IMG/VR virus record: IMGVR_UViG_3300042731_011014
Location: 62,001-126,000 of that record
DNA: 64,000 bases
Source: a virus
Reading direction: 5' to 3' (one strand)
The notes below the pieces were generated by a model, which was not told where the DNA came from, made no database searches, and worked only from the letters and a program-made list of their open reading frames with translations. Position numbers and translations under genes: made by a program. Positions 1 through 64,000 of this stretch are shown here, piece by piece (position 1 is the stretch's first letter; the number at the start of each line of letters is the position of its first letter).

Positions 1-821
1 TTTGGCCATAAAATATTAACTTCCTTATTATGACACCTAACCGAACTTGATATATCCATAGATTGTAATAGCAATTGAACATTATTAAGCATTTCCTTGC
101 ATGTAGATACAAGCCTAATAGCCTCATTTGAATCGCAACATACATTCCCATTGGCACCAAAAAGGCCTCTTAAAAACGAACATTGTGCATTATGCGTAAG
201 ACCAAAAAGAAAATTTGGTAAATCCCTGTCTGGTAGTGCAGACATATCCATACCAATTTCTTCTAACCAGTGAAAAAAATAACTACTAGAAAATACATAA
301 CACCTTTTATTTAGATTATAAGACGGATCCGTTTTATTAATATCAGAAAAAATAGGCAATACTGTATTCTCGATAAATTCAGTGTCCTTTCCTTTGGTAA
401 AATAAAGAGATACGACACGGCTACTCTTATTGTATCCACCATCCCCTTGGAGAAAACCCAAAGACTCCATTAATATTTTTGAAGCATAAGAATAGTACTT
501 TCCAGTCTTTCCAGTTATACATTTTGGAATTTTATTCGCCAGATCACTCCCAGCATTACCCTGTAATACGCATGGAATAATAAGTCCCCTTGACTCAACC
601 GCTGGAACAAACCCTATTTCAGTTAGTATCCTATGATCACCGGTTAACCTTATTTCATGACCTCTATTGGTTTTTATCTTAACAATATCTTTTACCCCCG
701 TCTTCCAAACTTCACCTTTTACATATCCAAATCCATCAAATATTCCAACGGATTTTCCATCAAGATCTTCTACTTTTTTCCACCCAGAAGATGTTAATAA
801 TCTGGTACCCCTACTAATACA
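1..821 (-). other. Intein 3 in NrdJ (LAGLIDADG type, partial)
   Basis: In-frame insertion after the extein motif SSNP. It begins with the nucleophile Cys (residue 1039) followed by ISRGTRLLTSSGW, a typical N-terminal splicing block. Block B is visible as GHEIRLTGDHRILT. Two LAGLIDADG-like helices follow: SLGFLQGDGGYN near residue 1158 and FLRGLFGANGNV near residue 1254, so it carries a homing endonuclease of the dodecapeptide class. The C-terminal splice block lies outside the window. The NPC Cys of class II reductases is the thiyl-radical residue, so the expected +1 extein residue beyond the edge is the catalytic Cys. Confidence 0.9.
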
Positions 822-3800
822 TGGATTACTAGAGTTAATTCTACCCTCTGATGGCACTGTATTCCAACTATTTATGGTAGTATCAAATTGGATCCCAGGA
901 TCACCGCAAACATGTGCAGCCTCAGCAATAGCCGTAAAAACATCTCTAGCCTTAACCCTATCAATAGCTTTACCGTCAGTTACAGCTATCAAATCATAGA
1001 AGTCATCGTTTTCATATGCTCCCATAAACTCATCAGTTACCCTAACACTATTATTGGCATTCTGATAACATACCGTATTGTAAGCATCGCCATTTATAGA
1101 TCCATCATAACCAGCATCTATTAGAGCCCATGCCTTTTTTTCCTCTTTAACTTTACAATTAATAAAGTCCATTATATCTGGGTGATTTACGTTTAATATT
1201 GCGATCTTAGCAGCCCTGCGCGTATTAAAAACAGCAATACCTGATCCGGATTTTCTACCATCACTCCATATTACAAAATTATGACCACTATTTTCTGTTT
1301 TATCATCATTTGTCTCACAAAAAACCTCAACATCGTATGAATCGTGAATACCGATGCTTTCCACCCTCAACACTCTGTGATTATCCTCCTTAACCTCTTT
1401 TAGAAAACTTTCATACCCACCAAAATTGTTTTCTATTGACTCTAGTATTTTTTTCGCAGACGAGAAATTACCAATAATTTTTTTTCTATTTTCACAATAA
1501 AGATCAAATGTATCAATACATCCACCATTATTGATAATCCTGTAAGCTAAATTCTTCATCCTTTTTCTAACAGAAAGCTTTTGCAATTCAGATGGATTTC
1601 TTTTTTTCATACCATCCCTTTGCTTTTTTCTATACTCCTCAACCTTCTCAGAATTCTTCCAAAAAACAGAATCAGCATGCATTCCATTTAGTTTTTCAGA
1701 TCTTGAAAATTTTCTTTTCGAAAAAACATGACTCCCTTTTTCAAATAACTCTTTTCCATGAATCGAAGCATGTTCTGATTGAGGCATAATTTTTAAATTA
1801 GAAATATCGTTGTTCATCCTGTCCCCATCAATATGATGAACAATATCGCCATTTTTACACTGTAAAATATCCTCTGCGACTAACCTATGGAGGTGATTTT
1901 TCCCTTTGAGACCATCTCTTAGATTAACTCTTAAATATCCACTATTTTCTGATATCACACAAGAAAACAAGGACATGCCTTCTCTAAGGTTTCCAGCATT
2001 TACTGTATTCCCATCAGCCATTCTAATTGGATGATCATACGAGACCTCGAAAAAGCCTTTATCTGTAGTAATCCTAATCATCTCTTTTGGACTAGACTTC
2101 CATGCTTGAGCTTTTTTTGCTACATATCTATTCCTAGGGGGATCAAATGATAAGCATATAAACTCATCCAATTTCGCTAACTCTTCAACTCGAACTGGTC
2201 CATTGTTCGTATAGATTCTCTGCCATGGTATTAAACACTTACCTCCACTACGAATTACTCCAGCCCACGAATCATATCCACGCATAAAAGACACTGGTCC
2301 ACTAGCATACCCGCCACCTCTAACATGCTCCTTTGTGCTACGAAGCGTTGAAAAATTCGTGCCTGTTCCAGATCCATGCTTAAAAAGCATACCTTCAGTT
2401 TTAACAAGATCAAGGATTGAATCCATATCATCCTCAACCTCATTGATAAAACAATTATGAGTAACATACCCTTCATAAAGAAACTCTTCGTTTGAAGATT
2501 GTATATCAAAAACCTCTTCGGGCTCATCAAGCATTTTTATTGATTTTATCTTCACCCTATGCAAATCATGCTTTTGCTTTCCTTTTCTCGAAAAAGTTCC
2601 AAACAGCGCTTCATTTTTATCCTTAGCTAAAAAACCAATCCTCTCCCGGAAAATCTCCCTTTCACTCTCATATGATATATCGACACACCATGAGTCAAAT
2701 CTATCTTCTCTCTTATCCTTTTTTTCACCGTATCTAGAGAAAATACCAACACTTTGCAGTAACAATTGCACCCCATCAATAAAATCCCTGGGCATTCTAC
2801 TTAATCCCACAGAGTGTCTTTCTTTAGTAATATATCCATTGCACTGAAAAACACTTTTCAAATAAGATATTCTTGCTCTTATATTAGCCCCTTTAATTCT
2901 CTTGGGAACTCTAGCTTCCTTTTTTCTATACATAAGTTCATATTTTTCAATAAAGTCCCTAAATATCCTTCCATAAGATCTAAATCTAATAAAATCAATA
3001 TTAGGATCTTCTGTTTCCTCGGGAATCTCATTAAACTTAACATTTGGAAAAACTACATCTAAATGTTCTCTAATCCAGGATCTTTCATATTCATTAATTG
3101 TTTCAAATTCAACTATATAAGAATTACACTCATATTTTCCAATAAAACCATTACAAACAAGCCATCCAGCTAATGCAGCCTCACTTTCGCAAATCTGATC
3201 CCCTTGTTCAATTACCGTCCTTTGCCTCCATAAATAATCCCCAATATTTAACTCATCAACTCTTTTCCATTTACCATTACCTTTATGATGATGCGCAGAA
3301 AAAAACCTATGATCTGTAGTTGCGTACAATCTAGAACCATTAACAAGTTCTATTTCAATGACTTCCCTGAAACCGTTATTCTTCTTCGCCTCAAGACTCG
3401 CAACACCTTCCTTTGTTATCAACCCTATCTTAATCCCGTAACCATCTTCCAGCTTGTTATTAATAATATCCCTCATGGTCATCATTCCAAAATCGGTCAT
3501 AACAGTTGCATAACCAGGTAGGCATGCTGAACATTGCGGATTATCCTCAACACCCACGTTAAACCAAACAGGGCTATTAAACGCTGCATATTGTTTAATT
3601 AAGATGTACCTCAATTCGTCAAGAAAATTAGCTGCGTCATCATTATCAAAATATTCCTGCTCAATACCCCAATTTGTTATTGTCTTAGCCACCCGCTCAA
3701 CAAGGCTTATTACACTGTTTTCCCTTTCTAAGCTTCCTAGCTTTCCCCTAAAATACTTCTGAGCTACAATATTAAGCGCTGTCTGTGACCAATCTTTGGG

Positions 3801-3935
3801 CACTTCAACATTTTTTTGGCTAAAGAAGACTTCACCTTTTTCATTCGTAATTACAGCATCCCTTCTTTCGACCTCAATACCCATGTATGAATCACGAATT
3901 TTAATATCAGATGTTAGTATCCTATCTATTTTCAT
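1..3935 (-). CDS. nrdJ: Class II (B12-dependent) ribonucleotide reductase with three inteins, 3' end outside window
   Basis: Reduces ribonucleotides to deoxyribonucleotides using adenosylcobalamin; in a phage it supplies DNA precursors. I translated the frame from ATG at 3935 (preceded by AAAGGGA) to the window edge: 1311 codons without a stop. The extein pieces match the NrdJ family: FNSPVWFNVG and NPQCSA (ending at residue 137), CFINEVEDDM plus FKHGSGTGTNFS and GGGYASGPVSF (residues 495-566), TRRAAKIAILNVNHPDIM and DPGIQFDTTIN (905-1038), ending at SSNP. Inteins occupy residues 138-494, 567-904 and 1039 onward. The C-terminal half of the enzyme, the end of intein 3 and the stop lie beyond position 1. 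Family identity is near certain; catalytic competence depends on splicing of all three inteins. Confidence 0.95.
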   Translation of the reverse strand, partial: MKIDRILTSDIKIRDSYMGIEVERRDAVITNEKGEVFFSQKNVEVPKDWSQTALNIVAQKYFRGKLGSLERENSVISLVERVAKTITNWGIEQEYFDNDDAANFLDELRYILIKQYAAFNSPVWFNVGVEDNPQCSACLPGYATVMTDFGMMTMRDIINNKLEDGYGIKIGLITKEGVASLEAKKNNGFREVIEIELVNGSRLYATTDHRFFSAHHHKGNGKWKRVDELNIGDYLWRQRTVIEQGDQICESEAALAGWLVCNGFIGKYECNSYIVEFETINEYERSWIREHLDVVFPNVKFNEIPEETEDPNIDFIRFRSYGRIFRDFIEKYELMYRKKEARVPKRIKGANIRARISYLKSVFQCNGYITKERHSVGLSRMPRDFIDGVQLLLQSVGIFSRYGEKKDKREDRFDSWCVDISYESEREIFRERIGFLAKDKNEALFGTFSRKGKQKHDLHRVKIKSIKMLDEPEEVFDIQSSNEEFLYEGYVTHNCFINEVEDDMDSILDLVKTEGMLFKHGSGTGTNFSTLRSTKEHVRGGGYASGPVSFMRGYDSWAGVIRSGGKCLIPWQRIYTNNGPVRVEELAKLDEFICLSFDPPRNRYVAKKAQAWKSSPKEMIRITTDKGFFEVSYDHPIRMADGNTVNAGNLREGMSLFSCVISENSGYLRVNLRDGLKGKNHLHRLVAEDILQCKNGDIVHHIDGDRMNNDISNLKIMPQSEHASIHGKELFEKGSHVFSKRKFSRSEKLNGMHADSVFWKNSEKVEEYRKKQRDGMKKRNPSELQKLSVRKRMKNLAYRIINNGGCIDTFDLYCENRKKIIGNFSSAKKILESIENNFGGYESFLKEVKEDNHRVLRVESIGIHDSYDVEVFCETNDDKTENSGHNFVIWSDGRKSGSGIAVFNTRRAAKIAILNVNHPDIMDFINCKVKEEKKAWALIDAGYDGSINGDAYNTVCYQNANNSVRVTDEFMGAYENDDFYDLIAVTDGKAIDRVKARDVFTAIAEAAHVCGDPGIQFDTTINSWNTVPSEGRINSSNPCISRGTRLLTSSGWKKVEDLDGKSVGIFDGFGYVKGEVWKTGVKDIVKIKTNRGHEIRLTGDHRILTEIGFVPAVESRGLIIPCVLQGNAGSDLANKIPKCITGKTGKYYSYASKILMESLGFLQGDGGYNKSSRVVSLYFTKGKDTEFIENTVLPIFSDINKTDPSYNLNKRCYVFSSSYFFHWLEEIGMDMSALPDRDLPNFLFGLTHNAQCSFLRGLFGANGNVCCDSNEAIRLVSTCKEMLNNVQLLLQSMDISSSVRCHNKEVNILWP
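1224..2237 (-). other. Intein 2 in NrdJ (HNH type)
   Basis: A 338-aa in-frame insertion between SGGK and TRRAAK, a stretch that is contiguous in ordinary NrdJ. It starts with Cys (CLIPWQRIYTNNG), has block B as FFEVSYDHPIRMAD, and carries an HNH endonuclease signature VHHIDGDRMNNDISNL at residues 699-714 followed by a lysine/arginine-rich segment. The C-terminal blocks are YDVEVF...GHNFVIW and SGIAVFN, then Thr as the first extein residue. The penultimate residue is Phe, where most inteins have His. The boundaries are set by extein conservation on both sides. Confidence 0.9.
2454..3524 (-). other. Intein 1 in NrdJ (LAGLIDADG type)
   Basis: A 357-aa in-frame insertion between NPQCSA and CFINEVED. 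It starts with Cys (CLPGYATVMTDFG), has block B as GSRLYATTDHRF, two LAGLIDADG-like helices (LAGWLVCNGFIG near residue 255; YLKSVFQCNGYI near 358), and ends with EEVFDIQSSNEEF and a canonical His-Asn before the extein Cys. All splice residues look intact. The +1 Cys aligns with the N-terminal redox-active Cys of the reductase active site (established for the family), so removal of the intein must be precise for activity. Confidence 0.92.
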
Positions 3936-3954
3936 TACGATCCCTTTACTTTGT

Positions 3955-3964
3955 CCACGCGTGG
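3955..3964. promoter_or_regulatory. Perfect 10-bp palindrome upstream of nrdJ
   Basis: CCACGCGTGG is its own reverse complement and lies 20 nt upstream of the nrdJ start, in the short gap after the preceding gene ends at 3986. It is GC-rich in an AT-rich setting. It could be a protein-binding site or a small RNA stem; nothing else identifies it. Confidence 0.3.
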
Positions 3965-3985
3965 GAGTTACCTATAATTTTCTCC

Positions 3986-4267
3986 TTACCTAACTACGTT
4001 CCTATTAAATGTAAATATTAAAACATCATCAAAACAATCACCAAGATTCCATTTAATAAATCCCAATGAATGAACCCCTTTAAAAACATTAAAACCAACT
4101 ATGTTTTTACCATCAAACACCTCAACAAACCTGTACCCTAATCCCTTCATTTTATTTAAAGACTTCCACGTCAGCCTTATGGATAAATCATTATCAATTA
4201 CAGATTCTAAATCACGCCTGATACGCCTTGATAACTTTAACCTATCAAGCAGTTTAACCCAGAACAT
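3986..4267 (-). CDS. Hypothetical protein, 93 aa
   Basis: A small basic protein whose family I do not recognise. ATG at 4267 is preceded by a strong purine-rich site (GGAGGGGG) that overlaps the last codons of the upstream KptA-like gene, so the two are probably translationally coupled. The N-terminal third is rich in Arg, Lys and Leu (helical, LLDRLKLSRRIRRDLESV); the rest looks like an alpha/beta fold with aromatic residues (GYRFVEVFDGKNIVGFNVF). No signal peptide, membrane segment or metal motif is visible. It sits between the KptA-like gene and nrdJ. Confidence 0.75.
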   Translation of the reverse strand: MFWVKLLDRLKLSRRIRRDLESVIDNDLSIRLTWKSLNKMKGLGYRFVEVFDGKNIVGFNVFKGVHSLGFIKWNLGDCFDDVLIFTFNRNVVR

Positions 4268-4273
4268 ACATCA

Positions 4274-4597
4274 CTACCCCCTCCATGTTTCGGTATTTAT
4301 ATATTCCATCGGCACATACTTCACTAACCAAACACCGTTCTCAGATAAATAAAAATCATGACCATCTCTACTCATATCATTTGCGCGAATTACAAGAACA
4401 ATAGGAACACCATGCCTTGAACCAATATCCATAGCTATTTCACCATCAGCAGATAAATGAACATATTGCCTATTTCCAGGCTTGATGCCACCTTCCATTA
4501 TCGATCTTACAGATGTAACAGCGGTCCCGTGATAAAGCAATTGTGGTGGCATAATAGGTTTTAGATCTAAATCAACATTTACGGGATCATATCTCAT
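4274..4597 (-). CDS. KptA/Tpt1-like ADP-ribosyltransferase-fold protein, NAD lobe only
   Basis: Resembles the C-terminal lobe of RNA 2'-phosphotransferases (KptA/Tpt1), which move a 2'-phosphate from RNA to NAD+. The signature runs in order: LLYHGT (residues 20-25), RQYVHLS (43-49), IGSRHGVPIVLVI (58-70), HDFYLSENGVWL and VPMEYI near the C-terminus. I chose ATG at 4597 because TGAGGAAAAAA precedes it; a longer GTG start at 4654 has no such site. At 107 aa it is little more than half the usual length of about 180 aa, and the N-terminal RNA-binding lobe is absent. It may therefore modify something other than 2'-phosphorylated RNA. Confidence 0.85.
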   Translation of the reverse strand: MRYDPVNVDLDLKPIMPPQLLYHGTAVTSVRSIMEGGIKPGNRQYVHLSADGEIAMDIGSRHGVPIVLVIRANDMSRDGHDFYLSENGVWLVKYVPMEYINTETWRG

Positions 4598-4621
4598 TTT
4601 TTTCCTCAAAATAATACACAA

Positions 4622-4640
4622 AGGGTCGCTTAGCGTCCCT
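4622..4640. other. Leader hairpin before the KptA-like gene
   Basis: On the minus strand AGGGaCGCTaAGCGaCCCT folds into a stem with arms GGG/CCC and CGCT/AGCG. It lies between the putative promoter (4676-4703) and the ATG at 4597. The T-rich stretch after it (TTTGTGTATTATTTT) is interrupted, so it could be a weak terminator or attenuator, or simply leader structure. Confidence 0.35.
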
Positions 4641-4675
4641 CCGCACGAAAACACCTACATATCATCTTAATAAAA

Positions 4676-4703
4676 ATTGTGACCCTAAAATCAATTATGT
4701 CAA
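4676..4703 (-). promoter_or_regulatory. Possible sigma-70-type promoter
   Basis: On the minus strand a perfect TTGACA (4703-4698) is followed after 16 nt by CACAAT (4681-4676), which matches four of six -10 consensus positions. It lies in the gap after the membrane-protein gene ending at 4725 and would drive the KptA-like gene, the 93-aa gene and nrdJ. Phage-specific polymerases or sigma factors would make this irrelevant, so confidence is modest. Confidence 0.35.
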
Positions 4704-4724
4704 TGGTTTTTTTGAGTAAAAAAT

Positions 4725-5111
4725 TTATCTGTTTAATGTTGCTAGCTTATATGCACCATAGGTCGCAACACTGGAAGCTATAAAGCCAACTACTACCCCA
4801 ACCCACAGTTTATTTTGATTCCACCAACTTTTCTGGCTTAATTTCTCAATTTTTTTATCGGCCTTTTTAAGGGCCTCTTTATATTCATTTTCTTTGAATT
4901 CCCACAAATCAGTATTTATTTTTACCTTATTCTCTAGTGACTTAAACTCAATCCTAATCTTCCCAACTTTTATAGCTGTCGCCTCATTCATTAACACCCC
5001 GCTAAACGGAGATTCCTCACCTTTCTTGATTTTCAAATAAACACTGTCTTTTTTATCGGCAAGCAAATTAAAAGAAAACAGAGTTATAAAAAACACTATA
5101 ATCCACTTCAT
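4725..5111 (-). CDS. Small protein with signal peptide and C-terminal membrane segment
   Basis: Start at 5111 is preferred because GGGGAG lies just upstream; an in-frame ATG at 5144 lacks such a site and adds a polar extension. The resulting 128-aa protein begins with a classic signal sequence (MKWIIVFFITLFSFNLLA, likely cleaved before DKKD), then PFSGVLMNE, a charged stretch predicted to be helical or coiled-coil (EFKENEYKEALKKADKKIEKL) and a hydrophobic segment (WVGVVVGFIASSVATYGAY) near the C-terminus. The layout suits an envelope protein facing the periplasm, perhaps lysis-associated (spanin-like), but I cannot assign a function. Confidence 0.75.
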   Translation of the reverse strand: MKWIIVFFITLFSFNLLADKKDSVYLKIKKGEESPFSGVLMNEATAIKVGKIRIEFKSLENKVKINTDLWEFKENEYKEALKKADKKIEKLSQKSWWNQNKLWVGVVVGFIASSVATYGAYKLATLNR

Positions 5112-5112
5112 T

Positions 5113-5193
5113 TTACTCCCCATCATAATCAAAACCTTTTTCATTGATTAACCGCTGACTACCTTTTAAAAACTTGAGTGTTTCTTTTATCAT
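5113..5193 (-). CDS. 26-aa ORF, partial copy of the neighbouring zinc-ribbon N-terminus
   Basis: Starts with ATG five nt after the stop of the zinc-ribbon gene (TAAGAGCTATG) and ends within the ribosome-binding site of the next gene. The peptide begins MIKETLKFLKG; the neighbour begins MIKEALRFLKE. The similarity over about 20 residues suggests a tandem duplication that has lost its metal-binding part. It may be a relic, or a coupling peptide that carries ribosomes to the downstream start. Confidence 0.4.
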   Translation of the reverse strand: MIKETLKFLKGSQRLINEKGFDYDGE

Positions 5194-5198
5194 AGCTC

Positions 5199-5399
5199 TT
5201 ATTCTGTCTTCCTTTTCATCTTTTTGCCACACACTGGACATTTCTTATGTATACACGGTTCACCTATTTCATGATCTTCTTCGTGTCCGCACCTGCATAC
5301 ACATTTTCCTCCTGGGCCAAGTGCATCACCATTATTTCTCCCCAATCTCTCAATTATATTCCGATTCTCTTTTAAAAACCTAAGTGCCTCTTTTATCAT
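5199..5399 (-). CDS. Small zinc-ribbon protein
   Basis: A 66-aa protein with a helical N-terminus (MIKEALRFLKENRNIIERLG) and a linker LGPGGK followed by CVCRCGHEEDH, GEPCIHKKCPVCGKKM. The spacing of Cys and His pairs indicates one or two structural zinc sites of zinc-ribbon type. Similar short LGPGG-C-C-H-C-C proteins occur in bacteria and phages, without an established role to my knowledge. It sits downstream of two small structural-type genes and upstream of the 26-aa partial copy of itself. Confidence 0.75.
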   Translation of the reverse strand: MIKEALRFLKENRNIIERLGRNNGDALGPGGKCVCRCGHEEDHEIGEPCIHKKCPVCGKKMKRKTE

Positions 5400-5411
5400 T
5401 ATGATACCTTT

Positions 5412-5816
5412 TTAAATAGGATCAGAAGCTATTGCAACCCTAATCTTCATACTACACGCAACTGTCGTTGCAAACTGCTTTCCATCGTTAGTTTTAATTC
5501 TGGCCCCCCAGTAATACGTCCCGTCATCCAAAGATGATGTATCGGCTGGAATTAAATAAACCTTCAACTCACCATTAGTTGCGTCAGTAACTTCAGCCTG
5601 CTCATTTCCACCGCCTGCAAGATTCGCTGTTTTTTTAATGATCTTAGCATCATTATCTGAATCATCCTCATTTAACTTAACAATAAAAAGCGCAGCTGCA
5701 TTAGTAAGATCAATTGCTGCCTCAGTATCAGCGTTTGTAACAGTTAATTTTATTGTTTTATCAGTCCCTTTAATTACTTGAACCTCGCCGCCATCGCAGC
5801 AAACAGTTACAGCCAT
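5412..5816 (-). CDS. Small Ig-like virion protein (BppU-N-like)
   Basis: A 134-aa, Thr/Asp-rich, all-beta protein. The sequence DKTIKLTVTNADTEAAIDLTN...ALFIVKLNEDD, then DGTYYWGARIKTNDGKQFAT, resembles the N-terminal Ig-like domain of phage baseplate upper proteins and tail fibres that describe a value plus its limits. Its start overlaps the previous stop (TAATG at 5816). No signal peptide or membrane segment. I infer a small structural or fibre-attachment subunit; the resemblance is by pattern only. Confidence 0.6.
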   Translation of the reverse strand: MAVTVCCDGGEVQVIKGTDKTIKLTVTNADTEAAIDLTNAAALFIVKLNEDDSDNDAKIIKKTANLAGGGNEQAEVTDATNGELKVYLIPADTSSLDDGTYYWGARIKTNDGKQFATTVACSMKIRVAIASDPI

Positions 5817-6061
5817 TATTCACATCCTACGTTAAAATTTAGCTCATCAACTTCCTCAACCTCAATAGCTATTGAGTCCTCAGATGTTGTAACACAGATA
5901 TTAAAATCGCCTGAATCTACGAGTAAACTATAACTCGGCTCGTCAGAAACAGAGATTCCTATATCTAACTCTGATACAGAAATTTCTATACCTTCTATTT
6001 CCTCTCTTACAACCGCATATTTAGGCCATAATTTGCCTTTTGTAACTAAAGCTAGACTCAT
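5816..6061 (-). CDS. Hypothetical acidic protein, 81 aa
   Basis: Very acidic and Ser/Val-rich with alternating hydrophobic residues (IEISVSELDIGISVSDEPSYSLLV, shortened in view), so probably all-beta. No Cys motif until the final GCE. Its ATG overlaps the TGA of a 20-aa upstream ORF (ATGA) and its stop overlaps the next start (TAATG), which supports real translation in a chain of coupled small genes. The location suggests a minor structural protein; I do not recognise the family. Confidence 0.6.
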   Translation of the reverse strand: MSLALVTKGKLWPKYAVVREEIEGIEISVSELDIGISVSDEPSYSLLVDSGDFNICVTTSEDSIAIEVEEVDELNFNVGCE

Positions 6062-6120
6062 CGTAAGCCTTCCGCAACGTGGGCAAATTGAACATCAGGC
6101 CTTTGTGATCTCGGATCCAT
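6058..6120 (-). CDS. 20-aa ORF or 3' remnant of a small gene
   Basis: MDPRSQRPDVQF...EGLR ends in a TGA that overlaps the next ATG (ATGA), the coupling used throughout this operon. The frame stays open upstream to 6172 with gene-like composition (KKCWKWKMDPRSQ) but offers no start codon except ATG at 6120. An ATG at 6166 lies in another frame, and removing one G at the AAAAGG run would join it to this frame to give about 35 aa. It is either a very short gene or one broken by a frameshift. Confidence 0.3.
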   Translation of the reverse strand: MDPRSQRPDVQFAHVAEGLR

Positions 6121-6216
6121 TTTCCACTTCCAACACTTTTTGTCTTCAACCTTTTCCTTTGTGCATCGAGGTTAGATTTTCATTAAAAAATCGTAAATAA
6201 TATTCACTGTTTTAAT

Positions 6217-6307
6217 AAAAAACCTTTATGAAGGTAAAACCTTCATTGGCGTTAACCCTAACGCCTCTATCCCGTTCGCAAATGCATTCGGGACTGCCTT
6301 TTTTTTT
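6217..6307. terminator. Three tandem hairpins flanked by T runs (bidirectional terminator or structured RNA)
   Basis: Three inverted repeats lie almost end to end: ATGAAGGT-AAA-ACCTTCAT (6228-6246), GGCGTTA-ACCC-TAACGCC (6248-6265) and TCCCG...CGGGA (6270-6293). On the plus strand a run of nine T follows at 6299-6307; on the minus strand a run of six T follows at 6222-6217. This is what a bidirectional intrinsic terminator would look like, though three hairpins is more than termination needs. It lies directly downstream of the broken nuclease-like gene. Confidence 0.6.
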
Positions 6308-6326
6308 AGTATGCCAATTGAACCGT

Positions 6327-6770
6327 TTATATCCTTTTTTCTGAATCTATTCTATACTTCCTAGCCGCCAACATCAAATTAAGTAGATTGCTTTCCCATA
6401 TATATCGGCGATGTTCATTGCTAGTAAGCCAACTACTGACATGACCAGTCATATCTAATACAATAATTCCACATTTATTTGCAATCAAACTAAACTCGCC
6501 GATCTCATCATATCTAAAATTACCAATTGCAATAACTGCATAGTGAGGCTTTTCCTCTATTCTTAATCATCCCAGCGTTTGCGCAAGAACCTTTAAATTA
6601 GGTCTTAATTTTGCCTGAACACCTATTTGAATCTTATTTCTCACCAGAACGATATCCCAATTACCTTGCTCAGGATATGCAATAAAATTCCGTTTTTCGG
6701 CCTCACTAATAAGATTATCACATAGCCTCTTTTCAGAAGCAAACTTTTTCCTTATCCTCTGTCGTCTCAT
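6327..6770 (-). pseudogene. Nuclease-like gene interrupted by an in-frame TGA
   Basis: From ATG 6770 the frame encodes KFASEKRLCDNLISEAEKRNF, then GNWDIVLVRNKIQIGVQAKL, then stops at TGA 6569-6567. The same frame continues with protein-like sequence (LRIEEKPHYAVIAIGNFRYD, CGIIVLDMTGHVSSWL, HRRYIWESNLLNLMLAARKY) to TAA at 6327. The pattern D-I-V...V-Q-A-K resembles the core of PD-(D/E)XK-type nucleases, but this is a weak match. Neighbouring genes use TGA as a normal stop, so recoding is unlikely. I read it as a nonsense mutation in a gene of about 147 codons; a stable short form is also possible. Confidence 0.6.
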
Positions 6771-6777
6771 GTTGAAA

Positions 6778-7515
6778 CTATTTATTCTTCGGTTTTGTCG
6801 CCAAAAAATCAATCATTGTTTTTCCGCCAGTACGCTTCAAAGTATCAATAATATTCTTGCCAATCTTGTTTTTAACCGGCTTACTGGCCCATTTTACAGC
6901 CCTTGCTCTAAGTTTAGAACCAAGTTGGGTAATTTCCTTCTTTGAAAGCTTTTTATTATTATCGACAATAATAAAATTACTCCCACCAAAAAGAGTTTGA
7001 AATTTCCCCATATTATTTTGAACTTGGTTCCAGCTTTTTATTACTACATCCTTTGGTACACTTCTTTTTCTTTTCTCATTCCTTTCATGAGCAACGTCTA
7101 ATGATGTATTCACAAAAACCATAGCAGTATCATAACCAAAACCTTCGAGTCTTTTCCTTGCTTTCGATATTTCATCGTAATCCTTGCCAGTCCCATCAAC
7201 AACTATCCCAAGCATTCCACCTAACCAATATCCTTCCCGTTTTTTAGTAATCTTTTTTGCATAATCCCTTGCTACCATCTGTTTTTTATACATTAATGGC
7301 TTTTTTGGATCTATATCAAAAGATAAACCTCTCCCTCCTAAAAGAACTTCGAATGCAAGATCTGTATTTAAAAACTTCAATCCAGCCCCAGCGAACATAT
7401 GGTTAGCTATAAAGCTTTTTCCGCTCCCTGGGCCACCAGCAAGAAAAACAGCTTTAAAAATATAAGGATCATTAATCCCCTCTGCAATCATTCTAAGTTC
7501 TTCAAGTAAATCCAT
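6778..7515 (-). CDS. P-loop kinase, zeta-toxin/AAA_33-like
   Basis: A 245-aa protein with a Walker A motif GGPGSGKS at residues 27-34 preceded by FKAVFLA, and a downstream strand GIVVDGTGKDYDEI that fits a substrate-binding or Walker B region. Basic residues HERNEKRKRSVP follow as a probable lid. This is the layout of small phage kinases related to zeta toxins and polynucleotide kinases, which phosphorylate nucleotides, nucleic acids or sugars; the substrate cannot be read from sequence. Homologues are common in large myophages close to structural genes. The 3' end abuts the broken nuclease-like gene, suggesting one accessory unit. Confidence 0.8.
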   Translation of the reverse strand: MDLLEELRMIAEGINDPYIFKAVFLAGGPGSGKSFIANHMFAGAGLKFLNTDLAFEVLLGGRGLSFDIDPKKPLMYKKQMVARDYAKKITKKREGYWLGGMLGIVVDGTGKDYDEISKARKRLEGFGYDTAMVFVNTSLDVAHERNEKRKRSVPKDVVIKSWNQVQNNMGKFQTLFGGSNFIIVDNNKKLSKKEITQLGSKLRARAVKWASKPVKNKIGKNIIDTLKRTGGKTMIDFLATKPKNK

Positions 7516-7530
7516 TTTTATATTCTCCTA

Positions 7531-9903
7531 TTAAGGTTCAAGTACCATTCTAAAAGTTTTCATTCGATTAATACCTTCCCAGATTGTTTCCATCGTATAA
7601 GTAGCCACAAGACCCGTAATCTCGGCCCCACCATCCGTTGCAGCCTCAGCATTGGCCTTACTGTCAAACACCCTCACACGCGCTGTAATGAGCTGAGAGT
7701 CCGCATCATGCGAGGTGTTATCAATATAAGCATTCTCGTGATTAAGGCCCAGGAGGCGGGCTATAGCCGTCAAATCAGGCATTTTATTCGCTATATCATG
7801 AAGTGAGTCTTGAGATGAATCAAAATCACCATCGCCCCCATCTTTAATAAGCTCAATATTATCGCCTATATTAGTAACATTCGTATTGATCATGTCACCT
7901 GTGGCAGCAATATCATGAAGTGAATCCGTTGTGTTACTAAAATCACCATCACCGCCATCCATTATCCTATTCGCTTTAGTGTTAATCTCAGCCGCATGCC
8001 TGGATTGATCATGGAGCGAATCTTCTGTAGCCAAAAAATCACCATCCCCACCATCCTTAATCAATTCCAAATCAACCTGGTTCGCGGCCACACTTTCACT
8101 GATCTTTTTCAGCGAATCATCATCAGTATTAAAACCAACACCCTTAATCTCCTCTAAATCAGTTCCAATATTACCCAAATCATTATCAATACTATTAAAA
8201 TTAAACTCATTCGCTAAACGCTGGTCGTGTAACGAGTCAAGAGTATTAGAAAAATCTCCTGTACCGCCGTCCTTAATAAGTCCCAAATCAGTAATAATAC
8301 TTATATTATCTCCTTGTAAGTCATGTAAACTATCCTTCGACGGATCAAAATCACCATCCCCGCCATCCTTGATTAATTGGATCTGCGGATTTAAATCTTT
8401 TGTGAAAAGTTTTATATCATGAAGGCTATCCTCACCAGGCACAAAATCACCATGACCTCCGTCTTTAACTAACTGAATTTCAGTATTTAAACTCTCATAA
8501 TGGAGTGTTTGATCTCTAAGACTATCCTCACCAGGTACAAAATCACCATCGCCGCCATCTTTGATTAATTCCAAATCCACCACAATACTATCCACATCAA
8601 CCTCTACCGCATTTTGCTGCTCCCTTAAATCATGAAGCGAATCAGTACTAGAATTAAAATCGCCGTCTCCGCCATCTTTTATTAATTCGAGATCTACTTG
8701 ATTGGCAGCTACCGCATTACTCAGGGCATTATCAGCAATTGTTCTATCATGCAATGAATCCTGTGTAGGACTAAAATCACCATGACCCCCATCTTTGATC
8801 ATCTCAAGCTGATCTCTTAAATCATGAAGTGAATCCTTATCTACATCAAAATCACCGTGACCGCCATCAAGTGCAGAATCAACTTTTCCAGAAATATTAT
8901 CCCCTCTAATACTCTGATCATGCAGAGAATCGCTACTAGGGTTAAAATCCCCGTCTCCCCCATCCTTGATAAGAGATAGCTCTGTTTCAATAGCCGCAAA
9001 CTTACCTTGAATGTCGTGAAGTGAATCCGTAGTTGGAACAAAATCACCGTCGCCTCCATCCTTAACAAACTGAATCTCTTCTTCTATCGCTTTCAGTGAA
9101 TGATCAGCGGTAAATGTTCCCGTATTACCATCCTTAACCCATTGAATTTGAGTATTATTTCTATCACTATGTCTAGTTTGATCATGTAAACTGTCTTCGG
9201 ATGGATCGAAGTCACCATGACCGCCATCCTTAATTAATTCAAGGTCCACCTGATTTGCTGCAATAACAGACGTATGATCATGAAGTGAATCAGTATTTGG
9301 ATTGAAGTCACCATGACCGCCATCCTTAACCAGTTGGATTTGATTATTTAAATTATTATAATTACTTACCTGAGAAGCTTGAATCGCTGCAAACTGAGCA
9401 GCATGATCATGTAATGAGTCTTGAGATGGATTAAAGTCGCCATCCCCGCCATCTTTGATAAGCTCGACATCTGTTTTTATCGTTGAAATTTTCTCATCAA
9501 TGTTATCTGTGAACCCCCCAACATGAATCTCGCCATATTGAGGGGTGTTTTCTGCATCAGTTTTCGGATCCTGCACAATTATAAATTGGTAAACATCAAA
9601 CCCATTGATAGGATTAGTTATTTTCGATGTGTCAAACCCGCGCTGATGAGATGGTTCATTTAACTGATACTCTCCAGGTGCATTGGTCGAATCAACCTCA
9701 TTCATACTTTCTAATAATTGAACCACACTGCCAACCGACTTAAAGGTTTCATCACTCCAATCATAAAAATCCCCATTAGAAGATCGCCAAACCTTAATCT
9801 TGATATCAGTTTTTAACGCTAACGGATCACCATTATCATCTAATATTGTCGCAATAACTGGTTCCTTATCGCCATTCTGAATTCTCACTGAAGAATAATT
9901 CAT
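7531..9903 (-). CDS. Repeat-rich tail fibre protein, 790 aa
   Basis: Residues 1-130 form an all-beta N-terminal domain of the type found in baseplate upper proteins (EPVIATILDDNGDPL, VWRSSNGDFYDW, GEYQLNEPSH). Residues 146-703 hold 17 repeats with consensus LIKDGGDGDFxPxxDSLHD, each followed by a variable helical segment of 10-20 residues. Repeats 4 and 14 are degenerate. The C-terminal 87 residues (LTAIARLLGLNHENAYID...MKTFRMVLEP) form a separate beta domain. I infer a long trimeric shaft with alternating beta turns and coiled coil and a C-terminal tip. Same strand and spacing as its neighbours. Confidence 0.8.
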   Translation of the reverse strand: MNYSSVRIQNGDKEPVIATILDDNGDPLALKTDIKIKVWRSSNGDFYDWSDETFKSVGSVVQLLESMNEVDSTNAPGEYQLNEPSHQRGFDTSKITNPINGFDVYQFIIVQDPKTDAENTPQYGEIHVGGFTDNIDEKISTIKTDVELIKDGGDGDFNPSQDSLHDHAAQFAAIQASQVSNYNNLNNQIQLVKDGGHGDFNPNTDSLHDHTSVIAANQVDLELIKDGGHGDFDPSEDSLHDQTRHSDRNNTQIQWVKDGNTGTFTADHSLKAIEEEIQFVKDGGDGDFVPTTDSLHDIQGKFAAIETELSLIKDGGDGDFNPSSDSLHDQSIRGDNISGKVDSALDGGHGDFDVDKDSLHDLRDQLEMIKDGGHGDFSPTQDSLHDRTIADNALSNAVAANQVDLELIKDGGDGDFNSSTDSLHDLREQQNAVEVDVDSIVVDLELIKDGGDGDFVPGEDSLRDQTLHYESLNTEIQLVKDGGHGDFVPGEDSLHDIKLFTKDLNPQIQLIKDGGDGDFDPSKDSLHDLQGDNISIITDLGLIKDGGTGDFSNTLDSLHDQRLANEFNFNSIDNDLGNIGTDLEEIKGVGFNTDDDSLKKISESVAANQVDLELIKDGGDGDFLATEDSLHDQSRHAAEINTKANRIMDGGDGDFSNTTDSLHDIAATGDMINTNVTNIGDNIELIKDGGDGDFDSSQDSLHDIANKMPDLTAIARLLGLNHENAYIDNTSHDADSQLITARVRVFDSKANAEAATDGGAEITGLVATYTMETIWEGINRMKTFRMVLEP
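7795..9468 (-). repeat. 17 in-frame repeats of about 90-130 nt encoding DGGxGDF...DSLHD
   Basis: The DNA repeats encode the shaft of the fibre. The best conserved nucleotides cover the codons for K-D-G-G-D/H-G-D-F and D-S-L-H-D (on the plus strand seen as recurrent aaatcaccatc.ccgccatc and tcatgaagtgaatc). Spacers vary in length and sequence, and codon use varies between copies, so the array has aged and is not a recent expansion. Such an array can change copy number by recombination. Confidence 0.85.
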
Positions 9904-9910
9904 TTTTACA

Positions 9911-10372
9911 TTAACCCTGCGAGCTACCGGTTACTCTTAAGTTATTCTTAAGCATTATCCCTTTAATATTACTATTCATATCTGATACAACATCAATCAT
10001 TTTGTTAATACTTTTTCTTAGCTCATTTTGACTGTCATGCATTTTAATCAATAAGTTATTTAAATCACCAACACCATTACTTAACGTCTTCAAGGAATCA
10101 TCCATCGACCTCCTAACATACCATACCGGCACGCCATCCTCATCCCTTACATTATGCATTTCTAATAATTTTTCCGATTCCTTAGCAACTCTCTTTAAAA
10201 GAGCATCTGTCTCAGAAATATTTTTTTCAACCTTTATATAACACCTATCAGGTTGTTTACCTGCCGTTGCAGCTTTTGGAATAAACCTATTAGCTAATAT
10301 CTTTAAAACTTCAATTATTCCAAGCGACATTGCTACCACAACTCCAAGCAATGTTAAATCTACTGTTTCCAT
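9911..10372 (-). CDS. Membrane-anchored coiled-coil protein
   Basis: I place the start at ATG 10372, preceded by TTGAGG; an in-frame TTG at 10384 is less likely. The protein (153 aa) has one N-terminal hydrophobic segment (LTLLGVVVAMSLGIIEVLKIL), then a mostly helical region with DEDGVPVWYVRRSMDDSLKTL and long charged heptads. This architecture is common in phage proteins near lysis genes, but holin or spanin function is not shown. It follows the patatin-like gene directly (TGATTGAGG), so the two are translationally linked and may act together at the membrane. Confidence 0.7.
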   Translation of the reverse strand: METVDLTLLGVVVAMSLGIIEVLKILANRFIPKAATAGKQPDRCYIKVEKNISETDALLKRVAKESEKLLEMHNVRDEDGVPVWYVRRSMDDSLKTLSNGVGDLNNLLIKMHDSQNELRKSINKMIDVVSDMNSNIKGIMLKNNLRVTGSSQG

Positions 10373-10384
10373 TTTATACCTCAA

Positions 10385-11200
10385 TCAAGAAAACACTTCT
10401 TTTGCCCTATCATAACCAATTTTCATCATTGCTCGCATTTCCTCGGGAACAAACTTAAGAGAATTCTTTGTTAATTCCTTTTCCGGCTCAATAATAATTA
10501 GATCAATATCATCACACATTACTGAATCAATATCGTTATTTCTTATTTCTGTAACCATTAAATCAAGAGATCTAAATAATGTGCTTGGAATTCTATTATA
10601 TTTTTCCTTATTTCTCGTGACCGTAGGTGGTGATAGTTTAATTGCGAAAATTCGCTTTGCTCCACAATCTATAGCCGCCTGAATTGGCACAACTTCTCGT
10701 ATGCCACCATCTAAATGATAATCACCACCCTCAAAGATCTGCACAGGTGGCATAAAACCAGGTTCATTACTACTTGCTAAAAGCGCTCTTCGAAATTCAT
10801 TAACACACATCATCTTCGGCGACCAATAACATATACTTCCAGAATTTAAATTCACTGTGCAAACATAAACACCCTTACTACTTTGTCTCAACTTATAAAA
10901 AATAAACGGTGTCAAGTTAGTATTAATAATATTTTTTAATCCACTATCATTATATAAAGAAGCTCGCCAAGGAAGTGTTAAACAACAATTTTTTCTCAAA
11001 AGATCTTTTGTTCTAACATTAGAATAAATTTTTTTTACTATATGAAAATCACCGCTGGCAACCAATGGAACAATTAATGCTCCTGTGCTTGTTCCAATTA
11101 AAATATCAAATGATTCACCTTTCTCTAACAACCACTCAATTGCCCCAATAGCAAAAGCCCCCTTACACCCGCCACCACTTATTACTAGTGCTGTTTTCAT
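10385..11200 (-). CDS. Patatin-like phospholipase
   Basis: A 271-aa member of the patatin family, Ser-Asp dyad acyl hydrolases that cut membrane phospholipids. The oxyanion motif is GGGCKG (residues 9-14), the nucleophile elbow GTSTG has Ser38, and the catalytic Asp164 is in HLDGGIREVVP. All expected residues are present and the length fits the minimal patatin domain. There is no signal peptide. Its start overlaps the stop of a fibre gene (ATGA at 11200-11197) and the next gene is a membrane-anchored coiled-coil protein. It could aid lysis, act during entry as a virion enzyme, or serve as a host-directed effector. Confidence 0.9.
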   Translation of the reverse strand: MKTALVISGGGCKGAFAIGAIEWLLEKGESFDILIGTSTGALIVPLVASGDFHIVKKIYSNVRTKDLLRKNCCLTLPWRASLYNDSGLKNIINTNLTPFIFYKLRQSSKGVYVCTVNLNSGSICYWSPKMMCVNEFRRALLASSNEPGFMPPVQIFEGGDYHLDGGIREVVPIQAAIDCGAKRIFAIKLSPPTVTRNKEKYNRIPSTLFRSLDLMVTEIRNNDIDSVMCDDIDLIIIEPEKELTKNSLKFVPEEMRAMMKIGYDRAKEVFS

Positions 11201-12228
11201 ACGATCACCTGAATATTATTTGGTCTATACAACTGGAACCAAAAAGATACTTCCCCGCCCAACGGACTTTTTTTTCTAACCGTAAGAACAGTTTTCCAAT
11301 TTTGATGAATCCACTCCGTTTTTGAAACATCTACATCAAAAACACCCATAGGATTACCAAGAAAAATATTACTAAACGTTTTTATTTGAAAAGTTAAATC
11401 CATTAAATGATAATTCCCAGACGGAATTGGAGTTGATTCCTCCCATGTACACGCTGGTATAATAATACCTGTATCAAAATCCACATCCCAAAAACCAGTG
11501 CCAATCTGTTCAACAGGAGCACAATTTGCTAGTTTCAATTTTTTATCAGCAACTGGCGCTGACGCAGGAATAAAAATATTATTAGATGTATCATGATAAA
11601 CATCTGTCTCACCACTTACATCATGTACATTCGCCGGTATCTCAAAATGCAACCACCACCTATCCTCAGATGGTTTCCAATTTTCTACAGGAGTATTAAT
11701 TAATCTCCCATCTTTTATTGCAACAGGGGTATTAAACTGAACATCAACACTCTTGATTGTTCCATTAGCTGTATTCACCTCAGATTTATCGAACTCCACA
11801 ATAATAAAATCCCCCTCTCCTAGTCCAAGATTTGGAGGAGTTGGACTCATATCATCTGACGCGCCAGTAACATAAAGCATCCAACCCTGTGGCATAGGAG
11901 CATTTACAACATTAATACGGGAGTCTTTTTCTTGAGGAGTATCAATCCTAACCTTCAAAAAATCATCATCAGTTATCGGCAACCGCTGTACAAAATTAAA
12001 AACATGGGCAAGCGCTTCCTGAAGTGTTAAATCTCTCGATCCATCATTTACTGTTAACGATAAATCAGGATTTACTAAATCAGCTAATAACTGCTCAGAA
12101 TAGGCAATTTTTAGCCGAGACAAATGCACTTCTAAATCAAGATCATCGTTTGCTGGTATAGAAACCGCTGGAACTGTGTCCTGTAACTTCCAAATAGTAT
12201 CACCATTATTTTTTATAATTGTTGGCAT
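11197..12228 (-). CDS. Fibre-associated structural protein, 343 aa
   Basis: An all-beta acidic protein without enzymatic motifs. The opening TIIKNNGDTIWKLQDTVPAV and the segment LEVHLSRLKIAYSEQLLADL resemble the start of the next upstream fibre (NKTGSIINLQKIVAPDMELPDG), so both probably attach through the same kind of N-terminal domain. The C-terminal half contains long Trp-rich beta strands (DRWWLHFEIPANVHD, EVSFWFQLYRPNN). It overlaps the patatin-like gene by 4 nt. I infer a fibre tip or accessory subunit. Confidence 0.6.
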   Translation of the reverse strand: MPTIIKNNGDTIWKLQDTVPAVSIPANDDLDLEVHLSRLKIAYSEQLLADLVNPDLSLTVNDGSRDLTLQEALAHVFNFVQRLPITDDDFLKVRIDTPQEKDSRINVVNAPMPQGWMLYVTGASDDMSPTPPNLGLGEGDFIIVEFDKSEVNTANGTIKSVDVQFNTPVAIKDGRLINTPVENWKPSEDRWWLHFEIPANVHDVSGETDVYHDTSNNIFIPASAPVADKKLKLANCAPVEQIGTGFWDVDFDTGIIIPACTWEESTPIPSGNYHLMDLTFQIKTFSNIFLGNPMGVFDVDVSKTEWIHQNWKTVLTVRKKSPLGGEVSFWFQLYRPNNIQVIV

Positions 12229-14589
12229 CTATGACTCCCTATTTCCCTTAAATCTCACCCAATCAATGATCAAATTCCTAGCAGAAGATCCTTGATTTTC
12301 ATGATAAACATGACCTTGTAACAAATAAGTTGGAATATTGGTCAAATGAGTATTTTTAAGAACATCATCAATATAAAATTTCACAGTTGATCCATCAGTA
12401 GAAATAATTCTGAATTTATGCCAATTTGTATCTTGGGCTGTACCAGTATCAAGGTCAGTAATCGATCCACCAACTCTAGTTCTACTAAACCAATTGCCGG
12501 TTCCATCAAGAAAGAAAAAACATTCCGCTGTACCCGCGTTGTTCTGGCCACCTAACTCTATCCAATGAGCAGAAGTTTCCAGCATCCTTGCTCTATATGT
12601 TAAGTCTATACATCCGGGAACAGAAAAAAAGGCAAAATTTGAACTTATATAATTAGTTCCAGAGACCGGCCCAACTATTAATTGCAACTGACCAGCCAAC
12701 CCATCCACAACAGCAATAGATGATCCTGCGCCACTAACTTCTGTATACCAAAGATCTGTATTTAAATGAGCAAAATCATCAAACATATCTAAACCAGATT
12801 CTGGATCATATCCCCCCGGTATATTTAACCTCGCTCGACCTCCTCCAACATCAGTAAATGTTACACCATCACCAACAACATCAAGAATTGAATGAGGTGT
12901 ACTGGCTAACGTAACAGTATCTCGCTCCATTGTTATATTGGAACCAGATCCAGTATCACCCTTTGGCCCTTGCGCCCCCGTTTGACCCCGAATCCTCATT
13001 ATCGTAAGACCTGAGCCACCAGCCCTAAGATTAATCGTACTTGTGCCAAGTGTCCGCCTGGCTTGTATTTTAATTTTGTCTCCCCACCCAACTGAAACAA
13101 CAGCAAACGCTATCGCCTGACCGCCATAATTCAATTGACGAGCATACGAGGGCGATACCATTCCGGCAATTTCCGTATAACCAGATCCGGTATCAATAGA
13201 CATGCGCATTTCTGCTTCAGATCTGCTTGATCCAGAAATCACATTCACTGCCACTCTAGCAAAAATAGCCACTGTATCAGTAGCCTCAAAGGTTACCTCA
13301 GCAGAGGAGCCTGTATGCTCAAACATTGCATCTTTTTTGCGCTCTGTATCTAACGGAACATCGGTCCATCCAGAACTAATATCTGTTCCTCCAGCCGCAT
13401 CATAGGCATCAAAATATTCGGTCGCCTCACTAATACCCTGAAAAGTTATCTCCTTCCAAACAGCATTACTTGTTGAAGCATCAACACATATAAACGCCTT
13501 ATCCGTTGTATTGTTATGCCAAATTGAATTTATTGAATACCCGTCTACGTCGTCATCACCAGCGCCCGGATCCGTAGTAGCTCCAACATTGTTCTTTGTG
13601 TTCGAAACATTTTCCAAACCAACGTGACTCGCGGGCTGAGTTACAGTTGTGTGATCGTCTAATGTATCCCCATCATCACTAACATCCCGGCCATCTACGG
13701 TCCCAGAAGTTGCTATGTTCCCTAAATCATCTATTGTCACAGCCGAATTCTGAATTATTTTACCGGCCGCGCCATCAAACCTAGCAATTGCATTATCAGT
13801 CGAGCTTCCTGGCCCAGAAACATCCCCTGTCCCAGCACCACCAGAAGGATATTCTATCCAAGTTGAGCCATCATATACCCAATGAGAGCTATCATCCGTT
13901 TGTTTGGCCTCATCGCCCTCTTGGACGGTTAGGGCGAGTCTTTCTGTTGAATCAGCTACAATATGAACTTCTGGCAAGGCAACCGAAGGTATCTTTGAAG
14001 CCGGAACCTTCCCACCTGCATCAAGATCACAAACACCGTTTACTGCACCCTTCTCACTCGAAGGGATCGCCCCAATATTCGCTGGATCTAAATTTGGATG
14101 TGGATCCGCGCTATTTTCATGAGTACTGAAATCCGAAATTGTTACAGCACCAACCTGGGCGGCTGTAACATCATGGGGATTAGAAGTACTATTAGCATGA
14201 ATATTATGTACCGATTGACCAACAAGAGGATTTCCACTATCTATTACACCAGCCCCATCTAAGGCATCTTTTTGGTCGCTCGTAGGATCGTTTGAATTAT
14301 CGTGATGATCAGTTGCGCTAACATCCTCTAATTGATCGTGTGAAATCTGAGTTATTACAGGAGGGGTTGAAGCATCTATTGCCTCCTGATTACTGAGTAG
14401 TTCCCCATTAATTCTAACTTCAATATCATCCGCATTAACTAAGGTAATATATTCAGAATTAAATGGGATTTTCTCTTCATCGTTCCATAGAGAAACATCC
14501 ACCCATACACCGTCCGGCAACTCCATATCCGGAGCAACAATTTTCTGGAGATTTATGATAGAGCCCGTTTTGTTGCGTACTTCAAACAT
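12229..14589 (-). CDS. Modular tail fibre with C-terminal lectin-like domain, 786 aa
   Basis: N-terminal attachment domain (residues 1-80), then SHDQLEDVSATDHHDN, NPHDVTAAQVGA and SADPHPNLDPANIGA units typical of phage fibre shafts. A module SSTDNAIARFDGAAGKIIQN is shared with the next gene. A short collagen-like GAQGPKGDTG precedes the last domain. The C-terminal 190 residues (DMFDDFAHLNTDLWYTEV ... HKFRIISTDGSTVKFYIDD ... DWVRFKGNRES) form a concanavalin/LamG-like beta sandwich, closely similar to the end of the 335-aa protein at 16872-17879. Probable receptor-binding fibre. Confidence 0.8.
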   Translation of the reverse strand: MFEVRNKTGSIINLQKIVAPDMELPDGVWVDVSLWNDEEKIPFNSEYITLVNADDIEVRINGELLSNQEAIDASTPPVITQISHDQLEDVSATDHHDNSNDPTSDQKDALDGAGVIDSGNPLVGQSVHNIHANSTSNPHDVTAAQVGAVTISDFSTHENSADPHPNLDPANIGAIPSSEKGAVNGVCDLDAGGKVPASKIPSVALPEVHIVADSTERLALTVQEGDEAKQTDDSSHWVYDGSTWIEYPSGGAGTGDVSGPGSSTDNAIARFDGAAGKIIQNSAVTIDDLGNIATSGTVDGRDVSDDGDTLDDHTTVTQPASHVGLENVSNTKNNVGATTDPGAGDDDVDGYSINSIWHNNTTDKAFICVDASTSNAVWKEITFQGISEATEYFDAYDAAGGTDISSGWTDVPLDTERKKDAMFEHTGSSAEVTFEATDTVAIFARVAVNVISGSSRSEAEMRMSIDTGSGYTEIAGMVSPSYARQLNYGGQAIAFAVVSVGWGDKIKIQARRTLGTSTINLRAGGSGLTIMRIRGQTGAQGPKGDTGSGSNITMERDTVTLASTPHSILDVVGDGVTFTDVGGGRARLNIPGGYDPESGLDMFDDFAHLNTDLWYTEVSGAGSSIAVVDGLAGQLQLIVGPVSGTNYISSNFAFFSVPGCIDLTYRARMLETSAHWIELGGQNNAGTAECFFFLDGTGNWFSRTRVGGSITDLDTGTAQDTNWHKFRIISTDGSTVKFYIDDVLKNTHLTNIPTYLLQGHVYHENQGSSARNLIIDWVRFKGNRES

Positions 14590-15567
14590 TTATGCTCTCC
14601 ACTTTACTAAAAACCAACCCTGAACATCAGTAGTCGCATTGGGACCACCATTCCTTGCAGCAAGAACACTACCCTGAGTAAAATTAGCATCCAACGAGTT
14701 CGAATAACCAGAAACAGCAGTTGAATTTCCGGCAACTATTGTCGTCCCATCATCTGTAAGCTCAAAATCAGCATTATCTGTATCAGATCTTGAATATCCA
14801 GCCCCAACAACAGTACCATTCCATGGTACAACATAACCTATTGTCGCTGAAAACGTTAACCCATTAACACCACGATAATACCCACCAGACGGAGTACTTC
14901 CGTTTCTACCAAACTGAAAAATGGCCATCGACTCTGACAACCATTTCGATCTTGATTCATCATAAGTCATCCACATTTGAAGTGTTATATTATAATACCG
15001 ATCACCATTTTGAGGAGTCGGCGAACTTGGATCGCTAGTACCAGGAGGATGAATAAAGGCCCCTTGAATTCGCCCATTATTATCTATCGTGGGCACACTA
15101 TTTTGAATTATTTTACCTGTTGTACCATTGAACCTGGCTATCGCATTATCCACAGAACTGGCCGGCCCATCAACATCACCCGCAGAATCAAGTAATGTTC
15201 CAGCTGTAAAAAAAGCTCGATCTTGATAAATATTTGTTACATCCAAAACATCAGTAACTACCCTAGCAAGACGAATATGAATTACCGATGAACCAGGATA
15301 CCCAGTTGTATTTACTTGAAGCGTACCGGTGGAATCAAGGTAAACATAATTTGTATCATTTGCTGTAACTGAATTAGTAACCGATCCAGCATATAATCCC
15401 TTTGTGCCAGCCATATCATATCCAAACTGTTGAACTGATACAGTCAGAATACCATCTCTCTCGACGGCACCATCTTTAAAAACAGCGGCGACCGCGGCCT
15501 CAACCTCATTACCATCCTTGTCATACCATACGGTCTGAACAATCGGTTTTTCATAATCAAAAGCCAT
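14590..15567 (-). CDS. Tail fibre protein, 325 aa
   Basis: Begins with a compact domain (KPIVQTVWYDKDGNEVEA) and contains the module SSVDNAIARFNGTTGKIIQN found in the upstream 786-aa fibre, followed by DRYYNITLQMWMTYDESRSKW and a C-terminal beta domain (GVNGLTFSATIGYVVPWNGT). It looks like a shorter fibre assembled from the same parts. Only 1 nt separates its 3' end from the start of the next fibre gene. No enzymatic motif. Its job is inferred from modules and position. Confidence 0.7.
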   Translation of the reverse strand: MAFDYEKPIVQTVWYDKDGNEVEAAVAAVFKDGAVERDGILTVSVQQFGYDMAGTKGLYAGSVTNSVTANDTNYVYLDSTGTLQVNTTGYPGSSVIHIRLARVVTDVLDVTNIYQDRAFFTAGTLLDSAGDVDGPASSVDNAIARFNGTTGKIIQNSVPTIDNNGRIQGAFIHPPGTSDPSSPTPQNGDRYYNITLQMWMTYDESRSKWLSESMAIFQFGRNGSTPSGGYYRGVNGLTFSATIGYVVPWNGTVVGAGYSRSDTDNADFELTDDGTTIVAGNSTAVSGYSNSLDANFTQGSVLAARNGGPNATTDVQGWFLVKWRA

Positions 15568-15575
15568 TTAAAATC

Positions 15576-16145
15576 CTAATCGACAAAATAAGTCATAGAA
15601 TAACTAACTTCTGCACTACCACCACCAGACACTTTTTCTACTTTTAGAATAACGTCTCCAACAGCCGGAGTTACTGCATTACCCTTCACATTATCCAAAT
15701 TTGCTCCAGTGTTCACAGCCGTTACATTTGTCTCAATATTTCCTGCAACAATATAATCAAAGTCTCCCGCAGTTTGAGCTAAATCAATTCCAAAAATCTT
15801 CGTGCTTTGACCAATTTCACTTTTTAATCTAGCTGTATCGGTTGCATACAATGAAACAGCATGCAGCCAACCTATAGTTGCATCAGTACCATTTATTGCG
15901 AGAATGATGCCTATCATACTTTTCCACTGAGAGATCATTCTTTCTTTTATTATTCTAGCACTCGAACTAACAACCTTCACACTGCTACTACCAGAATGTT
16001 TATAATCGCCTCCTCCACCATCTAAATCTATCAAAATAAAATAAGTTGTATTGGTGATAGCAGAATTATAAAATTCTACTGCAACAAACTTTTCCGCCAC
16101 TTTAGATTGAGGTGTGCTATCCACTTCTGCAATTACAAAACTCAT
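15576..16145 (-). CDS. Structural protein, 189 aa
   Basis: All-beta, Thr/Val/Ile-rich, with Gly clusters (LDGGGGDYKHSG, VSGGGSAEVSYS) typical of small fibre or decoration proteins. No membrane segment or metal site. It lies inside a run of fibre genes, separated from its neighbours by 8 nt and 1 nt. I do not recognise the family; virion association is inferred from context. Confidence 0.6.
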   Translation of the reverse strand: MSFVIAEVDSTPQSKVAEKFVAVEFYNSAITNTTYFILIDLDGGGGDYKHSGSSSVKVVSSSARIIKERMISQWKSMIGIILAINGTDATIGWLHAVSLYATDTARLKSEIGQSTKIFGIDLAQTAGDFDYIVAGNIETNVTAVNTGANLDNVKGNAVTPAVGDVILKVEKVSGGGSAEVSYSMTYFVD

Positions 16146-16146
16146 T

Positions 16147-16875
16147 TTATACCTTACTCCAATCTATACCAACAACTTTTCCCAACGACCTTGTTAATAC
16201 GCCGGTATAAGTATATTTCTCCTGTCCATTACTATCATACTGAATTATTTCAATTTCCGAAATTTTGCCACTAGTTCTTATAATATTTGTTTCTCTTATT
16301 TTATTTGATTTTCCGGAATCTGTATAATAAACAATGCTCGTTACCCTTCCATCTACTCTGATCACCTCCTGGTAAGTATCCTCAACAACCTCATGCGTGA
16401 GAGTATCAAGACCCTCATGATTTTTAATTCCGCTACTACCACTAGCATTACCACCAAATGATAATCCTAATCTCTCTAAATCCAATACAGCGTTTTTAAT
16501 ATAAACACTATGTACAGGATCATTTGACGCATATCGTAAATCTATAATTGGTGCACTTTCCTCTTCTAAAGTAATAACAACTGTCCCCCCGCAGTGAACA
16601 TACACATCATTCTCATTCAATTTAAACGCCGAGGGATCTATAAGATCTATCGAATCTTGTAGTAATTCAAGTTTTACCCTTGCCCCACCTTGCACCCTAA
16701 TATCACATGCCCAATGCAAAGCATAAACACTTGGCCACAAAAGCCCTTCCGGAATTAACTGAACTTTCGAAACTGTATTAACCCCCTGTGTACTACTTTC
16801 AGACAAGCTTGTAGCATAAGCACAATTACAATGCATCAAAGATAATCGCTGTACAATATCATCTTTCTTAGTCAT
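16147..16875 (-). CDS. Structural protein, 242 aa
   Basis: Contains a beta-rich N-terminal half (GGTVVITLEEESAPIIDLRY, HCG motif) and a C-terminal region with DTYQEVIRVDGRVTSIVYYTD and KIREINIIR-type strands describing repeated short hairpins, a pattern seen in phage proteins that cap or connect fibres. Its start overlaps the previous stop (ATGA at 16875-16872). No recognised family or catalytic motif. Confidence 0.55.
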   Translation of the reverse strand: MTKKDDIVQRLSLMHCNCAYATSLSESSTQGVNTVSKVQLIPEGLLWPSVYALHWACDIRVQGGARVKLELLQDSIDLIDPSAFKLNENDVYVHCGGTVVITLEEESAPIIDLRYASNDPVHSVYIKNAVLDLERLGLSFGGNASGSSGIKNHEGLDTLTHEVVEDTYQEVIRVDGRVTSIVYYTDSGKSNKIRETNIIRTSGKISEIEIIQYDSNGQEKYTYTGVLTRSLGKVVGIDWSKV

Positions 16876-17879
16876 GATTCCCTATCCCCAGATGCTTTTA
16901 CCCAATCTACATACGCATCCTGTTCACTTCCGGCACTAGTAGTAGATATGTAAACATATGGACCAAGATAAGACGGAGGTATTCTAGTAGTATGAGTAGC
17001 AACCAATGATCCATCATAATAAAAAAGAACCTGGCTAGATGACAAAAAAATTGCATACTCATGCCAAGAGGAATTAGCCGCAAATCCCAAATCAGTGCTT
17101 TCTTCACCGCCCGAATCATCGCTTTTTGCATACCAATTATATGAACCCCATCGCTCAAACCATGCTGAATAAGGTCCTGCACCACCCAAAAAAACATAAG
17201 AATTCGCTGTATCCTCAATTTTCAATCTAAAAGAAAATTTTGCGTTAGCAGCAGCACTGTAGTTATCATGATTAAAAATAGACACATGATCATCATATAC
17301 TGAACCAGAACGTAAACGCGCTTGACCACCTATCGCATTATCGGGCAACGTAGCACTACTAGAACCAACTATATCTATATCCCAATTTTCATCCAAACTA
17401 TTACTAAGAAAATCATCCCAAAAAAAACATTTACTAGGTCCAGCAATATAACACTCTGATATTGCACCATCTAAATCTGAAACTGCATCTTGGACATTAT
17501 CAGCAGTAGTTTGAGTTAATCCAGTTGAATCAAATCCAACCCTGCCTGCGCCTGGGGGATGCCTAAAATTAGCACTGCCTCCAGTCGAATCACCTATTGT
17601 CTCAACAACATCAATTGTTGTTTCATCTATTACATTATCAATGGTAAAAGTACCATCACCAGAGCCACCAGATGTGCCAGAAAGAATAACAATATCTCCA
17701 GATTGCGCTCTTTCATCGGGATCATAAAGAAGATTTACTCCTGAAAACACAACTCTCTTATTAGATGAAGTTGTTGAAACCACAGTAACGCCAGAATTAT
17801 ACTCAATCGTTCCATCTGAACCAAGCTCAGTTGCATCAACAATCTCAAGATCACCAATATCATCTTTTGATAAAGGCAT
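16872..17879 (-). CDS. Fibre protein with C-terminal lectin-like domain, 335 aa
   Basis: The N-terminal part carries an all-beta module (GDIVILSGTSGGSGDGTFTI) similar to modules in the 648-aa protein upstream. The C-terminal 190 residues (CFFWDDFLSNSLDENWDI ... SYVFLGGAGPYSAWFERWG ... ASGDRES) match the lectin-like domain of the 786-aa fibre, including the ending DWV(R/K)..G(N/D)RES. It probably binds glycans. The shared end suggests domain exchange or duplication between two fibre genes about 2.3 kb apart. Confidence 0.7.
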   Translation of the reverse strand: MPLSKDDIGDLEIVDATELGSDGTIEYNSGVTVVSTTSSNKRVVFSGVNLLYDPDERAQSGDIVILSGTSGGSGDGTFTIDNVIDETTIDVVETIGDSTGGSANFRHPPGAGRVGFDSTGLTQTTADNVQDAVSDLDGAISECYIAGPSKCFFWDDFLSNSLDENWDIDIVGSSSATLPDNAIGGQARLRSGSVYDDHVSIFNHDNYSAAANAKFSFRLKIEDTANSYVFLGGAGPYSAWFERWGSYNWYAKSDDSGGEESTDLGFAANSSWHEYAIFLSSSQVLFYYDGSLVATHTTRIPPSYLGPYVYISTTSAGSEQDAYVDWVKASGDRES

Positions 17880-18452
17880 TTATTCCTTCTTTTTTCTGGT
17901 TTTTCTTTTTTTCTTTTTCTTCTTTAACTCATAATTATCAAGATCTTTACATATAATACACTGATCATTACCGCATGACTTCCCATCATGACATGGACAG
18001 TTACATTCCGCCATATCGCCCTCATCCTGACATCCGCAGTTAGCACAAACCTTTTTTAACATTTCAACATCTGTAACAATATCCTCTTTTACCTCTTCAC
18101 TTTCTTTTTTATCCTCTTTTTCTTCGACATCCTTAGCTTTAACTCCAGTTAACATCCCGCTATCATGATATCCAACCATCATTGACACTAGTAAATTTGA
18201 AAAAGTCGAACATGCATCGGCTGTCCCTTGATTAAATACTAACTCATTCTGGAGATCCCTAATCTGTTTTTCAGATCTCATTCTCAACCCCTCAACCGAT
18301 TTAAGAAATTGAGACATTAACTGATAAAGACCCCTAGGAGATATGCTTTCACTATTGGTGAAAATCTTATTAAACTCTGCCTGGAGTTTTACAAAATTCT
18401 CTTTGTGCGTACCGCCCCTCTTTTGTGTTTGATATTGCCTCTCGGTTTTCAT
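17880..18452 (-). CDS. Helical protein with Cys-rich cluster and Lys/Arg tail, 190 aa
   Basis: Residues 1-130 are helical and charged (KLQAEFNKIFTNSESISPRG, QIRDLQNELVFNQG). A Cys/His cluster follows: CANCGCQDEGDMAECNCPCH, then CGNDQCIICKD, suggesting two or more zinc sites, and the protein ends in a strongly basic tail (KKKKKKRKTRKKKE). It overlaps the upstream zinc-finger gene by 4 nt (ATGA). A basic tail plus zinc sites suggests nucleic-acid binding, yet it lies among virion genes. Function unknown. Confidence 0.65.
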   Translation of the reverse strand: MKTERQYQTQKRGGTHKENFVKLQAEFNKIFTNSESISPRGLYQLMSQFLKSVEGLRMRSEKQIRDLQNELVFNQGTADACSTFSNLLVSMMVGYHDSGMLTGVKAKDVEEKEDKKESEEVKEDIVTDVEMLKKVCANCGCQDEGDMAECNCPCHDGKSCGNDQCIICKDLDNYELKKKKKKRKTRKKKE

Positions 18453-18757
18453 AGACCCTTCTTTTTTCTTACCATGGCATTTATAACGAGTGTGCAGTCA
18501 TTACAATACACCCCCCATAGTTTTCTATCTACAGCCGGTCCAGATATTAGCCAAAACTTCTCATTTGTGCTTTTATGACCAGCATTACATGTACCATCAT
18601 GAGGATAAATAGGATTCTTTATCAACCCTTTCCCATTGCATTCTTTACATTTTAAAACTGCGGCCTTGCCTTTATTAAAACACTTACATGTTGTTTCAGG
18701 CAAGACCACTCGCATTGTTACGCCGGTCTCTTTTATTAAATCGGCAAAACTATCCAC
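18449..18757 (-). CDS. Small zinc-finger protein, 102 aa
   Basis: Contains CKCFNKGKAAVLKCKECNGKG, a CxC...CxxCxGxG arrangement like half of a DnaJ-type zinc finger, and a second Cys/His group (GTCNAGHKS, YCNDCT). Such proteins often appear as small structural or scaffold-like subunits in large phages; no function is established for this one. It is coupled by ATGA overlap to the next Cys-rich gene, so the two may form one complex. Confidence 0.65.
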   Translation of the reverse strand: MDSFADLIKETGVTMRVVLPETTCKCFNKGKAAVLKCKECNGKGLIKNPIYPHDGTCNAGHKSTNEKFWLISGPAVDRKLWGVYCNDCTLVINAMVRKKKGL

Positions 18758-18765
18758 AAATCACA

Positions 18766-20712
18766 TTACTGTAGGATAAAATAATTTATATCATCCAATG
18801 CTCTAACATTAAAATGAGGAGTTACCTGTGTGGTAGAAGTCTCCAGATAATGATCAAATCTTAGATCTGATCCTGGATTCTTTAATACACCTCTCCAATA
18901 AACGAACATGTTTGCACCATTTCCGCCACCATCCAGCGTATAAGTAGCTCCACCAGGTAACGTATGAGCAGTGTTTTTAGGTATAGCCGTAGTTAACCTC
19001 TCAATAATCCTCGTTATTGATGACGCAGTAATATTATCAGCAAGTGCCTGCAATGATTCAACAATAGTCTCACCATCATTTAGAATCGTTCCAGTATATG
19101 TTCTATCTCCGATTTGAGCATTAATAGTATTCAATATCTCTTCAATATTTGTATTATTCGGATCACCTAAATCACTGAAAATAAATTCGTCACCAGTATT
19201 TGTTAACACTGGCGTCGTTTCACCATCAGATGCCCCGATAAACTCGCGAATCTCAGAGATATCTTGGACTAAAACAGCATCAGCTTGAATTCCACCAATT
19301 AAAGTTGTCCTAAAGGCTGTCTCTGGAAGCTCATTGGTTTGATATCTATCACCATTATAAAAATCCCAATTTCCAGGATGACGTGATACCTGCCATAATA
19401 ACGATCCACTATTACCATCAGTAGCAAAGTTGGATCCGTCAACCGTAACCTCCGTTGCTGAAGCTACAGCAGTAATTTTCGCATGTCTTTGGTTACCATC
19501 AACAGCACATCCCCAAACAGTCAGATACCCTCCAATATCCTCACTTAACATTCCCGATAAGCCAGTAACTGTCGTGCTTGAGTCTGTTACAGATGCTGCG
19601 GATCCGCTCCGACCAGAAATAGGCTCTAACTCTTCTTCTGTTGCAGAACCATTGTTTGTTCCATAAATAAGCTGAGCAAAAAACCTCGTCGCTTCATTAG
19701 TAGTGGTATTATTTGGATCCTTTGCGTCACCATAAGAACGCGCATATAAAGCATTACCAGCCTCATCAACTGGTCTACCGCCAGTAACAGGATCAATCAC
19801 CTCAGTAAATGTCGCATCGTAATTAGTTTCATCATATGCGCCCGAATCGGCAACAGGGATACCACGAAGATCGACTGCATCCGCATAGTTTCTACTTGAA
19901 AGAATACCTTTTAGATCAGACTCAAGCTTCCAGCTAATTGTACCTTCAGCCGTAGCAGAATCAAGACCATCCAGCTCCAAGGTATTCCCATCTGTTACCG
20001 TCTTAATCCGGTAAGATCCATCGGCATCAGTTGACCCAGAAATAGTAATAAAACTGTTTACATCATCCGCAACAAAATGCATATCTGTGAACTCAGCAGT
20101 TTCGTCAGAAATAGCCAAGGTTAAATCACTGCCACTAATTGTTGGTCTTAGTTTAACACTATCTTGCTTTACTGTTATTACACGAGTAGAAGCATCCTCA
20201 GTCTTTCCAGCAATATTCGACAGATTTGCTGGGACGTCAGTACCAATTGCACTAGGTCGCTCATAAGTTGGCACATCATCATAGTAATTGGTAGTTCCCT
20301 TTATTAATCTGCGGTCAGTACGGTGAATATTCTGCTCAACTTCAAGAGAATATGGATCATTTATTTCATAGTCACCACCAAACACCTCAGCAGCACCGGA
20401 TGCATTAATGTACGTCAATGTCGTCCCACCCGGTACCGACTGAATCAAAAACGTACCATTATTTCCACCAGTTGTCGCACTGGAAATTGTAATAAAAGCC
20501 CCTATAAGGGCACTTGTCCATGTTTCACCGGCAATAGTTAATGTAACTACGCCCGCCGCAACAGCAAAATTATCAGTGGTTCCATTTCCGGATCCGCTGT
20601 CCTGTTGTCCACCTTTTTGATTTGGTTCATCAGTTAAAGTTTTCGCTTGATCGAAATTAATCGACCCCTGAACATCGATGAGCTGGCTTAGTCTACCAGG
20701 ATAAACAGACAT
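18766..20712 (-). CDS. Large beta-rich virion protein, 648 aa
   Basis: Starts MSVYPGRLSQLIDVQGSINF. It contains several copies of a 50-60-residue beta module, for example FITISSATTGGNNGTFLIQSV, FITISGSTDADGSYRIKTV and LTVWGCAVDGNQRHAKITAV, and a C-terminal domain ending in LRFDHYLETSTTQVTPHFN. The module recurs in the 335-aa fibre. No enzymatic motif or membrane segment. I infer a structural shaft or baseplate-attached protein upstream of the fibre set. Confidence 0.65.
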   Translation of the reverse strand: MSVYPGRLSQLIDVQGSINFDQAKTLTDEPNQKGGQQDSGSGNGTTDNFAVAAGVVTLTIAGETWTSALIGAFITISSATTGGNNGTFLIQSVPGGTTLTYINASGAAEVFGGDYEINDPYSLEVEQNIHRTDRRLIKGTTNYYDDVPTYERPSAIGTDVPANLSNIAGKTEDASTRVITVKQDSVKLRPTISGSDLTLAISDETAEFTDMHFVADDVNSFITISGSTDADGSYRIKTVTDGNTLELDGLDSATAEGTISWKLESDLKGILSSRNYADAVDLRGIPVADSGAYDETNYDATFTEVIDPVTGGRPVDEAGNALYARSYGDAKDPNNTTTNEATRFFAQLIYGTNNGSATEEELEPISGRSGSAASVTDSSTTVTGLSGMLSEDIGGYLTVWGCAVDGNQRHAKITAVASATEVTVDGSNFATDGNSGSLLWQVSRHPGNWDFYNGDRYQTNELPETAFRTTLIGGIQADAVLVQDISEIREFIGASDGETTPVLTNTGDEFIFSDLGDPNNTNIEEILNTINAQIGDRTYTGTILNDGETIVESLQALADNITASSITRIIERLTTAIPKNTAHTLPGGATYTLDGGGNGANMFVYWRGVLKNPGSDLRFDHYLETSTTQVTPHFNVRALDDINYFILQ

Positions 20713-20722
20713 TTTAACCTCC

Positions 20723-21013
20723 TTATTCGGCTAGATAATCCGCCAAAAATAAACTTGTTACCTGTGGGGTAAACTTCATCCTGATCATATTATACCCTCC
20801 CCCAGGTACATTTTCATAGACTTCATACTCACTCGGAAGCATCCTTCTCCCATTATGATATAATCTTACAGTCCTCTTTGGCGGATCATATATTGCTGGC
20901 TCAGGTAAGCTGAAAATTCTGCTAGATCCGTCATATACACCAAGCAAATAAACATTTTCCCTAACCCTGCCTGAACCTGCACCGCCAATTGTGAGAGGAC
21001 TAGTAGTTCGCAT
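20723..21013 (-). CDS. Small structural protein, 96 aa
   Basis: The phrase ENVYLLGVYDGSSRIFSLPEPA, followed by VRLYHNGRRMLPSEYEVYEN and GGYNMIRMKFTP, is a pattern seen in phage tail and fibre-connector proteins (a short domain presenting a value and its formatting strands). Gap of 10 nt to the next gene. Probably a connector or decoration subunit of the 648-aa protein encoded just downstream. Confidence 0.6.
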   Translation of the reverse strand: MRTTSPLTIGGAGSGRVRENVYLLGVYDGSSRIFSLPEPAIYDPPKRTVRLYHNGRRMLPSEYEVYENVPGGGYNMIRMKFTPQVTSLFLADYLAE

Positions 21014-21040
21014 TTCATTTTCCGATCCTTAAAATCAATA

Positions 21041-21361
21041 TTAGTCCTCTAGCTCACTTAAAAAATTAGCTAGCGCCTCTAATCTCTTTTCCTCATCGGA
21101 TTCTTTTTTTATATCATTCAACTCTTCTATTTTCTTATCTGTTTTTGCTTTTATTTTTTCTATTTCTATTCTAGCGCTAGTTTCCTCTTTTTCGATCCGT
21201 TTTTCTACCCTCTTACTTATTTTTCCTTTAGCGTTAACTCTGTCCTTTTTACTCCTTACAATAATAAAAACAATAATCCCAGTAATTAAGCTAAGAAAAA
21301 TATACCAGTGCTTAACAAAAAAATGCCAAAAACTCTTTATTGCATACCATATTTTTTTCAT
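21041..21361 (-). CDS. Single-pass membrane protein with charged coiled coil
   Basis: 106 aa: amphipathic start, one strong transmembrane segment (WYIFLSLITGIIVFIIV), then a long Lys/Glu-rich helix (EKRIEKEETSARIEIEKIKAK...). This N-in, C-out single-pass design with a periplasmic coiled coil is typical of inner-membrane spanins (Rz-like), but also of other phage envelope proteins. No outer-membrane partner gene is obvious nearby. It lies next to the 160-aa membrane protein, separated by the mobile-element-like relic. Confidence 0.65.
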   Translation of the reverse strand: MKKIWYAIKSFWHFFVKHWYIFLSLITGIIVFIIVRSKKDRVNAKGKISKRVEKRIEKEETSARIEIEKIKAKTDKKIEELNDIKKESDEEKRLEALANFLSELED

Positions 21362-21383
21362 AAAGTCACTCTACTTAATTTAT

Positions 21384-21724
21384 GCGGCGGAAACCCCTGA
21401 TTTCAATCAGGGGAGAAGCCGCCTAACAATTAACCACCAAATTATGCATACGAATAACATTGGGAGTTACCTCCCAATTCTCTGCTTTCGCAGGTAAAGG
21501 TCACCTCGGCAAAGTTAATGCACGGTTTTATATGCAAACAGCACTGGCTTAACCCCTTAGACCTGTTTAACCACTTGCCGTAGAGCCTGGGGCTGGTGAA
21601 GCACCCCAGGGTACCTATATATTCGTGCTTAACGTAGCTCAAGAAGTATTGCTCCTTTGCTTAGCCTGGTTAACATAAGGCCTGTAATCTCTCACAAGCC
21701 CTCGACTTCAGTCGAAGGTAGTTG
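21384..21724 (+). mobile_element. Relic resembling the RNA-coding 3' end of an IS200/IS605 (tnpB) element
   Basis: A 340-nt stretch without a convincing gene, richer in G and C than its surroundings and dense in perfect hairpins: outer GGCGG/CCGCC with inner CCCCTGAT/ATCAGGGG (21384-21423), ATTGGGAG-TTAC-CTCCCAAT, CTGC-TTTC-GCAG, CCTGGGG/CCCCAGG, and TCGACT-TC-AGTCGA (21702-21715) followed by GGTAGTTGAC. The last hairpin plus tail looks like the right end of IS200/IS605 elements, where the omega-RNA of TnpB lies; the first hairpin has a similar look. No tnpB reading frame survives. It reaches into the last codons of the gene ending at 21708. Confidence 0.45.
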
Positions 21725-22190
21725 ACGACTTAACCGGATTCGGTTTTACTAGTTTTGTTATCTCATGTATAGCAAGAGACATTGGCCCAGATAACGCTAA
21801 AATTAAGGCCTCCCACCACTCCTTTCCGGCTCCAATCGTAAGAACAATAAATAATCCACCTCCTAGAACTAAAGTTGCAATCCGAATGTAATTTTTTCCT
21901 TTTTCCTTGAACCATGTGCTTGCCATTTTTAATAAAGAAATTAATAACTTGAAAATTGCCGCGAGCAACGCCATCCACGCTACTAACTCACCTGCATGCT
22001 CCCCTGATTTTAAATCCTTTACTGTCTTCACCAATTTTCCAACATCACCAATAACACCTGAAACATCACCATCACTATTAACTGCATTATCTACAATATC
22101 AGCCGGATCCGTTGATGCATCATTGGCATATGCCATATTTAGCATAATTATTGAAAACATTAAAATTAACACAAAAATTGCTTTAATCAT
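21708..22190 (-). CDS. Membrane protein with signal peptide, holin-like layout
   Basis: 160 aa: N-terminal signal sequence (FVLILMFSIIMLNMAYA, likely cleaved before NDAST), an acidic linker, then two or three membrane segments (AWMALLAAIFKLLISLLKM; IATLVLGGGLFIVLTIGAG; possibly ALILALSGPMSLAI). Multiple membrane passes and small size fit a holin or related lysis protein, but no family motif proves it. The last six codons (SSTTFD and stop) are encoded within the hairpin end of the adjacent relic, so the original C-terminus may have been replaced. Confidence 0.65.
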   Translation of the reverse strand: MIKAIFVLILMFSIIMLNMAYANDASTDPADIVDNAVNSDGDVSGVIGDVGKLVKTVKDLKSGEHAGELVAWMALLAAIFKLLISLLKMASTWFKEKGKNYIRIATLVLGGGLFIVLTIGAGKEWWEALILALSGPMSLAIHEITKLVKPNPVKSSTTFD

Positions 22191-22193
22191 CTT

Positions 22194-22388
22194 TTATCCT
22201 TCCAGTAATAGTTCTGGTTCACGCTTAATGCCACCCTCATCAATTCCCTTTTTTTCAATATGCTTTTGAAGAGCATCCGATATCACCTCGGCAACTGTTT
22301 TTCCTTCCTTGTCTGCAAGTTCTCTCAAATCACCATATAATTCATCTGTAAACATCAAACCATTCAATACATTTACTTTTTTATCCAT
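22194..22388 (-). CDS. Ribbon-helix-helix-like small protein, 64 aa
   Basis: VNVLNGLMFTDELYGDLRELADKEGKTVAEVISDALQKHI (in pieces) has the strand-helix-helix pattern of MetJ/Arc/CopG DNA-binding proteins, which dimerise and use the N-terminal strand to contact operators. It lies 3 nt upstream of the membrane-protein gene. A local transcription regulator is possible; a structural role cannot be excluded from sequence. Confidence 0.55.
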   Translation of the reverse strand: MDKKVNVLNGLMFTDELYGDLRELADKEGKTVAEVISDALQKHIEKKGIDEGGIKREPELLLEG

Positions 22389-22396
22389 CTTTTCAC

Positions 22397-23116
22397 CTAC
22401 TTCTTCGAAGACTTCTCTACAGTATAAGTCTCCTTCATTTTACCGGACCAAACCGTCCTACTGGTAAATTTTACACCCTCACCAGGTATTTGCGCAACTT
22501 CATTAAATGTTAGATCCGCAGTAGCAATCCTAGGTCTGCCACTCGGAAAAAAAGCTTTATAATCAACTGTAATATTCGTAAGTATACAATCTATAAAACC
22601 TATGGAACCTTCTTGCTGCTTTGTCGACGCAGTTCCACCAAGAAATACGTTAGGCATGTATAAGACAAGAATTTGAGGAGGATAGACCCTGTTATCGGCA
22701 TAAGCAGGATAATACAGCGATCTCAACCATGCTATGGCCCCATTGATATCAACATTGTGCTTATCTTGACCAACCTTACCGCCACCGGATGCGGCTGCAA
22801 CAGGAGACAGGGCACCGCCGCCAGCAGTATTAATACCACCATCCTCGTCCCTGCTAAAATAAACAGTAAATGATACAGCCCTAGGACCAAGAGATACCCA
22901 TTGGTATAATGGGAGTGTTCCGCCCGGAACAGATGATTGTGCATACTCAACATTTTGCGATTCTGAAATTGATTCAGGCCAATACTGAAATGCTCTAGGA
23001 TCAGTCCTTGTGTCCTTAGGCGATCCATCATCAATTACCTCAATATACACCCGTGCAAGCTTCTGATCTAGAATATTTTTTCCCAGTTGGGATGCTAATT
23101 TACCTAAAGTAGGCAT
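22397..23116 (-). CDS. Baseplate/tail-tube-associated protein, 239 aa
   Basis: The segment ARVYIEVIDDG ... FQYWPESISESQNVEYAQSSV ... PLYQWVSLGPRAVSFTVYFSRD resembles the N-terminal domain of contractile-tail LysM/spacer proteins (gp53-, Afp7/Pvc7-like), where an 'NPES-x-S' phrase is followed by a beta barrel. It ends with VKFTSRTVWSGKMKETYTV. A short Ala/Gly insert (GGGALSPVAAASGGG) interrupts the middle. Assignment to baseplate is by pattern. Overlaps the next gene by one base. Confidence 0.55.
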   Translation of the reverse strand: MPTLGKLASQLGKNILDQKLARVYIEVIDDGSPKDTRTDPRAFQYWPESISESQNVEYAQSSVPGGTLPLYQWVSLGPRAVSFTVYFSRDEDGGINTAGGGALSPVAAASGGGKVGQDKHNVDINGAIAWLRSLYYPAYADNRVYPPQILVLYMPNVFLGGTASTKQQEGSIGFIDCILTNITVDYKAFFPSGRPRIATADLTFNEVAQIPGEGVKFTSRTVWSGKMKETYTVEKSSKK

Positions 23117-23505
23117 TAATCTAAGGCCCTCTTTGATTTTATTTTAATACCATCTATTACTATTTGATCGATCTCATCTTGAACTAATGATCTTATTGTT
23201 TTGGATATCTTAGGATTCCTATCCCTTCTCAACTGCTGCAATTTCGATATTGGCAAGCTAAATTTTTTGGATATCGCCTTTCTTCTTTTATTCGCCTTAT
23301 TGATACCACCTTTTGATAAGCTAAAATTAATCTTATCCTCATCGACCGCACCGTTATCAATATCTATTGCAACATTTCTTACCTTAACAATATCATCAGG
23401 ATTAAAGCTTCCAACCAAAACACCAGCAATCCAGACCTCGCCAGGGGTGCCTTTTCTCGAGTCGGCAGATATAATTTTTATCTCAATGATTTTTTCAACA
23501 GCCAT
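23116..23505 (-). CDS. Hypothetical protein, 129 aa
   Basis: An N-terminal beta region (EIKIISADSRKGTPGEVWIAG, SFNPDDIVKVRNVAIDIDNG) is followed by a basic helical part (NKANKRRKAISKKF, LQQLRRDRNPKISKTIRSL). Not recognised. It overlaps the 239-aa protein gene by one base and follows the 141-aa gene by 2 nt, so the three are co-expressed; a tail-assembly chaperone or adaptor would fit but is not shown. Confidence 0.6.
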   Translation of the reverse strand: MAVEKIIEIKIISADSRKGTPGEVWIAGVLVGSFNPDDIVKVRNVAIDIDNGAVDEDKINFSLSKGGINKANKRRKAISKKFSLPISKLQQLRRDRNPKISKTIRSLVQDEIDQIVIDGIKIKSKRALD

Positions 23506-23507
23506 TT

Positions 23508-23933
23508 CTAACCTCTAATCCTTCTAAGCCTATTAATAAGATATGGATCGGTCATAATCCCATTATCAGGAGACATGCCTAACATTACTCCAGTTATTTT
23601 TTCTTTCTTGCCCATTGTATCCATAATCCCTTTTGCCCTCTCTTTGGCCGCTTCTCTTGAACCATCCACAATTTCTTTAACAATATCACATTTGCCGGCC
23701 TCTTTTAAGAGCATTAACTCGTAAGCATCTAATTCACCATCTAATCGATTAAATTCCATAAATATTCTTGTCCACTCGAATAACACTTTCTCTATTTTTT
23801 TCGCAATACCCAATCTCTCTGCTAATCTCTTTTTAATTAAATCAACTAGTTCCCCAGTTTTACCACCCATTTTTTCACTTTTAAGTAATTCAGCAATTCC
23901 GGGCAATGATCGTCTCTTTAAATCCATACACAA
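23508..23933 (-). CDS. Hypothetical helical protein, 141 aa
   Basis: Almost entirely helical and charged (ELVDLIKKRLAERLGIAKKIEKVL, WTRIFMEFNRLDGELDAYEL) with a conserved-looking end MSPDNGIMTDPYLINRLRRIRG. ATG at 23933 and a second Met two codons later are both possible starts. No membrane segment. It lies between the tailspike gene and a baseplate-like protein; an assembly factor for the spike or an adaptor is a guess. Confidence 0.6.
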   Translation of the reverse strand: MCMDLKRRSLPGIAELLKSEKMGGKTGELVDLIKKRLAERLGIAKKIEKVLFEWTRIFMEFNRLDGELDAYELMLLKEAGKCDIVKEIVDGSREAAKERAKGIMDTMGKKEKITGVMLGMSPDNGIMTDPYLINRLRRIRG

Positions 23934-23939
23934 ATTCTC

Positions 23940-26900
23940 CTAAGATTCATCAATGTTTTCAGACTGTATAAAAACATGAGGATGAGATTCTTTATCCAAT
24001 CCTAGCAATGAATCTAGACAGTCATTAATCGTCACAGAAACATGCGGGTAAGCACTCTCATCTAATCCAAGTAAAAAATTAGTGCAATCATTTGCCGATG
24101 GCGCAGTAAATTTTATACTCGAACTTCCTTTGAAAAGAAGTTTTAATCCATTAACATAACAAACAGTTGACCCCATTGCTGTATTAATATTACCAGCAAC
24201 CGCTGACAATGCATAGGAGCCACCTGCACCACTATCGCCGGTAACATCAATATCGTTTACGCTATTTCCGTCAACATCTAGATTAATATTATAATGAGTT
24301 GCGTCCAAAGTTAAAATAGGATCTGTTACCGTATGACCTTCAAGTTGTACATTTGAAGGCTTTGTAAATTTTATCTCCCTTGGTGCCTTAAAAATTAACT
24401 TTGTACCATCTACAAAACATACAGTTGAACCAATGGCAGTATTAATATTTGAAGCAATAGCTGACAGTGCATAGGATCCGCCTGCACCTAAATCCCCAGT
24501 TACATCAATATCATTATGTCCACCACCATCAATCTCAAGATCGATATAGCAATTAGTTCTATCGAGAGTAAGTATAGGATCTGTTACTGTATGACCATCA
24601 AACCTAGCAAGCAATGCATCCGTACCAGATCCACCCAAATTATTTCCACGAACAACATAAACGTTCGCTGAGCCAATTGCTATCCCATTCCCAGATCCAG
24701 CATAGGAATTTATATTATTTCCAATAATAATAGATTTCTCCCCCACAGATCGAATCGCATCATGTGCCCCAGCGCCGCTAGCCACGCTAACAAGGTTATT
24801 ACCTGTAATAACACAATTATCCGACGCAGCAACGATACCATACTCTTCAGTTCCTCTAATTACATTCCCTATCATACTGCATCTATGAGCAAGAGAAGGA
24901 ACATTTATCCCTGCTAATGATCCTAAAATAGAGTTCCCCGTAATTGCAACATCTGTACTATTGGTCTCAATAAGAATACCATTTGAGTTAGCCGAAGCCT
25001 TTATTCTATTCCCCAATATTGAGCTTAATTCTCTAGCAAAAATGCCATTAAAACCGTTGCCAGTGACCTCAACATTATTCCCGGTAACTGCGCATGACTC
25101 TCCGGTTTCAATTGAATTACCTTGAGAGTAAACATAGTTACCAACAATGGATCCGACTACTTTTTCTGCACCTATCCCAGTAACAAAATTACTTATCCAG
25201 TTTCCCTCTATTACTGATGGAGTCGGATTAATCGCGGTTGTCGCTAACCGAATACCAGCACCGTCGGCAGCACTCTTTTGCATAACGTTTTTCGAAATTG
25301 TAACACTGTCCGCTTCAAAATTAGCATCACATGAAAAACCGTCATATCCAACACCGGGGTCCCAAATTATATTTTCACTAAAAACTAAGCTTTTTGTTCC
25401 CCCTATAGAAACATAAAATCCATCATATCCAGGCTCATATATAATATTGCCAGCATACCTTGAGAACCTTGCACCGTTATCATAAATACCATACTCGGTT
25501 ACAGTATCTATAATATTGTTAATCACATTAACCATTTCGACTAATTCAGTCGTATAATCATCAATCTCAATTCCTCTAGCGCCTCCATTAATATTATTCG
25601 AACTAACTAAGCAGCTATCAGCTCCAACATGAACAGCTATAGTTCCAGCACTATCCACTATATTCCCAACACACCTACCCCGAATACCACTCATTGTGAT
25701 ACCATCAGCATTCGAATTAAGCAGATAATTACCTATTGCCGCAGATTCTTCACCATTGAGAAGTAAAAGCGAATCTCCCCCGTTCCCGCTCGCATAGCAA
25801 TTTTCTATCGTGGAATATGCACCAACTATTATCCCTCTCAGTCCAGCATTTAATGAGGCGCAATTTTCAATACTGCTAAGATTCCCTGCAAAAATACCCT
25901 CACCACCAAAATCATCAACATAGCAACCAGTTATCAACGAATAGTTACCATCTGTTCTTAATCCCTCGGCCGTTGCATATGCTGGCGTCGCATCACCTAT
26001 TGCAACTACATTCTCAATTCTGCACCTAATACCGGTAAGATAGATACCATAAACCTGATTTACTAAAGAGCAATCTCTAGCAATCACATCATTACCTGAT
26101 CCACTAATGGAGTAGTAAAGCTCACCACCTGACTCAAAGGTACAATTTTCGATAACCGATCCATGTCCGGGATCTTTTATGGCAGAGTATGTTGAAACAG
26201 ATCCGCTGTATTCAAACTTCAAATTTTTAAAAACATTCTTTTCGGATCCAGTGCATAAAAATGCATTGCCCGAATCAAAAGACCATTTTATTCTAGGCAA
26301 ATCGTTTGTTAGGTTATTTAAAAGAAATCCCTCAATAGATACCCTTGCCAGCCCACTAAACCCGACATCATTGAAATCAACCGGATCGGCCAATGTTATA
26401 TCACCGATTACCTTAATTTTTGCATTAATAATATCTCTCTGAGAATGATTTAATATTGTCGCAATATGCGAGACAGCTCTATTTAAACATCCGCTACCAT
26501 AAAAATCAGACGGACCACTATCCGAAACAGTAATCTCAATTGTTTTAAATCGGTCCTCTGCCGTCCTAACAACATCATGGGACATATCAAACTGAGATAG
26601 TGTTGTGTTGTAATAAAAAAAAGCTAATGGAACGTATGATTCATCAAAACCCAACGTTGCATCAATATCAGTAAATTCTCCTGTTGCAGCATTCATTAAC
26701 ATGACTCTATTTTGATTCGCTCCGAGTATTTCATGGTATCCAGCAGATTTAGATAAAACCGTGCCTGTATTTGTCATTAACTTAAATGTAGATGCCCATT
26801 CCACCCTACTTAGTGCATCATTAAATGTGAAACCTGGATATTCTATAACATGAGCACCAATGGTATTACCAACGGCATCCTTTATACCCTGAATTCTATC

Positions 26901-28280
26901 TCTTGCTATTGTATCCCTTTCAGGGCGATACTCTGTAAAAGCTCCTGGAGCAAAACCAGAATAAAAACTTTCAACCCCACACCATAAATTAAACGTACCA
27001 GTAAAACTGGTATCGCTTGTCTCAGAAAAATCAAAATAAATCCATGGGTTTTCATAAAATCCATCCGAATCAGCATCGGCACTTGGATCGACTTCAGCCG
27101 TGTCCGCTGAGTTATTTATTTTTAAAATAGTTATTGGACCACTGTCACTTCCAGTAAGAACGTCCGATCCATCGGTATCAAGTAATTTAAACCTAACATC
27201 CTTGATTATCTGTGAATCAGATCCGGACTTTCCAATATAAACTTTTCTTGGAAGCTGGAACTTGGTACTTGCAATACCTAAAGTAACTGGAACTCTTGAT
27301 GGTTCAGCAATATGTTTTGCTGGAAGTAATCCTCTATGAAGGCCGGTTGCAGTAGGCATTCTTGCAGACTGCGAAGCACCTCTAGTAAAAAGATCTGTTT
27401 GCGCTCCAGAATAGTAACTTTTTTTACCATAATAAATCTGCAAATTACCGGTATAATTAACATTGGAGGTCTCAGAAAAATCAAGATAAATCCATGGATT
27501 GGAATAAAACCCATCAACATCAGCATCGGTACTGGGATTAACTTCAGCTGTATCTGCTGAGTTGTTTACCTTTGAAATATAAATAGGCTTCCCATCATCA
27601 CCAAAAAGTGAAACCTCCCCATTTGCATCGAATAAAACAACGTTTTTATCTTTTATATCCTGAGAATCCGTTCCAATTTTACCAATATGTATCGATCTAT
27701 TAAGTTGAAACTTTGTACTAGCCACTGAAAGGGTTATTAATTCCATTGTAGGCTCAGAAATATACTTCGCTGGAATAAAACCGTACTTGGTACCAGTCGC
27801 CCACGGACGAGTTGAGTTAACCTCGTCCTGATAGATGGTAGCCGTATCAAAATCGGCAGATCCGGCAAGAATGGATACTTTAGCTAAAACCAGATCAGTT
27901 GACACAATGTCAGCTTCATCTATTAAAAGCATGCTAGCAGTAGTTTGAACATCTATATTATAGACAACTCTCATTACAAGAGCCACGATAATATCTGATC
28001 CAGTTGGAACCATCGTTCCATCGACTTCTATTGCTGATGTTTCGCGAATAGTTTGAGACCAACCGCTTTTTTCATATACTGCTACAGAATCGCCATTTGT
28101 TGGATCGGTTAAAACATTAAGCTTCTTTTCGCCAGCAACAGCTTCAACAATAAAACCTCTATATCTTCCAGTTGGCGCAACTGCATTAAGTTTTCTATTA
28201 CTACTTGCCGATGTGTAAGGCTCATACCATCTAGTTTCCACTCTCTCATTGCTAATATTTACAGTCTTATAAGTCGACAT
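23940..28280 (-). CDS. Giant tailspike with right-handed beta-helix, 1446 aa
   Basis: Residues 1-470 form an attachment part with a duplicated module (TKFQLNRSIHIGKIGTDSQDI and TKFQLPRKVYIGKSGSDSQII; each followed by NSADTAEV.PS.DAD.DGFY.NPWIY). Residues 560-1240 are a pectate-lyase/NosD-like parallel beta-helix with the usual turn phrases (VIENCTFESGG, ITGCYVDDFGGEGIFAG, ISKNVMQKS, IVGNYVYSQGNS, ITGNNLVSV). The C-terminus has two copies of a 75-residue domain (HTVTDPILTLD ... DIDVTGDxGAGGSYALSA ... GTKLIFK). Such spikes bind and often degrade surface polysaccharides; the active site cannot be located by eye. Confidence 0.85.
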   Translation of the reverse strand: MSTYKTVNISNERVETRWYEPYTSASSNRKLNAVAPTGRYRGFIVEAVAGEKKLNVLTDPTNGDSVAVYEKSGWSQTIRETSAIEVDGTMVPTGSDIIVALVMRVVYNIDVQTTASMLLIDEADIVSTDLVLAKVSILAGSADFDTATIYQDEVNSTRPWATGTKYGFIPAKYISEPTMELITLSVASTKFQLNRSIHIGKIGTDSQDIKDKNVVLFDANGEVSLFGDDGKPIYISKVNNSADTAEVNPSTDADVDGFYSNPWIYLDFSETSNVNYTGNLQIYYGKKSYYSGAQTDLFTRGASQSARMPTATGLHRGLLPAKHIAEPSRVPVTLGIASTKFQLPRKVYIGKSGSDSQIIKDVRFKLLDTDGSDVLTGSDSGPITILKINNSADTAEVDPSADADSDGFYENPWIYFDFSETSDTSFTGTFNLWCGVESFYSGFAPGAFTEYRPERDTIARDRIQGIKDAVGNTIGAHVIEYPGFTFNDALSRVEWASTFKLMTNTGTVLSKSAGYHEILGANQNRVMLMNAATGEFTDIDATLGFDESYVPLAFFYYNTTLSQFDMSHDVVRTAEDRFKTIEITVSDSGPSDFYGSGCLNRAVSHIATILNHSQRDIINAKIKVIGDITLADPVDFNDVGFSGLARVSIEGFLLNNLTNDLPRIKWSFDSGNAFLCTGSEKNVFKNLKFEYSGSVSTYSAIKDPGHGSVIENCTFESGGELYYSISGSGNDVIARDCSLVNQVYGIYLTGIRCRIENVVAIGDATPAYATAEGLRTDGNYSLITGCYVDDFGGEGIFAGNLSSIENCASLNAGLRGIIVGAYSTIENCYASGNGGDSLLLLNGEESAAIGNYLLNSNADGITMSGIRGRCVGNIVDSAGTIAVHVGADSCLVSSNNINGGARGIEIDDYTTELVEMVNVINNIIDTVTEYGIYDNGARFSRYAGNIIYEPGYDGFYVSIGGTKSLVFSENIIWDPGVGYDGFSCDANFEADSVTISKNVMQKSAADGAGIRLATTAINPTPSVIEGNWISNFVTGIGAEKVVGSIVGNYVYSQGNSIETGESCAVTGNNVEVTGNGFNGIFARELSSILGNRIKASANSNGILIETNSTDVAITGNSILGSLAGINVPSLAHRCSMIGNVIRGTEEYGIVAASDNCVITGNNLVSVASGAGAHDAIRSVGEKSIIIGNNINSYAGSGNGIAIGSANVYVVRGNNLGGSGTDALLARFDGHTVTDPILTLDRTNCYIDLEIDGGGHNDIDVTGDLGAGGSYALSAIASNINTAIGSTVCFVDGTKLIFKAPREIKFTKPSNVQLEGHTVTDPILTLDATHYNINLDVDGNSVNDIDVTGDSGAGGSYALSAVAGNINTAMGSTVCYVNGLKLLFKGSSSIKFTAPSANDCTNFLLGLDESAYPHVSVTINDCLDSLLGLDKESHPHVFIQSENIDES

Positions 28281-28291
28281 CTAGCCCTCTC

Positions 28292-28999
28292 TTAATTGAT
28301 TAAATTTAATTTAACCATTATTGTATTTGCGCCTGTTTTCTCTCGCCTGTCAATAGTACCATATGCAACCATAATGTCATTCTCATCAAAAAGCCCTATC
28401 TCAGTCCAAAATGGGACTGGCCCATGAGGGTAAGATTTTCCATTATCGTTCGCTTCAGATAGATCAACATAGCACTTACAAATACAAGTACCAAAATCAT
28501 CGCCTTTAAATTCAAGTTTTGTAGCAGCATCAACACCAAAACTTTTTTGAAACGTTGCAAGATCGCTATCATTATCAGCTTCCAAGTCTGCCCTTGACGG
28601 ATCTGGCTCCTTAGGATCACCTCTATGTTGATAATCGCCATAAACTGTCGCTCCACCTGGAGGGGCGGTTGTAAATGTTACATCATACTCACCTGAGTTA
28701 TAATTAATCGTCCCATACCCATCCCCTGTAAAATTACCACTCCCATCATCGGTTAACGTTTGCGCACTTGTCGGCTCATCAATAGTGATACTATTAGGAA
28801 TTATAGGTTTATTTACAAAATTACCAGTAAAATTAGTTGTACCACCCGGTGCAACAGACATACTTTCATTATTAATAGTTGTAGGTAACCATCCACCTTC
28901 GCCAATACGAAAATAATCCATTTTATTATTAACACTACCCATTTGACCCTTCGCCGCCTCATCTCTGCCAATATTTGTCACAATAGCCCGATCTGCCAT
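28292..28999 (-). CDS. Tail-collar-type fibre adaptor, 235 aa
   Basis: Begins ADRAIVTNIGRDEAAKGQMG, like the N-terminal region of phage tail-collar fibre proteins that dock to the baseplate. It contains the module LTDDGSGNFTGDGYGTINYNSGEYDV (read in pieces), present twice in the next gene upstream, and ends with WTEIGLFDENDIMVAYGT, also typical of this family. Cys cluster GTCICKC may bind metal. It precedes the giant tailspike by 11 nt and could be its adaptor. Confidence 0.7.
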   Translation of the reverse strand: MADRAIVTNIGRDEAAKGQMGSVNNKMDYFRIGEGGWLPTTINNESMSVAPGGTTNFTGNFVNKPIIPNSITIDEPTSAQTLTDDGSGNFTGDGYGTINYNSGEYDVTFTTAPPGGATVYGDYQHRGDPKEPDPSRADLEADNDSDLATFQKSFGVDAATKLEFKGDDFGTCICKCYVDLSEANDNGKSYPHGPVPFWTEIGLFDENDIMVAYGTIDRREKTGANTIMVKLNLIN

Positions 29000-29007
29000 A
29001 ATATCTC

Positions 29008-30324
29008 CTATGTTACTGTAACTTCTATGGTTACACGCGCACCATTATCAGTTGGACTATACCTGTACTCCAAATAAACTTTTTCCCCGGACTTTACTGG
29101 CAAAGAAAATGTAACATCTATAGATCCATCGGCATAAGTAACCGTGTTAGTTCCACCACCATCTACATCACCTGTTAGATTCCCGCTTCCATCATCTGTT
29201 ACAATCATATTTGATGAATCATTCGCCACAGCAGTAATAATCAATGATCCAGGAAAAATCTCCTTAAAATATGTTTCACCTGTAAAGTCTTGCTCAACAT
29301 TATCGCCAATACCAAAGGGCTCTAACCTTCTCCAAAATAACTGATCAGCCGGCAATGCATCATACCTATGGCCAAAATGAACATTCATTTCAACCTCTTC
29401 CTCAATTGGAATCCATTCAATATTAGCCGGCATAATCCGATCAAGTTTTTGTACAAGTTTTCTAAATGCTTCTGTTTGATTTACCTGAGGGTATGCTTGA
29501 ACACCCCACGGAGACGGACCAGGTGTAAATTTAAACCGTACAGCGCTAGTCTTACAGTGATCGCATTTTCCTTCAGCACATACATAATTGGCAAAAATCT
29601 TAGTACCAGGAGGTGGCGTTGATGTAAATTCAACCGAATACCTCCCTGTTGTATAATCAATAACCCCAGCCCCATCACCTGCAAGCGTCCCATCCTTGGA
29701 AGCTTCATCTGTTAAAACCTGGGACGTCACCTCATCAGTATATATAGTAACAGTGCCGGGTTTAATTGGATAACAAAGTGTGTTACCGGTTTTCTGAGAA
29801 TTCCATGACCACTCAATAGTACTCCATGTTCCCGGTCCGGCATTCTCTTCCTCAAAATCACAAACGATATTATCTACATCAACACCACCTGTTTCGCTGG
29901 CAGCGTTTTCAACTTCAATACCTATTTCAAGGGAATCAAGATCGGCATCTTCCCATTCCTCAGCCGTAGCAGGGTTATAATCCCAAGTCCAAGATAGATC
30001 AGTAAAACCACCAGTAGGCGTCTCTTGGGTTATATGAATAAAATCAAAATTATTTATTCTAAGAAAAGCCTTTACCTTGTAACCCGCAGCAGTTGGTTGT
30101 CTACATTTTGACCTAACAGTTACGCTATTAGGCCTCTTGTTTCCATAAATAGGTGAATAATCAGTTAATTTTGCACTGTATTTTGCAAACGCGAGTGCAG
30201 CAGGATCTAGGTTAATGTACGCAACACCATCAGCCGGATCCTCATTAACTCTTGGCCAAAATGGACCAGTACCAGTAACCTCCTGATAATATCCATCATT
30301 ATTTGGGACCAAAGTTCTGGTCAT
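29008..30324 (-). CDS. Beta-rich fibre/baseplate protein, 438 aa
   Basis: Contains the beta module (VTDDGSGNLTGDVDGGG..VTYADGSIDVTF..PVKSG) near the C-terminus and a second copy around residues 205-250 (LTDEASKDGTLAGDGAGVIDY..GRYSVEF). The N-terminal half looks like a lectin-type sandwich (NNFDFIHITQETPTGGFTD, DLDSLEIGIEVENA). ECxxGKCDHCK provides a small Cys cluster. Probable structural partner of the 235-aa adaptor, with which it shares modules. Confidence 0.65.
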   Translation of the reverse strand: MTRTLVPNNDGYYQEVTGTGPFWPRVNEDPADGVAYINLDPAALAFAKYSAKLTDYSPIYGNKRPNSVTVRSKCRQPTAAGYKVKAFLRINNFDFIHITQETPTGGFTDLSWTWDYNPATAEEWEDADLDSLEIGIEVENAASETGGVDVDNIVCDFEEENAGPGTWSTIEWSWNSQKTGNTLCYPIKPGTVTIYTDEVTSQVLTDEASKDGTLAGDGAGVIDYTTGRYSVEFTSTPPPGTKIFANYVCAEGKCDHCKTSAVRFKFTPGPSPWGVQAYPQVNQTEAFRKLVQKLDRIMPANIEWIPIEEEVEMNVHFGHRYDALPADQLFWRRLEPFGIGDNVEQDFTGETYFKEIFPGSLIITAVANDSSNMIVTDDGSGNLTGDVDGGGTNTVTYADGSIDVTFSLPVKSGEKVYLEYRYSPTDNGARVTIEVTVT

Positions 30325-30332
30325 ATCAACCT

Positions 30333-31361
30333 CTAATCATTGGCGGCAACATGCACGTGCGCTGTAACCCGGTCGCCCATTGTAAAATCTTGCAATCTAT
30401 CTAATACTATTTTAAACCCTTTTGGCAGTGGAAACACCTCCCTTGCCGGGCCATCGTACCCTGAAACAAACTGATTCGGAGTACTACCGTCAAAAGCCAA
30501 TTCAAAAACACCATCATTTGATGGCTTAATCCATATCTTAATAGAATTTAACCTGATTCCATACTTATGCTCAACAGAAATCTCCACATTTGTACTCACG
30601 TCAGCGGAAGAATCTGGCTCTGGCACTTGAGCAACAACCTCTGGCGGTTCAGCCGAAACATAAAACGAATAAGTAAAATCACTCGCCGTACCAATAAGAT
30701 CTTCAGCGGTTACTCTAACAGGAATAGTTGCCTCATAAGCAAAATTAGAACTAGGAACAATTTTAAAATTAAATCCATTGGTTATCGATGTTTTAGTAAC
30801 AGTAAAATTATTTTTTTGATCGTCATCCTCCCATGCAACAACACTATCAACATAGATAACTACAGAATCGGCATTCACTCCTTGATTATCTGTTAGATCA
30901 AAAATTATAGGCCTATCAGACTCAACATACCTCTCGCTTCTTCCAGGATCAAAATTCGATAAAGATGGGCCAATCTCGTCTCTCGTTTGAAACTGATAAA
31001 TTTCATCAAGAACTTCACTACCAAATGATTCGGCATACACTTCAATGTTTATCCATGCATAATTAGCTAATAAATCATCTGGATTTATTTCATATCTAAA
31101 TCCATTTGAAATTATCGTCTTTGCTACCGAAAATCCCACCTGTTGAGTATCATTTTGCCATGCTGTAACTCCATCAACTCTAATAATTATAGAATCCTCA
31201 TCGACACCTGTAATATCATCGTAAACTTCTAAAATGATATTTTCATCTCTAAATACACCGGTCTCATTAGCCTGCGGATCTAAATTCCGCAATACCGGAG
31301 GCGCACCAATATCTTCATACCCATAAGATGCAATCCCATATTGTGTACCATATCCACCCAT
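30333..31361 (-). CDS. Ig-like repeat protein, 342 aa
   Basis: Composed of Ig-like domains: IILEVYDDITGVDEDSIIIRV with GVTAWQNDTQQVGFSV, then PIIFDLTDNQGVNADSVVIYV with SVVAWEDDDQKNNFTV, and a C-terminal domain with LNSIKIWIKPSNDGVFELAFD. The same phrases occur in the 378-aa protein at 36035-37171, so the two are paralogues. Bacterial Ig-like domains of this kind in phages mediate weak glycan binding or extend fibres. Confidence 0.7.
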   Translation of the reverse strand: MGGYGTQYGIASYGYEDIGAPPVLRNLDPQANETGVFRDENIILEVYDDITGVDEDSIIIRVDGVTAWQNDTQQVGFSVAKTIISNGFRYEINPDDLLANYAWINIEVYAESFGSEVLDEIYQFQTRDEIGPSLSNFDPGRSERYVESDRPIIFDLTDNQGVNADSVVIYVDSVVAWEDDDQKNNFTVTKTSITNGFNFKIVPSSNFAYEATIPVRVTAEDLIGTASDFTYSFYVSAEPPEVVAQVPEPDSSADVSTNVEISVEHKYGIRLNSIKIWIKPSNDGVFELAFDGSTPNQFVSGYDGPAREVFPLPKGFKIVLDRLQDFTMGDRVTAHVHVAAND

Positions 31362-31382
31362 AACGCCTCTCCAACAAATCTA

Positions 31383-34253
31383 TTATAACAATTTAACTCT
31401 AAACCAACTAAACGAAGCAGCAAAACCGCTAGAACCTTCATCAAATAAATAAATTCCAATTCGAGAAGGTGTAAAAACCGAATCAAACTCTCCGGACTTA
31501 TCCCAAACAGTGCCATCCGGAGAACATAAAAATTCATATAATTGAGTTGAATGCGTATATTTAATTTTTAAAAATACTAAATTATCATACCATACACGTT
31601 CAGCTTGATCTCCAGTAAAAGAACCATTTATAACCCGATCATGTTTTAAAACTTGCCCACCACCATCTTTTGCTCTCATCCAACCAACCCAATTACAAGA
31701 TCCACCACTATCTACACCATTATCCATAAATATTCCCACCATATGATAATTACTCCAAACAGTAGCTCTTAACTTAATATAGACCTCAAAATCAACCGAA
31801 TCAGGACTCATCTTTGCTAAGGTATGATGTTTTGTTATATCCCACCCACTACCATTACCATTAATATTCAACCATAATCTACCATCATCAATTCCCCACG
31901 TACCATAAGTCGGATCGGGATTTCCGCGACGTATCCAACTCCAATCACTGTCTAATGCTAATTGTCCCGATCCTGTAAATTCATCATCATATGATGATGG
32001 ACTACTTGGAGGAATATCTTCTTCATGACCAGCATAAATTGCAGTTGTCTCAATTACAACATCGTCCTCATACTCAATAATAGGATCAATAAAATAATGT
32101 CCACCACTCCAATTACTCGTCGGAAAAGCATCACTAGCCGTATAAAAACTTGGCCTGGCGTCTATGTTATAGGCATCGCCAATTGACCTAGGACCCTGAG
32201 TTAAAGTCGGACTACTTGCCTGCCAATGTTTCGCCTCACCCCAATAAATCGTCGCCATAAATTCCTCACCAATATCCGATCCAGAGATCTCAAAAGGTGA
32301 ATCGAACAACACTTCGTAAAAACCTGCTGTAGTGGGAGCATCCACGCTTTTTGTTTTTAGCTGGGATTGCCCGTCTACTCGCCACAAACTCAACTTATTA
32401 GTCAGGCTTCCAGTATAAGTGCCGCCGACATAATATCTGACCCCCACGATATTGCATGCTTTATTACAACGGAACTTGTTTCCTTGGGTGAATCTTCCGC
32501 TTGTATCCACCACCGCAGCATCCACGGCACTTGAGAAAAGATAACTATCCCTCTTTGTAGTTGTCTGAGGAGTTATCTGTGCGCCCTCTAACAAAACAGC
32601 GTCGAAGCCTTCTTCATCGCCAGAAGCTTTAATCGTTACAATATTACTGGAAGGGTTATATTTGTACTGGAGCTGCTGTTCCGCAGAACTTCCAGAAAAT
32701 ACGCCAACATAATCAAGTTTTTGGCCATTGCGATAAAATAATAAATGATAACCCGAAAGGGTATCAGCAAGACCAGCTCCCCCAGGCGTTTTATTTAGAT
32801 TAAAATAAACGTTCGCATCGGGTGTTTCAGTTCCGTCGGTTGTAAAATGTTGCTCCACTAAATGAGTAGCATTTTCATAAAGATTGATATTGTTATAAAC
32901 AAGACTAAATTTCTGGAAATGTGTATCTGTTGCAGGCTGGCTTCCCCAAACAACAATGAGCAATGCTATTATATTTTTATTGTAACTAAACTCTTGATCA
33001 AACTCTCTAACAATTGTCATGTCGTCTAAGGACGGTTCATTGTCAACATCATTCGCTGAAGCCAAATAATAAATTCTATTTCCTCGCCGCATAATAGCTA
33101 ACCAAGCATAATCTTGGTCTGTTGGAATAACACTCGTATGGTGTTGTTCACCGTCATCAACAACAGAATGAATTCTATAAGTACCAGAATGATAACTTAG
33201 TTGATTCCTGCCGTAATCAGTTTTAGAACCATCTAAATAATGGACAATCCCTCCAGCATTTGAATTAGCGGAATTTACTACATTACTCACAAAAACTTTA
33301 GCAACAAAATCTAATGGTTCGATTGATAATTTTAAATTTGGTGCAGTAAACGTTGAACCATACCAGTCTAAAGTTAACCCACCGGAACTTCTTCCAATTG
33401 CAAGCTTAGTGTCGTCTTCTATAATAGTTGGATCTGGATCTGCAACGTCAACAATATCCTTAGTCCAATTATCATGGATATCCGAATTATTTAAGTTATC
33501 GTGAAAGTCTATTCCTTGGCCGACGTAACCTCGGAGACGAGTTGATACTGTTTCGTATTTGAGACTAAATTTTCTAAATTCGCATGACCATGCTCCATTA
33601 TATGTCCAACCTACATGCACTAAAGCAATTGCCGCATTACCGTACGGAACCGATACACTTTGCGTCGTTGCGTAGGTCATTAAATCAATATTTGGCTCAT
33701 CAGTATAACTACCAATAGAATAATACAAGATAAGATCGCCACCACGTCGGCGAATAGCTAACCAACAATTATCCTGTCCAATGTCAGCAACAATGGTGTT
33801 GTCACTGCTGATATTCCAAAGTAATTGCCAAGCACCGCTATTTGAACGTAAACCAAACCTCATCTTTGTATTAATATTGGAAAAATCGTAGTAAGCCAAG
33901 ACTACTTCGGTCCAATTCTGCACAGTTTTATTTGAGACATGCACCTTAACCGCGAAATCATAATGTTGGGGTAATAAATAAACTCTTGGGGCATTGACTC
34001 CCCAATCATCCGTTGAAGTATCAGACAGTTCCAACTTTTCCGAGTCCTCGGTTTTTGTACCATCACCAGCCTCAGTCCAATTAGGATGAAGCACACTATT
34101 GTTCAGAGGATCGACAAAATCTAATGTCTCCAAAAATTCAAATGTAGCTGGCCTAACAATACCATCACCACCAACCACGTCGGAAGCATTGCCTGACAGA
34201 TCATTCTTAGTTAAAAAATCAGCGTCGATTACTTGATGTGCTTTAATAGGCAT
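31383..34253 (-). CDS. Multi-lectin adhesin, 956 aa
   Basis: Three concanavalin-like beta-sandwich domains can be seen, each opening with a D-x-(F/L)...W phrase: LDFVDPLNNSVLHPNWTEAG near residue 40, IDFHDNLNNSDIHDNWTKDI near 250, and SSYDDEFTGSGQLALDSDWSW near 780. Each continues with AWLAI.RRG or similar and a FxKFSL-type strand. Between the second and third is a separate beta domain (FRCNKACNIVGVRYYVGGTYTG). Multiple lectin folds in one chain suggest avid glycan binding. No catalytic motif identified. Confidence 0.75.
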   Translation of the reverse strand: MPIKAHQVIDADFLTKNDLSGNASDVVGGDGIVRPATFEFLETLDFVDPLNNSVLHPNWTEAGDGTKTEDSEKLELSDTSTDDWGVNAPRVYLLPQHYDFAVKVHVSNKTVQNWTEVVLAYYDFSNINTKMRFGLRSNSGAWQLLWNISSDNTIVADIGQDNCWLAIRRRGGDLILYYSIGSYTDEPNIDLMTYATTQSVSVPYGNAAIALVHVGWTYNGAWSCEFRKFSLKYETVSTRLRGYVGQGIDFHDNLNNSDIHDNWTKDIVDVADPDPTIIEDDTKLAIGRSSGGLTLDWYGSTFTAPNLKLSIEPLDFVAKVFVSNVVNSANSNAGGIVHYLDGSKTDYGRNQLSYHSGTYRIHSVVDDGEQHHTSVIPTDQDYAWLAIMRRGNRIYYLASANDVDNEPSLDDMTIVREFDQEFSYNKNIIALLIVVWGSQPATDTHFQKFSLVYNNINLYENATHLVEQHFTTDGTETPDANVYFNLNKTPGGAGLADTLSGYHLLFYRNGQKLDYVGVFSGSSAEQQLQYKYNPSSNIVTIKASGDEEGFDAVLLEGAQITPQTTTKRDSYLFSSAVDAAVVDTSGRFTQGNKFRCNKACNIVGVRYYVGGTYTGSLTNKLSLWRVDGQSQLKTKSVDAPTTAGFYEVLFDSPFEISGSDIGEEFMATIYWGEAKHWQASSPTLTQGPRSIGDAYNIDARPSFYTASDAFPTSNWSGGHYFIDPIIEYEDDVVIETTAIYAGHEEDIPPSSPSSYDDEFTGSGQLALDSDWSWIRRGNPDPTYGTWGIDDGRLWLNINGNGSGWDITKHHTLAKMSPDSVDFEVYIKLRATVWSNYHMVGIFMDNGVDSGGSCNWVGWMRAKDGGGQVLKHDRVINGSFTGDQAERVWYDNLVFLKIKYTHSTQLYEFLCSPDGTVWDKSGEFDSVFTPSRIGIYLFDEGSSGFAASFSWFRVKLL

Positions 34254-34255
34254 TA

Positions 34256-36025
34256 TTAGCTCCCGTATACTATTTGATAAAAATCAGCTTCACCAGACCC
34301 GTAAACGCTGACTTTATTTGTACCATCATTATAGGTATATTCGTTGGTCGCAGCTGGTGTTCCAGAAACATATTTCATCATAATCCCTTCACAGAACACT
34401 CTTAAATCGTATCCTGAAGGTGTATCTGCTGTTCCTCCACCTCTTGGAGTAGCACTTAGTGCAGTATCGCCTTTAAGGACAATAACACCAGGTGTTCCAG
34501 ATGCTGTTGAGGTCCAAACTTCTTCATGAGGAGTATCGCCTCCTCCTCCACCCGGTAAGTTGCCAACCTGAACCTTCCGCTTTGCTCCTGTTGTAACCTT
34601 TTCTAGTAAGATTAAGTCAGTACTTCCTGGCGAACTCTCCTCGGTGAATCCACTCCAATCATTATCAGCTCTTTTAAGTTGAGCATCATTTGTTACATTG
34701 CCTAGTCCAACATCACTGTTGTCTAATGTGTCGTAGGTAAACGCATCTGACCCATTAGTCTTTAAAACTTGACCGTTGCTGCCATAACCAGATGGAGTAT
34801 CGGTCATGCTTTCAAGAGTGGACGCCCCGCCACCCGACGGAGTATCAATCAAATTCCAGCCACCAGACCCGTCAGTCTCTAGTATCTTATTAATCGAGGC
34901 CGCCCCAGATCCTAAATTCTGTACCGTCAACTCGTCGGATCCAGCATCTTCGTGAGAAAGAGCATGACTCGTTGGTATTCTAGCATCTGACAGCCTAGAA
35001 TCATCGCCCTCACAAGCTGTATCTGAACCAGTCCCATAGACCTGCTGTGACCCAGTCAGCTTAGAACTAGCATCTAATCCAGCGTAACCGTTTGCTGCGT
35101 TTTTATTCGCTGTTTCCTCGTGCCCAGAATGTGGCGCACTTGCGCCTAAATGTGAATCAATCGCCGAATGATCATTCGTACCAGCGTCTTGTAAATTCTG
35201 GTGAGTTATTTCATCACTTCCACCTAATTCATGATCAGATTTATGAGCCTTAGGTATCTGTGGATCACTTAATTCACCAGATAAACCCGTAACACTGATT
35301 TCGTCAGATTGACCGTCGCCATGACTAGATGCGTGGCCTGTAGGTGTTTGCGGATCAGCTAAAAGACCTGAAAGACCTGCAACACTGATTTCATCAGCCT
35401 GTCCATTACCATGACTAGATCCATGAGTCTTAGGCGGTTGAGGTGTTGCTGATTCTCCAGAAAGCCCAGTTAGACTTATTTCATCTCCCTGACCAGCACC
35501 ATGATCGGAACCATGGGCCTTAGGCGGCTGTGGATCAGCGAGTTCACCAGAAAGGCCAGTAACATCAATTTCATCATCTTGACCGTTCTCATGAGTTGAT
35601 CCGTGTGGCTCTTCTAGTTTTCTGAGAGTTTTATTTAAATATCTTTTTCCGTAATTATACCCTTTATCTCCAGGGTAATATTGTTGCCATCTTTCAGATC
35701 TAACAAGGATCCACTGCTGACCATTTTCTTTATCTTTTAAAGGGTTTGATGACAGTGGTTCATTGTTTGTCGCAACACATTGTAAAATATACGCTCCATC
35801 AATACCGCCATCTATTTCAAGTTGTGGATTTTGAACAGTGGCAACACCATCAGTGAAATCACCCTTAACACCTATATTAGCAGTACTACCATCTGGTAGA
35901 TCTAAAATAGTCCATTCCCAACTTGTAGGTGACTCGGTAGCAGTGGCGCCTAACTGGATCAACCTAGAAGATGCACTATAAAGCTCAACAACATCAGCCG
36001 AACATGTAACTTCTGGTTTTCCCAT
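34256..36025 (-). CDS. Repeat-containing tail fibre, 589 aa
   Basis: N-terminal Ig-like domain (residues 1-110: LIQLGATATESPTSWEWTIL), then four full copies and one partial copy of a 29-residue unit (HGSxHGxGQxDEIxVTGLSG) at about residues 140-270. Fibre-shaft phrases follow (GYAGLDASSKLTGSQQVYG, SDVGLGNVTNDAQLKRADND), then a C-terminal beta tip (TPSGYDLRVFCEGIMMKYV). The DVGLGNVTNDAQLK phrase is typical of phage tail-fibre repeats. Probable host-binding fibre. Confidence 0.8.
   Translation of the reverse strand: MGKPEVTCSADVVELYSASSRLIQLGATATESPTSWEWTILDLPDGSTANIGVKGDFTDGVATVQNPQLEIDGGIDGAYILQCVATNNEPLSSNPLKDKENGQQWILVRSERWQQYYPGDKGYNYGKRYLNKTLRKLEEPHGSTHENGQDDEIDVTGLSGELADPQPPKAHGSDHGAGQGDEISLTGLSGESATPQPPKTHGSSHGNGQADEISVAGLSGLLADPQTPTGHASSHGDGQSDEISVTGLSGELSDPQIPKAHKSDHELGGSDEITHQNLQDAGTNDHSAIDSHLGASAPHSGHEETANKNAANGYAGLDASSKLTGSQQVYGTGSDTACEGDDSRLSDARIPTSHALSHEDAGSDELTVQNLGSGAASINKILETDGSGGWNLIDTPSGGGASTLESMTDTPSGYGSNGQVLKTNGSDAFTYDTLDNSDVGLGNVTNDAQLKRADNDWSGFTEESSPGSTDLILLEKVTTGAKRKVQVGNLPGGGGGDTPHEEVWTSTASGTPGVIVLKGDTALSATPRGGGTADTPSGYDLRVFCEGIMMKYVSGTPAATNEYTYNDGTNKVSVYGSGEADFYQIVYGS
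35255..35608 (-). repeat. Four-copy 87-nt coding repeat in the 589-aa fibre
   Basis: Tandem units of 29 codons encode HGSxHGxGQxDEIxVTGLSGxLxDPQxP. Identity is highest over the GQ-DEI and GLSG codons. A fifth, degenerate copy (HKSDHELGGSDEIT) follows. The boundaries given are approximate to within a few codons. Confidence 0.75.
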
Positions 36026-36034
36026 AATCTATCC

Positions 36035-37171
36035 TTATATTTTTTCTGCGGAGTGGATTAAAACAGTAACTACCTCTCCTACATTGTATTTTTCTATTCT
36101 ATCCAACGTTATTCTAAGCCCATTATTAATTGGTTCCATTTTGCTTCTAGTTCCATTATACATCGGTTTAAATCTCGGTGAAGCATCATAATCAAAAGCA
36201 AATTCAAAAACTTCATCATCGCCTGGTTTAATCCATATTCTTATTGTCTCTTTTCTTATTTCTAGTTCAGCAACTAACTCAACTATTATCAACGATTCTG
36301 ATGACTCATCAGCATTTGGGGCTGGAAATTGGTACTCTGCATATGGTCCACGTGATCCAGTATTAAACGACCATTGTGTATCCGATGTGTTTGGTTCACC
36401 TGGCCACAAATCAGAAGCTTGAATGCGAACAGGTATTGCTGATTCGTGAGTATATTGACCAATTATATCAACATCGTAATGATAACCGTCAGTTATCTCT
36501 GTCTTTTTTACCTTAAAGCCAGTTTGCTGGGTGTCGTTTTGCCATGCAACACGATCTTCGATCCTTATAACAACACTGTCCTGATTGACTCCACTATCAT
36601 CAGTTAAATCAAAAGATACCCTAGTTACAGGGTGAACTAATTCACCGCTGCTAGGAGTCTCATTATTAACAGACGGCCCCTCCGAATCCGGTGCCACGCC
36701 TTCAAGAGTCTGCAACTGAATTCCCGAGTATAATCCAAAAAAACCATACAAATCGTTTATTTCTGGATAAACAAGTGTTAACCCTGTAAATAATCTAGAA
36801 TTTCCAGATGTGCCTATTTTGGCCCCATGGACATCCTCAATATTTGGCGATACTGAAGCCGTATACTGAACATTAGCCATATTATCACAAATCGCCTCAA
36901 CCTCACTATCATTCCTCCTGTAAACCCTTACAATATTTAATTGATGAAGCGTAACTGCTTCTTTTATTATGTAATTTGCAGGATCAAGTAAGTTAACAAG
37001 CGTTCCGCCGATAAAAATGTCAGATCTCATAGCCCGACTAAATACAAATCTCACTCTATCATGATTAACAGCTTGAACTTGCTGAAGAAAAGGAGTTGGG
37101 ACACCTTCATCATCTGACAAAGTTATTTTACTCACTCCAACGGCTGATGCTCTAAAGAAATCTAACGTCAT
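36035..37171 (-). CDS. Ig-like repeat protein, 378 aa
   Basis: Paralogue of the 342-aa protein: VSFDLTDDSGVNQDSVVIRI and RVAWQNDTQQTGFKVKKTEI match its central Ig-like domain, and ETIRIWIKPGDDEVFEFAFD matches its C-terminal domain. The N-terminal domain (DRVRFVFSRAMRSDIFIGGT, NVQYTASVSPNIEDVHGA) resembles an SbsA-like Ig fold. It overlaps the next upstream gene by 4 nt (ATGA). Probable fibre extension or glycan-contact protein. Confidence 0.7.
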   Translation of the reverse strand: MTLDFFRASAVGVSKITLSDDEGVPTPFLQQVQAVNHDRVRFVFSRAMRSDIFIGGTLVNLLDPANYIIKEAVTLHQLNIVRVYRRNDSEVEAICDNMANVQYTASVSPNIEDVHGAKIGTSGNSRLFTGLTLVYPEINDLYGFFGLYSGIQLQTLEGVAPDSEGPSVNNETPSSGELVHPVTRVSFDLTDDSGVNQDSVVIRIEDRVAWQNDTQQTGFKVKKTEITDGYHYDVDIIGQYTHESAIPVRIQASDLWPGEPNTSDTQWSFNTGSRGPYAEYQFPAPNADESSESLIIVELVAELEIRKETIRIWIKPGDDEVFEFAFDYDASPRFKPMYNGTRSKMEPINNGLRITLDRIEKYNVGEVVTVLIHSAEKI

Positions 37172-40100
37172 GCACTTATTCCCTTGACAATCTTACCATA
37201 ATCTATCGAACTCTTGGAGTACACAGTATTAGTTAAGAGATCTACAGCAAAAATAATACCAGATGTATTTTTTCTACTACCATACTCTACAGCTACTATT
37301 AGGCATGGTGTAAGATTATTTATCACCCTATCCACCATAATTACTCTATTGTAACTTGAATTAAAAATATCATAATCGGCCAGTGAACCCAGTTTTCCAT
37401 AATGAAATGTTACCGTAGCACTTGGCCACGCTATTTTATAAACACCCTCATCTGATGGGATATAAAATGCACTTGTATTTATATCGTATACAGCATTAAT
37501 TTGCGCTATCTCTGTCCTTTCCCCAGATAATGGACTAATAGCAGTGTCAGCGGAAAAAGTACCACCTGAGTCTGACAATGTGCTTTCCCATGTTGACCTC
37601 TGGACGCAGAAAAACCCATCTAATGACATGTAAAATAAATCACCAGAAGAATTAAACCAACACCATCCAATATCACCTGTCTCATTACTATGGGAATACA
37701 ATATACCACTCAAATTTTCCCCACTTGATGAATCACCAAAAAGATACCATCGTTTCCATTTATTAACAGTTACACCGCTTTTACTTGCTATCGCCCTATA
37801 AACATAACCTCCATCCTCAAAAATACAGCTATATCTAGATACGTTATCTTGAATAGCCCATGAGTCATTATCTCCACTATATCCCGCGTCAAGGTTTCTA
37901 GCTGCTATCTGTCCATTTGTCGATTCAATGCCAATTTGACCATTTTTAGTAAACCATGATCCATTCCATGTTCCAAATAATGCACCAGTTATTGAACTGG
38001 ATTCCAATCTAAAAATCCTTATTTCATCTAAAGAAAAATCAACAAAAATAACTAATCCCTCATCTGACTGATAACTTTCAGTTGAGCAGCTTATTATAAG
38101 CAATCCGTTTGTCATAAAAGCTTGTCGAGGTTTTACTCCATCACCAAACAAAGGCAACGCATGACAATCCGCATCTGACGTACCATCAGCTATAAATCTC
38201 ATCCATAATAAATTAGCATCAGTATCTATTATTTCCACAGATGTTTCAGTACACGCTATAATAGCGTGAATTGGAAATTCAGCATTTAATCCCCTATTAA
38301 TGCTAAATCCTTCCCTTGCCCATCCAGCTAAATTTGTAGTAATTCCAGAATTTATCGTAAATCCGAAAATATCCGCGTTAAAATTAGTCGTTGGTGTATC
38401 TAACCATGATCCTAATAAAGCAAAAACATCGCCGGCAAAAACATCATGTGTATAATTTCTAAGAAGCACCCAGCCGCCACCAATATCATAATATACTTCG
38501 ATTAAATTTACTGTCCTCTTAATCCTAAATTTACCAAAAGTCGCAGATGAACCAAGAACCACATCGCTACCCCAACTACCATTTATCTGAACAGAACTCT
38601 TTATTGTATTATTAGTTCTCCTTTGAATATAAATAGCATTATTATTATCAACCCTGATCATAAAATAAAAACCGCCACTACTTGCTAAACCAGAAAAATT
38701 TTCCCATGAGATCTCAATATCAAAATCGGCTACCATATACCATCTACCAGACGATTTCATATATTTAGATTTTCCACCACTCCAAGTTGTATTGGTAGAT
38801 AGCCTCATTTTATCATCATCAATAAGGGAAAAATCAAACTCACTGTCACCGCCAGTTCCAACCGGCTCATCTAAGCCCCACGCCGTATTATCAAAACCGT
38901 CTGCCAGGGTCCCAAAACCCCCTGGACCGCAAACATACCCATCGTAAACAAAAACCCCATCTCTTCTCGCACCATAATAGCCAGTACTTCCCAACAGGCT
39001 ATGCCATATATCAGTCGATCCGTCATAGAAAAAAATTCCAGTTACATTATTTCCATCTAAAAAATCATTACCATGAGAATCAACCTTTCCACGCATGTAA
39101 TCTAGTGACACAATATCCACAAATCCATTATCCTCAAGCGCTAACGGTTCTACATTTTTTGTCTTACTCGGATCAGTTGTCGTTTTTCTGCCCGGTACAA
39201 ATGCCCCGGCTGGCATTTGAATATATCTATTAACAGAAGCGTTCACTGTCTTTATGAAAATATTATCATTATCAAAAAAGAAACATGTCTCTTCCTTTGC
39301 CGAACTCTCGGATGGCTCAAATAACGGTCCAGGTAGACGCGCCGCTCCCCTTATATTATATCCTAAAGTTTTATATCCCCTAACAGGGCCATGATTAATC
39401 AATACCCCTCTGTCTGTCATTTTTATTGGATCAGCATCCCTTTTATTATTCTGCGATTTTCTGTGTCCAGGCACGACTAAACCAATAGTTTCACCAAGTG
39501 GGCTTTTATATTTTCTATTCCCACCAAATGGGGCTAGAGCAAGATTATCCTCAATGACAGACACCTCTCTTTTAAACCTTTGTTGCTCATTGTAAGCCTG
39601 ATAATATCTAAAATAATCAAAACTGATATTTGCAGGCGGAAGAGCACCCCAGTTTTGCAGAAAAACACCAGCTTGAAGATTTTCTATATTAAACTCAAAA
39701 GTATAAGTACATCCAACCTCAGTAAAGGACGCCCCATTATCATCACTATAAAAAAAGGAAACAGTATTCGGATCTATTTTTTCACCAAACCACTCATATG
39801 ATACAGGATACGGTCTCGGATTCCACGCAACTCTATAAATATGATTATTAGTTGACGGATCCGGGACTACGGCAGTCGTACAAACAGTCGAAAATGATCC
39901 ATTATATCCTTTGGTTATTTGAATTTGTGTTGAATCTTTATTATACCCCATCGATATCGCATTCTCTCTATTTGTAAATAATGCAACTCCACCCATACAT
40001 TCAGTCCCAGTACTGCCAAAATCAGTTATCTTAACCTCTACTATGTGAATTTTACCTGATAATCGATTATCTCCATCCTCATCCCCGGTATATTCTAGTC

Positions 40101-40287
40101 CAACATCTTTAATTGCAACTATTGGATTTCTATATATACCACTCCACCATTCATTGTTAAAATCCTCTTCCACGCCAACAAGCAGTTCCCCGGCTGAATG
40201 CGTAACCTTCCCATAATATGGCCTAATAATTTTCATCTTAATAGATGGGCCAGTAAAATCGTCTTCAAACTTTTTTACTAAAGGCAT
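37168..40287 (-). CDS. Large adhesin with lectin and propeller-like regions, 1039 aa
   Basis: The N-terminal 230 residues look like a concanavalin-type domain (NNHIYRVAWNPRPYPVSYEW, NISFDYFRYYQAYN). After GETIGLVVPGHRKSQNNKRD comes a second lectin-type domain (ADGFDNTAWGLDEPVGTGG ... FADVFALLGSW-like strands) and a C-terminal series of blade-like strands (VVIFVDFSLDEIRIFRLESS, TVTFHYGKLGSLADYDIF) suggesting a beta-propeller. The motif RGKVDSHGNDFLDGNNVTGI parallels STSDIHGHAHFLDSVKPNVA in the 827-aa neighbour, so they are related. A receptor-binding role is inferred. Confidence 0.65.
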   Translation of the reverse strand: MPLVKKFEDDFTGPSIKMKIIRPYYGKVTHSAGELLVGVEEDFNNEWWSGIYRNPIVAIKDVGLEYTGDEDGDNRLSGKIHIVEVKITDFGSTGTECMGGVALFTNRENAISMGYNKDSTQIQITKGYNGSFSTVCTTAVVPDPSTNNHIYRVAWNPRPYPVSYEWFGEKIDPNTVSFFYSDDNGASFTEVGCTYTFEFNIENLQAGVFLQNWGALPPANISFDYFRYYQAYNEQQRFKREVSVIEDNLALAPFGGNRKYKSPLGETIGLVVPGHRKSQNNKRDADPIKMTDRGVLINHGPVRGYKTLGYNIRGAARLPGPLFEPSESSAKEETCFFFDNDNIFIKTVNASVNRYIQMPAGAFVPGRKTTTDPSKTKNVEPLALEDNGFVDIVSLDYMRGKVDSHGNDFLDGNNVTGIFFYDGSTDIWHSLLGSTGYYGARRDGVFVYDGYVCGPGGFGTLADGFDNTAWGLDEPVGTGGDSEFDFSLIDDDKMRLSTNTTWSGGKSKYMKSSGRWYMVADFDIEISWENFSGLASSGGFYFMIRVDNNNAIYIQRRTNNTIKSSVQINGSWGSDVVLGSSATFGKFRIKRTVNLIEVYYDIGGGWVLLRNYTHDVFAGDVFALLGSWLDTPTTNFNADIFGFTINSGITTNLAGWAREGFSINRGLNAEFPIHAIIACTETSVEIIDTDANLLWMRFIADGTSDADCHALPLFGDGVKPRQAFMTNGLLIISCSTESYQSDEGLVIFVDFSLDEIRIFRLESSSITGALFGTWNGSWFTKNGQIGIESTNGQIAARNLDAGYSGDNDSWAIQDNVSRYSCIFEDGGYVYRAIASKSGVTVNKWKRWYLFGDSSSGENLSGILYSHSNETGDIGWCWFNSSGDLFYMSLDGFFCVQRSTWESTLSDSGGTFSADTAISPLSGERTEIAQINAVYDINTSAFYIPSDEGVYKIAWPSATVTFHYGKLGSLADYDIFNSSYNRVIMVDRVINNLTPCLIVAVEYGSRKNTSGIIFAVDLLTNTVYSKSSIDYGKIVKGISA

Positions 40288-40290
40288 TAA

Positions 40291-42774
40291 TTAGTCATCC
40301 TTCGGTAACACTAATCCCCAAAAACAACCATCCTCATGTAAATCCGGATAAGTATACGAATCAACGTTTTTATCATCCATTAATCTTATTACGGATACAG
40401 CACCTCCTATTGATTCATATTTCCACGATGAAACAACAACAAAATCAGATATAAGTGTTGAAAAAGCAATCGCATGCCTGAAAACAGATTCACTACCAAC
40501 AAGGATCTCTCCGGAAGGTGGGTTATTATCCTTTCCCCCTCCACCCTGTTGCGACAACGAATAAGCTAGCCAATATTCCATATTCCCGCGATTAAGCATA
40601 TAAATACCACGGGTAGTCAATGCGAATAAAACATTACTCGCGGATGCAAGACCCTTTATTTCAACCGGCAGCTCAACCATCCTATCGATATTTTTATTTA
40701 TTGAATTCTGAGCTATTCTACCATATTGATAATCAAAAACATTCCTCCAGATTTTCCTACCTCTTGAAAACCAAAGCCATCCGCTCACATCCAGATGTAT
40801 ATTTCTGTATCCAATCTCATTATTATCATAATCACCTAGATCGTCTCCTATTACAGGATTCAATATCTGTGCCTCATTATCAATATACATAATAATTTCA
40901 GGACCAGGATCCTCGCCCATTGCAATCGTCCACATTTTTGAAACATCGGAACTATCAAAAATAGCTTCTACTGAATAAACATTATCTGAAGTAATCCTAA
41001 GAGATGGATCCACTCCAACAGAAGTATACACGCCTCCAGTATCATTTCTATTAGTTATCGTAATTCCCGAGTCTGCCTTATAGTGATTATCGCTCCTAAT
41101 TAGTGTAAATACATTTTGATCAGATGATTTAAAATCAATCGTTATTATTCCACCATTATCAGTTCCATTGTCACTTACTCCTACAACCAGCACCCCATTT
41201 AACATCTTAACCGATCTAACACTAAATTCACCTCTCCCTAGCGCCTTGTAATTTGATAGATCATCAAACATAAATCGCATCCAAACAACAAAATTAGCCG
41301 ATGTTCCATCATAATTATCCAAGTCAAAAATTACCAATTCCTTACTGGCTACCACAATTAAAACCTTGTCTGGAAAAGATGGATCAGGACTCCTATAATC
41401 ACTAGATACTTCGGTTCTCCAAGGCGCCTCAATAGGTCCGGGATCCTGGCTGCCATCAGTATATTTATAGCCAATTTTTGAATAACCGGAAAAATTATTT
41501 TCTGTAGGTCTATCCCATGGCTCATTTGTAGTGTCATAAAAAAAAGCTACATTCGGCTTAACCGAATCTAAAAAATGAGCATGACCATGAATATCACTCG
41601 TCGATCTATTCACATTTGTCTCAAGTCCCAGTATTCTTCTTTCATTGTCTTCAAAAGCAGTAATATTTTGTCTATTTTTTAGGTCATTTTGTTCAAAACA
41701 CGCCCCTCTTGTATATTGAGGGAAAGTATATTTTACTCTATCTCCAGCATTATCAATCTTATGGAAATCATACATTTTAGCTGGTTTTTTGTAAGTATTA
41801 TTATCCGATCTTGATAGATTGGAAACTTTACCAGGAACAACTACTCCAACACCAATGTTATTATCATAATAATTTTTTCTTGATCCAAACTCACCAATCT
41901 TAAAATCATCTTCGATATTCCCATCCTTGAAAATATGCTTCATGCCAACTTTTATGCCTGGATATGAAAAACCATGATATTTTTCCCTAACACCAGCACT
42001 AACCATCCCTATGCCATCCTCTAAGATAGATTTATTATCTTTTTCTAATATCTCTGTCGGATCATCTAAAATAGATTCATATGCATCTAATACATCTGAG
42101 TTGCTAAACGTTTCATTTGTTATTCTAACACCGTAAATAATCGTATTGCTGTTATTGCCAATATTAAGTCTTTGAGTATTTCCACTTGTAGCCTTCTCTG
42201 CTGCTGTGCCTGAAATGGTATCCTTCAGATCGCCATTAATGTACATTTTCATCTCATCGCCATCTGAATTAACAGTTAAGGTAAGATAAACAATCTCGTC
42301 AACAACAGCAGTTGCATTTGGAAAACTATAATAATAATCTGTTCCTGCTCCATGCTCTATATAAGTACTATGAGTAGATCCGCTTATGCGGCCAAGACTA
42401 TATAAACAATTTGTCTCAGGTGATTCACCTAGACCAATGCATTCAATCTCATTTACGGCATTTAAAACCGCCTTAGCAATACACTCAATTGTTAACGATG
42501 CATCGCCACCACCTCCAGATTCCTTTGCAACTCTTAAGGCCTCAACATCAGGAGCCTCAAGTTTTCCGGTCGGTATTCTCATACCAATAAGGCCACTGTA
42601 AAGATCATCTTCATAGACTAAGCCGGATCCAACAATAATAAGATCTCTGCCTTGACCAGTCCTATCAAGTAATGATGAACTTGAGCTATCAAATCGATAT
42701 ACACACAGTGGAGGATTTGTAACCCCAACCGGATTGTTGATACCTAAATATTCACCGATTATCTTTATAGACAT
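40291..42774 (-). CDS. Large adhesin with LamG-like domain, 827 aa
   Basis: Residues 20-240 form a LamG/concanavalin domain (PLCVYRFDSSSSSLLDRTGQ at the start; LTLTVNSDGDEMKMYINGDL and NIGNNSNTIIYGVRITNETF near the end), a fold that binds glycans. The rest, from VGVVVPGKVSNLSRSDNNTY on, corresponds to the C-terminal two thirds of the 1039-aa neighbour and shows propeller-like strand repeats ending in SWKYESIGGAVSVIRLMDD. Adjacent on the same strand (3 nt gap), so the pair probably arose by duplication with change of the N-terminal lectin. Confidence 0.7.
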   Translation of the reverse strand: MSIKIIGEYLGINNPVGVTNPPLCVYRFDSSSSSLLDRTGQGRDLIIVGSGLVYEDDLYSGLIGMRIPTGKLEAPDVEALRVAKESGGGGDASLTIECIAKAVLNAVNEIECIGLGESPETNCLYSLGRISGSTHSTYIEHGAGTDYYYSFPNATAVVDEIVYLTLTVNSDGDEMKMYINGDLKDTISGTAAEKATSGNTQRLNIGNNSNTIIYGVRITNETFSNSDVLDAYESILDDPTEILEKDNKSILEDGIGMVSAGVREKYHGFSYPGIKVGMKHIFKDGNIEDDFKIGEFGSRKNYYDNNIGVGVVVPGKVSNLSRSDNNTYKKPAKMYDFHKIDNAGDRVKYTFPQYTRGACFEQNDLKNRQNITAFEDNERRILGLETNVNRSTSDIHGHAHFLDSVKPNVAFFYDTTNEPWDRPTENNFSGYSKIGYKYTDGSQDPGPIEAPWRTEVSSDYRSPDPSFPDKVLIVVASKELVIFDLDNYDGTSANFVVWMRFMFDDLSNYKALGRGEFSVRSVKMLNGVLVVGVSDNGTDNGGIITIDFKSSDQNVFTLIRSDNHYKADSGITITNRNDTGGVYTSVGVDPSLRITSDNVYSVEAIFDSSDVSKMWTIAMGEDPGPEIIMYIDNEAQILNPVIGDDLGDYDNNEIGYRNIHLDVSGWLWFSRGRKIWRNVFDYQYGRIAQNSINKNIDRMVELPVEIKGLASASNVLFALTTRGIYMLNRGNMEYWLAYSLSQQGGGGKDNNPPSGEILVGSESVFRHAIAFSTLISDFVVVSSWKYESIGGAVSVIRLMDDKNVDSYTYPDLHEDGCFWGLVLPKDD

Positions 42775-42776
42775 TC

Positions 42777-43016
42777 TTACTCTGTTTTCTCACGTGTACC
42801 ATCTGAAAAAACCACCTCCCTGACACCTTCTTCAAATGATACAATCCTAATCGCTCTTCTTAGTTGTTTTTTATATTTTAATGAGGCCTCAACAATCTCA
42901 ACAGAAATATCATTATCATGCTCTCTAAAAAACCTTATTGCTTCTTCTCTGGTTTCAAATGGGCCATCCAGAGATATATTATTATTTTTTAATTTATGCT
43001 CAATCCAAAATGGCAT
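42777..43016 (-). CDS. Hypothetical protein, 79 aa
   Basis: A small charged protein, MPFWIEHKLKNNNISLDGPF, ETREEAIRFFREHDND, then SFEEGVREVVFSDGTREKTE. The pattern of a beta hairpin, a helix and another hairpin resembles small adaptor domains, but no family is recognised. It lies between the four-gene paralogue cluster and the LamG-like adhesin, with gaps of 9 and 2 nt. Confidence 0.6.
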   Translation of the reverse strand: MPFWIEHKLKNNNISLDGPFETREEAIRFFREHDNDISVEIVEASLKYKKQLRRAIRIVSFEEGVREVVFSDGTREKTE

Positions 43017-43025
43017 AACCTCTCC

Positions 43026-43706
43026 TTATACATTAAGTAATCTAAATTGATATTCTATAAATAATACCTGATGTTCAGTTTTTGTTATAGTAACAGGTAT
43101 TCCATTTTCATCCTTTAATCTCACCCTGCCAACCCTCTCTATAGGCGCTTGCCAGCTAGGATTCATAGATCCAGTTTGACCAGATAACCCATAAATACCA
43201 AGGCTTCTAATATTACTAGAAATACCTTGGCTTGGTAAATACATCCACGCATTCTTAAAAATTACTTCTTCTCTTGTGTTAAATGCTTCTATGGAAAAAT
43301 CATACATTTGATCTACAATAAACCTCTTTGCACCCCCGTTGACATCATCACCATTAACAGTTTCACTAGTATCATTAATATTTCTTCCCCCCTCATCTAT
43401 TAAATTTTCTGTATATGAATCAGTATCAGAATCAGTAGTTAGCAAACAAATAAATGCTAAAGTAGAATATGCATCTACTCCTTGCGTTATCCAAGTCCAG
43501 GAAAATCTAGAAGGACCAATATTAAATACTTGTTGAAGTAAAAAAGCAGCTTTTCCGTCAAAAATCCTATTGCTACAATCTAATTGAGTTTCCAATTCTA
43601 ACCCAGAAACCAATTCTTTAAGTGTTCCATTTTTTTGTGCACTAATAAAATCGCTATCTTTGAGGTCTCCGGAATTTAGCAATCTAATCTTAAAAAAACC
43701 ATTCAT
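43026..43706 (-). CDS. Tandem paralogue D (226 aa) of a four-gene virion protein family
   Basis: Starts MNGFFKIRLLNSGDLKDSDF and carries the family signatures CSNRIFDGKAAFLLQQVFNI, DTDSYTENL, YLPSQGISSNIRSLGIYG and a C-terminal VGRVRLKDENGIPVTITKTE..VLFIEYQF. The conserved ends and variable middle suggest a shared assembly interface and a divergent exposed part. It is the last of four consecutive copies in transcription order. I do not recognise the family from outside this cluster. Confidence 0.8.
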   Translation of the reverse strand: MNGFFKIRLLNSGDLKDSDFISAQKNGTLKELVSGLELETQLDCSNRIFDGKAAFLLQQVFNIGPSRFSWTWITQGVDAYSTLAFICLLTTDSDTDSYTENLIDEGGRNINDTSETVNGDDVNGGAKRFIVDQMYDFSIEAFNTREEVIFKNAWMYLPSQGISSNIRSLGIYGLSGQTGSMNPSWQAPIERVGRVRLKDENGIPVTITKTEHQVLFIEYQFRLLNV

Positions 43707-43708
43707 CT

Positions 43709-44374
43709 TTACATACTCACAATGCTAAAAACATATTCAACTAGCATTACTTGATCTATCGTCTTTTCGATAGTAACAGGAATACCTGCCCCGTCCTTGA
43801 TTCTTATTCTACCTATTCTAGCAACATAACTCCCCCAATACCCTCCAGTAGCTAAATCAGCTTGTTTAGCCCAAAAGATACCGATACTTCTTATCTCATC
43901 AGAGACACACTGCGTTGGTAAATACAGAAAATTATTTTTAAATACAATTTCATCTCGATCCTCTTCAATCCAAAGATCGTATTTATCCAACTCATCAATT
44001 ATAAATCTTTTTCCCGCGGAAGACGTATTAGCAGAATCCTGAACAATATGAATTGTTGTTTCGGCAGCACCCCACCAATTTTCTGTATAATAAGGCTCAT
44101 TATCTGTTTTCAACATACAGATAAAACCTAACGGTGCAGCGGTAACATACTCAACATCATCATAAGGACCACGCGGTAACCCAAAAAGAAGATCAAGTAA
44201 AATACCTGACGCATTATCAAAAATCCTATTTCTACCACTGAATTCATTATCAATACTCAGACTGTTTATAAGTAAATCTAATTCACCACACCTCTTTGCC
44301 TCTAAAAAATCCCTGTCATTATAGTTCTTGCAATTTAGCAATCTGATATCAAAAAAACCATTCATATTAGACAC
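43709..44374 (-). CDS. Tandem paralogue C (221 aa)
   Basis: MNGFFDIRLLNCKNYNDRDF begins three residues after the first Met; the family phrases are GRNRIFDNASGILLDLLFGL, YTENWWGAAE, YLPTQCVSDEIRSIGIFW and IGRIRIKDGAGIPVTIEKT. It overlaps the upstream copy by 8 nt. The central segment (residues 75-130) is unlike its siblings apart from a YTEN core, consistent with diversification of the exposed face. Confidence 0.8.
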   Translation of the reverse strand: MSNMNGFFDIRLLNCKNYNDRDFLEAKRCGELDLLINSLSIDNEFSGRNRIFDNASGILLDLLFGLPRGPYDDVEYVTAAPLGFICMLKTDNEPYYTENWWGAAETTIHIVQDSANTSSAGKRFIIDELDKYDLWIEEDRDEIVFKNNFLYLPTQCVSDEIRSIGIFWAKQADLATGGYWGSYVARIGRIRIKDGAGIPVTIEKTIDQVMLVEYVFSIVSM

Positions 44375-45020
44375 TTATAAGCTTAAACGTATAATCAAAA
44401 AGTAAAACTTCTTCTGCATTTTTCGTTAATTCAACATTGTTTCCATTAAGATCCTTTATTCTTACCCTGCCTACCCTTCCATTCGTCAAAACAGATCCAA
44501 GATCATTACTAGATCGCCGTCTCCAATAAATTCCAACACTTCTTATATCATCAGATATAGCTTCTGAAGGAAGGTATAAGTATCTACTTAAATAATAAAC
44601 CTCATCCCTAGTTGCATTTCTCTCAATAGAACTAGAGAATGCATCAATATAAAAAGACTTTAATGCAGTACTAGAAACTATATTACTTATTAAATTCGCC
44701 ACACCGGTCCATGACCAATCCTCAATATATGAATCAGTATTACTATCAATATCTAATAATGCCAAAAAAGTTAGCGGTGCAGCACGATCTACACCCGTTT
44801 GGTACAGATAATATGGATCCGTGCAATCTGGTAATCCAAATAACCTATCCAATATCATAGCAGCTACATTATCAAAAATCCTATTACTGCATCTTGCCTC
44901 TTGTTTTAACTCCAACTTATCAAGAATATTATTTATACTGCCATCTTTTATTGCAGATTTAAAAAAATCATCACCGGCACCATTAGAACTAAATTTTTTT
45001 ATATTAAAAAAACCATTCAT
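44367..45020 (-). CDS. Tandem paralogue B (217 aa)
   Basis: MNGFFNIKKFSSNGAGDDFF, then CSNRIFDNVAAMILDRLFGL, DSNTDSYIEDW, YLPSEAISDDIRSVGIYW and VGRVRIKDLNGNNVELTKN..VLLFDYTF. Same gene order and spacing as its siblings. No signal peptide or membrane helix. Interpretation as a tail-tip or fibre subunit is from context only. Confidence 0.8.
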   Translation of the reverse strand: MNGFFNIKKFSSNGAGDDFFKSAIKDGSINNILDKLELKQEARCSNRIFDNVAAMILDRLFGLPDCTDPYYLYQTGVDRAAPLTFLALLDIDSNTDSYIEDWSWTGVANLISNIVSSTALKSFYIDAFSSSIERNATRDEVYYLSRYLYLPSEAISDDIRSVGIYWRRRSSNDLGSVLTNGRVGRVRIKDLNGNNVELTKNAEEVLLFDYTFKLISV

Positions 45021-45028
45021 ATTTCTAC

Positions 45029-45685
45029 CTAACCGCTTGACATTGTAAATTGATATTCAATTAATAAAACATCTCTATCGCTTTTTGTCATTGTCACTAA
45101 ATTACCTTCTGCATCCTTTAATCTTATTCTGGCAACTCTCAAAACATACCAGTTCCACCCAGAATTATATAAAGTAGCACCAATAACTAAGCTATTTATA
45201 TTGCTTGATATAATTTCAGATGGCATAAATAAAACTCTACTGGTAAAAATTATTTTATCCGCATCACCATGCACCAATATCGACGATTCAACAGCGCCAT
45301 CTATTAGAAATATACTCCCATTATCATTATCAACTGATCCACTTATATCGCTAACATATTCCCTACTTCTACTATCGATACTATTATTGCTAGTCTCGGT
45401 GTATGAATCAGTATCAGTATCAATACTACTGATATTTAAAAAATCTAATGAATAGAATGTACTAAAACCTAGAGGAAAATCACTCCATAAACTCGGTGCC
45501 CCAAAGAGCTTGTTAAGCATTCTTGCAGGTATTGAATCAAACACTCTATTACATCCATTATACCTACCTTTTAAACTTAATTTTTTACATAATTCATCTA
45601 CACCATGATACTTAATGTACTCAACTACATCATAATCATTCATTCCACAAGAATCTAATAATCTAACATCAAAATATCCATTCAT
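45029..45685 (-). CDS. Tandem paralogue A (218 aa)
   Basis: First of the four copies in transcription order: MNGYFDVRLLDSCGMNDYDV, CNRVFDSIPARMLNKLFGAP, DTDTDSYTETSNNS, FMPSEIISSNINSLVIGA and VARIRLKDAEGNLVTMTKSD..VLLIEYQF. It is the most divergent sibling in the Ser/Asp-rich middle. It starts 3 nt after the end of the 783-aa gene, which may provide their attachment site. Confidence 0.8.
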   Translation of the reverse strand: MNGYFDVRLLDSCGMNDYDVVEYIKYHGVDELCKKLSLKGRYNGCNRVFDSIPARMLNKLFGAPSLWSDFPLGFSTFYSLDFLNISSIDTDTDSYTETSNNSIDSRSREYVSDISGSVDNDNGSIFLIDGAVESSILVHGDADKIIFTSRVLFMPSEIISSNINSLVIGATLYNSGWNWYVLRVARIRLKDAEGNLVTMTKSDRDVLLIEYQFTMSSG

Positions 45686-45688
45686 TAC

Positions 45689-48040
45689 TTACGCCCATCC
45701 GCCGGGAACATTACCGGTCAAGTTTATCCTATACATAATTACCAACGCCTCATCAGGTGGTTTGGTAATTACCTGAGTTATACCAACTTTAGATCCGCCC
45801 CCGGTTGGTAACCCTAATTTAGCATTTGAAGTTGACCCATTAGCAACTGTGTCTAAATCAAGATCGCTCCTATCACCTGCTACTGTCGCCCTTATCAATA
45901 AAAAACCAAAATCTGTTCTTATAGCCTCAATTCTGTACCCTCTAAAAGCCTGATTCAATGAATCCACAATATCACTCATGCTAAATGTTTGTAGCATATT
46001 TGGTATTTCAAATATTCTGTAAGTCGGAACACCATCCGTCGCCATCCTTAAAACTTCATCAGTAAACGTAACACCAGGCATTGCCTCAAAAGCCATTAAT
46101 GACGCTATTTTTACACCATGCGATGAATCATTCGCCAGCATGTTCGTTAATCTAACACCAAGACATTGAATTGCATTAAAAACAAACTCAAGTCCATATG
46201 CGCCATTATCATAAATTGTAGATGCCTGTGAAGTATGATCAGGATCAGACACATCAAACCAGCTATTATCATCACCAGGTTTTTCAGTGCCAGCCGGAAC
46301 CCCGCCTGGATTATCAGTAAGTACTTGAATCTTAAAACTATTAGGACAATACATCTTGTTTTGACCAGCAGGGAATACTATCCTGATCCCTACCAAATCT
46401 TTCGCAGCCCCCCAAACCCTACCGCACATATGAGGTCCCGAATTATCTTCACTAGCGAAATATTCACCATGAATTACTGCGCCCGGTTCATCAGGATCGT
46501 CAGCAGCATCCACTCTGCCTTCATTTTCAACACGCCCATCAAACATTTTCGACGCATTGTAAACCGTAAAAACCCCATCACCAGTTGTCATAAAATTTTC
46601 TGTAACTGTAGAATTTGGTGTCTCAAAAACTTTTACTATGTGCTTATCAATAACATCCTCAATCGTATAATCCCTATTATTATTACCATCGGACGAGTTA
46701 CTAATTCTTAACGTTTTTCTTACATGAAAATCCCTATCAAACCCGTGAGTTAATGGTAATGCAGCTACAGCATTTGAACGTTTAAATGTTATCTCTCTTG
46801 TGGTTGCATTAATCGAGTCGGATGCATCCCCGACAATGTCAGATTCAACCTGCTCCTCGGTTAGCATGGAATTGGATATATACCCATCAGATGAAACAAC
46901 AGTAACTAGGTCAGGGTATGTATATTCAATAAGATCGATACCCTGAGACTGGGCCTCATGTTTATAAATTCTATCGCATATGCCTTGGAAAGTTGGAGAT
47001 AACCCAATAATTGATCTAACACCAATTTGATTATCCACTTCACCATCACCGCAAGCTACTCCGTAAGCTAAACCAACTGATTTAATAGGAAAATTATCAA
47101 GATATTTATTATCTCCGGCTTCGGATGCAACACCTCCAGACATACCTGATACAGAAAATCCTCCGTCTGATACATTTTCAGTTATCGCTTTAACATGAAC
47201 AGTTCCGCCTATATCATGATCAAGATCCACCTGTGCTGTTCCTCCTGATGAAGCAGTTATCCTTAAGCTATTATTCTGTCCATTAATTTCTGTGATAATA
47301 GCATCTCTAACGTCATCAGCATCAGAAGCTCCAGAAATATCCACTGGCACCCTTCCGGCAGTCCAGCTCCCATCTGTATCGAATTCAAAAATAACAGGAT
47401 CATTGATACCATCATCAATTGTAAAATAATCAGCATCAGTAAGTGATCCTGGAGCAACGGTCGTTATGGAGCCAACAGCATTTGAATAAACAAGTGTAGG
47501 CTGAGCATAAAACACAAACTCGGCTTCACCATACGGATCTGTACTCCTATAAGATACAGATACAGTCCGGAATACTCCGCTCGTATCACTTATAAGAACA
47601 CTCCTTCTACCTTCACCCGGTGTCGTAATATCAGCAGATATTTTATCATCATACTGACTATCAGACTCATTAAACTCAACCTTTTCATCGCCATTTTTAC
47701 CATCAGTTGATGGACTGTCAGTTGCCACAAAAAACGCTTGAAATGGGTTTCTTTCTGGCTCATATGTTATATCGGAAGGAACAAAAGGGCCACCAGAATG
47801 ACCGGATAGGCACTCATGCATCATTCTTGAAAGTCCGCGCTTAGTAAACTTGTTTTTGAACGCCCTAGAATAAACTATCCGATCTTTTTCTTTTGGTTCA
47901 AAACTTCCGTCAGGTGTTTCCTGCATAAAATCAGAAAAATTAACCCTACCACCATCGCCTGTACCTTTTATCCCTTTTATGTTAACACCAACAAACTTAA
48001 AACAGCCGGATGTTCCAATAGTTCCTCTACCCTTTATCAT
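45689..48040 (-). CDS. Large baseplate-proximal structural protein, 783 aa
   Basis: Starts with GRGTIGTSGCFKFVGVNIKG. Residues 185-310 form a domain common in phage and bacterial adhesive proteins: DADYFTIDDGINDPVIFEFD, SGASDADDVRDAIITEING and a final GFSVSGMSGG. Later parts resemble a discoidin-like or galactose-binding fold (VRLTNMLANDSSHGV, AKDLVGIRIVFPAGQNKMY). It lies directly after tail protein I and before the four paralogues, the position of the first fibre or baseplate-rim protein. Role inferred. Confidence 0.65.
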   Translation of the reverse strand: MIKGRGTIGTSGCFKFVGVNIKGIKGTGDGGRVNFSDFMQETPDGSFEPKEKDRIVYSRAFKNKFTKRGLSRMMHECLSGHSGGPFVPSDITYEPERNPFQAFFVATDSPSTDGKNGDEKVEFNESDSQYDDKISADITTPGEGRRSVLISDTSGVFRTVSVSYRSTDPYGEAEFVFYAQPTLVYSNAVGSITTVAPGSLTDADYFTIDDGINDPVIFEFDTDGSWTAGRVPVDISGASDADDVRDAIITEINGQNNSLRITASSGGTAQVDLDHDIGGTVHVKAITENVSDGGFSVSGMSGGVASEAGDNKYLDNFPIKSVGLAYGVACGDGEVDNQIGVRSIIGLSPTFQGICDRIYKHEAQSQGIDLIEYTYPDLVTVVSSDGYISNSMLTEEQVESDIVGDASDSINATTREITFKRSNAVAALPLTHGFDRDFHVRKTLRISNSSDGNNNRDYTIEDVIDKHIVKVFETPNSTVTENFMTTGDGVFTVYNASKMFDGRVENEGRVDAADDPDEPGAVIHGEYFASEDNSGPHMCGRVWGAAKDLVGIRIVFPAGQNKMYCPNSFKIQVLTDNPGGVPAGTEKPGDDNSWFDVSDPDHTSQASTIYDNGAYGLEFVFNAIQCLGVRLTNMLANDSSHGVKIASLMAFEAMPGVTFTDEVLRMATDGVPTYRIFEIPNMLQTFSMSDIVDSLNQAFRGYRIEAIRTDFGFLLIRATVAGDRSDLDLDTVANGSTSNAKLGLPTGGGSKVGITQVITKPPDEALVIMYRINLTGNVPGGWA

Positions 48041-48054
48041 TGATAGCTCCTAGT

Positions 48055-48540
48055 TTATATTTCCCCGATTTCTTCACCGGTTACCCATGGTTCATCTTCA
48101 ATGTACTCCGTACCATTCCACCACATTTCCGTAACCTCAACATTAAAACCATAGATATTAGCTAATGTCACAAAAGACTGTAACGTCCCTTTTATTGTAT
48201 TAAACTTTGTTGCAACCCTTATAGCAAGTCTTCTATATTCAATAGGGTTGTAATCATCTATATCAACACCAAACGAATCCGCAAGGTGTCTTATTAAATC
48301 TTCCCTGACCTTATCAGGGTTCATGAGTGATCCATATTCATCAACAAGAAATTTTAACTCATTAAAAGATGGAGTCATTCCCTTAATCATTTTCATAAGA
48401 TAATAACCATTTTTTAAGTCCTCCTCTTTCTGCTCCTCAGGTAGCGATTCATAGAGAACTATAAACGCCCAATCTTCATGACCAAATGGGCGATGGCCAA
48501 ATGGCTGATGGCCAAATCCATGCGAAACAGGTGACGCCAT
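48055..48540 (-). CDS. Tail protein I-like (P2 gpI family)
   Basis: 161 aa. ENSDFAI-type start is replaced by a His/Phe/Gly-rich repeat FGHQPFGHRPFGHEDW. The core matches P2-like gpI: YLMKMIKGMTPSFNELKFLV, then HLADSFGVDIDDYNPIEYRR, RVATKFNTIKGTLQSFVTLA and YGFNVEVTEMWW. gpI sits at the outer baseplate rim and helps attach fibres. Its position after baseplate J and the 142-aa gene is as in other contractile tails. Good confidence for family; the FGH repeat is unusual. Confidence 0.75.
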   Translation of the reverse strand: MASPVSHGFGHQPFGHRPFGHEDWAFIVLYESLPEEQKEEDLKNGYYLMKMIKGMTPSFNELKFLVDEYGSLMNPDKVREDLIRHLADSFGVDIDDYNPIEYRRLAIRVATKFNTIKGTLQSFVTLANIYGFNVEVTEMWWNGTEYIEDEPWVTGEEIGEI

Positions 48541-48542
48541 TA

Positions 48543-48971
48543 TTACGATCCTGCTACTATCTGATTTGTTCTCAGATAAACATTGTTGGCCTTCCTAAAC
48601 CCTATCCAGAATTTATTTTGGTCACTCCCTACCGAAGTAGCCTTAGCCGCTGTTAGCGTTTTTACACCAGTTATTGGTCTAGATAATTCAACATAAACAA
48701 CATCACCTCCGGTTATAACTATTCCACTGGCTGATATGGTTCTAGTTGCACCATTAAGCAGATTTACAATTACAATATCCTCACTCCACTCAAACATGTC
48801 TGTAGCAATTGTAAGCGAAAATGTGCCACCTCCAGTCACAACTAAGTGATTATCCTCTCGCAGTGCATAGATAGAGGTATCAATAGCATTCACAAAATTT
48901 GCAAAAATCTCATACCATGGATCTTGATATTCCGATGGATATGAATATCCCATTCTCGACGTAGATGGCAT
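48543..48971 (-). CDS. Small virion protein, 142 aa
   Basis: PSTSRMGYSYPSEYQDPWYE, then YALREDNHLVVTGGGTFSLT and a beta-rich region (NGATRTISASGIVITGGDVV) ending VYLRTNQIVAG. This is a pattern found in small fibre-like proteins encoded beside baseplate genes in large phages. It lies between baseplate J and tail protein I, with gaps of 11 and 2 nt. No catalytic motif. Confidence 0.65.
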   Translation of the reverse strand: MPSTSRMGYSYPSEYQDPWYEIFANFVNAIDTSIYALREDNHLVVTGGGTFSLTIATDMFEWSEDIVIVNLLNGATRTISASGIVITGGDVVYVELSRPITGVKTLTAAKATSVGSDQNKFWIGFRKANNVYLRTNQIVAGS

Positions 48972-48982
48972 TAATATCTCCT

Positions 48983-51751
48983 CTATGCAGTTAGTTCTAC
49001 TATTTGCTTAATCTCAGTATTTACACCCTTTGTAATAATCTGATTGTCTTCTATTTCAAGATCTCCATCGCTATTAGCTGATGGCGGCGTATCTGTTACT
49101 GTCGTATCGACAAACCGTGTACCGGTAATCTTAACATTAATATATTCATATTTAGTTGCACCGGCCTGCGTCACAACATTAGCCTTAATTGCCTGATTAA
49201 ATTCGTCTAGACGTAGCTTTTGCCCAAACTCCCTGTTCTTAAAAACAATATCAACCTGCTCACTTACCTCTGTTAAAATATCCGCCGGAGCGAAAAGCTC
49301 CTTCACTTTAACCTTTACCTCAATATCAACCCCAATAAGAAACCTTGCTCCATCTATAGTTGATACTGTTACGGATGCAAGTTTTTTCCCATCAATATTA
49401 TCTTTTAATGAACTTAATAATCCATTTGATGGCGCAGTATAAAAACCATCAGCGTCAACAGTAAGTACCTGTACTTGAATAATATTTGCCTTACATTCTC
49501 CACTGATTACCGTATCGAGATAATCTTCAAGATCTTGCACTGCCGTTGTTACATTTGCCGGAATCAACGCAGTATATCCTATGTATGTATCGCTAATAAC
49601 ACTGTCAGCATTAATCGTATCTGCTAGCGTGTCAATATCATCCATGTCCGTTGAAATAACAGCAGTGTCAGTATCGATTGAATCAACATCGGTCTCAGCC
49701 TGTGTAATATCAGAATTAGCTTCTGTTAAATCAGATTTAGCATTATCTATCGCAGTCGTCGCAGACTCAAGTTCATACTGAAAATTAACATAGATATTCT
49801 TACCGAATTCACCGCTAATACCTTCAGGTGCAATAACAAAATTAACTGTTAATGCTCCTGATGCATAATTAATAGTACTTCCAGTATCTATTCCAGGTCC
49901 CGAAATCGCCCCGGCCCCATCATCAAATCCATAAACAGAGTCACCATACTTTTCCACAATAAGATTGGTGCCAAACATTCGATTACCAGAATATCTAACT
50001 TTTTTATCATTCACAAACTCAAGGATTTGCCTTTTAAGCCCACCAATCCTAATTAGCTTACCAACATCACCTGATAAGAAAAACGCGGCTGTAGCCACCT
50101 CAACGAACCCAGGGGATGTTTCACAATCGCCTGTAACATCCGAGGCAGCAACAACAGGCTCAACTACAATTGAAAGAGATCTGGGTACAATATTTTGAAA
50201 AGTCAGCAATTTATAAAATGATTTTGTCGCCCCATCGCCTTGGGCCATAATCTCCTGAAAGGGAACCGAGCTAGCCGCGTCAATAGCAATATCAAGATCA
50301 CTATTTGCATCGGCAATATGGGACGTTGCATTTGCTGTATCGGTTTTAATTGTCGCTTGCTTAGTTCCAATTGAAGCCAGTATAGACTTAGCACTGGCCG
50401 TCTCAATTTTTACAGTATTAGAACTAGTTCTAATTGCGGTATTTTTTGTTGTTACTGTACTCAAAAAAACAGACAAATTAGCCGTTTGAGTATTTATATT
50501 ATTGAGTCCTCCTTGAATACCAACCTCATTCTCGACACCAAGAAGTCTAATAGCGTTAGCTCTAGCAACCGATCCATAGGTCCCACTGCTGAATTTCTCA
50601 GAAAGAATTCGAAAATCACTTAATGAAACAGCTCTATCAACAGTAGCATACCATTTTGGGGCACTTGCCTGAATCGATGATATAGACTCCTCAGGAGCGG
50701 ACCCGGACGACGCTGAAGAATTATTGCAACTTATATTGATTACAGTAAAGTTAATAGTCAAGGAATCCCTAAATGTTGTAAGGGTCCCCGCCGCAGCAAC
50801 TCCAGCAGTTCCGCTACCAGCAACATACAACACACTGATTTCCGCCCCGGTCTCTGGAATATTTCCAATTGCCCCATTTCCAAACCGAATTGTAGGAGGA
50901 GCAGCCGCATAATCAATCATGAATTGGTTTGATTGTTCGAAATTCAAAAAATCATTTTCCGCCCAACTATCACCATCTACCTTAAGAATAACAGAGTCTT
51001 TAGCAATTGTTTTATCTGAAGGAACTGAAGTTAGCTTAAAAATCTGATTCGCAGTGCCATCGGAAATAAATGATTCATTAATCGTTTCACCCTCATAAGC
51101 AGATATGTTTTGACCAGGAAGATATTGAGTTTTTGTATATGGGTAAACAGCAGAACTTTGTTCGGCAGCGGTAAAAGTAACATCCTGATTTAGTTCATAA
51201 ATTAATCCATTTGGACCATTAATTTTCGAACCCTTAGGCACTGTAATGTCAAATCCATAATTTTGATCTAAGATTAGATCAAGATCAACAGAAGCATTTA
51301 CCATCTGACTAGGCTTGTACCCAAGTAGCCTAGCAAATCTATTTACACTGCTTCTTAATCTAGCCGTTGTTAGAAAATTTTCCTCTGATTGTTTATCCAG
51401 GTACCATGACATTGTATCCAAAGCAAATGATACATATTGGACAATCATAATTGCGATCTGTGACGCATTAAAATCGTTAAAATCATCGCCAAATTGATCT
51501 TTTATAAACGCTAAAATTTCATCTTGAAATGTCCCATAGTCACGACCAGCATATTTTACCCTGGCAAGTGTCGCCCCAATCCTGACAGTATCTCTAATAG
51601 CAGCCCCATACTCAACCACCTCAAAGTCAGTAGTAACCGATGGATCTGTTCCTGTTTTTATGTAAATAGCATCATCAGTGGTATTATAATAAGGATACCA
51701 TTGGCTTTTACCAATCGGATGCGATCCTAACTCATCAAGCGCAAGAATCAT
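48983..51751 (-). CDS. Baseplate J-like protein with large insertion, 922 aa
   Basis: Wedge protein of the contractile baseplate. The N-terminal family region (residues 85-260: QIAIMIVQYVSFALDTMSWY, LLGYKPSQMVNASVDLDLIL) and the C-terminal gpJ region (LFAPADILTEVSEQVDIVFK, GQKLRLDEFNQAIKANVV) are clear. Between them lies an insertion of roughly 400 residues with two long helical/coiled-coil stretches (NINTQTANLSVFLSTVTTK..., DLTEANSDITQAETDVDSID) and an intervening beta domain. Ordinary gpJ is 300-450 aa. The phrase DRAVSLSDFRILSEKF marks the usual middle of the family. Confidence 0.85.
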   Translation of the reverse strand: MILALDELGSHPIGKSQWYPYYNTTDDAIYIKTGTDPSVTTDFEVVEYGAAIRDTVRIGATLARVKYAGRDYGTFQDEILAFIKDQFGDDFNDFNASQIAIMIVQYVSFALDTMSWYLDKQSEENFLTTARLRSSVNRFARLLGYKPSQMVNASVDLDLILDQNYGFDITVPKGSKINGPNGLIYELNQDVTFTAAEQSSAVYPYTKTQYLPGQNISAYEGETINESFISDGTANQIFKLTSVPSDKTIAKDSVILKVDGDSWAENDFLNFEQSNQFMIDYAAAPPTIRFGNGAIGNIPETGAEISVLYVAGSGTAGVAAAGTLTTFRDSLTINFTVINISCNNSSASSGSAPEESISSIQASAPKWYATVDRAVSLSDFRILSEKFSSGTYGSVARANAIRLLGVENEVGIQGGLNNINTQTANLSVFLSTVTTKNTAIRTSSNTVKIETASAKSILASIGTKQATIKTDTANATSHIADANSDLDIAIDAASSVPFQEIMAQGDGATKSFYKLLTFQNIVPRSLSIVVEPVVAASDVTGDCETSPGFVEVATAAFFLSGDVGKLIRIGGLKRQILEFVNDKKVRYSGNRMFGTNLIVEKYGDSVYGFDDGAGAISGPGIDTGSTINYASGALTVNFVIAPEGISGEFGKNIYVNFQYELESATTAIDNAKSDLTEANSDITQAETDVDSIDTDTAVISTDMDDIDTLADTINADSVISDTYIGYTALIPANVTTAVQDLEDYLDTVISGECKANIIQVQVLTVDADGFYTAPSNGLLSSLKDNIDGKKLASVTVSTIDGARFLIGVDIEVKVKVKELFAPADILTEVSEQVDIVFKNREFGQKLRLDEFNQAIKANVVTQAGATKYEYINVKITGTRFVDTTVTDTPPSANSDGDLEIEDNQIITKGVNTEIKQIVELTA

Positions 51752-51761
51752 ACTCTATCTC

Positions 51762-52130
51762 CTAGGATACTTCCCTGCTAAAATCAACTTGAACATCATT
51801 TGCCTCAGCTAAAAATTCATAAAAAATATCTATTGTTACAATATTCTCATCGACCTCTATATTTACAGAAAGAATATCAATTCTAGGCTCCCATGTTCTT
51901 AAAGATCGATAAACCTCTCTGCGAGCCTTGGCATCAAGTAATTCGTCATTATGCTCAAAAACAAGTTCATAAATTTCACTACCAAAGCCAGGGAGCATCA
52001 CTCTCTCGCCTTTTCTCGTGCTAAGTATCTGCCTAATTGAGCTTTTTATAACCTCTCTATCCTCCTCAGTAGCAGGAATTCCACTTTTTCCTTTTCTAAA
52101 TGGATAAGATATTCCCTTAATCACAGCCAT
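51762..52130 (-). CDS. gp25/GPW-like baseplate wedge protein
   Basis: 122 aa, the usual size. Matches the gp25/GPW family: KGISYPFRKGKSGIPATEED, IRQILSTRKGERVMLPGFGS, RREVYRSLRTWEPRIDILSV, VTIDIFYEFL. This family forms the inner baseplate and starts sheath assembly. The order spike, 168-aa protein, gp25, gpJ, gpI is the standard inner-baseplate order. High confidence. Confidence 0.9.
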   Translation of the reverse strand: MAVIKGISYPFRKGKSGIPATEEDREVIKSSIRQILSTRKGERVMLPGFGSEIYELVFEHNDELLDAKARREVYRSLRTWEPRIDILSVNIEVDENIVTIDIFYEFLAEANDVQVDFSREVS

Positions 52131-52138
52131 AAATCACC

Positions 52139-52645
52139 TCATATCAATGGCATTGGAGGCGGTGGGGGTGGAATAGGAGGTGGTACAATAAATGTAACTA
52201 GCGCTGTCTTTGTTGCCGCATCAATAATCGTAGCCATTTGATTTGCAATACTATCATAAGTGTTTTTTAGGTTAGCCAACGCCCCAGCTATTCCCGGTCC
52301 TATCATTGCCGCACCAGGCATCACAAGGCACATCCCAGGGTGTGGAGCTGGTGCAAACATCACCGGAGGGGCTGTCCAGTAAGCCATAACAGCATTTTGG
52401 ATCGCCATCGCAAACGTCATAGCTTGGCCCTGTGGACTTAATGCACCCATGAGCGTAGTCATCATTAGTGCTTTCTCTGCACCGGTAAAAATCGGAGTAG
52501 ACGGGCCAGCCATAGCCGCACTTGCATAATTTGCATAGGCATCAGCAAAGGCCTTCGCCGCATCAAGATGTTGTTTATTATTCTCAGCCACATCCTTAAG
52601 AAAGGATTTGATCGGGTTAACTAACTTTATCGGAATCAATGGCAT
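52139..52645 (-). CDS. Ala/Met-rich protein with polyproline tail, 168 aa
   Basis: A hydrophobic, small-residue-rich protein: AFADAYANYASAAMAGPSTP, GAEKALMMTTLMGALSPQGQ, MAIQNAVMAYWTAPPVMFAP, and an end VTFIVPPPIPPPPPPMPLI. Proteins of this look occur at the same place (between spike and gp25) in other large myophages, without an agreed function to my knowledge. No PAAR motif. The hydrophobicity and location near the spike tip suggest contact with membrane or tape measure, which is speculation. Confidence 0.65.
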   Translation of the reverse strand: MPLIPIKLVNPIKSFLKDVAENNKQHLDAAKAFADAYANYASAAMAGPSTPIFTGAEKALMMTTLMGALSPQGQAMTFAMAIQNAVMAYWTAPPVMFAPAPHPGMCLVMPGAAMIGPGIAGALANLKNTYDSIANQMATIIDAATKTALVTFIVPPPIPPPPPPMPLI

Positions 52646-52648
52646 AAA

Positions 52649-53326
52649 TCACCTTACTTCTATTATATCACTTTTTAATTCATCAATCTCAGTAAACTCG
52701 TTAAAATATTTGGAATGGAGCCTGCTATGACACTCCGCACAACACCAAACAACATCAAGAGGCTTGCTGTAATCTTTATGGTGAGCTTCTATATTCTTAT
52801 TAGATCCACAAATACCGCACAGCCCCCTTATTAATTTTCCACTCCTAACTGCTGCGCTAACAGCACCTCTGGCCTTTAGTTTTTCTTTATTTTTTAAATC
52901 TAATCTAATTTTTCCGCTCTTAAGTATTAGTTTTTCTTTAATTTCTGGTCTTTGCCTATATTTTTTATACATTTCTTTAATTTCTGGTCTTTGCCTATAT
53001 CTTCTACCGTATTCTCTATTCTTTTTTTTATTTTCCGGCTTCTGCTTAATTATAGCTCGCCTTCCACTAATCTTATACTTCTCTCTATATTCCATCTCTT
53101 TTTGCTTAACATCAAACCTTTGTCGATATTCCTTACGTCTTTCTTTAAACTCTGGAATCTGTTCACGCTCTCTTCTTTTTTGTTTTGTTTCTGGTCTTTG
53201 GCTATATTTTTTTTGGCAATCCCTACAATGGCTTCGCCTTCCATCTTTTGAAGAACTTTTTCTATTAAAACAGTTTAGTGATTTTATTTCTCCACACCTA
53301 CTGCATTTCTTCTTGCCTAAGTTCAT
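52649..53326 (-). CDS. HNH endonuclease with zinc fingers and internal repeats
   Basis: 225 aa. N-terminal zinc finger KKCSRCGEIKSLNCFNRKSS with HCRDCQKKY; middle is a Lys/Arg-rich region containing repeats YRQRPEIKE; C-terminus is an HNH core with CGICGSNKNIEAHHKDYSKP and CCAECHSRLH. It sits between the spike gene and the 168-aa gene, joined by TAATG to the spike stop. Such free-standing HNH enzymes in tail operons are typical homing endonucleases that spread by cutting related phages lacking them. Confidence 0.85.
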   Translation of the reverse strand: MNLGKKKCSRCGEIKSLNCFNRKSSSKDGRRSHCRDCQKKYSQRPETKQKRREREQIPEFKERRKEYRQRFDVKQKEMEYREKYKISGRRAIIKQKPENKKKNREYGRRYRQRPEIKEMYKKYRQRPEIKEKLILKSGKIRLDLKNKEKLKARGAVSAAVRSGKLIRGLCGICGSNKNIEAHHKDYSKPLDVVWCCAECHSRLHSKYFNEFTEIDELKSDIIEVR

Positions 53327-54318
53327 TATTTTTTTCCAAACACTCTTGAACTATATGTTGCTGGAGTAGGTGGCTGTGCTGGAACTGTTGGAGGAGATGT
53401 AGGGCCGACTCCAGATCCGTGAAAATGAGTATTGAATGTTGTATTAATATGATTATCAACCCACGTTTTAAATTGGTTACCTAAAACCATCTTTTCTGAT
53501 GCACCCCCGCCAAGCATAATTTTATCGGCAGTTACTTCAACTTCCTTTGTTTTCACATCAACCTTATCGTCTGATTCAACAAATATTTCACCACCTTTTA
53601 GTGTAATTTTACTACCCCCAGCATGCAAAATTTCTATTTGCTCGCCTTTCATAGTGATTATATTCTCATTGTCAGCCTTATTCGTAATTACAATTTCTTT
53701 GTTTTCAGCATCAAGATAAACTGTATTTTCATTCTTATCTTTAGTGGTGATAGATCCTTTTTCATCCATTAAAAATTCTGATAGCTCAGGATGAATAATC
53801 TTAAACTGATCTTTTTCTGGCTCGCGACTAAAAAGCATTAAAAATGACTTTGCCGCATCGCTAGCAAGCATCTTAATACCGCGAACATATGGCGCTTTTT
53901 TATCAGACTCCTTACCATCCCAATCCTTACCGGGCTGACCCTCTGTTTTAAATTCATCCGGAAGCTCTGACTTGCCCTGGTCCTCCCCTTTATCATCATC
54001 GCTAGCCCACCATTGACCTATATACCATGGATAACGAATATCACCATTTTCAAACCAAACTAAAACAGCTTCATCTTTCTCAGGTGGGAAGAATATTCCA
54101 TGATCTCTACCAGCATACGGCGAACTTGGCCACGCCGGCTCACCAAGCACATCATCGCCAGATACAACAGGCACTTTAACCAGAATCCTACCTTGTCCAC
54201 CTGGATCTGCATTCGCAAAAACAGTTCCATGATAAATTCCATAGAATCTACCATAATATTCTAAACCATGAGTTACTAAGTTTCTAATAAAATTCTTAAT
54301 AAAATCAGCGGCGTTCAT
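53326..54318 (-). CDS. Baseplate spike protein, gpV/gp5-like
   Basis: 330 aa. OB-fold domain at residues 24-105 (FYGIYHGTVFANADPGGQGR, AWPSSPYAGRDHGIFFPPEK, DEAVLVWFENGDIRYPWYIG) followed by a linker and an alternating-strand region (NTVYLDAENKEIVITNKADN, NIITMKGEQIEILHAGGSKI) that would form the trimeric beta-helix needle. The C-terminal HFHGSGVGPTSPPTVPAQPP is typical of the family. It pierces the outer membrane. No lysozyme domain is present. Overlaps the hub gene by 4 nt. Confidence 0.9.
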   Translation of the reverse strand: MNAADFIKNFIRNLVTHGLEYYGRFYGIYHGTVFANADPGGQGRILVKVPVVSGDDVLGEPAWPSSPYAGRDHGIFFPPEKDEAVLVWFENGDIRYPWYIGQWWASDDDKGEDQGKSELPDEFKTEGQPGKDWDGKESDKKAPYVRGIKMLASDAAKSFLMLFSREPEKDQFKIIHPELSEFLMDEKGSITTKDKNENTVYLDAENKEIVITNKADNENIITMKGEQIEILHAGGSKITLKGGEIFVESDDKVDVKTKEVEVTADKIMLGGGASEKMVLGNQFKTWVDNHINTTFNTHFHGSGVGPTSPPTVPAQPPTPATYSSRVFGKK

Positions 54319-55712
54319 ATTGCTACCTTAGCATTCCCGCCACCACCACCTTCAGGTTTCTTTTGACTACCTCCAGCCGCGTTTTTTTCACCCTTTGCCT
54401 TTTTTGATACAAGATCTTTATTAACCCCTAAACTAATACCTTTAATACTCATATTGTACCCACCAGACCCAACATCATGGCTAACATTTATGACTCTATA
54501 ATTACCAGATAGCCAAGAAGATCCGAACTCAAACGCAACAATAGATCCAGGATCAGCTACATTTGGAACCCCAATAGTATCAAACTCTAGCGTAACACCA
54601 GCAACACCAAACATGCCATTGATATACAATGAATCAGCTATATCCTTACTATCCCTCTCCTCTCTTGGAGGTCTCGGAAACATCTTACCAGCGTCTCTTT
54701 TATCTTCCTTTATCTTACCTACAAAAATTCCATCTTCATCTTTTATCGTCGATCCAACATCTGAGTTAGATAACTCACCGCCATCGTTAATTGTTTTTAC
54801 CTTTGTTGTTTTTGCTCCAGCCTCAACTTTAACTGATTTTTTCTTATTTAGAGATAAATGCTGGACAACCGCATCCCCCTTTTTTGCGGCAAATAGAGAA
54901 TTAAGAGGTAGATTTACAGATCCAGTAATTGGAAACACATTATCTTTTCCAAATTCCCCAGAATGATAGACAAACTTAATCTTGGGCTCTATCTCCGCCA
55001 TTTTTAGCCAAGAATAAATAACCAAAGTATTTCCTCGCAACTCAGGTGTAGCAAGATTATAAGCGCAAAGCCACTCAATATAATCCCACCCGCTAAGACC
55101 AGATATAATATAACTATTTTTCTTTTCAGTAAACCTCTTCATTTCGCCTGGAGGGGATGATTCTGCACCGGGCATATATATGGGGCCATGCCATCCATTT
55201 CTTTTAACAAGTACCTTGATAATATCTTCAGCAGAATGTTGCTTAGGTAATCCAGTCTCAGATCCACCAAATACCTTAGCAGCCGTAGCAGACTGAGCAA
55301 ACTTATTAAGCCCCTTAGCATTTAATGTTATATCAATCATTTGACCAAGAGTTATACTAGGTGGATCCATTGACACATTAAGCCAATCTGTTTGATGTAA
55401 TGCGTCTGAAGCATACCCCCATCTAACTGATAATCTATTGTGCAATTTAACAAACTCATTTAATCCACTATACCCTCCCACACTAGGATCACCTAATAAT
55501 GCTAAACCCATATCTCGGTTCATCGGCTTCAATGAAACAGAAACCATTGAACTAGATGGTGTCAGCTTAACTGAAAGGGATTCAGCTATCGGAACATGGT
55601 AAAAATCCAATCCTGGATTTTCTCTACTGCCAGGGGTTAAAATAAGCTTTTTCTTATCGGGCGTTACAATCATCGCCTCAAAAAAAGGACTGAAAAAATC
55701 ATACGCTGCCAT
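54315..55712 (-). CDS. Baseplate hub protein, gpD/gp27-like
   Basis: 465 aa in the place and with the features of phage late-control hub proteins: beta-barrel start (YDFFSPFFEAMIVTPDKKKL, LSVKLTPSSSMVSVSLKPMN), a central FTEKKNSYIISGLSGWDYIE that matches the WDxI-type tip region of gpD, and a C-terminal barrel (LEFDTIGVPNVADPGSIVAF, WLSGNYRVINVSHDVGSGGY). The last 35 residues are Lys/Gly-rich and probably disordered. Forms the trimeric hub on which the spike sits. Confidence 0.8.
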   Translation of the reverse strand: MAAYDFFSPFFEAMIVTPDKKKLILTPGSRENPGLDFYHVPIAESLSVKLTPSSSMVSVSLKPMNRDMGLALLGDPSVGGYSGLNEFVKLHNRLSVRWGYASDALHQTDWLNVSMDPPSITLGQMIDITLNAKGLNKFAQSATAAKVFGGSETGLPKQHSAEDIIKVLVKRNGWHGPIYMPGAESSPPGEMKRFTEKKNSYIISGLSGWDYIEWLCAYNLATPELRGNTLVIYSWLKMAEIEPKIKFVYHSGEFGKDNVFPITGSVNLPLNSLFAAKKGDAVVQHLSLNKKKSVKVEAGAKTTKVKTINDGGELSNSDVGSTIKDEDGIFVGKIKEDKRDAGKMFPRPPREERDSKDIADSLYINGMFGVAGVTLEFDTIGVPNVADPGSIVAFEFGSSWLSGNYRVINVSHDVGSGGYNMSIKGISLGVNKDLVSKKAKGEKNAAGGSQKKPEGGGGGNAKVAI

Positions 55713-55713
55713 A

Positions 55714-56025
55714 CTATTCCTTTGATCTTAGGACAGCCCCGATAACTCTATTTCTATTCGGTATCCTAATTTTTTTACCCTTAAAAATCCCAAAAGGAGC
55801 AATCATAAGCTCATTTGCCTGCATTATTACCCAATATAATGAAGGATCTCCATAATATTTATAAGCAAGAAGATCCATCCTAGTATTCTCCTCAACAGTT
55901 ATGAAAATATCATCATCTTGCTCTGGGAAATCTTGGACAATTGGTGCCTCAAAAAACTCAACACCATCCTCAAGCCTTAACTCTGTTAAATTTAATCGAC
56001 TATTTACACTAACTGTTACAGCCAT
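55714..56025 (-). CDS. LysM-type tail protein (gpX/gp53-like)
   Basis: 103 aa. A LysM-like core is visible at residues 39-96: DIFITVEENTRMDLLAYKYY, GDPSLYWVIMQANELM, GIFKGKKIRIPNR. Proteins of this type (P2 gpX, T4 gp53, Pvc7 domains) join tail tube and hub. Its order between tape measure and hub is the classical one. The start overlaps a frame of the preceding small gene by 10 nt. Confidence 0.85.
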   Translation of the reverse strand: MAVTVSVNSRLNLTELRLEDGVEFFEAPIVQDFPEQDDDIFITVEENTRMDLLAYKYYGDPSLYWVIMQANELMIAPFGIFKGKKIRIPNRNRVIGAVLRSKE

Positions 56026-56199
56026 AGATAATTCTCACTTACAGTGACATAAGGTGGAATAAAATATTCATTTTTGACAAAAACCCATATTTTATAAGTA
56101 TTATCATGCTTTTTCTACACTTACATTATCAAACCATCTAAACCGTCCTAAGTCACATTTTAACCTTTTAGCCTCCTTGATGGCTTCATTTTTTGTCAT
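56016..56199 (-). pseudogene. Small gene split by a frameshift at an A5 run (about 61 aa if joined)
   Basis: A strong site AAAAAGGAG precedes ATG 56199. The first frame gives MTKNEAIKEAKRLKCDLGRF, RWFDNVSVEKA and then TGA at 56106-56104. The frame one base on continues with clearly protein-like sequence HDNTYKIWVFVKNEYFIPPY, VTVSENYLWL to TAA at 56018-56016, overlapping the next start by 10 nt. Removing one A from the run GAAAAAG joins the frames. It is either a mutated gene, a sequencing error or a programmed shift. The intact form would be a small helical/beta adaptor of unknown role. Confidence 0.6.
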
Positions 56200-56224
56200 T
56201 AAAACAATCTCCTTTTTCTAACTA

Positions 56225-56308
56225 CTACCTCACCAATCCAAAAAAAGTAAATAGATTAAAAAACACCACAATTACAACAACTACAACCTTGATAATCTCA
56301 ATTACTAT
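56225..56308 (-). CDS. Possible 27-aa membrane peptide with ATA start
   Basis: Directly after the tape measure a frame encodes IVIEIIKVVVVVIVVFFNLF, TFFGLVR: a single very hydrophobic helix. The only upstream feature is GGAGGG (56319-56314), 5 nt before ATA, which overlaps the tape-measure stop; no ATG, GTG or TTG start is present at a useful place. AUA starts are rare, so translation is uncertain, yet the hydrophobic run free of stops is notable. Confidence 0.25.
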   Translation of the reverse strand: MVIEIIKVVVVVIVVFFNLFTFFGLVR

Positions 56309-59300
56309 GTAAACCCTCCAAAATCTGAAAACTCACCACTGTCAGCCCTTGCTGCATCCATGAACTTATCAAACTTACCTTTTATAACAATTGGCTGTTT
56401 GGCTATAATCATAATCGCACTTCTAAGCATAGATACCTGATTTGCAAGTGCCGAAATTTGATCCGAAACAGATGATGGTATAGAACCACGTTCGCCCATA
56501 GTAACATCCTGTTCATCCGCGCCTTTACCATTAACAAATCTTTGAACAGTAAGATCGGCAGGTTTAGATGCAACATAATCCTCAGATGTTCTTATTCCAG
56601 TCTCCTTACTCACAACCATCGCTCCTGGTATAATCTTTTGCTCAGGAACAAGAGCATCAATCACCTTCGGTTGTTCCGGCTTGACGATTTCCCTATCAGC
56701 TTTAACCCTTACAGGTTTTTTCATAATAACTTTCTTAGGTTTCCATAACGCCTTCAACTGTTCCGGCTTAGTAACATCTTTTTTAACCTTGATTTTTGCA
56801 GGTTTTTCAGCAATAGTTTTTTTAGGCTTTTCAACTATCTCAGTAGATACAGGAGCGACAATCTTCTTTCTCTCCAACATTTTGCTTATATCATCAAACT
56901 CCTTTTTCTTCATCTTCACACCAGGACTGATAGATATTTCATCCTTACCTAGTTTAGTCTCAATCAATTTTTTAGTTTTCTTAAGATCATCCTCATCAGG
57001 GGAGATTCTTATTTTTCGCATTTTACCAAGTAGAGCCTCAGTTTGCTTTTTATCAAAGCCAAGTGCCTCGCTAGTTTTAGTTACTGCAACCCTAAACTGA
57101 TCAACACGTTTCATTTCCTCTTTTGTTAAAGGCCCTACTCTGCTCATTAAGGCAGTCGTCTCATTAATAGACTTTGCAGATATACCGAAATCCTCTTTAA
57201 TTCTACCAACAACCTTTTGTACTGGACCGAACTCCATATCAAATCTAACCATTTTTTGGAGCCCTTTAGCCATCTCATTCATTTCATCTCGGCTGGCACC
57301 TTTAATACCAGACCCGGCAAGCATTTCTTTAAACCAGTTTTCGCCACCCACCTCCATACCTTTCAACATTTCAATCTTGGCGGCCGTACTGTAACCGGTC
57401 ATACTCTTAAAAAATGCACCTACACGATCCTCTATTTTCTCACCCGCATCCCATCCATGTTTAGCAACTGAATCGTTGAATTTATCAAGTTCACTTTTTG
57501 GCATCTTGATCCCAGGGGCCACAGTAATCGTATATTCCTCTGGAATACCACTATTTAATGCCATGGTAACTTGTTCAAAATCTTTTCTAGTTGGCGGCTC
57601 GATCTTTGCTTTTGTATCACCTGAAGGTCTTCCTGGTGCAGCTCCCCCACCAAAACCGCCACCGCCTCCAAATCCACTCGCCATAGGTTTATCACTTCTT
57701 GGTTTACTTGGTTTTGGCTTAGGCTTGGGCTTGCTTATTTTTTCAATATCGTTTTGGAATTTCTTCTGAATATCAACCTTTATTTTTGCTTTTGCCTTTT
57801 CAGTGTCTTTTGATTTTCTAATCTCTGTCCTGCCAGGTATCCCCTTATCAGCTTCAGAAATCATACGACGATCACGCAAAACCTGTTTCGCATATTGCTT
57901 CCTCGCACTTTTTCTTTCTTTATCAAAAGAATTTAATACTATTTTTTCCTGCTCTTTTGCTTTCATTATATTGGCTAGCGCCTCGTCGGATGATGATGCC
58001 TGCCTCTTAACCTCTTCCCGTCTACTTTTCTCAGTTGCTTTATCTCTTTTTTTAATACCATCATCCCAGACCTGCTCTAACGTCCTACCAGTCCTTTTCA
58101 TTTCGGATTCCATTTTATCAAGGCCAAGAGATTTCTTAATAACATCCAACTTAGGAGTAAATGAAGGCAATGAACTAACAAATTTTAAAATCCCATATCT
58201 AACCTTATCTATCAAAAAAGTAAAAGCATCACTTAAAGACCATACCATTTTTGTAAATACAAGCTTTATTCCGGCAATAGCATCAATGAACATGTGCTTA
58301 AACTTCAACCATCCAATATTTAATTTTGATGTTAGTTTAAACCAAACTTCTTTTATTCCTACTATTGACTCTTTAAAAGATAATTTAATCCCGCTCCAAA
58401 CAATTGACGCATATCCCATAAATTTAGTTATAGTGTTAGACATAACATCAACCATAGACTCCCATAACCCTTTGGCTGTTTCAGCAGATACCCCGACCAT
58501 TTGAAGTATTCCAGAAAAAACACTCTGAGAGACCGACAGCGCCTTGTCCCCGGTTGACATAATTGGATTTTCAATCGCTGCCATCACTTCGCTAGCTACC
58601 CCAGGTAGAACCCTAAAAGCTTGAATAATCAATCCAACAGCAAGTGTACCTTTTAAACCGATTGTTTTAAATATTCCAAAAGCAATGCTTCCAAGCTTAC
58701 CAATTCCACCCATGAGTAATGGTAAAAAATTAAACAACTTTCTAGGTGATGCCAAAAGTCCAAAGGCAAAGGCTCCGCCAATCACTTTGGCCGCATCTCC
58801 AACTTTATCGCCAAATGATTTACTGTCATCATTCCACCATTGGCCAATCTTATCCCATAGTCTTGCTAATCCATCCTTTACCGCCTTAGCTAAGGCACGA
58901 CCTAATCCACCCACAGCCTTGCTTAACCCTTTTTCCATTGGGTCTTTCATACTTTCCGCGCCGGCCTCAACCTTCTTTTTTTCACTAGATCCAAATAATC
59001 CGTCCCATAAGCCAGAAAAAAGCTTCATAATTAAGTTAGATAGCCATTTAGTGGCTTTTACAATTCCCTTACCAATCTTTCCAAAAACCTCACCCCAGTC
59101 CACTTGGCCAATTCTCTCTGAAATCTTATCTATCGACCTAGTTAAAATCGTACTAATTGCGGCAAACATCTTGCTAGCAACTCGTGATCCCGCAGTCTCA
59201 GCCTTTTTTTCTGCCTTCTTATCGCCAAATAACGCATCCCACGCGTCAGATAAAAAAATTCCAATTCTGTCAAAAGACCAATCGATTGCCCTGATTATTG

Positions 59301-61287
59301 AGCCTGAAACCTTATCAGCAAACTTGATCCAATTAACCTGATCGAGTTGTTTAACCACCCAATCAAACATTCTACCAATCAAATCGACACCTGTCTTGAA
59401 AGTATCGACAGCAAAACTCCATGCCCTCTTAAGTCCTTCAGCTACAATCATTCCAACTTTTTTCCAGGGTCCATCACCGGCTAACCCAATAGAATTAGCA
59501 ATATCCTTGACCCATTGCGGACCGAATTTCTTAGCAAACTTAAGTAATTCATTAGGCATCTTCGTGCCAAACATTTCTTTTGCTTTGCTTGTTCCTTCCT
59601 TGCCAGCGCTACTAATAGCTTTTCCGATCAAACCAATCCCACCGACAACCAGGCCAGCCGGTCCAACAATTTTAAGAAGTCTTCCAGGCATTCCACCTAA
59701 CATAGAGTTAAACACATCAAACGGAGCTCCTAATGGGGAAATTACCTTACCAAGCATGTTAAAGTTAAATCCCATATTAGTTAGCGCGGTTATAAATTGG
59801 GCGTTCTTTTGGATAACTTGAAACGCACTATCTGCGAACTCACCAAGAGCGCCAGCCGCCGGGCCTATTGCAGACATTAACCCAGAGAATCCGGCTATCC
59901 TAAGTTTAATCATGGCTTTGGTCATCCCGGCTATTGGGCCATCACCTGAAGCAAGGGTCCCCGCAACGTCCTGAATCATCTTAAACGCCTTCCTCTGCCG
60001 CGCTATCAGCTTATTAGCATCTAATCCCCCTATTTCCCTCATAGCTATCTTGTGGGATTCTTCCATTCTCTGCATGCGCTCTTCGAACGTTCTACCTGTC
60101 TTATGGCCTATTTTTCCTATCTCCTGAAACGCCCCTTTTACGTCACCTGCTGCGGTAACTGAACTTCCACCTAGCGCCTCAATGGTAGATCCAAGGCCGC
60201 CAAGCTCACCGCTCATGCGTTCAAGTAATTTATGGATATCTGGACCAACAGTTGAAATAAGTGATTCTCGCAGCTTCATAGCAATTGGACTAAAATTACC
60301 ACCTTTCTTTTCAAGCTCACCAATATACTTAACAAAATCAACGGGTGACTGAGATAATTTCAAAAATAGCGAATCTAAACTACCAGTGTGGCTAGCGATT
60401 GTTTTCATCTCTTCACTGAGATCGGTTCCATCCGTTACTAGCCCCCTCCACTGGTCTTGCATTCCTAACATACCCTCAACAACCTTTGATGCTGATGCAG
60501 TAGCCTCACTCATACCTTTGCCGAGGTTTTTCTTTATCATGGTCGCCAAGGCACCTACGCCTTTAATGGCCTGAGATGGGTCCATCCTGAACCGTTCAGG
60601 TATAGCACGTTGTGCCTCATCAATCTTAGCGTACAAATCAGGCATCATCTTAAGTGTTGCGCTAACATCGCCTGCTCTCTTACCTGTTGCAGTCATCTGA
60701 TCCATAAACTTACGGAATTCCTTGACACCGTCCTTTCCGGCCGCATTAAAATCACGGATCATCTGTTTACCAAAAGATCCTATTTCTTTGGGATCTAAAT
60801 CTAAAACATCAAATGTTTTAAGAACCTGCTCATAAGAATCACCATACGCCTTAGTCAAATCTTTGCTTCCATCCTTTAGCGCCTTAAAAAGTCCAGTAGC
60901 CTTCCCAGCATCGATATTTAGATCAACAACTGCACTTTTTATCCTTTTTCCCCACATTGCGGCTTCTTTGCTGGTAAGATTCATATTAGCCGCGGTTTTA
61001 CTAAACTCCTTATTCATTTGGATAGCTTGTTGCTCAAGGCCAGTTGTTAACGATAGCCCGGCCATACCATCACCTATCCCAGAAATCTTCTCTGAGATCT
61101 CACTCAATTTTGAGACCGACCAGCTATTGATGATTGTATTAAACTTGGATGCTCCAGCTATAGCCTCAAGCTTACTGAAAGCCGATTCTAGGAGCCCAAA
61201 TGACTTGGAGGCATTATCGGCCACCCTAGACACTCCATCATCTCTAGCGCCAAATATGAAGCCCAGACCAGCAAAATTAAAACCCAT
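56305..61287 (-). CDS. Tail tape measure protein, 1660 aa
   Basis: The longest gene here, located just before the baseplate genes, as tape measures are. It begins with FNFAGLGFIFGARDDGVSRV, continues through long helical repeats (FDVLDLDPKEIGSFGKQMIR, LKMMPDLYAKIDEAQ), and has several hydrophobic segments in the middle (LLKIVGPAGLVVGGIGLIG, GKAISSAG; GTLAVGLIIQAFRVLPGVA) that may enter the host membrane. Basic and Pro-rich stretches follow (KPKPKPKPSKPRSDKP; AFGGGGGFGG-type). At about 0.15 nm per residue it predicts a tail near 250 nm. The C-terminal part is Lys-rich with repeated KIKV/KPKK phrases. Confidence 0.9.
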   Translation of the reverse strand: MGFNFAGLGFIFGARDDGVSRVADNASKSFGLLESAFSKLEAIAGASKFNTIINSWSVSKLSEISEKISGIGDGMAGLSLTTGLEQQAIQMNKEFSKTAANMNLTSKEAAMWGKRIKSAVVDLNIDAGKATGLFKALKDGSKDLTKAYGDSYEQVLKTFDVLDLDPKEIGSFGKQMIRDFNAAGKDGVKEFRKFMDQMTATGKRAGDVSATLKMMPDLYAKIDEAQRAIPERFRMDPSQAIKGVGALATMIKKNLGKGMSEATASASKVVEGMLGMQDQWRGLVTDGTDLSEEMKTIASHTGSLDSLFLKLSQSPVDFVKYIGELEKKGGNFSPIAMKLRESLISTVGPDIHKLLERMSGELGGLGSTIEALGGSSVTAAGDVKGAFQEIGKIGHKTGRTFEERMQRMEESHKIAMREIGGLDANKLIARQRKAFKMIQDVAGTLASGDGPIAGMTKAMIKLRIAGFSGLMSAIGPAAGALGEFADSAFQVIQKNAQFITALTNMGFNFNMLGKVISPLGAPFDVFNSMLGGMPGRLLKIVGPAGLVVGGIGLIGKAISSAGKEGTSKAKEMFGTKMPNELLKFAKKFGPQWVKDIANSIGLAGDGPWKKVGMIVAEGLKRAWSFAVDTFKTGVDLIGRMFDWVVKQLDQVNWIKFADKVSGSIIRAIDWSFDRIGIFLSDAWDALFGDKKAEKKAETAGSRVASKMFAAISTILTRSIDKISERIGQVDWGEVFGKIGKGIVKATKWLSNLIMKLFSGLWDGLFGSSEKKKVEAGAESMKDPMEKGLSKAVGGLGRALAKAVKDGLARLWDKIGQWWNDDSKSFGDKVGDAAKVIGGAFAFGLLASPRKLFNFLPLLMGGIGKLGSIAFGIFKTIGLKGTLAVGLIIQAFRVLPGVASEVMAAIENPIMSTGDKALSVSQSVFSGILQMVGVSAETAKGLWESMVDVMSNTITKFMGYASIVWSGIKLSFKESIVGIKEVWFKLTSKLNIGWLKFKHMFIDAIAGIKLVFTKMVWSLSDAFTFLIDKVRYGILKFVSSLPSFTPKLDVIKKSLGLDKMESEMKRTGRTLEQVWDDGIKKRDKATEKSRREEVKRQASSSDEALANIMKAKEQEKIVLNSFDKERKSARKQYAKQVLRDRRMISEADKGIPGRTEIRKSKDTEKAKAKIKVDIQKKFQNDIEKISKPKPKPKPSKPRSDKPMASGFGGGGGFGGGAAPGRPSGDTKAKIEPPTRKDFEQVTMALNSGIPEEYTITVAPGIKMPKSELDKFNDSVAKHGWDAGEKIEDRVGAFFKSMTGYSTAAKIEMLKGMEVGGENWFKEMLAGSGIKGASRDEMNEMAKGLQKMVRFDMEFGPVQKVVGRIKEDFGISAKSINETTALMSRVGPLTKEEMKRVDQFRVAVTKTSEALGFDKKQTEALLGKMRKIRISPDEDDLKKTKKLIETKLGKDEISISPGVKMKKKEFDDISKMLERKKIVAPVSTEIVEKPKKTIAEKPAKIKVKKDVTKPEQLKALWKPKKVIMKKPVRVKADREIVKPEQPKVIDALVPEQKIIPGAMVVSKETGIRTSEDYVASKPADLTVQRFVNGKGADEQDVTMGERGSIPSSVSDQISALANQVSMLRSAIMIIAKQPIVIKGKFDKFMDAARADSGEFSDFGGFT

Positions 61288-61301
61288 GTCAAACCCCTAA
61301 A

Positions 61302-62069
61302 CTAATTTGCCACAGTTAATCTTCTCTCTAGCTTTTCAGCAAAATCCATTCTATCTTTAATAAAATCCTTAAATGCTAATATAAACAAGTCTTTATCTGC
61401 TAACGTATAAATATCAGTATCATAACCATGTTTCTTTTTATATAATTTTTTCAAGATTTTACTGAAAATATTACTATATTTCTTTATCTCACTATCAAGT
61501 AAACCGTTATCCTTAAGAAAAGAATCGACGCTAATCACCAATCTATCATCCCAGACTAAACCTTTTTCATCGCTATTCTCATACGTTCCAATACTTGCAC
61601 TAGTTAATGCAGATAGCTCATGCTCGGCTACACGCCTAATATTGTCAGGTAAATTTCTTTTTGATAAAACATTCATATATTTAATTACAAGATTATGCCT
61701 CTTAATATCTTCAATATTGTTTGTTTCAAAGAAAAGTTTCCTAAGAACTTTAGATGCCTCTTTCTGATAGGCCTCAAGTTTTAATCTGACATGACTTGCT
61801 ACCTTATTAGCGTTAATTGTTGCTAGCCACATGGGAAGGGAATCTAGGTCAATCATAAAAATTCCTTGTTTTCGACCACTTGCATCGTGTGAGGTAATGA
61901 TAACTACACATGCCCATTCCTTTTCTTGCAACTTTTTCATCTGAGATTTTGAATCAATCCCCAATGCTTCACACACCCTACGGACACTAATCCAAAGGGT
62001 TTCATTGTCTTTAATCACTTCCAAATTATCGCCCTGGAAGTTAAACTTCGTTAATTCTTTACCTGTCAT
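61302..62069 (-). CDS. Antirepressor-like protein (P22_AR_N domain)
   Basis: 255 aa. Residues 8-125 match phage antirepressor N-terminal domains: FNFQGDNLEVIKDNETLWIS, VRRVCEALGIDSKSQMKKLQ, then FMIDLDSLPMWLATINANKV. In P22-like phages such proteins block a repressor; relatives occur in many temperate and virulent phages. The C-terminal half is helical and unassigned. Start ATG 62069 follows GAGAGG. It is the first gene after the repeat-rich control region, ahead of the tape measure (14 nt gap). Confidence 0.8.
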   Translation of the reverse strand: MTGKELTKFNFQGDNLEVIKDNETLWISVRRVCEALGIDSKSQMKKLQEKEWACVVIITSHDASGRKQGIFMIDLDSLPMWLATINANKVASHVRLKLEAYQKEASKVLRKLFFETNNIEDIKRHNLVIKYMNVLSKRNLPDNIRRVAEHELSALTSASIGTYENSDEKGLVWDDRLVISVDSFLKDNGLLDSEIKKYSNIFSKILKKLYKKKHGYDTDIYTLADKDLFILAFKDFIKDRMDFAEKLERRLTVAN

Positions 62070-62103
62070 CGTACCTCTCTACAAAAAAACAAACGTGAAG
62101 ACC

Positions 62104-62109
62104 ATTATA
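62104..62109 (-). promoter_or_regulatory. -10-like TATAAT element before the antirepressor-like gene
   Basis: TATAAT on the minus strand at 62109-62104, 35 nt upstream of the start codon, giving a leader of about 28 nt that contains the GAGAGG site. The -35 region is not consensus and the upstream DNA is purine-rich (GAGAAAAAGAG occurs twice, 60-70 nt apart), so an activator or phage-modified polymerase may be needed. Confidence 0.45.
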
Positions 62110-62214
62110 GCTCTTTTTCTCTTTTACTTCTATCCCCAAACCCAAAAATTTTCTTCCTTTTAGGGAAAAATCTGATCAACTCTTTTTCTCTCCCTTTCAT
62201 TCTCTTTTCCTAGT

Positions 62215-62224
62215 CCCTATAGGG
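62215..62224. promoter_or_regulatory. Perfect palindrome CCCTATAGGG
   Basis: Ten-base perfect palindrome in the control region, within AGTCCCTATAGGGCACT. Its location 105 nt upstream of the possible -10 element fits a binding site for a dimeric regulator. No other evidence. Confidence 0.3.
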
Positions 62225-62264
62225 CACTCAATAACTAGGCGATGTACTAAAGAAAAAATGCAAT

Positions 62265-62333
62265 AATTTCATACCGCTACCAGCGGATAATGAAATTGTG
62301 TTGTCAAATTCGAGCCTTAGCGAAAAATTTGAC
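62265..62333. other. Two adjacent compound hairpins
   Basis: First: AATTTCAT/ATGAAATT enclosing CCGCT/AGCGG (62265-62297). Second: GTCAAATT/AATTTGAC enclosing CG/CG (62303-62333). They are separated by 5 nt, and neither is followed by a clean T run on either strand, so they look more like operator or RNA structure than terminators. They lie in the leader region upstream of the antirepressor-like gene. Confidence 0.45.
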
Positions 62334-62432
62334 CAAAATTTGTATTCTTATATTAGTATTATTAGAGCACGGAATCAACCGGGGTAACATGAGGAAAATA
62401 TTATAAAAACCGCCCCAGATCGGTGGCTGAAA

Positions 62433-62610
62433 AGTGACATATTTGTCACTACTTAATGACATATTTGTCACTTTTACAATTCATTAAAAATGACATATTT
62501 GTCACTTTTTTAAGTTTATCAAATTTAAAGGATTTTAGAGTGTGACACACTACCTGAATTTTATTTTGTATCGGTAGATACAGTTTTTTTAATTTTTAAT
62601 GTGTCACTTT
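62433..62610. repeat. Operator-like repeat cluster upstream of the antirepressor-like gene
   Basis: Three copies of TGACATATTTGTCA (62435-62448, 62457-62470, 62491-62504), each an inverted repeat of GTGACA/TGTCAC arms with a TATT spacer, all in the same orientation. A further palindrome GTGTGACACAC lies at 62540-62550, a lone TGTCAC at 62602-62607, and a second design with the same 6+4+6 layout, TGTATC-GGTA-GATACA, at 62567-62582. The pattern is that of multiple repressor operators, or iterons if this is an origin. Together with the hairpins this fills most of the 595-nt gene-free stretch 62070-62664. Confidence 0.65.
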
Positions 62611-62664
62611 TTAAAAGAAGGGATCTATTAGATTTCAAAAATAATGTATTTGCAGATACTAAAT

Positions 62665-62988
62665 TTAGTGTTCACCTATGTGGTCCTCACCTAATTTATG
62701 AAGAATAACGCGGAGTATCCAGCACCATCCTGAACTAATAAATCCACATGCAACCAAATTGATGGCTGTAATATAAAAATCATCATGTGACTTAATAAAT
62801 TCTATATCTGGGACTTGTACATGCGGTATATTATAGGAACCAACTGCACTCACTAGTATGCCAACCCAAAACCCAAAACACATTGGACACCTGAACACTT
62901 GGAATCTCCTTAGCGGCTCAAATAGCTTGCCACCTGTTACGGAGTTTGTAATCCCAAAGCAAATCATCAAGAAAACAATAAAATTCAT
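62665..62988 (-). CDS. Small membrane protein, DUF1360-like
   Basis: 107 aa with hydrophobic segments at the N-terminus (FIVFLMICFGITNSVTGG), after a Cys motif CPMCFGFWVGILVSAVG, and near the C-terminus (AINLVACGFISSGWCWIL). The C-x-x-C-x-G-F-W phrase is typical of small phage membrane proteins of the DUF1360 kind. The start overlaps the previous stop by 4 nt. Possible role at the cell membrane early in infection; not established. Confidence 0.65.
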   Translation of the reverse strand: MNFIVFLMICFGITNSVTGGKLFEPLRRFQVFRCPMCFGFWVGILVSAVGSYNIPHVQVPDIEFIKSHDDFYITAINLVACGFISSGWCWILRVILHKLGEDHIGEH

Positions 62989-63221
62989 TTTATTCCTTTT
63001 TTTCGATCCTCAATTACCTCTTTTGGTACTTTTATAACCTGTTCTAGTGGCATTTTTATATGGTAGATATCGCCTTTATAATCGAAGACAATTTTCATGT
63101 ATTTTTTACCATCATATTTTATTGATGGTTTATATCTTTTGTCTTCGACGATATCAGCCGATATAGCAAAATCAATTACTTCCACATCGATTTTTTCTCT
63201 TTTTCTATCGTATTTCGACAT
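62985..63221 (-). CDS. Hypothetical protein, 78 aa
   Basis: Basic, all-beta-looking protein: KIDVEVIDFAISADIVEDKR, then YDGKKYMKIVFDYKGDIYHI and a helix EQVIKVPKEVIEDRKKG. No recognised family. Overlaps its downstream neighbour by 4 nt and its upstream one by 17 nt, so it belongs to the same transcriptional unit. Confidence 0.6.
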   Translation of the reverse strand: MSKYDRKREKIDVEVIDFAISADIVEDKRYKPSIKYDGKKYMKIVFDYKGDIYHIKMPLEQVIKVPKEVIEDRKKGIK

Positions 63222-63447
63222 AGGTTTTACAACACGATTTACTATGACCGATAGGTGGTATTTCCCATTTTTTTTTCGGCAGGTTTATGTGTTCAATTTG
63301 ACTTGGAAGTTCAATCATGTCGTCATCCCAGTTAGTCCTAATATCGTCTCTTTTTCTGAAAGGAATTTCTTCCTCTCTTTTGTGTGGGATCTCTTGCCCC
63401 GGTTTCTCTTGATTATATAACATATCCTTCTCGCAATTGTTAATCAA
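63205..63447 (-). CDS. Hypothetical protein, 80 aa
   Basis: Charged and proline-rich (EEIPFRKRDDIRTNWDDDM, PSQIEHINLPKKKWEIPP) with a Cys pair KSCCKTYVEIR at the end; likely largely unstructured. Overlaps genes at both ends (8 nt and 17 nt). Family unknown; it may be a short regulator or a minor virion component. Confidence 0.5.
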   Translation of the reverse strand: MINNCEKDMLYNQEKPGQEIPHKREEEIPFRKRDDIRTNWDDDMIELPSQIEHINLPKKKWEIPPIGHSKSCCKTYVEIR

Positions 63448-63850
63448 CCAGTGACGCTGGTTGCGGTATTGACTTTACTTTTTCCTTTATGTTTAATTTA
63501 ATTATCGAATCAATAGGATCACCATTGGACTTAGTTTCATGGTACATATCTATCACTTCAATTCTTTCTACATCAGCCAAAAAATACTTTAGCTCTTCCA
63601 GTTTTTGCTTAATATGAAGGGCTTTATCGTCATGCCATTTTGTTACCCATTGAGGGTTAGATCCGATACGCGATTCCTTTATTGAACTTTCCTCACTAAA
63701 ATATTCCCAATTCTTATCTGATACTGAAAAAATCAATTTAAGATCTCTATTACGTATTTTCAACTGTCCGCAATCATCAACCTCTGCCTCAAGTCCTTCT
63801 ACTTTTAAATACTTTTCAGATCCATGCATTTTTACAATAAACTTTTTCAT
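63440..63850 (-). CDS. Hypothetical protein, 136 aa
   Basis: KKFIVKMHGSEKYLKVEGLE, then EYFSEESSIKESRIGSNPQW and WHDDKALHIKQKLEELKYFL. An alpha/beta composition, no membrane or metal motif, not recognised. Start ATG 63850 overlaps the upstream stop by TAATG. Co-transcribed with the other small genes of the right-hand block. Confidence 0.6.
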   Translation of the reverse strand: MKKFIVKMHGSEKYLKVEGLEAEVDDCGQLKIRNRDLKLIFSVSDKNWEYFSEESSIKESRIGSNPQWVTKWHDDKALHIKQKLEELKYFLADVERIEVIDMYHETKSNGDPIDSIIKLNIKEKVKSIPQPASLVD

Positions 63851-64000
63851 TATCTCCGTCTCCTAGATCTAGCTGATGTGGCAGCCGATACCCTCGCAGA
63901 TTTGATTTTTTCTGTTTTAACTTGTTCTATTTCATGTTTCTTCAAACATATTCTCATGCGTCTGGAAACAGGCATTCCCATAATTGTATCATACTGCTGG
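63850..64000 (-). CDS. C-terminus of an unknown gene, 5' end outside window
   Basis: The frame read from the right edge gives QQYDTIMGMPVSRRMRICLK, KHEIEQVKTEKIK and a Ser/Arg-rich end RSRRRR followed by TAA, which overlaps the next ATG (TAATG). 49 codons are visible, no start. A basic tail suggests nucleic-acid contact, which is weak evidence. Identity unknown. Confidence 0.55.
   Translation of the reverse strand, partial: QQYDTIMGMPVSRRMRICLKKHEIEQVKTEKIKSARVSAATSARSRRRR

What the first reader, a model, noticed from the sequence alone, without database searches (positions are those of the whole stretch)
1..3935. Class II ribonucleotide reductase carrying three inteins in one phage gene
I translated the minus strand base by base from 3935 to the edge. 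The extein blocks of NrdJ are contiguous only if three in-frame segments starting with Cys are removed. Three inteins of two endonuclease types (LAGLIDADG, HNH, LAGLIDADG) in one phage reductase is unusual, and means functional enzyme needs three protein-splicing events. Reductase genes are known intein hotspots; this particular combination is what deserves attention.
Basis: partly seen in the sequence, partly recalled or inferred. Interest (0 to 1): 0.88.

Follow-up and report, generated by a model that had tools for sequence, protein, structure and literature searches.

The report
Phage reductase with three inteins
A phage gene for a B12-dependent DNA-building-block enzyme is interrupted by three self-excising protein inserts (inteins), two of them placed exactly at the enzyme's catalytic cysteines, and the same 178-kb phage carries eight more in four other genes, more than in any other phage found here.

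Summary
Confirmed and extended. The minus-strand frame from 3935 is a complete 1931-aa ORF once read past the window edge. Removing three inteins (357, 338, 365 aa) leaves an 871-aa class II reductase (NrdJ) that aligns without scars to intein-free NrdJ. Inteins 1 and 3 lie directly before the residues aligned with Thermotoga NrdJ C134 and C322, so catalytic cysteines double as splicing nucleophiles. Endonuclease types are as read (LAGLIDADG, HNH, LAGLIDADG), but intein 1 has Asn for both catalytic acids and intein 3 for one; only the HNH motif looks intact.

The larger fact lies outside the given coordinates: the record holds 11 inteins (6.8% of 177,890 bp) in five genes, four of them in the portal gene. 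Among 82 other virus records scanned the highest count was 7 intein hits (in 484 kb), against 12 here. Three inteins match inteins at the same site in other genomes best, which points to homing. No group I/II intron and no intein-independent LAGLIDADG, HNH_3 or GIY-YIG nuclease was found. Several inteins in one reductase is a known kind (Trichodesmium has four); the genome-wide load is the unusual part. Splicing itself is inferred, not shown.

The parts
1..3935 (-). nrdJ precursor ORF (class II ribonucleotide reductase with three inteins); continues past position 1, whole ORF genome C1:60140-65935, 1931 aa
3525..3935 (-). extein 1 (137 aa), ends PQCSA
2454..3524 (-). intein 1 (357 aa): Cys1, block B TTDH, C-terminal THN, +1 Cys; LAGLIDADG domain
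3147..3173 (-). intein 1 LAGLIDADG motif P1 LAGWLVCNG: Asn at the catalytic position (Asp in the same-site archaeal allele)
2835..2861 (-). intein 1 LAGLIDADG motif P2 LKSVFQCNG: Asn at the catalytic position (Glu in the same-site archaeal allele)
2238..2453 (-). extein 2 (72 aa), begins with the Cys aligned to T. maritima NrdJ Cys134, ends SGGK
1224..2237 (-). intein 2 (338 aa): Cys1, block B SYDH, C-terminal VFN (Phe in place of penultimate His), +1 Thr; HNH endonuclease domain
1767..1892 (-). HNH_3 match inside intein 2
   Evidence: genome 63767-63892
822..1223 (-). extein 3 (134 aa), TRRAAK...NSSNP
1..821 (-). intein 3 (365 aa; its last 274 bases lie beyond the window): Cys1, block B TGDH, C-terminal VHN, +1 Cys aligned to T. 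maritima NrdJ Cys322; LAGLIDADG domain
438..464 (-). intein 3 LAGLIDADG motif P1 SLGFLQGDG (Asp kept)
147..173 (-). intein 3 LAGLIDADG motif P2 LRGLFGANG (Asn in place of Asp)

Best explanation
The gene encodes a class II (adenosylcobalamin-dependent) ribonucleotide reductase carrying three cis-splicing inteins of the standard (class 1) type. After translation each intein should cut itself out and join its flanks (attack by Cys1, transfer to the +1 Cys/Thr/Cys, Asn cyclisation), giving an 871-aa enzyme. Inteins 1 and 3 use as +1 nucleophile the enzyme's own catalytic cysteines, so the unspliced precursor should be inactive and only a precise loss of the intein DNA is tolerated. The inteins are mobile elements acquired by homing into conserved codons; two of the three now have damaged LAGLIDADG active sites and are probably kept because imprecise removal destroys the enzyme. 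The phage genome is intein-rich: 11 in five genes (nrdJ 3, portal 4, UvsW-like helicase 2, primase 1, DnaB-like helicase 1), most likely gathered by the same route. Shown: ORF, junctions, domains, scarless exteins, same-site alleles in other genomes, nuclease residues. Inferred: splicing, present mobility, inactivity of the precursors.
For: ORF and junctions; intein domains over curated cut-offs; scarless extein against four other phage NrdJ and solved NrdJ; Hint fold for intein 2 and I-DmoI/TliVMA-like fold for intein 1 (models of low to medium confidence). Genome-wide set and no twelfth intein. Homing: intein 1's best match is the intein at the identical NrdJ site in an archaeal MAG (35% over 368 aa); portal-i1 and portal-i2 match inteins at the same (or adjacent) codon in other phages (46% over 334 aa, 43% over 426 aa) better than any intein in their own genome. 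Sites 1 and 3 are also occupied in the reductase of huge phage LR756511, site 3 in Moorella phage MTATph1 and Bacteroides phage DAC23. Empty sites: 80 viral NrdJ and portals of two relatives.
Against: No expression or peptide data. Intein 2 has Phe instead of the penultimate His and two short insertions near blocks F and G, so its splicing is the least certain, and no allele at its own site was found. Intein 3's best match is not its own-site allele. No close relative of this phage was found, so gains and losses in its own lineage cannot be dated. The parent record is a metagenomic assembly and may be incomplete.
Confidence: 0.9

Rival explanations
1. One or more inteins no longer splice (intein 2 first), so the gene is decaying or gives fragments, and the phage relies on the host reductase.
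For: Intein 2 ends VFN rather than VHN and carries extra residues around blocks F and G; portal-i3 ends KN; several nucleases are damaged.
Against: The 1931-aa frame has no stop or frameshift and the catalytic extein residues are kept. Every intein keeps Cys1/Ser1, terminal Asn and a +1 Cys/Ser/Thr. The other eight inteins also sit in open frames, several in genes a phage cannot do without. Inteins without the penultimate His that still splice are known (own knowledge).
Confidence: 0.06
2. The inteins have become regulators: splicing of RNR, helicases, primase and portal is held back until a redox, metal or timing cue, coordinating replication and packaging.
For: Inserts sit at active-site residues (Cys134/Cys322 equivalents, Walker A K|T, SATP), and conditional splicing is described for the Mycobacterium DnaB and Pyrococcus RadA inteins (abstracts of PMC6195587 and PMC5790916). 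Four of seven LAGLIDADG domains have lost a catalytic acid.
Against: Active-site insertion is explained by selection against imprecise loss alone. Same-site alleles in unrelated genomes point to mobility. Three LAGLIDADG and two or three HNH domains look intact.
Confidence: 0.08
3. The multi-intein genes are an assembly chimera or artefact.
For: The record is a metagenomic assembly, and no close relative was found to check it against.
Against: Eleven in-frame insertions at conserved codons in five separate genes, intein G+C near that of the exteins, and related portals with inteins at the same sites on independent contigs.
Confidence: 0.02

Closest known systems
Trichodesmium erythraeum ribonucleotide reductase with four inteins (Liu 2003, cited in PMC1635734 and PMC4649490)
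   Same: Several inteins in one reductase gene
   Different: Bacterial chromosome, with three group II introns in the same gene; here a phage, no intron found, and four other genes also carry inteins
Reductases of huge phage LR756511 (two inteins), Moorella phage MTATph1 and Bacteroides phage DAC23 (one each)
   Same: Inteins before the same catalytic cysteines (sites 1 and 3)
   Different: More distant reductases, fewer inteins, none at the GGK|T site; the inteins themselves are only weakly similar where compared
Zeta crAss-like phages (PMC7886860)
   Same: Phage genomes heavily loaded with self-splicing elements
   Different: [quoted passage not shown] here 11 inteins and no detected group I/II intron
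Mycobacteriophage inteins (PMC5050341)
   Same: Inteins in portal, primase and helicase genes of phages
   Different: 229 inteins over 161 intein-bearing genomes (about 1.4 each) against 11 in one genome here
Huge phage LR756508 portal (three inteins)
   Same: Several inteins in a T4-like portal, one at the same site as portal-i2
   Different: Three against four inteins in the portal; 7 Pfam intein hits in 484 kb against 12 in 178 kb here

Membership tests
Class II ribonucleotide reductase (NrdJ) | NrdJ barrel, class II N-terminal and TSCPD domains in one chain | tested here: met
   PF02867, PF08471, PF12637; PRK06556 equivalog 1180 bits against cut-off 859, TIGR02504 over cut-off
Class II ribonucleotide reductase (NrdJ) | Active-site cysteines (T. 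maritima C134, C322, C333) present in the spliced protein | tested here: met
   Extein Cys aligned with positions 134 and 322 of 1xje and with the following ACNL cysteine; catalytic roles from own knowledge
Class II ribonucleotide reductase (NrdJ) | Adenosylcobalamin-dependent activity | not testable with these tools
   needs an enzyme assay
Inteins, standard (class 1) type | Cys/Ser at position 1, Asn at the end, Cys/Ser/Thr at +1 | tested here: met
   all three NrdJ inteins and the other eight
Inteins, standard (class 1) type | Block B TxxH and penultimate His | tested here: inconclusive
   met in inteins 1 and 3; intein 2 has SYDH and Phe in place of the penultimate His
Inteins, standard (class 1) type | Hint splicing domain | tested here: met
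   TIGR01445 over its cut-off for all three; Foldseek of intein 2 finds inteins first, top E 4e-4, from a model of low confidence
Inteins, standard (class 1) type | Protein splicing | not testable with these tools
   needs expression or proteomics; the scarless extein is indirect
Active LAGLIDADG homing endonuclease (inteins 1 and 3) | Acidic residue in both LAGLIDADG motifs | tested here: not met
   intein 1 Asn/Asn, same-site allele Asp/Glu; intein 3 Asp/Asn. The fold is LAGLIDADG
HNH homing endonuclease (intein 2) | HNH motif residues | tested here: met
   PF13392 over cut-off; motif aligned with portal-i1 and with solved HNH homing endonuclease 1u3e

The most novel reading that the evidence does not exclude
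In this phage protein splicing acts as a shared post-translational gate: RNR, primase, two helicases and the portal stay inactive until 11 splicing reactions run, and these reactions, several of which use catalytic cysteines, respond to a common cue such as redox state, so that replication and packaging are switched on together.
Probability: 0.08. Interest if true: 0.88.

Novelty: new variant of a known kind. Interest (0 to 1): 0.64.

Why it matters
Phages are under pressure to keep genomes compact, yet here 6.8% of a 178-kb genome is inteins and 70% of the portal precursor must be removed before a capsid can form. It is a natural test case for how many inteins a virus tolerates, whether they compete or cooperate in homing, and whether phages carry inteins between bacteria and archaea. 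Shared insertion sites across phages, an archaeal MAG and different reductase classes make the reductase's catalytic cysteines an informative homing target. It also adds 11 natural inteins, including ones with a non-His penultimate residue, for splicing work.

Tried and rejected
Searching viral contigs with the single extein or the terminase found no relative; an alignment query was needed. Expected a twelfth intein elsewhere in the record: a scan with profiles from the eleven found none above noise (the last 890 bases of the record were covered only). Considered copying of inteins within the genome: not supported where a close same-site allele exists; portal-i3 and portal-i4 (47% over 125 aa) are a possible exception. 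Considered introns or free-standing homing endonucleases as part of the load: none by Rfam, PF13392, PF14528, PF01541. The structure of intein 2 was of low confidence and is weak support only. A sequence search of intein 1 against the PDB found nothing, while the fold search did. Considered calling intein 1 an active homing endonuclease: rejected on residues.

Full report
Observation. The minus-strand frame beginning at window 3935 is open to the window edge. The window is bases 62001-126000 of a 177,890-base virus record; reading on gives a complete ORF of 1931 aa. Cutting at PQCSA|C...HN|CFIN, SGGK|C...FN|TRRAA and SSNP|C...HN|CGEY leaves 871 aa. This matches class II reductases: NCBIfam PRK06556 at 1180 bits and TIGR02504 over cut-off, solved NrdJ 7b9q at E 3e-167. 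Against NrdJ of phage LR745208, Geobacillus virus E3, Bradyrhizobium phage BDU-MI-1 and the Moorella phage the three junctions fall without scar in conserved sequence.

Where the inteins sit. The 72-aa extein piece after intein 1 aligns from residue 134 of T. maritima NrdJ and the last piece from residue 322. From established knowledge of that enzyme, Cys134 is one of the redox pair and Cys322 the thiyl-radical cysteine. The +1 splicing nucleophiles of inteins 1 and 3 are therefore the catalytic cysteines themselves. Intein 2 lies in SGGK|TRRAAK, just after the residue aligned near position 206 of the same structure.

Anatomy. Intein N-terminal domains score over the curated cut-off for all three. 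Inteins 1 and 3 have TxxH in block B and end in HN; intein 2 has SYDH and ends VFN, with extra residues around blocks F and G relative to related portal inteins. The intein 1 model (mean pLDDT 55, mostly 70-87 in the nuclease) finds I-DmoI and the TliVMA intein; the low-confidence intein 2 model finds Hint domains first. Nuclease residues: intein 1 LAGWLVCNG and LKSVFQCNG against LAGWLQADG and LKSLFQSEG in the same-site archaeal intein; intein 3 QGDG and GANG; the HNH of intein 2 is intact in alignment.

The genome. Two intein profiles hit nine to twelve places in the record. Reading those frames gives, beyond nrdJ: a T4-like portal (PF07230) of 1906 aa with four inteins and a 563-aa extein, next to a 677-aa protein resembling phage large terminases; a UvsW-like helicase with one intein in Walker A and one in SATP; a Toprim primase with one; a DnaB-like helicase with one in Walker A. 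That is eleven inteins, 12,021 bases, 6.8% of the record. A scan with profiles built from these found no other. All LAGLIDADG_3 and HNH_3 hits lie inside inteins, GIY-YIG is absent, and Rfam finds no group I or II intron. Of seven LAGLIDADG domains three keep both acids (UvsW-i1, primase, DnaB); portal-i1 and nrdJ-i2 keep an HNH, portal-i3 a divergent one; portal-i4 has none left.

How unusual. Of 82 other virus records chosen for a related NrdJ or portal, 30 have any Pfam intein hit; the highest counts are 7 (484 kb), 6 (126 kb) and 5; this record has 12. Hits are not inteins one to one, many records are fragments, and the sample is not random. Literature: crAss-like zeta phages, whose density was called unprecedented, have up to three inteins per genome (PMC7886860); 161 intein-bearing mycobacteriophages share 229 (PMC5050341); the Trichodesmium reductase has four, and the archaeon Methanococcus jannaschii 19 per genome (PMC1635734). 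I found no report of a phage with more, in a library that lacks most subscription papers.

How they arrived. Intein 1's best match is the intein at the identical site in an archaeal MAG (35% over 368 aa); portal-i1 matches inteins at the same or adjacent codon on four other contigs; portal-i2 matches a same-site intein (43% over 426 aa). Matches within the genome are weak except portal-i3 with portal-i4. This is what site-specific homing between genomes leaves. For intein 2 no same-site allele was found, and intein 3 matches its same-site alleles only weakly. Eighty viral NrdJ show no intein, though the ranking of that search favours uninterrupted genes; one of 80 cellular NrdJ does. Sites 1 and 3 recur in the reductase of phage LR756511, site 3 in two further phages. 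Portal relatives often carry inteins, as do neighbouring frames, so the phage belongs to an intein-rich group and is the extreme among those seen.

Mechanism and limits. Standard three-step splicing would release each intein; the spliced reductase keeps its catalytic residues. Damaged nucleases in two of three reductase inteins suggest late stages of the homing cycle, held by the harm of imprecise loss. Splicing, nuclease activity and any regulatory role are untested.

Noticed in passing
L021:4255-9975 minus (genome C1:148255-153975): T4-like portal gene with four inteins (1906-aa precursor, 563-aa extein), all with +1 Ser; portal-i3 ends KN and portal-i4 has lost its nuclease.
   Followed up: yes
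L020:2214-6026, 8645-10807, 11018-13561 minus: UvsW-like helicase with two inteins (one starting with Ser), primase and DnaB-like helicase with one each; three of these insertions are in Walker A or SATP motifs.
   Followed up: yes
window 21494-21726 minus; L025 about 6900-7350 (genome about 132 kb): HEARO (omega RNA of IscB/IsrB, Rfam E 7e-29) standing alone among tail genes with no nuclease ORF beside it; a second place has matching sequence plus a broken IscB N-terminus (RRXRR E 1e-7 with a stop). Looks like two decayed IscB elements.
   Followed up: partly
window 4274-4654 minus: Tpt1/KptA RNA 2'-phosphotransferase domain (E 1.5e-18) two ORFs upstream of nrdJ; a P-loop kinase/zeta-toxin-like protein lies at 6778-7515.
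   Followed up: no
window 7531-9903 minus: 790-aa protein built of more than a dozen copies of a repeat like ELIKDGGDGDFxPxxDSLHD.
   Followed up: no
L031 2707-6867 (LR756508) and L312 (LR756511): Unannotated huge-phage genomes: a portal with three inteins, and a reductase with two inteins at the same catalytic-cysteine sites as here.
   Followed up: partly
L226 2030-5548 (Bacteroides phage DAC23): Reductase annotated as hypothetical protein, with an intein-like insert before the NPC cysteine that ends in Gln (SQ|CAE) rather than Asn.
   Followed up: partly
L250, L251, L252, L271, L296, L298 and other portal relatives: The portal or frames next to it carry one to several inteins; about eight distinct insertion sites are seen in the portal across these phages.
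   Followed up: partly

What the first reader, a model, noticed from the sequence alone, without database searches (positions are those of the whole stretch)
43026..45685. Four consecutive paralogues of an unrecognised 220-aa virion protein
Four genes in a row share start (MNGFF), CSNRIFD..A.LL..LFG, DTDSYTE, YLPS..IS..IRS.GI and the C-terminal VGR(V/I)R(I/L)KD..G, but differ in the central part. Fixed ends with variable middle fits hetero-oligomers or alternative receptor-binding subunits. I do not know a described family with this pattern.
Basis: partly seen in the sequence, partly recalled or inferred. Interest (0 to 1): 0.65.

Follow-up and report, generated by a model that had tools for sequence, protein, structure and literature searches.

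The report
Fourfold tandem phage tail-fibre-domain proteins
A large uncultured phage with a contractile tail carries four neighbouring, diverged copies of a small protein built like the front domain of known phage tail-fibre proteins; related phages have one or two copies at the same spot, so the block looks like a stepwise duplication of a tail-attachment part.

Summary
Four tightly packed minus-strand genes (43026-45685; 218, 217, 218 and 226 aa) are true paralogues (31-40% identity, z 38-65). They lie in the tail-fibre section of a 178-kb virus with a contractile tail. The "fixed ends, variable middle" pattern is real but not special to the paralogues: single-copy relatives in other phages show it too, and segment trees show no homogenisation of the ends.

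The family is not wholly unrecognised. Profile-profile comparison, reciprocal HMMs and a good AlphaFold model (pLDDT 82.5) all lead to the N-terminal domain of phiKMV/Prado-type tail-fibre proteins (phrog_4176), here standing alone without the C-terminal half. No structure of this domain was found, and "tail fiber" there is annotation only.

Relatives at the same locus carry one copy (L003, L011; L010 at a contig edge), two (L028) or four (L002). The window's and L002's four genes form 1:1 orthologous pairs in the same order, so each copy was kept apart before these phages split. L028's two copies come from a separate duplication.

Best reading: non-interchangeable small subunits of one baseplate/tail-fibre assembly, not a receptor switch. 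Virion location and stoichiometry are untested. New variant of a known kind; moderate interest.

The parts
45029..45685 (-). Paralogue 1 (218 aa), P0001
   Evidence: ORF; 1:1 orthologue of L002 8001-8660 (UFBoot 96); 37% identical
44367..45020 (-). Paralogue 2 (217 aa), P0002
   Evidence: ORF; orthologue of L002 8812-9483 (UFBoot 93-95); 43% identical
43709..44365 (-). Paralogue 3 (218 aa from ATG 44365; GTG 44374 possible), P0003
   Evidence: ORF; orthologue of L002 9483-10001, which lacks the first ~45 residues; UFBoot 83; 52% identical; AlphaFold model pLDDT 82.5, pTM 0.83
43026..43706 (-). Paralogue 4 (226 aa), P0004
   Evidence: ORF; orthologue of L002 10004-10690 (UFBoot 96-97); matched by an HMM of phiKMV/Prado-type fibre proteins, E=4.2e-6 among 499 ORFs
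42777..43016 (-). 79-aa ORF directly downstream; ~80-aa ORFs that look similar by eye follow the family in L011 and L028
   Evidence: L011 and L028 ORFs (resemblance by eye only)
45689..48040 (-). 783-aa upstream neighbour, conserved flank of the locus in all relatives where the upstream side is visible; its end (ITK..EALVIMYRI) looks like the paralogues' C end but homology is not supported
40291..42774 (-). 827-aa downstream neighbour with a marginal LamG-like stretch, conserved flank
   Evidence: Pfam Laminin_G_3 E=4.2e-5, below its curated cut-off; 53% to L002, homologue in L003
48055..48540 (-). Tail_P2_I-type tail protein (context)
   Evidence: Pfam PF09684 E=2.4e-11
48983..51751 (-). Baseplate wedge (J/gp6-type) protein, 922 aa (context)
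   Evidence: phrog_219 E=1.6e-28

Best explanation
The four genes encode stand-alone versions of the ~160-residue N-terminal domain of phiKMV/Prado-type (phrog_4176) tail-fibre proteins, with a helical insertion near the start and no C-terminal half. Shown: tandem duplication at a fixed place in the tail operon (1, 2 or 4 copies in relatives), and four distinct lineages kept since before the window's phage and L002 split. Inferred: they are virion proteins at the baseplate or fibre base. Their common core (first strands and the last RVRIKD..GNPVTITK....LLVEYTF strands) does the shared job of packing into the tail structure. The diverged loops make different contacts in each copy, with neighbouring subunits, with the 783-aa and 827-aa neighbours, or with the cell surface. 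The four would thus fill non-equivalent positions of one tail assembly rather than act as interchangeable receptor binders.
For: Tail context: contractile sheath, gpV-type spike, LysM/wedge, gp6/J-type and Tail_P2_I proteins on the upstream side, marginal LamG-like and DUF4082 long proteins downstream. Family link: phrog_4176 is the only PHROG hit by more than one member, 5 of 13, best E=5.7e-4; hhalign probability 95.8-95.9 over 70-73 columns against reversed or 50 column-shuffled controls at or below 0.3; forced global alignment 97.6, colinear end to end; reciprocal HMM hits. Fold: 21 viral matches at E<=1e-3, among them Pseudomonas phage ZC08 A0A1L2C9G8 (320 aa, E=2.4e-5), equal in length to ZC08_005, which tblastn finds independently as a relative of the Prado-type fibre at E=7e-15. 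Copy series: four in G000 and G001, two in G006, one in G002 and G004, none elsewhere in those records. Orthologous pairs 1-1, 2-2 and 4-4 at UFBoot 93-97 under three models, 3-3 at 83 in the 11-sequence tree. Paralogues are 37-52% identical between the two phages against 48-64% for neighbours.
Against: The sequence link rests mainly on the C-terminal 70 columns; the N half alone only just exceeds 100 shuffles (18.4 against a maximum of 17.7). TM-scores are modest (about 0.4-0.5 on the query) and nothing matches in the PDB. 'Tail fiber' for phrog_4176 is annotation by similarity; in Stenotrophomonas phage StenM_174 the apparently equivalent gp45 was modelled as a globular 'undefined structural protein' (PMC10820202; equivalence by gene position). 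Non-equivalent positions and virion location are inference. In L002 copy 3 has lost its first ~45 residues.
Confidence: 0.57

Rival explanations
1. They are the receptor-contact subunits themselves: four alternative or parallel small adhesins whose variable loops bind different host glycans, widening host range.
For: The locus lies in the fibre section; the four evolve faster than most flanking tail proteins between the two four-copy phages (37-52% against 48-64%); the most variable parts are predicted loops; neighbours carry LamG-like and DUF4082 stretches that may bind carbohydrate.
Against: The matching part of known relatives is the N-terminal domain, usually the attachment side of a fibre protein. 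All four are kept in the same order and as 1:1 orthologues, unlike swapping receptor modules. No invertible or near-identical DNA repeats. The single-copy relatives show the same variability profile.
Confidence: 0.2
2. They form one hetero-oligomer (for instance a heterotrimer or a ring with four kinds of subunit), a fixed-stoichiometry replacement of the homo-oligomer made by the single-copy relatives.
For: Tight gene spacing suggests coordinated expression; the shared core is conserved while loops diverge; separate expansions in two lineages fit symmetry breaking by duplication.
Against: No oligomer could be modelled here; four kinds do not fit three- or six-fold tail symmetry simply; copy numbers of 2 and 4 both occur. 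Not exclusive with the best explanation; it is its stricter form.
Confidence: 0.15
3. Fold and position are incidental: they are assembly factors (for example fibre chaperones), not virion parts.
For: No solved relative; phage fibre genes are often followed by small assembly proteins (general knowledge); copy 3 of L002 tolerates loss of its N end.
Against: phrog_4176 relatives are ~310-aa proteins annotated as fibre or structural proteins; a chaperone would not obviously be needed in four diverged copies (inference).
Confidence: 0.08

Closest known systems
phrog_4176 tail fiber protein, N-terminal domain (phiKMV/phikF77, Prado, Pokken, ZC08 type)
   Same: Colinear profile match over the domain, strongest in R.RIKD..GNPVTIT.....L.VEYTF; predicted fold matches the ZC08 member; placed in a cluster of consecutive tail-fibre genes
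   Different: Known members are ~310-320 aa with a second C-terminal domain; these are ~220 aa and single-domain, have a helical insertion near the start, and occur in contractile-tailed phages
Consecutive fibre genes with the same domain in Shewanella phage FishSpeaker (L015) and Pseudoalteromonas phage vB_Pun_Y3 (L020)
   Same: Two adjacent genes both match the fibre profile, so tandem paralogues of this domain occur elsewhere
   Different: Two copies only, full-length with the C-terminal domain
StenM_174 gp43-gp46 / Ponderosa tail-fibre gene cluster (PMC10820202)
   Same: The phrog_4176-type gene is third of four consecutive tail genes (Ponderosa_046); the authors modelled gp45 as a globular domain without known fibre similarity
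   Different: Its four genes are different proteins, not four copies of one
One- and two-copy relatives in uncultured phages L003, L010, L011, L028
   Same: Same family, same place between the large upstream and downstream neighbours
   Different: One copy (L003, L011; L010 at contig edge) or two (L028) instead of four; L003 has no ~80-aa ORF after it

Membership tests
phrog_4176 (tail fiber protein) | Significant profile similarity | tested here: met
   L003 E=5.7e-4, L010 2.8e-3, L011 8.7e-3; window copy 4 only 0.052; profile-profile 95.9% probability
phrog_4176 (tail fiber protein) | Full two-domain length of ~310 aa | tested here: not met
   All 13 members are 173-229 aa and align to profile positions up to ~165-178 of 309. 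So not filed as members, only as relatives of the N-terminal domain
phrog_4176 (tail fiber protein) | Predicted fold shared with a known member | tested here: met
   Foldseek hit to ZC08 320-aa protein, E=2.4e-5, TMq 0.49, equal in length to ZC08_005
phrog_4176 (tail fiber protein) | Presence in the virion as a fibre | not testable with these tools
   Needs proteomics or cryo-EM; only gene context is available
Alternative receptor-binding (switching) modules | Invertible or recombining DNA with near-identical ends | tested here: not met
   Only diverged direct repeats (60-92% over short stretches) among the four genes, no inverted repeat pair around them; segment trees show no homogenised ends
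Hetero-oligomeric tail subunits | Distinct subunits co-assembling with fixed stoichiometry | not testable with these tools
   Only indirect: 1:1 orthology, tight spacing
Any Pfam or PDB family | Significant hit | tested here: not met

The most novel reading that the evidence does not exclude
A homo-oligomeric tail ring or fibre base in single-copy relatives was turned, independently in two lineages (two copies in L028; four in the window and L002 lineage), into an obligate hetero-oligomer by tandem duplication: a phage case of stepwise complexity gain in which each paralogue became indispensable at its own position.
Probability: 0.2. Interest if true: 0.65.

Novelty: new variant of a known kind. 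Interest (0 to 1): 0.4.

Why it matters
It ties an unannotated protein block of large uncultured phages to a widespread tail-fibre domain for which no solved structure was found. It also gives a copy-number series (1, 2, 4) at one fixed locus in which the duplicates stayed distinct. That makes it possible to test whether tail machines gain complexity by duplicating a subunit and fixing each copy at its own position. The same predicted fold also turns up in a haloarchaeal tailed virus and in archaeal filamentous viruses, which hints at a broadly shared domain.

Tried and rejected
Direct Pfam, PHROG and PDB searches with the four proteins gave only sub-threshold hits. A first AlphaFold run with four sequences was poor (pLDDT 56); 13 sequences gave 82.5. 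The PDB fold search had no match at E<=0.001. The idea that the 783-aa upstream neighbour is a paralogue with inserts (its last strand looks similar) was tested by hhalign and not supported (probability below 1%). Concerted evolution of the ends was tested by segment trees: N, C and joined ends do not group by phage; the middle alone is unresolved. Phase variation was rejected for lack of inverted or near-identical repeats. The cultured-phage collection gave no direct hit of the 220-aa proteins beyond weak C-end matches to Pseudomonas phage tail fibres and chance-level hits.

Full report
1. Observation. The window is bases 62001-126000 of a 177,890-base virus record. Four minus-strand ORFs fill 43026-45685 with gaps of 8, 1 and 2 nt. 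They are paralogues beyond doubt: local scores 263-366 against at most 61 in shuffles, 31-40% identity, and a 95-nt 3' block at 62-71% DNA identity in all four. A profile search of the record finds exactly these four.

2. Surroundings. The tail operon runs on the minus strand. Upstream in transcription are a capsid gene, a tail sheath (phrog_23, E=8.8e-60) and a tape-measure-like protein, then LysM/wedge, gpV-type spike, a small gp25-size protein, gp6/J-type and Tail_P2_I proteins and a 783-aa protein. The four paralogues come next, followed by a 79-aa ORF and long proteins with marginal LamG-like and with DUF4082 stretches. So this is a contractile-tailed phage, and the block sits where fibre genes usually lie (inference from order).

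3. Relatives. IMG/VR gave L002 (four copies, same order, 88.6 kb), L028 (two copies, 105.9 kb), and L003, L010 and L011 (one copy; L010's copy starts 445 bases from the contig end, so an upstream copy cannot be excluded). Large neighbours of similar length flank the block wherever they are visible; homology was measured for L002 and L003 and for the upstream protein of L011 and L028. Trees pair window copy 1 with L002 copy 1, 2 with 2 and 4 with 4 at UFBoot 93-97 under three models, and 3 with 3 at 83 in the 11-sequence tree; in the 13-sequence trees the two copies 3 stand side by side at the base of the unrooted drawing. The two L028 copies pair with each other (96-97), a separate duplication. 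The paralogues are 37-52% identical between the two four-copy phages; neighbours are 48-64%. L002 copy 3 lacks the first ~45 residues, with no open upstream extension, yet is the best conserved of the four pairs.

4. Fixed ends, variable middle. Segment identities between orthologues are 50, 44, 31, 43, 18 and 56% from N to C. The three single-copy relatives show the same shape (66, 46, 48, 68, 15, 82%), so the pattern belongs to the fold, not to diversification among paralogues. In the AlphaFold model of copy 3 (pLDDT 82.5, pTM 0.83) the conserved ends hold the strands 2-11, 37-47, 180-188 and 205-216, and the variable parts are mostly loops, several with lower confidence. Trees of N, C and joined ends do not group by phage, so the ends are not kept alike by gene conversion.

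5. What the family is. No significant Pfam or PDB hit. Five of 13 members hit one PHROG, phrog_4176 "tail fiber protein", best E=5.7e-4, at the same model positions. A profile of 12-14 such fibre proteins (Pseudomonas, Stenotrophomonas, Xanthomonas, Shewanella and other phages) matches the family at 95.8-95.9% probability over 70-73 columns, with reversed and shuffled controls at or below 0.3%. A forced global alignment is colinear at 97.6%. HMMs of each group find the other among 499 ORFs. The N half alone is only marginal. Independently, Foldseek finds 21 viral models at E<=1e-3, one being the 320-aa protein of Pseudomonas phage ZC08; the ZC08 gene of exactly that length is itself a Prado-type fibre relative by tblastn (E=7e-15; the UniProt-to-gene match is by phage and length). 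The family is thus the N-terminal fibre domain standing alone.

6. How it probably works. Because the matching half is the N-terminal domain, which in fibre proteins is usually the attachment side (general knowledge), and the C-terminal half is missing, an adaptor or structural role at the fibre base is preferred over direct receptor recognition. Which end of phrog_4176 proteins attaches to the virion is not established. "Tail fiber" is annotation: Ponderosa_046 was named by similarity to a phiKMV fibre, and in StenM_174 gp45, apparently the gene in that place, was left as an undefined structural protein (PMC10820202). Retention of four distinct orthologues in fixed order argues that each copy has its own job; fast divergence in loops suggests copy-specific contacts. 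Hetero-oligomer versus separate parts is open.

7. Verdict. A real and tidy case of tandem expansion (1, 2, 4 copies) of a widespread tail-fibre domain for which no solved structure was found. New variant of a known kind. Interest 0.4.

Noticed in passing
window 21494-21726 (-): A full-length HEARO RNA (RF02033, 140.5 bits, E=3.4e-29) with no IscB/IsrB-like gene recognised next to it (adjacent ORFs gave no such family): possibly a guide-type RNA without its protein, in a phage tail operon.
   Followed up: partly
L002 9483-10001: Copy 3 in the other four-copy phage lacks its first ~45 residues although it is the best conserved orthologue (52%), which suggests the N-terminal strand-helix-helix-strand unit can be lost.
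   Followed up: partly
window 43709-44365 (model of its product): The predicted fold also matches proteins of archaeal filamentous viruses (Betalipothrixvirus uzonense B2CRN3, E=1.5e-6; SIFV gp53-like, 1.5e-3) and of Halogranum tailed virus 1 (1.3e-7).
   Followed up: no
L002 10680-11597: An ORF that reads by eye like a DNA adenine methylase is inserted between copy 4 and the LamG-like gene, absent at that place in the window.
   Followed up: no
window 61302-62069 (-) and L002 4999-5340 (+): Antirepressor-type gene (phrog_524, E=5.4e-26) next to the tape-measure gene in the window; an ORF that looks similar by eye sits just before the 783-aa homologue in L002.
   Followed up: no
window 52649-53326 (-): Endonuclease-like gene (phrog_2340, E=2.2e-32) inside the baseplate gene run, possibly a homing endonuclease.
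   Followed up: no
window 31383-34253 (-): 956-aa tail-module protein with a DUF4082 domain (E=2.5e-10).
   Followed up: no
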